From a bacterium (lineage in GTDB: Bacteria; Joyebacterota; Joyebacteria; Joyebacterales; Joyebacteraceae), in NCBI GenBank assembly GCA_025774935.1, contig JALGZK010000020.1, positions 1 to 14,414 of the forward strand: a stretch of DNA of 14,414 nucleotides, given 5' to 3'. The notes below the pieces were generated by a model, which was not told where the DNA came from, searched no databases, and saw nothing but the letters and a program-made list of their open reading frames with translations. This document shows, one piece after another, positions 1 to 14,414 of this stretch. How positions within the stretch are numbered: the first letter of the stretch is position 1; every line of letters begins with the position of its first letter. Both the position numbers and the translations under genes were made by a program.

Positions 1-1
1 C

Positions 2-931
2 CCGGTGGGAGGAGTCCACGTCGCGAACCTCTCGAACATGGAGCTCTACGTCAACACGGGGCCCGACCCGCGCACGTCGTACGTCGAGTGGGTGGATCTC
101 GTGTGCCAGGGAACCACGGCCCTCGTCTGCCCTGCCGGAGACGGGACTTCCCTCCACGCTGTGATCATGGACCAGTACGGCATCCCCATGGCGGGCGTCC
201 CGGTGGACGTAGCCTACAGCTCGGCCTGCGGCACGTGCGTGTGCGAGCCGAGCACGGTCTTCACCGGCACGACGGGCGAGGCGTTCATCCCGATCCACGC
301 CGGGCTCGACGTCATCGACCATCCCGGGGGCTGCGTGGTTACGACGGACGTGGAATGCCTGGGGTTGAGCCTCCCGTGGGCGGACGGACACGGGCGTCAG
401 GGAGCTGCGATCGACTGGCTGACACCGGACGTCAGCGGCGACTGCGAAGTGGGTCTCGCCGACTTCGTCATCGTCGAAGCGGACGTAGGGACCGACCACG
501 CCCGATCGGACTATGACTGTGACGGATCAGTGTCGCTGTACGACCTCAGCATCTTCCTGTTTCACTTCGTCGCCCCCGGCAACCGCCCCGACGATCCCCA
601 CGCGTGCGAACCGATCGTGACGGGAATCGAGGAGGGCGACGACCTCGAGCCGCGAACCGCAGAACTCCGGCAGAACTACCCCAACCCGTTCAATCCGCTC
701 ACGCACATCGTGTTCTCGGTGAGCGAGCCCGGAAGGGTAACGATCAGGGTCTACGACATCTCGGGGAGACCGGTCAGGACGCTCGTTGACGCGTGGCGAG
801 GGACGGGCGATCACGAGGTGAGCTGGGACGGCAGGGACAACGACGGGCGGGAAGTCGCCTCGGGAGTCTACTTCTACAGACTCGAGGTGCCCGGGCGGCC
901 GGAGTCACGGAAGATGGTGCTCCTGCGATAG
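2..931 (+). CDS. Secreted multidomain protein, 3' part: Ig-like region, dockerin-like loops, FlgD-like sorting domain
   Basis: The frame is open to the window edge, so the 5' end is missing; the GTG at 5 has no special claim to be the start. About 309 residues are visible. Numbering from that GTG, residues 47-122 look like an invasin/Big_1-type Ig domain (MDQYGIPMAGVPV ... TGTTGEAFIPI). Residues 142-181 hold two calcium-loop motifs of dockerin type, DVSGDCEVGLAD and DYDCDGSVSLYD. Residues 223-308 are a FlgD-like Ig domain starting with NYPNPFNPLTHI, with SGVYFYRL near its end and a terminal KMVLLR. This domain is the usual C-terminal secretion/anchoring domain in FCB-group exported proteins. 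Ten cysteines in the visible part suggest disulfides outside the cytoplasm. It is the only plus-strand gene, is convergent with the next gene and is followed by a strong hairpin. Its enzymatic or binding role lies in the missing part and is unknown. Confidence 0.85.
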   Translation, partial: PVGGVHVANLSNMELYVNTGPDPRTSYVEWVDLVCQGTTALVCPAGDGTSLHAVIMDQYGIPMAGVPVDVAYSSACGTCVCEPSTVFTGTTGEAFIPIHAGLDVIDHPGGCVVTTDVECLGLSLPWADGHGRQGAAIDWLTPDVSGDCEVGLADFVIVEADVGTDHARSDYDCDGSVSLYDLSIFLFHFVAPGNRPDDPHACEPIVTGIEEGDDLEPRTAELRQNYPNPFNPLTHIVFSVSEPGRVTIRVYDISGRPVRTLVDAWRGTGDHEVSWDGRDNDGREVASGVYFYRLEVPGRPESRKMVLLR

Positions 932-967
932 CGCGGGTTCGATGCGTCGTCGCAGCGCCTGGACGCT

Positions 968-1001
968 CGAGGGGCGGTCGGAACACGACCGCCCCTCGTT
1001 T
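968..1001 (+). terminator. Intrinsic terminator hairpin between convergent genes
   Basis: A perfect 13-bp stem pairs 968-980 with 986-998 around the 5-nt loop GAACA, followed by TTT. It lies 37 nt after the stop of the plus-strand gene. The U-tail favours plus-strand termination, but the GC-rich stem may also stop minus-strand transcripts leaving the gene that ends at 1044, where no U-tail follows. Confidence 0.8.
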
Positions 1002-1043
1002 CATCGTGGGAGCCCCGAGGGCCCCCGCGCTCGTTCGTCTCCG

Positions 1044-1898
1044 CTACCGGTAGAGCCCCTTGATCATCCCCCACGACGCGGGTTCCTCCACCGCCGGATC
1101 CTCGCCGTCGGGTCGAGGGACCTCCGGCGTCTCCTCGGTCGGGCCCCCCGCGCTCTCGGGATGCAGGACGACGATGCAGTCCTGGAACCGGAATGACCCG
1201 CTGTCGGCGAACGCGCCGGTCAGTGTCAGGACCATCTCCTCGCCGTGCGTCGCCGGGCCGATCGCGGCGACCAGTTCTCGTCGCCGGAACTTGAGCGTCA
1301 GGTCTTCGTAGCCGTCGGGGCCGCCCTCGCTGCAGTCGCAGCTGTCGGCATCGGCCGCCACCGGGGCGCCGACGTCCTCATAGCTCCACCGAAGAGGCGA
1401 CACCCCTTCGAGCCCGATCGACGACGGGTCGATGGAGGCGACGTCGAATCCCTCGCCGCCGAGGACCGCCACCGGGAGGACACCGTTGCTCTTGAAGTTG
1501 AAGGGGTTCGGACACGAGCCCGGCTTGATGTCGAGCGCGCCGGCTCCCCCACCGCAGGAGTCCGCGACGGTGAACGTCACTACGTCCGAGACGAACGGTT
1601 CCGGAGCGTAGTCGATGCCGACCTCGTACTCGCCCGGCCCGCAGGGAGCGTCGACCCACGGGTAGGATCCGTCGTTCACGTCTACTCCGATGAACGTCCA
1701 GGCGGTGTCGCCGTCCGCTCTCCAGTAGAGCACGAGCGTCGTGTCGGCGCAGCACGGCACGTCAGACGTCCAGCGAATGGTGTCGGGCGCACAGGGCGCG
1801 TAGCAGTCGCCGTCTGCCGGCTGCAGGATCTCGATCGAGTCGGCTCCAGCCGCACCTGTGATCGCCAGCACGAAACACACGATCATGAGCTGTCTCAT
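1044..1898 (-). CDS. Exported two-domain protein with C-terminal WGMIKGLYR tag
   Basis: 284 residues. I chose the ATG at 1898 because it opens a signal peptide (MRQLMIVCFVLAITGAAGA) and has GAGGGG 7 nt upstream; the 38 in-frame codons further upstream look non-coding. Residues 21-112 resemble the Ser/Thr-rich Ig-like domain of Kre9/KNH type (LQPADGDCYAPCAPDTIRWT ... GSYPWVDAP). Residues 121-245 match a recurrent uncharacterised domain of exported bacterial proteins that I know only by its opening, DIKPGSCPNPFNFKSNGVLP; it also has EGVSPLRWSYEDV and GPDGYEDLTLKF. Residues 246-275 are a Pro/Glu-rich linker, and the last nine residues are WGMIKGLYR. The mature part has ten cysteines. A weak possible promoter, TTGCCT-17-TACGGT, lies in the 222-nt gap upstream. 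Function unknown; a surface structural or adhesive role is a guess. Confidence 0.85.
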   Translation of the reverse strand: MRQLMIVCFVLAITGAAGADSIEILQPADGDCYAPCAPDTIRWTSDVPCCADTTLVLYWRADGDTAWTFIGVDVNDGSYPWVDAPCGPGEYEVGIDYAPEPFVSDVVTFTVADSCGGGAGALDIKPGSCPNPFNFKSNGVLPVAVLGGEGFDVASIDPSSIGLEGVSPLRWSYEDVGAPVAADADSCDCSEGGPDGYEDLTLKFRRRELVAAIGPATHGEEMVLTLTGAFADSGSFRFQDCIVVLHPESAGGPTEETPEVPRPDGEDPAVEEPASWGMIKGLYR

Positions 1899-2050
1899 AA
1901 TGGGACCCCTCGTTCCCGGAAGGAGGCAACGCCGCCCGGTTGCCATCGTCAGGACCTCTCGCGCCCACCGTACCGGGAAGCGCCACCCTAGGCAAGGGAA
2001 TTCTCGGGCCATCGGCCGTCACTTGTGCCCGGAGGCCAGAATGCCCCGGC

Positions 2051-2086
2051 AGCAAAGAACAGGGCCCGGGCATCTGCCCGGGCCCT
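2051..2086 (-). terminator. Intrinsic terminator after the WGWIKGLFR gene
   Basis: A perfect 11-bp stem pairs 2061-2071 with 2076-2086 around a 4-nt loop. Read on the minus strand it is followed by GTTCTTTGCT (2060 down to 2051), a moderately U-rich tail. It lies about 34 nt after the stop at 2121 and separates this gene from the next minus-strand gene, which therefore probably has its own promoter. Confidence 0.7.
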
Positions 2087-2120
2087 CGTCACTTGCCTGA
2101 ATCCCGCCGCGCGGAGTCAG

Positions 2121-2780
2121 TTAGCGGAACAGCCCCTTGATCCACCCCCACGCGTGGCTTTCGACCGGCTGCTCGCACTCGTACGTGTGGAGGTCTCCGA
2201 AGATCATAATCTCGTTCGTTCCGGGGGGATTCACGAACCGGAAGTTCCCCGACGTGGCCGCCCCGTAGCCACAGATGTCCTCGAAGACACCCGTGCCCTG
2301 GTCGGGGTCGACCGCGAGTGTCGCCGTGAGCTGGCAGTTCCCGTGCTTCTCGGACTGCGAGAGCACGCCGTCGGCATCGTCGTCGCGCAGCATGATCGTG
2401 AGGCTCGCGGATCCTCCGACGATCCCGCCCGGAGCGACCGTGTCGAACCCGAACGCGGGGGCCGCCGGCAGCGGCTCCGCGTAGAAGTACCCGAACCACG
2501 CCTCCGACCCCGGGGTGTCGTCGTAGTTGCCGGCGAAGAACGTCTCCCAGATGTAGTCGAAGCGTGCCGTCGTGTCCGCCGCGTCGGGCCAGAGCGAATC
2601 GTCGACCGAGAGATACCAGACGCCGGTGAGTCCGGAGAGGAAGGTGCCGCTGTAGGCCGCCCCGTTCACGAGAAAGCTCCCCGATCCCGTGAGCGCGTAG
2701 TTGTAGTCCTCGGCTGCGGCCGGCGCCGCGGCGAGCGCGAGCGCCGCGAGCACCGCGAGGATGGTCCTGATTCCCATCAT
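2121..2780 (-). CDS. Exported protein of unknown function with C-terminal WGWIKGLFR tag
   Basis: 219 residues from the ATG at 2780 (a second ATG follows directly), with GAGGG 8 nt upstream. Residues 1-23 are a signal peptide ending in AAPAAA. The mature part is rich in Gly, aromatic and acidic residues, with no transmembrane segment and no family that I recognise. It reads like a beta-sandwich; residues 133-144 (DDDADGVLSQSE) resemble one EF-hand-like calcium loop. The C-terminus, CEQPVESHA followed by WGWIKGLFR, closely matches the end of the PKD protein at 13234-14274 (CSPVESQS followed by WGAIKGIYR), although the bodies are unrelated. It starts 39 nt after the protease gene, so the two are probably co-transcribed, and it ends before a terminator. 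No function is assigned. Confidence 0.8.
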   Translation of the reverse strand: MMGIRTILAVLAALALAAAPAAAEDYNYALTGSGSFLVNGAAYSGTFLSGLTGVWYLSVDDSLWPDAADTTARFDYIWETFFAGNYDDTPGSEAWFGYFYAEPLPAAPAFGFDTVAPGGIVGGSASLTIMLRDDDADGVLSQSEKHGNCQLTATLAVDPDQGTGVFEDICGYGAATSGNFRFVNPPGTNEIMIFGDLHTYECEQPVESHAWGWIKGLFR

Positions 2781-2819
2781 GGTCGTTGCCCTCTTCAGCG
2801 TCCCCCCTGCCCCAGCCGT

Positions 2820-5360
2820 CTATCTCAGGAGGATCATCTTCCTCGCCAGCTCCTGCCCGTCCGCGGTGAGCCTGTAGAAGTAGATACCCGAAGCGCTCGC
2901 CTGCCCCTCGTCGGTGCGGCCGTTCCAGACCGCGACGTAGTCGTTCGCGGCAAGCTCTGCGTCCACGAGCCTGCGAACCACCTTCCCGGTCACGTCGTAG
3001 ATCCTGAGCTCGACGTGCGCCGCCCGCGGAATCGAGTACGCGATGTGAGTCACGGGATTGAACGGGTTCGGGACGTTCTGCTCGAGCGCGAACCGCCGCC
3101 CGCCGCCGTCCGGGATGCCAGTCCCGCCCGTCGTCGCGAAGTCGTCGGAGTCGTCGTGCCACGCGAGACCCGCCGCGTCGCGCGCGATCACGCGAACCCT
3201 GCAGGTCGTGCTCGAGGTGTCGGGCACGCTCCACGCGAACGAACCGTCGTTCTCCTCACCCGCCGCCACGGCGTCCGGGAACGTCGCCCCGCTGTCCCAC
3301 GAGCACAGGATGTCGATCGAGGTCACGCCGGCGTTGTCCGTGGCCTCCCAGGTGATCTCGTGGGTCTCGCCGCCGGGGAGCTCCTCGCCTCCGACGGGTG
3401 AGGTGAGCGTCACCTCGGGCTGCTCCGTGTCGGGCCAGGCTCCGCCCGCGAGCCACTCGAGACTCCGTCGCATGATGGTGTCGCGGTCTGCCGAGTTCGT
3501 GACCCCTTCGAGACCGAAAGCGAGGTAGACGAGCCTGTGCGGGTCGTCGATCCTGATGGCGCCCACGGTGCCCGGGGCATACTCGAAGACCGGCACCGCT
3601 CCGCTCCTCGGCTCGATCTCGCTCGGATAGAACTGGTTCATGGCGCACCCCTCGCCGTTCAGCGTGAACGAGAGGCCGTCGCCGATCGGGTCGCCCGGAA
3701 CGCCGGTGAGACTCCGGAACCCGGAGTCGTCCTCGATATAGTCTGCGTGGAGGTAGTCCTCATAGAAGTTGATGAGGATCGGGTCGCCGTCGTGGTTCAT
3801 GAACCACCCGATGTCCTCCCCGGAGATCATGAGCGGACGGCCTGCGTCGAGATAGGACTCGAGCGCCGAGCGGTTGTTGTCACCGAGCTTCCCGCCCCAG
3901 CCGTTGTCCCACACGACGACCGCGTACCGCTCGAGCTCCTCGAGCGGGACGTCGCCGTCGAGCTCCTCGATCCACATGTTGAACGGATAGCCCGTGTTCT
4001 CGAGCGCGCCCTGGAAGTACGACTGCGTCGACTCGCCGCCGTCGTCGTCAACGAGAAGCACCGGCACCGGCCCGAGGATGATCGAGAACGTGTCGCTCCG
4101 GGCGTATCTGGACGTAGCGGTGATCGAGAGGACGAACTCGACGCTCTCGCCGACCGGCGCGAACTGGTCGACCGTGAACTCGAACGGGGGCGTCCCCGAC
4201 GAGGACTCGCCCGCGGCCAGGTTCCCGAAGGACGAGGTTCCCTGGGTGATCGTCACGTGGCTCGAGGCGGTCGTGAGGGTCGCGGCGACTCCCGTCCGGT
4301 CGGGGGCCAGGAGGTCGTTCTTGAGCGTTACCGGAAAGGAGACCGTCTCACCAGGGTCCGCATGTCCGTCGCCGTCGCCCGAGCCCGGACGCCCGCGCCC
4401 GTCGAGGACCGTGTGCCCCTTGTAGACGATCTCGGTTCCCTCGTAGTAGTAGAGGAGCTGGGCGGTCGAGGCGAAGTTGCACGTGCCGTACTTGATCCAG
4501 AAGTAGCCGCCGAGGTCGCCGAAGTTCTCCCCCCAGCTGTTCTTGCAGAGCCACGCTCCCTCTCCGCCGCACAGGTCGTCGTCCCACCCGAGGCAGACGA
4601 CCGCGTGGTTCGGAGGGTCGTCGCCCTCATGCTCGTAGCAGCCGGAACCGTAGTCGCCGAAGCTGCTGTAGACGCGGAAGGTGACGGCGATGGGGGCGGT
4701 CATGATCGCGGTCTTGAGCGCTGCCACGCTGTTCGGGACGTCGACCCACTCGCTCGTGACCGCGACCTTCCCGCACGGTTCGTCGGTGCACGGCAGCGTG
4801 TCGTCGCCCTGGTACGGCATGCAGCCCTCGAGGACAGCGCCGTACTCGCGGACGTAGCCCCAGGCCCATGACATCCACCCGCCGTCGCACCCGTAGCCCG
4901 GCGTCGCGCAGGAGAGGATCTGCTGCTCCGAGAGGTCGTACTCGATCCCCTCGTGGATCTTGACCACCGCTTCGAGCACGCCCGTCGCGGCGAAGTCCCA
5001 GCAGCTCCCGCAGCCGCCCTGGTGCTTGACGGCCGTCATCCCGTCGTAGTCGCGCCAGTCGAACGAGGTCGGAAGGTCGCGCCGCACGGGGAACTGGGAC
5101 TCGTCGAGGGCGGCAAACCTCCGCGCGACCTCCGGCGGAATCCGCAACCCGAGGAGCCCCTCGAACTCCTCGTCGGTCAGGTCGGAGGTCCAGTTCCGCT
5201 TCGCGGTCCAGTGCTGCCCCCGCGCGTCGATCTCGCTCTGGAGGGCCTCGATCTCCGGATCGGTCCCCCGCTCCGGGGCGGCCAGCGCGTCTGCCGGCGT
5301 CGCGAGCACGAACGCGCCGACGAGGCAGAACGCAACGAAATACCCGGGGATACGCCGCAT
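2820..5360 (-). CDS. Secreted papain-family (C1) cysteine protease with FlgD-like sorting domain
   Basis: 846 residues. The ATG at 5360 is chosen because it opens a signal peptide (residues 1-27, ending ADALA) and GAGGAG lies 9 nt upstream. Residues 34-75 look like a short propeptide (IEALQSEIDARGQHWTAKRN). The C1 domain spans about 96-307 and keeps the catalytic set: Q114 and C120 in KHQGGCGSCWDFA, H252 in NHAVVCLGWDDD, N274 in CKNSWGENFGD. Next come a beta-sandwich opening GSGDGDGHADPGETV (about 315-430), a segment opening PVLLVDDDGGESTQSYFQ that resembles ThuA/amidotransferase-like folds (about 432-640), an Ig-like domain (647-745), and a FlgD-like domain (757-846) with NVPNPFNPVTHI, SGIYFYRL and a terminal KMILLR. 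It is likely surface-attached or released by a C-terminal-signal secretion route. Its substrate is unknown. A promoter lies at 5410-5438. Confidence 0.93.
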   Translation of the reverse strand: MRRIPGYFVAFCLVGAFVLATPADALAAPERGTDPEIEALQSEIDARGQHWTAKRNWTSDLTDEEFEGLLGLRIPPEVARRFAALDESQFPVRRDLPTSFDWRDYDGMTAVKHQGGCGSCWDFAATGVLEAVVKIHEGIEYDLSEQQILSCATPGYGCDGGWMSWAWGYVREYGAVLEGCMPYQGDDTLPCTDEPCGKVAVTSEWVDVPNSVAALKTAIMTAPIAVTFRVYSSFGDYGSGCYEHEGDDPPNHAVVCLGWDDDLCGGEGAWLCKNSWGENFGDLGGYFWIKYGTCNFASTAQLLYYYEGTEIVYKGHTVLDGRGRPGSGDGDGHADPGETVSFPVTLKNDLLAPDRTGVAATLTTASSHVTITQGTSSFGNLAAGESSSGTPPFEFTVDQFAPVGESVEFVLSITATSRYARSDTFSIILGPVPVLLVDDDGGESTQSYFQGALENTGYPFNMWIEELDGDVPLEELERYAVVVWDNGWGGKLGDNNRSALESYLDAGRPLMISGEDIGWFMNHDGDPILINFYEDYLHADYIEDDSGFRSLTGVPGDPIGDGLSFTLNGEGCAMNQFYPSEIEPRSGAVPVFEYAPGTVGAIRIDDPHRLVYLAFGLEGVTNSADRDTIMRRSLEWLAGGAWPDTEQPEVTLTSPVGGEELPGGETHEITWEATDNAGVTSIDILCSWDSGATFPDAVAAGEENDGSFAWSVPDTSSTTCRVRVIARDAAGLAWHDDSDDFATTGGTGIPDGGGRRFALEQNVPNPFNPVTHIAYSIPRAAHVELRIYDVTGKVVRRLVDAELAANDYVAVWNGRTDEGQASASGIYFYRLTADGQELARKMILLR

Positions 5361-5409
5361 TTCGGCCGTCTCCTCACCTATGGGTTCAAGACAGATTGTG
5401 TCAGTTTCA

Positions 5410-5438
5410 CGTATAGCATAATCCTGACCAGTTGGCAA
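5410..5438 (-). promoter_or_regulatory. Sigma70-type promoter for the protease gene
   Basis: On the minus strand, -35 TTGCCA (5438-5433) is followed after exactly 17 nt by -10 TATACG (5415-5410), with TGC directly upstream giving an extended -10. The 91-nt gap is clearly more AT-rich than its surroundings. The predicted start, near 5403, leaves a leader of about 43 nt before the ATG at 5360. It would let the protease be transcribed apart from the comM operon. Confidence 0.6.
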
Positions 5439-5451
5439 TCAGAGAGCCCAC

Positions 5452-7002
5452 CTATCGTACACCCGCGGGCCCGGTCCGGTCGAGACTCCGGTACTGGACC
5501 GCCTCCGCGACGTGCGAGGCCTCCAGTGCCTCGGCGCCGGCCAGGTCCGCTATCGTCCGGGCGATCCGGAGCACGCGGTGGTAGGCACGCGCGGAGAGCC
5601 CGAGCCTCGAGACGGCTCCCTGGAGGATGGCGCGCCCCGCTCCGCTCAGGGCCGCCACCCGGGGGAGCCGGCCGACCGGGAGCCCGGCGTTCGTCAGGGC
5701 GCCGGCTCCGGCCGCCCGCGCGGCCTGGACTGCCCGCGCCTTCTCGACGCGGCCACGCACGGCCTCGCTCGTCTCCCCCGCGGACGGCGTCTCGCCCCCG
5801 AGCTCCCCCACCGAGGGAGGGAGAACGTGAACCTGGATGTCGATCCGGTCCATGAGCGGACCGGAGACGCGAGAGAGGTAGCGCAGCACCGACGCGGGTG
5901 TGCACCGGCAGGGCTTCGTCGGATGCCCGAGGTTCCCGCAGGGACACGGGTTCATGCTGGCGACGAGCATGAAGTCCGAGGGGAACGTGACCGTCGACAT
6001 CGCCCGCGCAATCGTGACGCTCCCCTCCTCGAGCGGCTGGCGGAGCGCCTCGAGCGCGTTCCGCCGGAACTCCGGCAGCTCGTCGAGACAGAGCACGCCC
6101 GCGTGCGCGAGACTGATCTCTCCCGGCCGCGGGACGCGTCCGCCCCCGACGAGCGCACCCTCGGAGACCGTGTGGTGGGGGGCCCGGAATGGCCGGCGCC
6201 GGAGAAGCCCCGCGCCGGGCGGAAGCAACCCGGCGACGCTCCAGACCATCGTCGCGACGAGCGCCTCGCCCCGCGTCAACGAGGGCAGGATCCCGGGAAG
6301 CCGCTTCGCGAGCATCGTCTTCCCGACCCCCGGCGGTCCGACCATGAGGAGGTTGTGCCCGCCGGCCGCCGCCACCTCGAGGGCGCGCTTCACGGTCGCC
6401 TGCCCCCGGACCTCGGCCAGGTCGGGCGGCCGTCCGCGCGCGCAGTCTCCCGTCGCGCGTCGCTCCGCGTCTCCGGGGTTCTCGTCCGGCGGGCCGCCCG
6501 AGAGCACACGCACAGCGGCCCTCAGGCTCCCGACGGGAAGGACGCGGAGCGAGTCGAGTGCCGCGGCCTCCGGCGCGTTCCCGGACGGAACCAGCACGCC
6601 CGCGAGCCCCTCGCGCTCCGCCGCGATCGCGACCGGGAGGATGCCGTTCACCCGGCGCGTCGAGCCGTCGAGCGCGAGCTCGCCCGCGATGGCGTATCGG
6701 TCGAGCAACCGGCGGTCGACCTGCCCCGTCGCGGCGAGGATCCCGATCGCTATCGGGAGGTCGAACCCCGCACCCTCCTTCCTGACGTCGGCCGGCGCGA
6801 GGTTCACCGTGATGCGCTCCGCCGGAAACGTGAGCCCGGAGTTCCTGATCGCCGACGCGACCCGGTCGCGCCCCTCGCGCACTGCGCTGTCGCCGAGACC
6901 CACCGTCGCGAACGACGGGAGCCCCCGGCTGACGTCTGCCTCCACCCGAACGATGTACCCTTCGATCCCAGACACCCCTCCTGAGAACACCGTCGCGAGC
7001 AC
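5452..7002 (-). CDS. comM: ComM/YifB family Mg-chelatase-like AAA+ ATPase
   Basis: 516 residues, close to the usual 500-510. ComM is a hexameric AAA+ motor that promotes branch migration when DNA taken up in transformation is integrated; many non-competent bacteria also keep it. The start is GTG at 7002, because MLATVFSGGVSGIEGY is the family N-terminus and GGAGG (7014-7010) lies 7 nt upstream; the ATG at 7023 would place that ribosome site inside the gene. Residues 1-165 are the Lon-protease-like N-domain. The AAA+ core has Walker A GPPGVGKTM (222-230), Walker B VLCLDELPE (303-311) and the Cys cluster NPCPCGNLGHPTKPCRC (351-367). The C-terminal Mg-chelatase domain includes LSARAYHRVLRIARTIADL. 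The gene begins 4 nt after the yraN stop, so translation is probably coupled. Confidence 0.96.
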   Translation of the reverse strand: MLATVFSGGVSGIEGYIVRVEADVSRGLPSFATVGLGDSAVREGRDRVASAIRNSGLTFPAERITVNLAPADVRKEGAGFDLPIAIGILAATGQVDRRLLDRYAIAGELALDGSTRRVNGILPVAIAAEREGLAGVLVPSGNAPEAAALDSLRVLPVGSLRAAVRVLSGGPPDENPGDAERRATGDCARGRPPDLAEVRGQATVKRALEVAAAGGHNLLMVGPPGVGKTMLAKRLPGILPSLTRGEALVATMVWSVAGLLPPGAGLLRRRPFRAPHHTVSEGALVGGGRVPRPGEISLAHAGVLCLDELPEFRRNALEALRQPLEEGSVTIARAMSTVTFPSDFMLVASMNPCPCGNLGHPTKPCRCTPASVLRYLSRVSGPLMDRIDIQVHVLPPSVGELGGETPSAGETSEAVRGRVEKARAVQAARAAGAGALTNAGLPVGRLPRVAALSGAGRAILQGAVSRLGLSARAYHRVLRIARTIADLAGAEALEASHVAEAVQYRSLDRTGPAGVR

Positions 7003-7006
7003 GGCT

Positions 7007-7378
7007 TCACCTCCCCTCCGCATCGAACGCCCCCGCCACGTGCTCGACGACGAGCGCGGTCCCGCCTCTCCCGAGCCTTACCTCTATGACGTCGAACCTG
7101 CACGGCGACGACTCGCGCCGCCGTTCCGAGAGGTAGCCGCGCGCGGCCAGGACGATGTGACGCATCTTCCTCGCATCGACGGCCTCCCGCGGTAGCCCGC
7201 GAGCCACGGAGCCCCGGAACTTCACCTCGACGAAGACGAGCCGCCCGCCCTTCTCGGCGACGACGTCGATCTCCTTCCGGAGGAACCGGTAGTTGCGCTC
7301 GAGCACCGAGTAGCCGCGCATGCGAAGGAAGCACGCCGCGATCTCCTCGGCGAGCGAGCCGATGCCGCTCGTGTGCAT
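7007..7378 (-). CDS. yraN: YraN/UPF0102 family nuclease-like protein
   Basis: 123 residues, usual for the family, which has a restriction-endonuclease-like (Holliday-junction-resolvase-like) fold and no firmly established role. Conserved features: GYSVLERNYRFLRKEIDVVA (residues 22-41), then RLVFVEVKFR (46-55). E36, D38, E51 and K53 form the expected E-x-D ... E-x-K nuclease signature. The ATG at 7378 is chosen because MHTSGIGSLAEEIAACFL aligns with the usual N-terminus; the ribosome site there is weak, and the upstream frame extension is arginine/proline-rich and unlike protein. It lies between rnhB and comM, a widespread arrangement. A DNA processing or repair role is inferred from the fold. 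Confidence 0.92.
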   Translation of the reverse strand: MHTSGIGSLAEEIAACFLRMRGYSVLERNYRFLRKEIDVVAEKGGRLVFVEVKFRGSVARGLPREAVDARKMRHIVLAARGYLSERRRESSPCRFDVIEVRLGRGGTALVVEHVAGAFDAEGR

Positions 7379-7440
7379 GGACGTGGTCCCAAGGGGAAAC
7401 GTGGGGGTGTGTCGCCGCCGGCCCGGGTTGCCGGCGCCCG

Positions 7441-7470
7441 GGGCTACCGCCGGCCGGGCCACCGCCGGCC
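7441..7470 (-). repeat. 15-bp tandem duplication spanning the rnhB stop codon
   Basis: Positions 7456-7470 and 7441-7455 are identical except at one base (7460 versus 7445). On the minus strand the first copy encodes GRRWP, and the second encodes GRR followed by TAG, so the only difference turns the TGG tryptophan codon into the stop codon of rnhB. Confidence 0.85.
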
Positions 7471-8517
7471 GGACATCCCGACCTTCGCGCGGACGTAGCA
7501 GCGCTTATAGAGAGACCGCAGCTTCGAGAGCTCGAAGGAGGCGAGCTCCTCTCTCACACGGGCTATCCTGAGGGCGATGGCCTCGAGCTCCTCGGCGGTC
7601 CCGGCGTCGAGGAGTTCGGAGCGGAACCAGAGGTAGTGCTCGGAGAAACCCCCGTCGGCGTCGAGCACCGTGCGGAAGGAGCGCCGGTGGATCTCGCAGG
7701 GCCCGAGCCTCGTCAGCGCCGCGAGGTGCTCGGGCGTCCCGTAGCCCTTGTGCTGAGCGAACCCGTACCCGGGGTAGTGCTCGTCGTACTCGAGGAGGAG
7801 CCTGTCCCTGGTCACCTTGGCGACGATCGAGGCCGCGGCGATCACGGTCGAGCTCTCGTCGCCGCCGTGGATCGCGGTCTGGGGCAGGTCGAGGTTGGGA
7901 ACTTCGTTCCCGTCGACCAAGACGTGATCGGGGATCTCGCCGAGGCCGGCCACGGCCTCGCGCATCGCCCGCTGCGTCGCCTTCAGGATGTTGATCTCGT
8001 CGATGACCTTCTCGGAGACGCTCGAGACTCCGACCGCGACGGCCTCGCTCGTGATGAGAACGAAGAGCTCCTCGCGCTTCTCCGGCGTCAGCTTCTTCGA
8101 GTCCTCGATCCCGCGAATCGAGAGGTCGCGCGGGAGAATGACCGCGGCAGCCGTCACGGGTCCCGCGAGCGGCCCGCGCCCGGCCTCGTCCACGCCCGCC
8201 ACGAGCCTGGCGCCCGTGGCCCAGAGCTCCTCTTCCGAGGTTCGCATCGCGGCCCGGTGGCTCGACTCCCAGGCGGCCGCAGCGCGCTCGCGGAGGAGGC
8301 GCGCGCATATCTCGCGGACGCCCTTCCGCGGGTCGGTCGAGAGCTCCCCCCAAAGAGGATCGCCGGGCTCCGGTGGAGCTCCGGCGACATGCTCTCGTAC
8401 TTCTCTGACGCTCATGCGCGAGATCGCCCGGCGCTCGACCGAGATGTCCACCTCACCGACACCGTCGGCGGCGTCGACTGCCGCCGTCTCCTCGACCCTC
8501 TTCTCGGTCTCCGCCAT
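7444..8517 (-). CDS. rnhB: Ribonuclease HII with N- and C-terminal extensions
   Basis: 357 residues, longer than the typical 200-260. It cleaves the RNA strand of RNA-DNA hybrids and starts removal of ribonucleotides from DNA. The catalytic acidic set is present: D110 and E111 in AGVDEAGRGPLAGPV, D202 in LVDGNEVP, D238 in AAASIVAKVTRDR. EDSKKLTPEKREEL and HKGYGTPEHLAAL are also family-typical. Residues 35-100 (MSVREVREHV ... ) resemble the substrate-binding N-terminal extension of Bacillus-type RnhB. Residues 1-34 and about 285-357 are extra; the C-terminal part looks helical, ending in an arginine-rich stretch. The ATG at 8517 is preferred over the one at 8415 because GGGAG lies upstream of the former and nothing similar precedes the latter. 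The gene lies 56 nt after rplS. Confidence 0.95.
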   Translation of the reverse strand: MAETEKRVEETAAVDAADGVGEVDISVERRAISRMSVREVREHVAGAPPEPGDPLWGELSTDPRKGVREICARLLRERAAAAWESSHRAAMRTSEEELWATGARLVAGVDEAGRGPLAGPVTAAAVILPRDLSIRGIEDSKKLTPEKREELFVLITSEAVAVGVSSVSEKVIDEINILKATQRAMREAVAGLGEIPDHVLVDGNEVPNLDLPQTAIHGGDESSTVIAAASIVAKVTRDRLLLEYDEHYPGYGFAQHKGYGTPEHLAALTRLGPCEIHRRSFRTVLDADGGFSEHYLWFRSELLDAGTAEELEAIALRIARVREELASFELSKLRSLYKRCYVRAKVGMSGRRWPGRR

Positions 8518-8549
8518 CGCCCGGGCTCTCCCGCGGGAGCGGCGCCCGA

Positions 8550-8566
8550 CCGGCCGTCTCGGCCGG
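8550..8566 (-). other. Small hairpin between rplS and rnhB
   Basis: A 6-bp stem, CCGGCC (8550-8555) with GGCCGG (8561-8566) around a 5-nt loop, sits 8 nt after the rplS stop. No U-tract follows on the minus strand, so it is not a convincing terminator. It could affect mRNA processing or partial polarity. Confidence 0.3.
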
Positions 8567-8573
8567 GCTCGGG

Positions 8574-8924
8574 CTACTGGATATCCTTCGCCTTCGTCTT
8601 CGCGGACTTCCCGGTCCTCTTCCTGAGGTAGTACAGCTTCGCGCGCCGCGCCTTGCCGCGGCGTGTCACGACGATGCTCTGGACGTTCGGCGAGCTCACG
8701 GGGAAGATCCTCTCCACGCCGATCCCCGACGTCACCCTTCGCACCGTGAACGTCTCGTTCGGACCGTTCCCCTGCCTCGCGAGGACCGTCCCCTCGAAGG
8801 CCTGCGTCCGCTCCTTCTCACCCTCACGGATGCGGACGTGCACGCGGACGGTGTCGCCGATGCTGAAGTCGGCTGCCTCGTCCCGCAGGAACCTCTGCTC
8901 GATCTCCTTCACCTTCTCGTTCAT
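8574..8924 (-). CDS. rplS: 50S ribosomal protein L19
   Basis: 116 residues, the normal length. L19 sits at the 30S-50S interface. Family signatures run the full length: [16 protein letters not shown] (20-35), [17 protein letters not shown] (38-54), [19 protein letters not shown] (58-76) and [17 protein letters not shown] (90-106). The ATG at 8924 is chosen because [13 protein letters not shown] fits the family start and AGGGGAG lies just upstream; the frame extends 14 codons further without support. It follows trmD by 38 nt, in the conserved rimM-trmD-rplS order. Confidence 0.98.
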
Positions 8925-8962
8925 CTCTGCTCCCCTGGTGTCCGGGACCTCGCGCTCCGCTC

Positions 8963-9742
8963 TCACCGCGACGCCGGGTCCTCTCGTTCTCCCTCTATCT
9001 CATCGAGTATCTCTCGATCCTCGTCCGTCATCTTCGTCTCGTTGAGAAGGTCGGGGCGCCTCTCGAGCGTCGCCCGGAGCGACTCCTTCCTCCTCCACCG
9101 CCTGATCCGCTCGTGGTTGCCCGAGAGCAGCACCTCGGGAACCCGCTCGCCCTTGTGCTCCTCGGGGCGCGTGTAGACCGGCGGGCCCAGCACTCCGTCG
9201 TAGAACGAATCCGTCTCGGCGCTCTCCATGTCTCCGAGGACCCCCGGCACAAGCCTGGCCACGGCGTCGACCACGATCGCCGCCGCCAGTTCGCCTCCAG
9301 TCAGGACGAAGTCCCCGATCGAGACCTCGTGCGTGGCGAGCGCGGTCACCCGCTCGTCGACTCCCTTGTAGCGCCCGCAGACGAGCACCACGTGCTCGAA
9401 GCCCGAGAGCTCCTCCGCGAGCGCGTGGTCGAAGAGCCTCCCGCGCGCCGAGAGGAGCACGACAGCGGGACCACGGCCGCCGGCTTCGCCACCTGCGTCC
9501 CCCGGAACGGTCTGCCCGAGGACGGAATCGAGTGCGTCAAAGATCGGTTCCGGCTTCATCACCATCCCGCTGCCGCCACCGTACTGGTAGTCGTCGGCGG
9601 TTCGGTGTGCGTCGGTCGCGTGGTCCCTGATGTTCGTGAGCCGGATCGACAGAAGTCCGCGCTCGCGGGCCTTCTGGAGTATGCTCTCGCTCAGCGGGCC
9701 CTCGAACATCTCGGGAAACAGCGTGAGAATGTCGATCCTCAC
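8963..9742 (-). CDS. trmD: tRNA (guanine-N1)-methyltransferase TrmD
   Basis: 259 residues, starting with GTG at 9742 (AGGGGG just upstream; 8 nt after the rimM stop). It methylates G37 of tRNAs using S-adenosylmethionine and so limits +1 frameshifting. The SPOUT trefoil-knot signatures are present: [13 protein letters not shown] (54-66), [11 protein letters not shown] (122-132), [13 protein letters not shown] (141-153), then DSFYDG (178-183), which carries the catalytic aspartate, and [19 protein letters not shown] (190-208). The family more often has CGRYEGIDER and [11 protein letters not shown], so K126 and S58 are mild variants. The last 25 residues are strongly acidic. Confidence 0.97.
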
Positions 9743-9750
9743 CCGGCCCC

Positions 9751-10266
9751 CTATCTCAGGCCCTCGATCAGGTGAACCACCATCTTCGCGGCCACGACGT
9801 CCACTTCCCTCACCACTTCTTCCGTCGCGGGCAGCAGGATCTCGCCGTCCGCTCCTCTCACCACGTAGACGTCGTTCGCCGGCTGGTGCATCACCTCGGC
9901 CAGCTGCCCGAGGTGTTCCCCCTCTTCCGTGTAGACGTCGACCCCGAGGATGTCCTGAACGAACCAGCGGTCATCCCCGAGCTCCCCGACCTGCTCCCTC
10001 GAGAGCCAGAGAGTGTATCCCCTCAAGCTCTCGGCGGCATCTCGCGAGTCGAAGTCGGCGAACCAGACGATGAGCCGGCCCTTGTGCTCCCGGGCCTGCT
10101 CCACGACGAGGATCCTCTCCTCTCCCCGCCGCGTCGTCGTGCGCACCTCCATCCCGTCGACGACGAGTTCCAGGAGGTCGCCCTTGATGTCGACGACGAC
10201 TTCTCCCTTGATGCCGTGTGGCCGCATGACGGCGCCGGCCTCGATCCAGTTGTCGATTTCCTTCAT
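9751..10266 (-). CDS. rimM: Ribosome maturation factor RimM
   Basis: 171 residues, the usual size. RimM binds S19 on the 30S subunit and helps assemble the head domain. The N-terminal RimM domain opens with IEAGAVMRPHGIKGEVVV (8-25). The C-terminal PRC-barrel-like domain begins around WFVQDILGVDVYT (101-113) and includes QPANDVYVVRG and EILLPAT. The ATG at 10266 is chosen by alignment to the family start; its ribosome site (GGGA) is weak, but the upstream frame is arginine-rich and non-coding in character. It lies between khpA and trmD in the standard order. Confidence 0.95.
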   Translation of the reverse strand: MKEIDNWIEAGAVMRPHGIKGEVVVDIKGDLLELVVDGMEVRTTTRRGEERILVVEQAREHKGRLIVWFADFDSRDAAESLRGYTLWLSREQVGELGDDRWFVQDILGVDVYTEEGEHLGQLAEVMHQPANDVYVVRGADGEILLPATEEVVREVDVVAAKMVVHLIEGLR

Positions 10267-10315
10267 TCGGCAGTCCCGGGTCGGCCGGCCGCGGCCGAAA
10301 AAGCCAGATGGCTTC

Positions 10316-10609
10316 CTAGTCGATGATCTCGACGGTCGCCTTCTTCTCGTTCTTGGTCGCCGCCGCTCCGATGATCGCGCGGAGCGCCTTGGCGGTGCGA
10401 CCGTTCTTTCCGATGACGCGACCCTTGTCCTCGTCGGCAACCCTGACTTCGTAGACGATCATGTCGCCCTTCTGCGTCTGGGTCACCTGCACGTCATCGG
10501 GACTGGTGACGAGTCCGCGCGCCACGTACTCGACCAGCTCCTGGAGCGAGGACTCGATGTTGTCCACGCCTCCGGTGCTTTCGACGGTCTTGGTTTCGTC
10601 TTCGAACAT
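10316..10609 (-). CDS. khpA: KH-domain RNA-binding protein KhpA
   Basis: 97 residues; the family is usually 75-85, and the extra length is an acidic N-terminal segment of about 20 residues. KhpA is a small single-KH-domain RNA binder that in some bacteria pairs with KhpB/Jag and affects cell division and RNA fate. The core begins ELVEYVARGLV (24-34) and carries the KH signature GRVIGKNGRTAKALRAI (63-79), with the GxxG loop G67-G70, then KKATVEIID at the end. The ATG at 10609 has an AGG-type ribosome site upstream. It follows rpsP after an unusually long 191-nt gap. Confidence 0.94.
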   Translation of the reverse strand: MFEDETKTVESTGGVDNIESSLQELVEYVARGLVTSPDDVQVTQTQKGDMIVYEVRVADEDKGRVIGKNGRTAKALRAIIGAAATKNEKKATVEIID

Positions 10610-10800
10610 TTCTCGACCTTTCTGGGAGACTAGGTAGTCAATCTCCGGCCCGAAGGTCGTCAGGAGGGCCGGCCGGCGTTTCCGCCGGACGCTTCTGCCG
10701 GCGCCTCTGGCACGGAGTTGTCTCCTTCGCCTTTCCCCCTTTACGTGGTCTCACATGCGTACGGATCGGGGTCGGGGGCGACACCCTTCTCTTCGGGCGC
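10610..10800 (-). other. rpsP-khpA intergenic region with decayed tail-like frame and GAAA hairpin
   Basis: This 191-nt spacer is the longest within the operon. Read in the rpsP frame past its TAG stop it gives APEEKGVAPDPDPYACETT, then TAA at 10743-10741, then a stretch containing VPEAPAEASGG, then TGA at 10662-10660. That composition matches the Ala/Pro/Glu tail of S16. A 6-bp hairpin, CCGGCG-GAAA-CGCCGG on the minus strand, lies at 10688-10673 with no U-tail. No convincing separate gene or promoter is seen. Confidence 0.5.
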
Positions 10801-11496
10801 CTACTCCTTTGTCTCCTTGGCCCCCTCGTCGGCCGAAGCCTCCGCCGGAACCTCAGCCGTCTCCAGTTCTGCCGCCGGTTCGGCAGCCGCCTCTTCGGGT
10901 GCTTCGTCAGCGGGTGCGGGCTCTTCCGGCGCCTCGGGCGCGGCCTCGGGCTCGGCCGCCTCGACGGCCTCCCCCGTGGTCTTCTCGACCGGTGTCTCGG
11001 GAGCCTCCTCAGCCGGCGTCTCGGGAGCCTCCTCGGCGGTCGCCTCGGTGGTCTCCTCGGCCGGCGTCTCGGCGGGCTCCTCGGTCGTCTCCTCGGCCTT
11101 CGCCTCTTCGGCCTTCTCCTCGGCCTTCCGCGCCTTGGCCTCCTCCTTCTTCCTCCGCTGCATCGACGCCTGCGCCTCGAGGCGCTTCCGGGCGTCGTCC
11201 TCGATGTGCCTGAGCTCATCGAGCGACTTGCCCTTCTTCACCTCGTGCCAGGTCTGCATGATGCCGATGCGGGAGAACAGGGACCTCACCGTCTCGGACG
11301 GCTGGGCTCCCTTCCCGAGCCACCCGATCGCCTTCTCGGTGTCGACCTTGATGTCGGGCGGATTCTTGAGGGGATCGTAGTAGCCGAGCTGCTCGATGAA
11401 CCGCCCGTCCCTCGGCGCCCTCGAATCGGCGGCGACGATCCGGAAGAAGGCCATGTGCTTTGCGCCCTTCCGCTGAAGCCTCAGTCTAACTGCCAC
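10801..11496 (-). CDS. rpsP: 30S ribosomal protein S16 with long acidic C-terminal tail
   Basis: 231 residues, whereas S16 is normally 80-100. Residues 1-85 are the conserved ribosomal domain (VRLRLQRKGAKHMAFFRIVA, APRDGRFIEQLGYYDP, WLGKGAQPSETVRSLF). Residues 95-133 look like a charged helix rich in Lys, Arg and Glu. Residues 134-231 are low complexity, mostly Glu, Ala, Pro and Thr, with units such as EETTEEPAETPAEETTE and EAPETPAEEAPETP. From 131 to 231 I count 36 acidic and 4 basic residues. The start is GTG at 11496 with GGAGG 7 nt upstream. Long S16 tails occur in some FCB bacteria; the function here is unknown. The tail should be disordered and could reach the subunit surface or bind cationic partners. 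Confidence 0.97.
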   Translation of the reverse strand: MAVRLRLQRKGAKHMAFFRIVAADSRAPRDGRFIEQLGYYDPLKNPPDIKVDTEKAIGWLGKGAQPSETVRSLFSRIGIMQTWHEVKKGKSLDELRHIEDDARKRLEAQASMQRRKKEEAKARKAEEKAEEAKAEETTEEPAETPAEETTEATAEEAPETPAEEAPETPVEKTTGEAVEAAEPEAAPEAPEEPAPADEAPEEAAAEPAAELETAEVPAEASADEGAKETKE

Positions 11497-11586
11497 CTGC
11501 TATCCTCCTCCTCGTTCCGGTCTACGAACGCTCTTCCCTGTTTCGTCTCCGGTCTCGTGTGCGGCCTCGTTCGGTCCGCCCCGGAC

Positions 11587-12915
11587 TCACATCCCGAAGG
11601 GCGGCGAGATGGGGACCTTACCAGTCTTCCCCATCTTCCCGAACTGCTTCATCATCTTCTTCATCGTCTCGAACTGCTTCAGGAGACGGTTCACGTCCTG
11701 CACGCTCGTCCCGCTGCCCCGTGCGATCCTCTTCCGCCTGCTCCCGTCGAGGATGCTCGGGTGGCGGCGCTCCTCCGGCGTCATCGAGTTGATGATCGCC
11801 TCGACCCTGCCGAGCGCGCCCTCGTCCACGTCAATCTTCCCGACCTTGCTCATCCCGGGGATCATCCCCATGAGCTGGTCCAGGGGGCCCATCTTCTTCA
11901 CGGCCTGGAGCTGCTCGAAGAAGTCCTCCAGGGTGAAGCTCTGCTTCAGGAGCTTCTCCTCGAGCTTCGCCGCCTGCTCGAGATCGGCCGACTCCTGCAC
12001 CCGCTCGACGAGCGTCACGACGTCGCCCATGCCGAGGATCCGCGACGCCATGCGGTCCGGGTGGAACGTCTCGAGCGCGTCGAGCTTCTCGCCCACGCCC
12101 GCGAACTTGATCGGCTTCCCCGTCACCGCCCGCAGCGAGACGGCCGCGCCCCCGCGCGTGTCGCCGTCGAGCTTGGAGAGGACCGCCCCCGTGAAGTCGA
12201 GGCGCTCGACGAACTCGCCCGCGACGTTCACTGCGTCCTGCCCGGTCATGCTGTCGAGGACGAGCAGCACTTCCTCCGGCGAAGTCGACTCCCGGATCCG
12301 CTCGAGCTCGACCATCATCTCCTCGTCGACGTGGAGTCTCCCGGCGGTGTCCAGGATAGCCACGTCCGCCCCGCCCGACCGCGCCTCGGCGACCGCTCCC
12401 TCGCAGATCGTGACCGGATCGGTCCCCGCCGCCCCGCGGTAGGCCGGGACCCCGAGCTGCGCCGCGAGCTTCTCGAGCTGGTCCTGGGCGGCCGGCCTGT
12501 ACGTGTCGGCCGCGACCAGGAGCGGGCTCTTGCCGCGCTTCCGGAGGTACCGCGCGAGCTTCGCGCAGAAGGTCGTCTTGCCCGAGCCCTGGAGGCCGAC
12601 GACCATGATCACGGCCGGCGACGCCGACGGCATCCGGAACGGCTCGCCTTCACCGCCGAGGAGCCGAACGAGCTCCTCGTGCACGACCTTCACCACCTGC
12701 TGCCCCGGAGTGACGCTCCGAAGCACCTCGTCGCCGATCGCGCGCGCCTTCACGTCCTCGACGAAGCTCCGCGCGACCTTGAAGTTGACGTCCGCCTCGA
12801 GGAGCGCTCTCCGAACCTCGCGGAGGGCCTCCTCGACGTTGGCCTCCGTCAGCTTGCCCCGCCCGGTCAGCGTCCTGAAGGCGTTCTGGAATCGCTCCGA
12901 AAGCTGGTCGAACAT
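11587..12915 (-). CDS. ffh: Signal recognition particle GTPase Ffh (SRP54)
   Basis: 442 residues, the usual size. Ffh binds signal sequences on the ribosome and, with 4.5S RNA and FtsY, delivers nascent chains to the membrane. The N domain covers 1-90. The G domain has the P-loop GLQGSGKTT (107-115), DTYRPAAQDQL (137-147), DTAGR (189-193), SKLD (247-250, where TKLD is more common) and GVGEK (273-277). The M domain (about 300-430) has KMGPLDQLMGMIPGM (341-355), INSMTPEERRHPSIL and the RNA-binding SRRKRIARGSGTS (392-404). The ATG at 12915 opens the canonical MFDQLSERF. It is the first gene of the operon; a promoter is seen about 110 nt upstream. No 4.5S RNA gene is visible nearby. Confidence 0.98.
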   Translation of the reverse strand: MFDQLSERFQNAFRTLTGRGKLTEANVEEALREVRRALLEADVNFKVARSFVEDVKARAIGDEVLRSVTPGQQVVKVVHEELVRLLGGEGEPFRMPSASPAVIMVVGLQGSGKTTFCAKLARYLRKRGKSPLLVAADTYRPAAQDQLEKLAAQLGVPAYRGAAGTDPVTICEGAVAEARSGGADVAILDTAGRLHVDEEMMVELERIRESTSPEEVLLVLDSMTGQDAVNVAGEFVERLDFTGAVLSKLDGDTRGGAAVSLRAVTGKPIKFAGVGEKLDALETFHPDRMASRILGMGDVVTLVERVQESADLEQAAKLEEKLLKQSFTLEDFFEQLQAVKKMGPLDQLMGMIPGMSKVGKIDVDEGALGRVEAIINSMTPEERRHPSILDGSRRKRIARGSGTSVQDVNRLLKQFETMKKMMKQFGKMGKTGKVPISPPFGM

Positions 12916-13026
12916 GCGCGCTCACCGACTCCGGTCGCTGGACATACAAAAACACATGCCCGGGCAGAGCCTCTTCGACTCCTGGAGCCGATGGGACTCC
13001 GGGCTTGCAAGTGGTTGAGCCTTCAG

Positions 13027-13055
13027 AATATATCAAAGACCGGGGTGTCACGCAA
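13027..13055 (-). promoter_or_regulatory. Sigma70-type promoter for the ffh operon
   Basis: On the minus strand, -35 TTGCGT (13055-13050) is followed after 17 nt by -10 TATATT (13032-13027). The -10 matches five of six consensus bases; the -35 is weak (three of six). Its AT-rich -10 stands out in a GC-rich region. The predicted start is near 13020, giving a leader of about 105 nt before ffh. It lies directly after the terminator of the upstream gene. Confidence 0.5.
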
Positions 13056-13058
13056 GCG

Positions 13059-13096
13059 AAAAGGACGTCCCCGGAGGCCTCCGCCGGGCCCGTCCT
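13059..13096 (-). terminator. Intrinsic terminator of the PKD-domain gene
   Basis: On the minus strand AGGACG (13096-13091) pairs with CGTCCT (13067-13062). A 2x2 internal loop and five more pairs (13088-13084 with 13074-13070) lie inside, with a 9-nt loop. The stem runs into TTTT then C. It ends just before the ffh promoter, so it insulates the operon from the upstream gene. Confidence 0.65.
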
Positions 13097-13144
13097 GGGG
13101 GTTCGAGGGCTCAACAGCGCAGACGTGGCTCCCGGACGTGCAGA

Positions 13145-13167
13145 AGGGCGGCCCGCAGGACCGCCCT
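13145..13167 (-). other. Hairpin after the PKD-domain gene, possible first terminator
   Basis: A perfect 7-bp stem, AGGGCGG (13145-13151) with CCGCCCT (13161-13167), encloses a 9-nt loop. On the minus strand it is followed by TTCTGC, a poor U-tail. It may act together with the stronger terminator further along, or protect the mRNA 3' end. Confidence 0.4.
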
Positions 13168-13233
13168 CCTGTTGTCCGTCGGATCTGCTATGAACATCGC
13201 GCCGTCCCGCTCCGAGCGGTCCGGCGCCCGAGC

Positions 13234-14274
13234 CTACCGGTAGATGCCCTTGATGGCGCCCCAGGACTGGGACTCCACCGGCGAGCAGTCGATCACGGTG
13301 TACGTCTGGCAGCAGGACACGTTCCCGTCGTTGTCGGTGACGCAAAGGGTCACGATGAAGAACCCGTCGTCCTGGTAGAGGTGGGTCGGGTTCGGCCCCG
13401 AGCCGACACCGCCGTCGCCGAAGTCCCAGTCGTAGCTCACGATCTCGCCGTCGGGATCGGACGAAGCGGAGCCGTCGAACTCGATCGGAACGTGCGCGTT
13501 GCCCCAGTACGGACCGCCGATCTCGCAGATCGGGGGCTCACCCGAGCTGGGCTCGATCCTGTAGCAGAAGTTGTCGAAGCCGACTCCGCCCGGGTCGTCG
13601 TTGTGGATCGAGATGCCGCCTATGTCGGCGGCGCCGCCGATCCTCCGGAACGCGACCGTCCTCTCGTAGAGATCGGTCAGAATGAACGTGTCGAGGTGGG
13701 TGCCATCCCGCTTGAAGAAGTTCACCCAGGCGTTGCCGTGGTTCCCGCCCATGACGTCGAACCCGATCATCGACTGGTCGACGTCGAAGAGGACCGCTAT
13801 GGCTCCCTCCCCGAGCGCCGAGAAGCTCGGCCACTGCAGGTAACCGAGCCCTCCGCAGATCTGGCTGTGCCAGCTGTCGTCATACGCGACGGCGAGGTTC
13901 TCCAGCGGCGGACCGGCCATGAGCGCGAGGGGGCCCACGGGAAGCTCCGTGAGAACATCGTGGTCGCCGTTCACGACCACGACCTGCCCGTCGAAGCGCT
14001 CGCCGAAGTCCGCGCCCGCGACGGAGATCAGCTCGTCGTAGTTCGTTCCCGGCGGAGGACCCCCCGGAAGAAGCTCGAACGTGATGAACGCCTCGCACGA
14101 GAGCGAATCCGGTGACATCGTCGCGATGTTGCCGTCGAGCGACCCCTCCGGCACGCTGGCCGGCAGCATCGACTCGCCGTCCGGATCGAACATGTCGCCC
14201 GCGGCAGCGACCCCCGCCCCAAGGACCAGGACCGCCATTGCCAGCCAGACGACGGTTGGCGTGATCTTAGCCAT
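13234..14274 (-). CDS. Exported PKD-domain protein with C-terminal WGAIKGIYR tag
   Basis: 346 residues. The ATG at 14274 has a strong ribosome site (GGAGGAG, 8 nt spacing) and opens a signal peptide (1-25, ending VAAAG). Residues 57-240 form a putative jelly-roll-like domain of the kind seen in lectin-like exported proteins: ITFELLPGGPPPGTNYDEL near its start and GGISIHNDDPGGVGFDNFCY at its end. Residues 248-329 are a PKD domain with the signature YDWDFGDGG (281-289). The final segment, CSPVESQS followed by WGAIKGIYR, nearly repeats the end of the protein at 2121-2780. There are eight cysteines in the mature part. PKD domains usually mediate protein or carbohydrate contacts on surfaces. No promoter is obvious in the 140 nt to the window edge, where a 6-bp hairpin (14309-14325) is seen. 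Confidence 0.88.
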   Translation of the reverse strand: MAKITPTVVWLAMAVLVLGAGVAAAGDMFDPDGESMLPASVPEGSLDGNIATMSPDSLSCEAFITFELLPGGPPPGTNYDELISVAGADFGERFDGQVVVVNGDHDVLTELPVGPLALMAGPPLENLAVAYDDSWHSQICGGLGYLQWPSFSALGEGAIAVLFDVDQSMIGFDVMGGNHGNAWVNFFKRDGTHLDTFILTDLYERTVAFRRIGGAADIGGISIHNDDPGGVGFDNFCYRIEPSSGEPPICEIGGPYWGNAHVPIEFDGSASSDPDGEIVSYDWDFGDGGVGSGPNPTHLYQDDGFFIVTLCVTDNDGNVSCCQTYTVIDCSPVESQSWGAIKGIYR

Positions 14275-14414
14275 TGTCAATGCTCCTCCCTTCCGCGCCC
14301 GGGATGCCCTCCGGGTACCCCGGAGACAGACTCGGTCCGAGGTTCCGCCCGGAGGCCCCTCCGCGCACATGCTCCGTGGTCAGTCCACCTCCGAATGCGC
14401 ATGCGCCAGCCCGG

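Follow-up and report, generated by a model that had tools for sequence, protein, structure and literature searches.

The 14,414-nucleotide stretch of DNA analysed here (the window; contig JALGZK010000020.1, assembly GCA_025774935.1) carries on its minus strand three genes for exported proteins that share a short C-terminal tail. The first (1044..1898) encodes a protein with a DIKPGS-type segment and a signal-peptide-like start, MRQLMIVCFVLAITGAAGA; it has no Pfam or NCBIfam match in profile searches and ends in AVEEPASWGMIKGLYR (1047..1094; stop at 1044-1046). The second (2121..2780), of unknown family, ends in PVESHAWGWIKGLFR (2124..2168; stop at 2121-2123), and the third (13234..14274), a PKD-domain protein (PKD_4, E=5e-23), ends in PVESQSWGAIKGIYR (13237..13281; stop at 13234-13236). 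The last nine residues, WGMIKGLYR, WGWIKGLFR and WGAIKGIYR, are as an earlier note on this DNA had read them, and in all three genes the stop codon follows the tail immediately. The note had also called the bodies of these proteins unrelated, and all-against-all BLAST agrees that they are not homologous throughout: among 64 tagged proteins of this genome, the first and third bodies have no group partner, and the second groups solely with one tagged protein encoded elsewhere (L002:3374-4027). Two neighbours offer a contrast, ending in a type A CTD of the type IX secretion system (T9SS): an exported protein with a type A/FlgD-like end, ...KMVLLR (5..931, plus strand, its frame open at the window start; TIGR04183, E=1.5e-8, above the cut-off), and a papain-like protease that ends in ...KMILLR (2820..5438, minus strand; TIGR04183, E=1e-7, above the cut-off). 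A conserved housekeeping run on the minus strand (7007-11496; ribosomal protein S16-like, KH, RimM, TrmD, L19, RNase HII and YraN-like genes) adjoins the exported-protein genes.

How common is the tail in this genome? A stop-free DNA pattern encoding WGx[hydrophobic]Kxx[YF]R, TGGGGNNNNNTNAARNNNNTNTWYMGN, matches 69 places in the 3.24-Mb sequence, while the reversed pattern, used as a control, matches 0; the genome was covered through searches and chosen stretches. All 68 places that were read and translated are in frame and at most ten residues from the end of the frame; with 69 matches against none, this position excludes chance. The claim that identity is confined to the extreme C-terminus thus stands, the tag being exactly terminal in 62/68 cases, rather than equally frequent inside proteins; one extra residue follows it in 5/68 and nine in 1/68. 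These short extensions (nine residues in L021; one residue in L009, L014, L020, L022 and L026) may be tolerated or may reflect shifted stops. The one truly internal copy, found with a looser protein motif, is SWGGLKHIF, which closes the first repeat of a two-repeat exported protein (L006:2876-4027) whose terminus has an intact tag; this copy is degenerate, its final R having been lost.

The conserved part of the tagged proteins spans about 15-16 residues, with the consensus [ST]PVExx[ST]WGxIKALYR. Counted over 68 tails, the positions run S/T, P (47), V (47), E (49), any residue, A/S, T (37) or S (26), W (68), G (67), any residue, I (57), K (68), A/G/S, L (53), Y (58) or F (10), and R (68); the core terminus, [ST]-W-G-x-[IV]-K-x-[LM]-[YF]-R, is strongly conserved in sequence. 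The motif proposed from the three window proteins, WGxIKG[LI][YF]R, is narrower than this consensus: after K, G is in the minority in this genome (A 36, G 16, S 13), and the conserved [ST] before W has to be added.

The 64 tagged proteins fall into 37 body clusters, with beta-helix, PKD, cohesin, starch-binding, MAM, plastocyanin and Cleaved_Adhesin domains; NCBI families among them are choice-of-anchor V, choice-of-anchor J and MXAN_6652. Choice-of-anchor families are named for members that end in different sorting signals; no paper defining them was found in the open-access literature. Signal peptides, which the earlier note had seen on all three window proteins, prove general: 62 of the 65 tagged proteins with a readable start have a signal-peptide-like one, against 85 of 347 control frames, as called by a rough hydropathy heuristic that takes the best of all possible starts and thereby favours the tagged set. 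Might the tail signal nothing and simply close off certain domains, as a structural end piece that duplication has spread? The degenerate copy that closes a repeated domain in L006 and the tandem tagged paralogues (L021, L024, L029) would fit. However, the tag is common to 37 unrelated body clusters, keeps within ten residues of the terminus everywhere save in L006, and is detached from the fold in the model of a small tagged protein described below, making an end piece very unlikely. A C-terminal degradation or quality-control tag would share the exact terminal position, but is hardly credible for a tail that is gene-encoded, sits behind signal peptides on dozens of proteins, is basic and amphipathic, and is confined to a subset of T9SS genomes.

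If the tail is a signal, is it one of those already described? The earlier note did not recognize it as a named family; indeed, in none of the 68 tagged proteins is the tail covered by a Pfam or NCBIfam model, and the motif is not described in any paper found in the open-access literature. Like the T9SS type A CTD (TIGR04183, PF18962), the tag is C-terminal on proteins with Sec signal peptides, comes after the same Fn3 domain and occurs in the same host genomes, with SprA, PorV and PorU. Unlike the type A CTD, an Ig-like domain of 67-100 residues, it is a tail of about 15 residues, starts with an invariant W and is predicted to form a helix, not a strand; none of the 68 tagged proteins matches TIGR04183 or PF18962, whereas two window neighbours match TIGR04183. 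Type B and type C CTDs are likewise alternative T9SS signals used by some substrates. The type B CTD, in contrast to the tag, is 100-235 residues long and has its own SprF-like shuttle gene next door; its profile (TIGR04131/PF13585) matches none of the tagged proteins, and the test for a neighbouring shuttle, which covered PorV-like genes, gave one such gene in 282 kb of tag loci. LPXTG/sortase signals are C-terminal sorting tags on many bodies too, but the tag has neither an LPXTG motif nor a membrane helix, and its host belongs to a group with a Gram-negative-type envelope.

The comparison with PEP-CTERM/exosortase, MYXO-CTERM and GlyGly-CTERM goes further: these are also short C-terminal signals on many unrelated bodies, and some body families are shared. 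The tag could be a PEP-CTERM relative on which an exosortase-like transpeptidase acts. Upstream of the core, E-x-[AS]-[ST]-W is spaced like PEPSTW, the motif of PEP-CTERM, and exosortase genes are present in 17/26 tag-bearing genomes searched, including the genome studied here. But, as the earlier note had pointed out, the tag lacks the transmembrane helix of PEP-CTERM: the tail ends eight residues after W, and it has no Arg cluster. Moreover, five tag-rich genomes (G060, G133, G169, G269 and G304; 16-33 tags each) have no PF09721 match, yet G169 and G304 keep a TExSTW-like form; conversely, G229 has an exosortase but mostly no E. In the host genome, the exosortase gene (L216) has an EpsI-like gene and glycosyltransferases as neighbours, in a locus of EPS type. 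Because the membrane helix is lacking and exosortase is missing from five tag-rich genomes, a PEP-CTERM-type pathway is unlikely. Judged by sequence, the tag lacks the defining features of type A CTD, type B CTD, PEP-CTERM and LPXTG signals; its setting, a genome with SprA and the PorV family and a Sec signal peptide on the protein, is the one that a T9SS signal requires.

The tag recurs in relatives, as the earlier note had anticipated, and in further phyla. In all 20 host-phylum genomes examined (one family, eight genera), stop-terminated tags number 12-62 per genome, with 0 in controls. A scan of GTDB species for WGxIKAMFR gave at least 119 loci; among the matches listed, those from Eisenbacteria, Krumholzibacteriia and Effluviviaceae have the tag on varied bodies, and those from Ignavibacteria, KSB1, Calditrichota, Neomarinimicrobiota and Delongbacteria have it on one small Fn3-like protein. 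All 120/120 matches in public genomes are terminal, which is no evidence of terminality, since the pattern included the stop position. Five further tag-rich genomes show the same pattern, mostly with signal peptides; upstream forms there include SATEPSTW and AVESESW. Divergent tails also exist: WGAIKAEFK (L191), WGEIKAEFSE (L198) and WGSIKALLK (L184, G231). G183 and G319, the source genomes of L191 and L198, encode several Fn3 proteins with divergent tails apiece. A single WGQIKAMFR end was seen in a MAG labelled Puniceicoccales, outside the FCB group (L114:1819-1848); contamination or transfer is possible.

The small Fn3-like protein, of about 130 residues, ends in TWGSIKAMFR and has exactly one match per genome searched in Ignavibacteria, KSB1, Calditrichota, Neomarinimicrobiota and Delongbacteria. 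Examples of this secreted protein are L127:7629-8000 and L050:2278-2673, with about 80 relatives in L051-L167. Across the set, its body keeps 27-60% identity to the first sequence while its tail is nearly unchanged, an invariance caused in part by the search pattern itself. AlphaFold2 predicts a confident Fn3 fold (pLDDT 94-97) from which the tail stands apart as a short helix, at low confidence (pLDDT about 60); for a second tagged family (L024), the mean pLDDT of 43 is too poor to interpret. The last ten residues of the tails have a net charge of about +2, and the helical hydrophobic moment is 0.49 versus 0.36 in permuted tails. The simplest reading makes the tail an exposed linear motif that another protein would bind. 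Kinship of the small protein with the T9SS Plug is unsupported: a PDB profile search and Foldseek gave only generic Fn3 folds among the matches listed.

Which protein would bind such a motif? The available data point to T9SS, and SprA and PorV supply the matching phyletic pattern that the earlier note had predicted for an export or processing protein; a direct partner, receptor or processing enzyme of the tag was not found. Of 310 genomes forming one fixed set, 45 are tag-bearing and 1 matches the control; SprA_N, marking the T9SS translocon SprA, is present in 44/45 tag-positive versus 49/265 tag-negative genomes (Fisher p=4e-26), counts that are not phylogenetically independent. Strong PorV-family hits occur in 45/45 tag-bearing genomes, a SprA-positive member in all 23 tag-bearing families, and C25 peptidases in 26/26 tag-bearing genomes tested; G137 is the one tag-positive genome with no SprA hit. 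Co-occurrence of SprA and the tag could come from shared FCB ancestry only. A test within the 119 genomes with strong PorV-family hits argues against ancestry as the sole cause: the tag is present in 44/92 SprA-positive versus 1/27 SprA-negative genomes (p=9e-6) and, when the host phylum is excluded, in 28/76 versus 1/27 (p=8e-4). Many T9SS genomes carry no tag, so T9SS does not need it.

The host genome itself encodes SprA (2137 aa), a PorU-like C25 protease whose gene directly adjoins that of PorV, and type A CTD proteins, of which the window contains two. At G000:C22:316500-325500 (L215), porU-porV is followed by a gene for a 1067-aa protein with a CTD-like tail; C25 peptidases give 26 matches in the same genome, and of 23 PorV-like candidates from a first look, six were scored and six match. 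PorV genes show no linkage to the tag genes: a single PorV-like gene occurs in the 282 kb examined around the tags, where one or two were judged to be expected by chance.

The tail may instead dock to another envelope receptor typical of the FCB group, at the inner leaflet of the outer membrane, in the peptidoglycan machinery or in a retention complex, which merely co-occurs with T9SS; the tagged proteins would then be periplasmic or membrane-anchored. A basic amphipathic peptide without T9SS gene linkage is compatible with such docking, and the main hint for periplasmic retention comes from Ignavibacteria, in which the tagged Fn3 gene lies directly upstream of a gene for SpoIID (peptidoglycan) in 36 loci. 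Gene order there is Fn3-tag gene, SpoIID, Maf and a UPF0104-like gene. However, the SpoIID-Maf link is absent from the KSB1, Calditrichota and Neomarinimicrobiota loci inspected, the tagged bodies are surface or adhesion types or belong to families that bear surface-sorting signals elsewhere, and the tag follows SprA even within PorV-positive genomes. Another receptor is a possible but less likely reading.

Support for T9SS also comes from bodies that occur with either ending, compared after removal of tail and CTD. An Fn3 domain directly before the tag (L191) is 45% identical over 90 aa to one directly before a type A CTD (L075); the small Fn3-tag proteins are likewise similar to several CTD proteins; and a tagged body of the host genome (L010) aligns with the body of a CTD protein over 397 aa (26% identity, E=3e-12). 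Since related bodies precede either the tag or a type A CTD, the tail takes the place of the CTD. Type A CTDs themselves depend on their very ends: in HBP35 the signal is within the last 22 residues; in RgpB, truncation of two terminal residues blocks export; and a near-terminal lysine, almost invariant, contacts PorV, while short C-terminal extensions are tolerated (PMC11285876, PMC10202324, PMC10994853). The tag, too, has an invariant near-terminal lysine, and five tags bear one-residue extensions.

The earlier note had likened the tail to a sorting or anchoring signal, and the pattern is supported; sorting itself we infer from sequence. The best reading, to which we give an even chance, makes the tail a short C-terminal signal for sorting (docking), read by T9SS or by a T9SS-coupled receptor. 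A tagged protein would cross the inner membrane by Sec and then fold, leaving an amphipathic, basic C-terminal helix exposed; the T9SS outer-membrane complex (SprA and a PorV-type shuttle), or a coupled receptor, would capture this helix, and the protein would be delivered to the cell surface. In the host group, the tag would work beside the folded type A CTD. In phyla with a single tag, it sits on one small protein and not on general cargo, which counts against a T9SS signal; there, the tail of the small Fn3 protein may go back to an ancestral ligand that this receptor bound. More tentatively, a linear peptide of about ten residues could constitute a second, FCB-wide class of type IX signal that bypasses the Ig-like CTD, with the small Fn3 protein, which bears a near-frozen copy of it across phyla, as an ancestral ligand of the same receptor.

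Neither Pfam nor NCBIfam models the tag, and the open-access papers found do not mention it; it appears to be a previously undescribed C-terminal sorting signal. Were it a T9SS signal, it would be a minimal, portable export tag that accounts for how dozens of proteins per genome reach the surface in phyla without a cultured model, and a ten-residue peptide could test which part of the CTD the translocon really reads. If another receptor binds the tail, much of the FCB group would share an envelope-sorting system that is yet to be described. In both cases, the last ten residues now let annotation flag a class of exported proteins.
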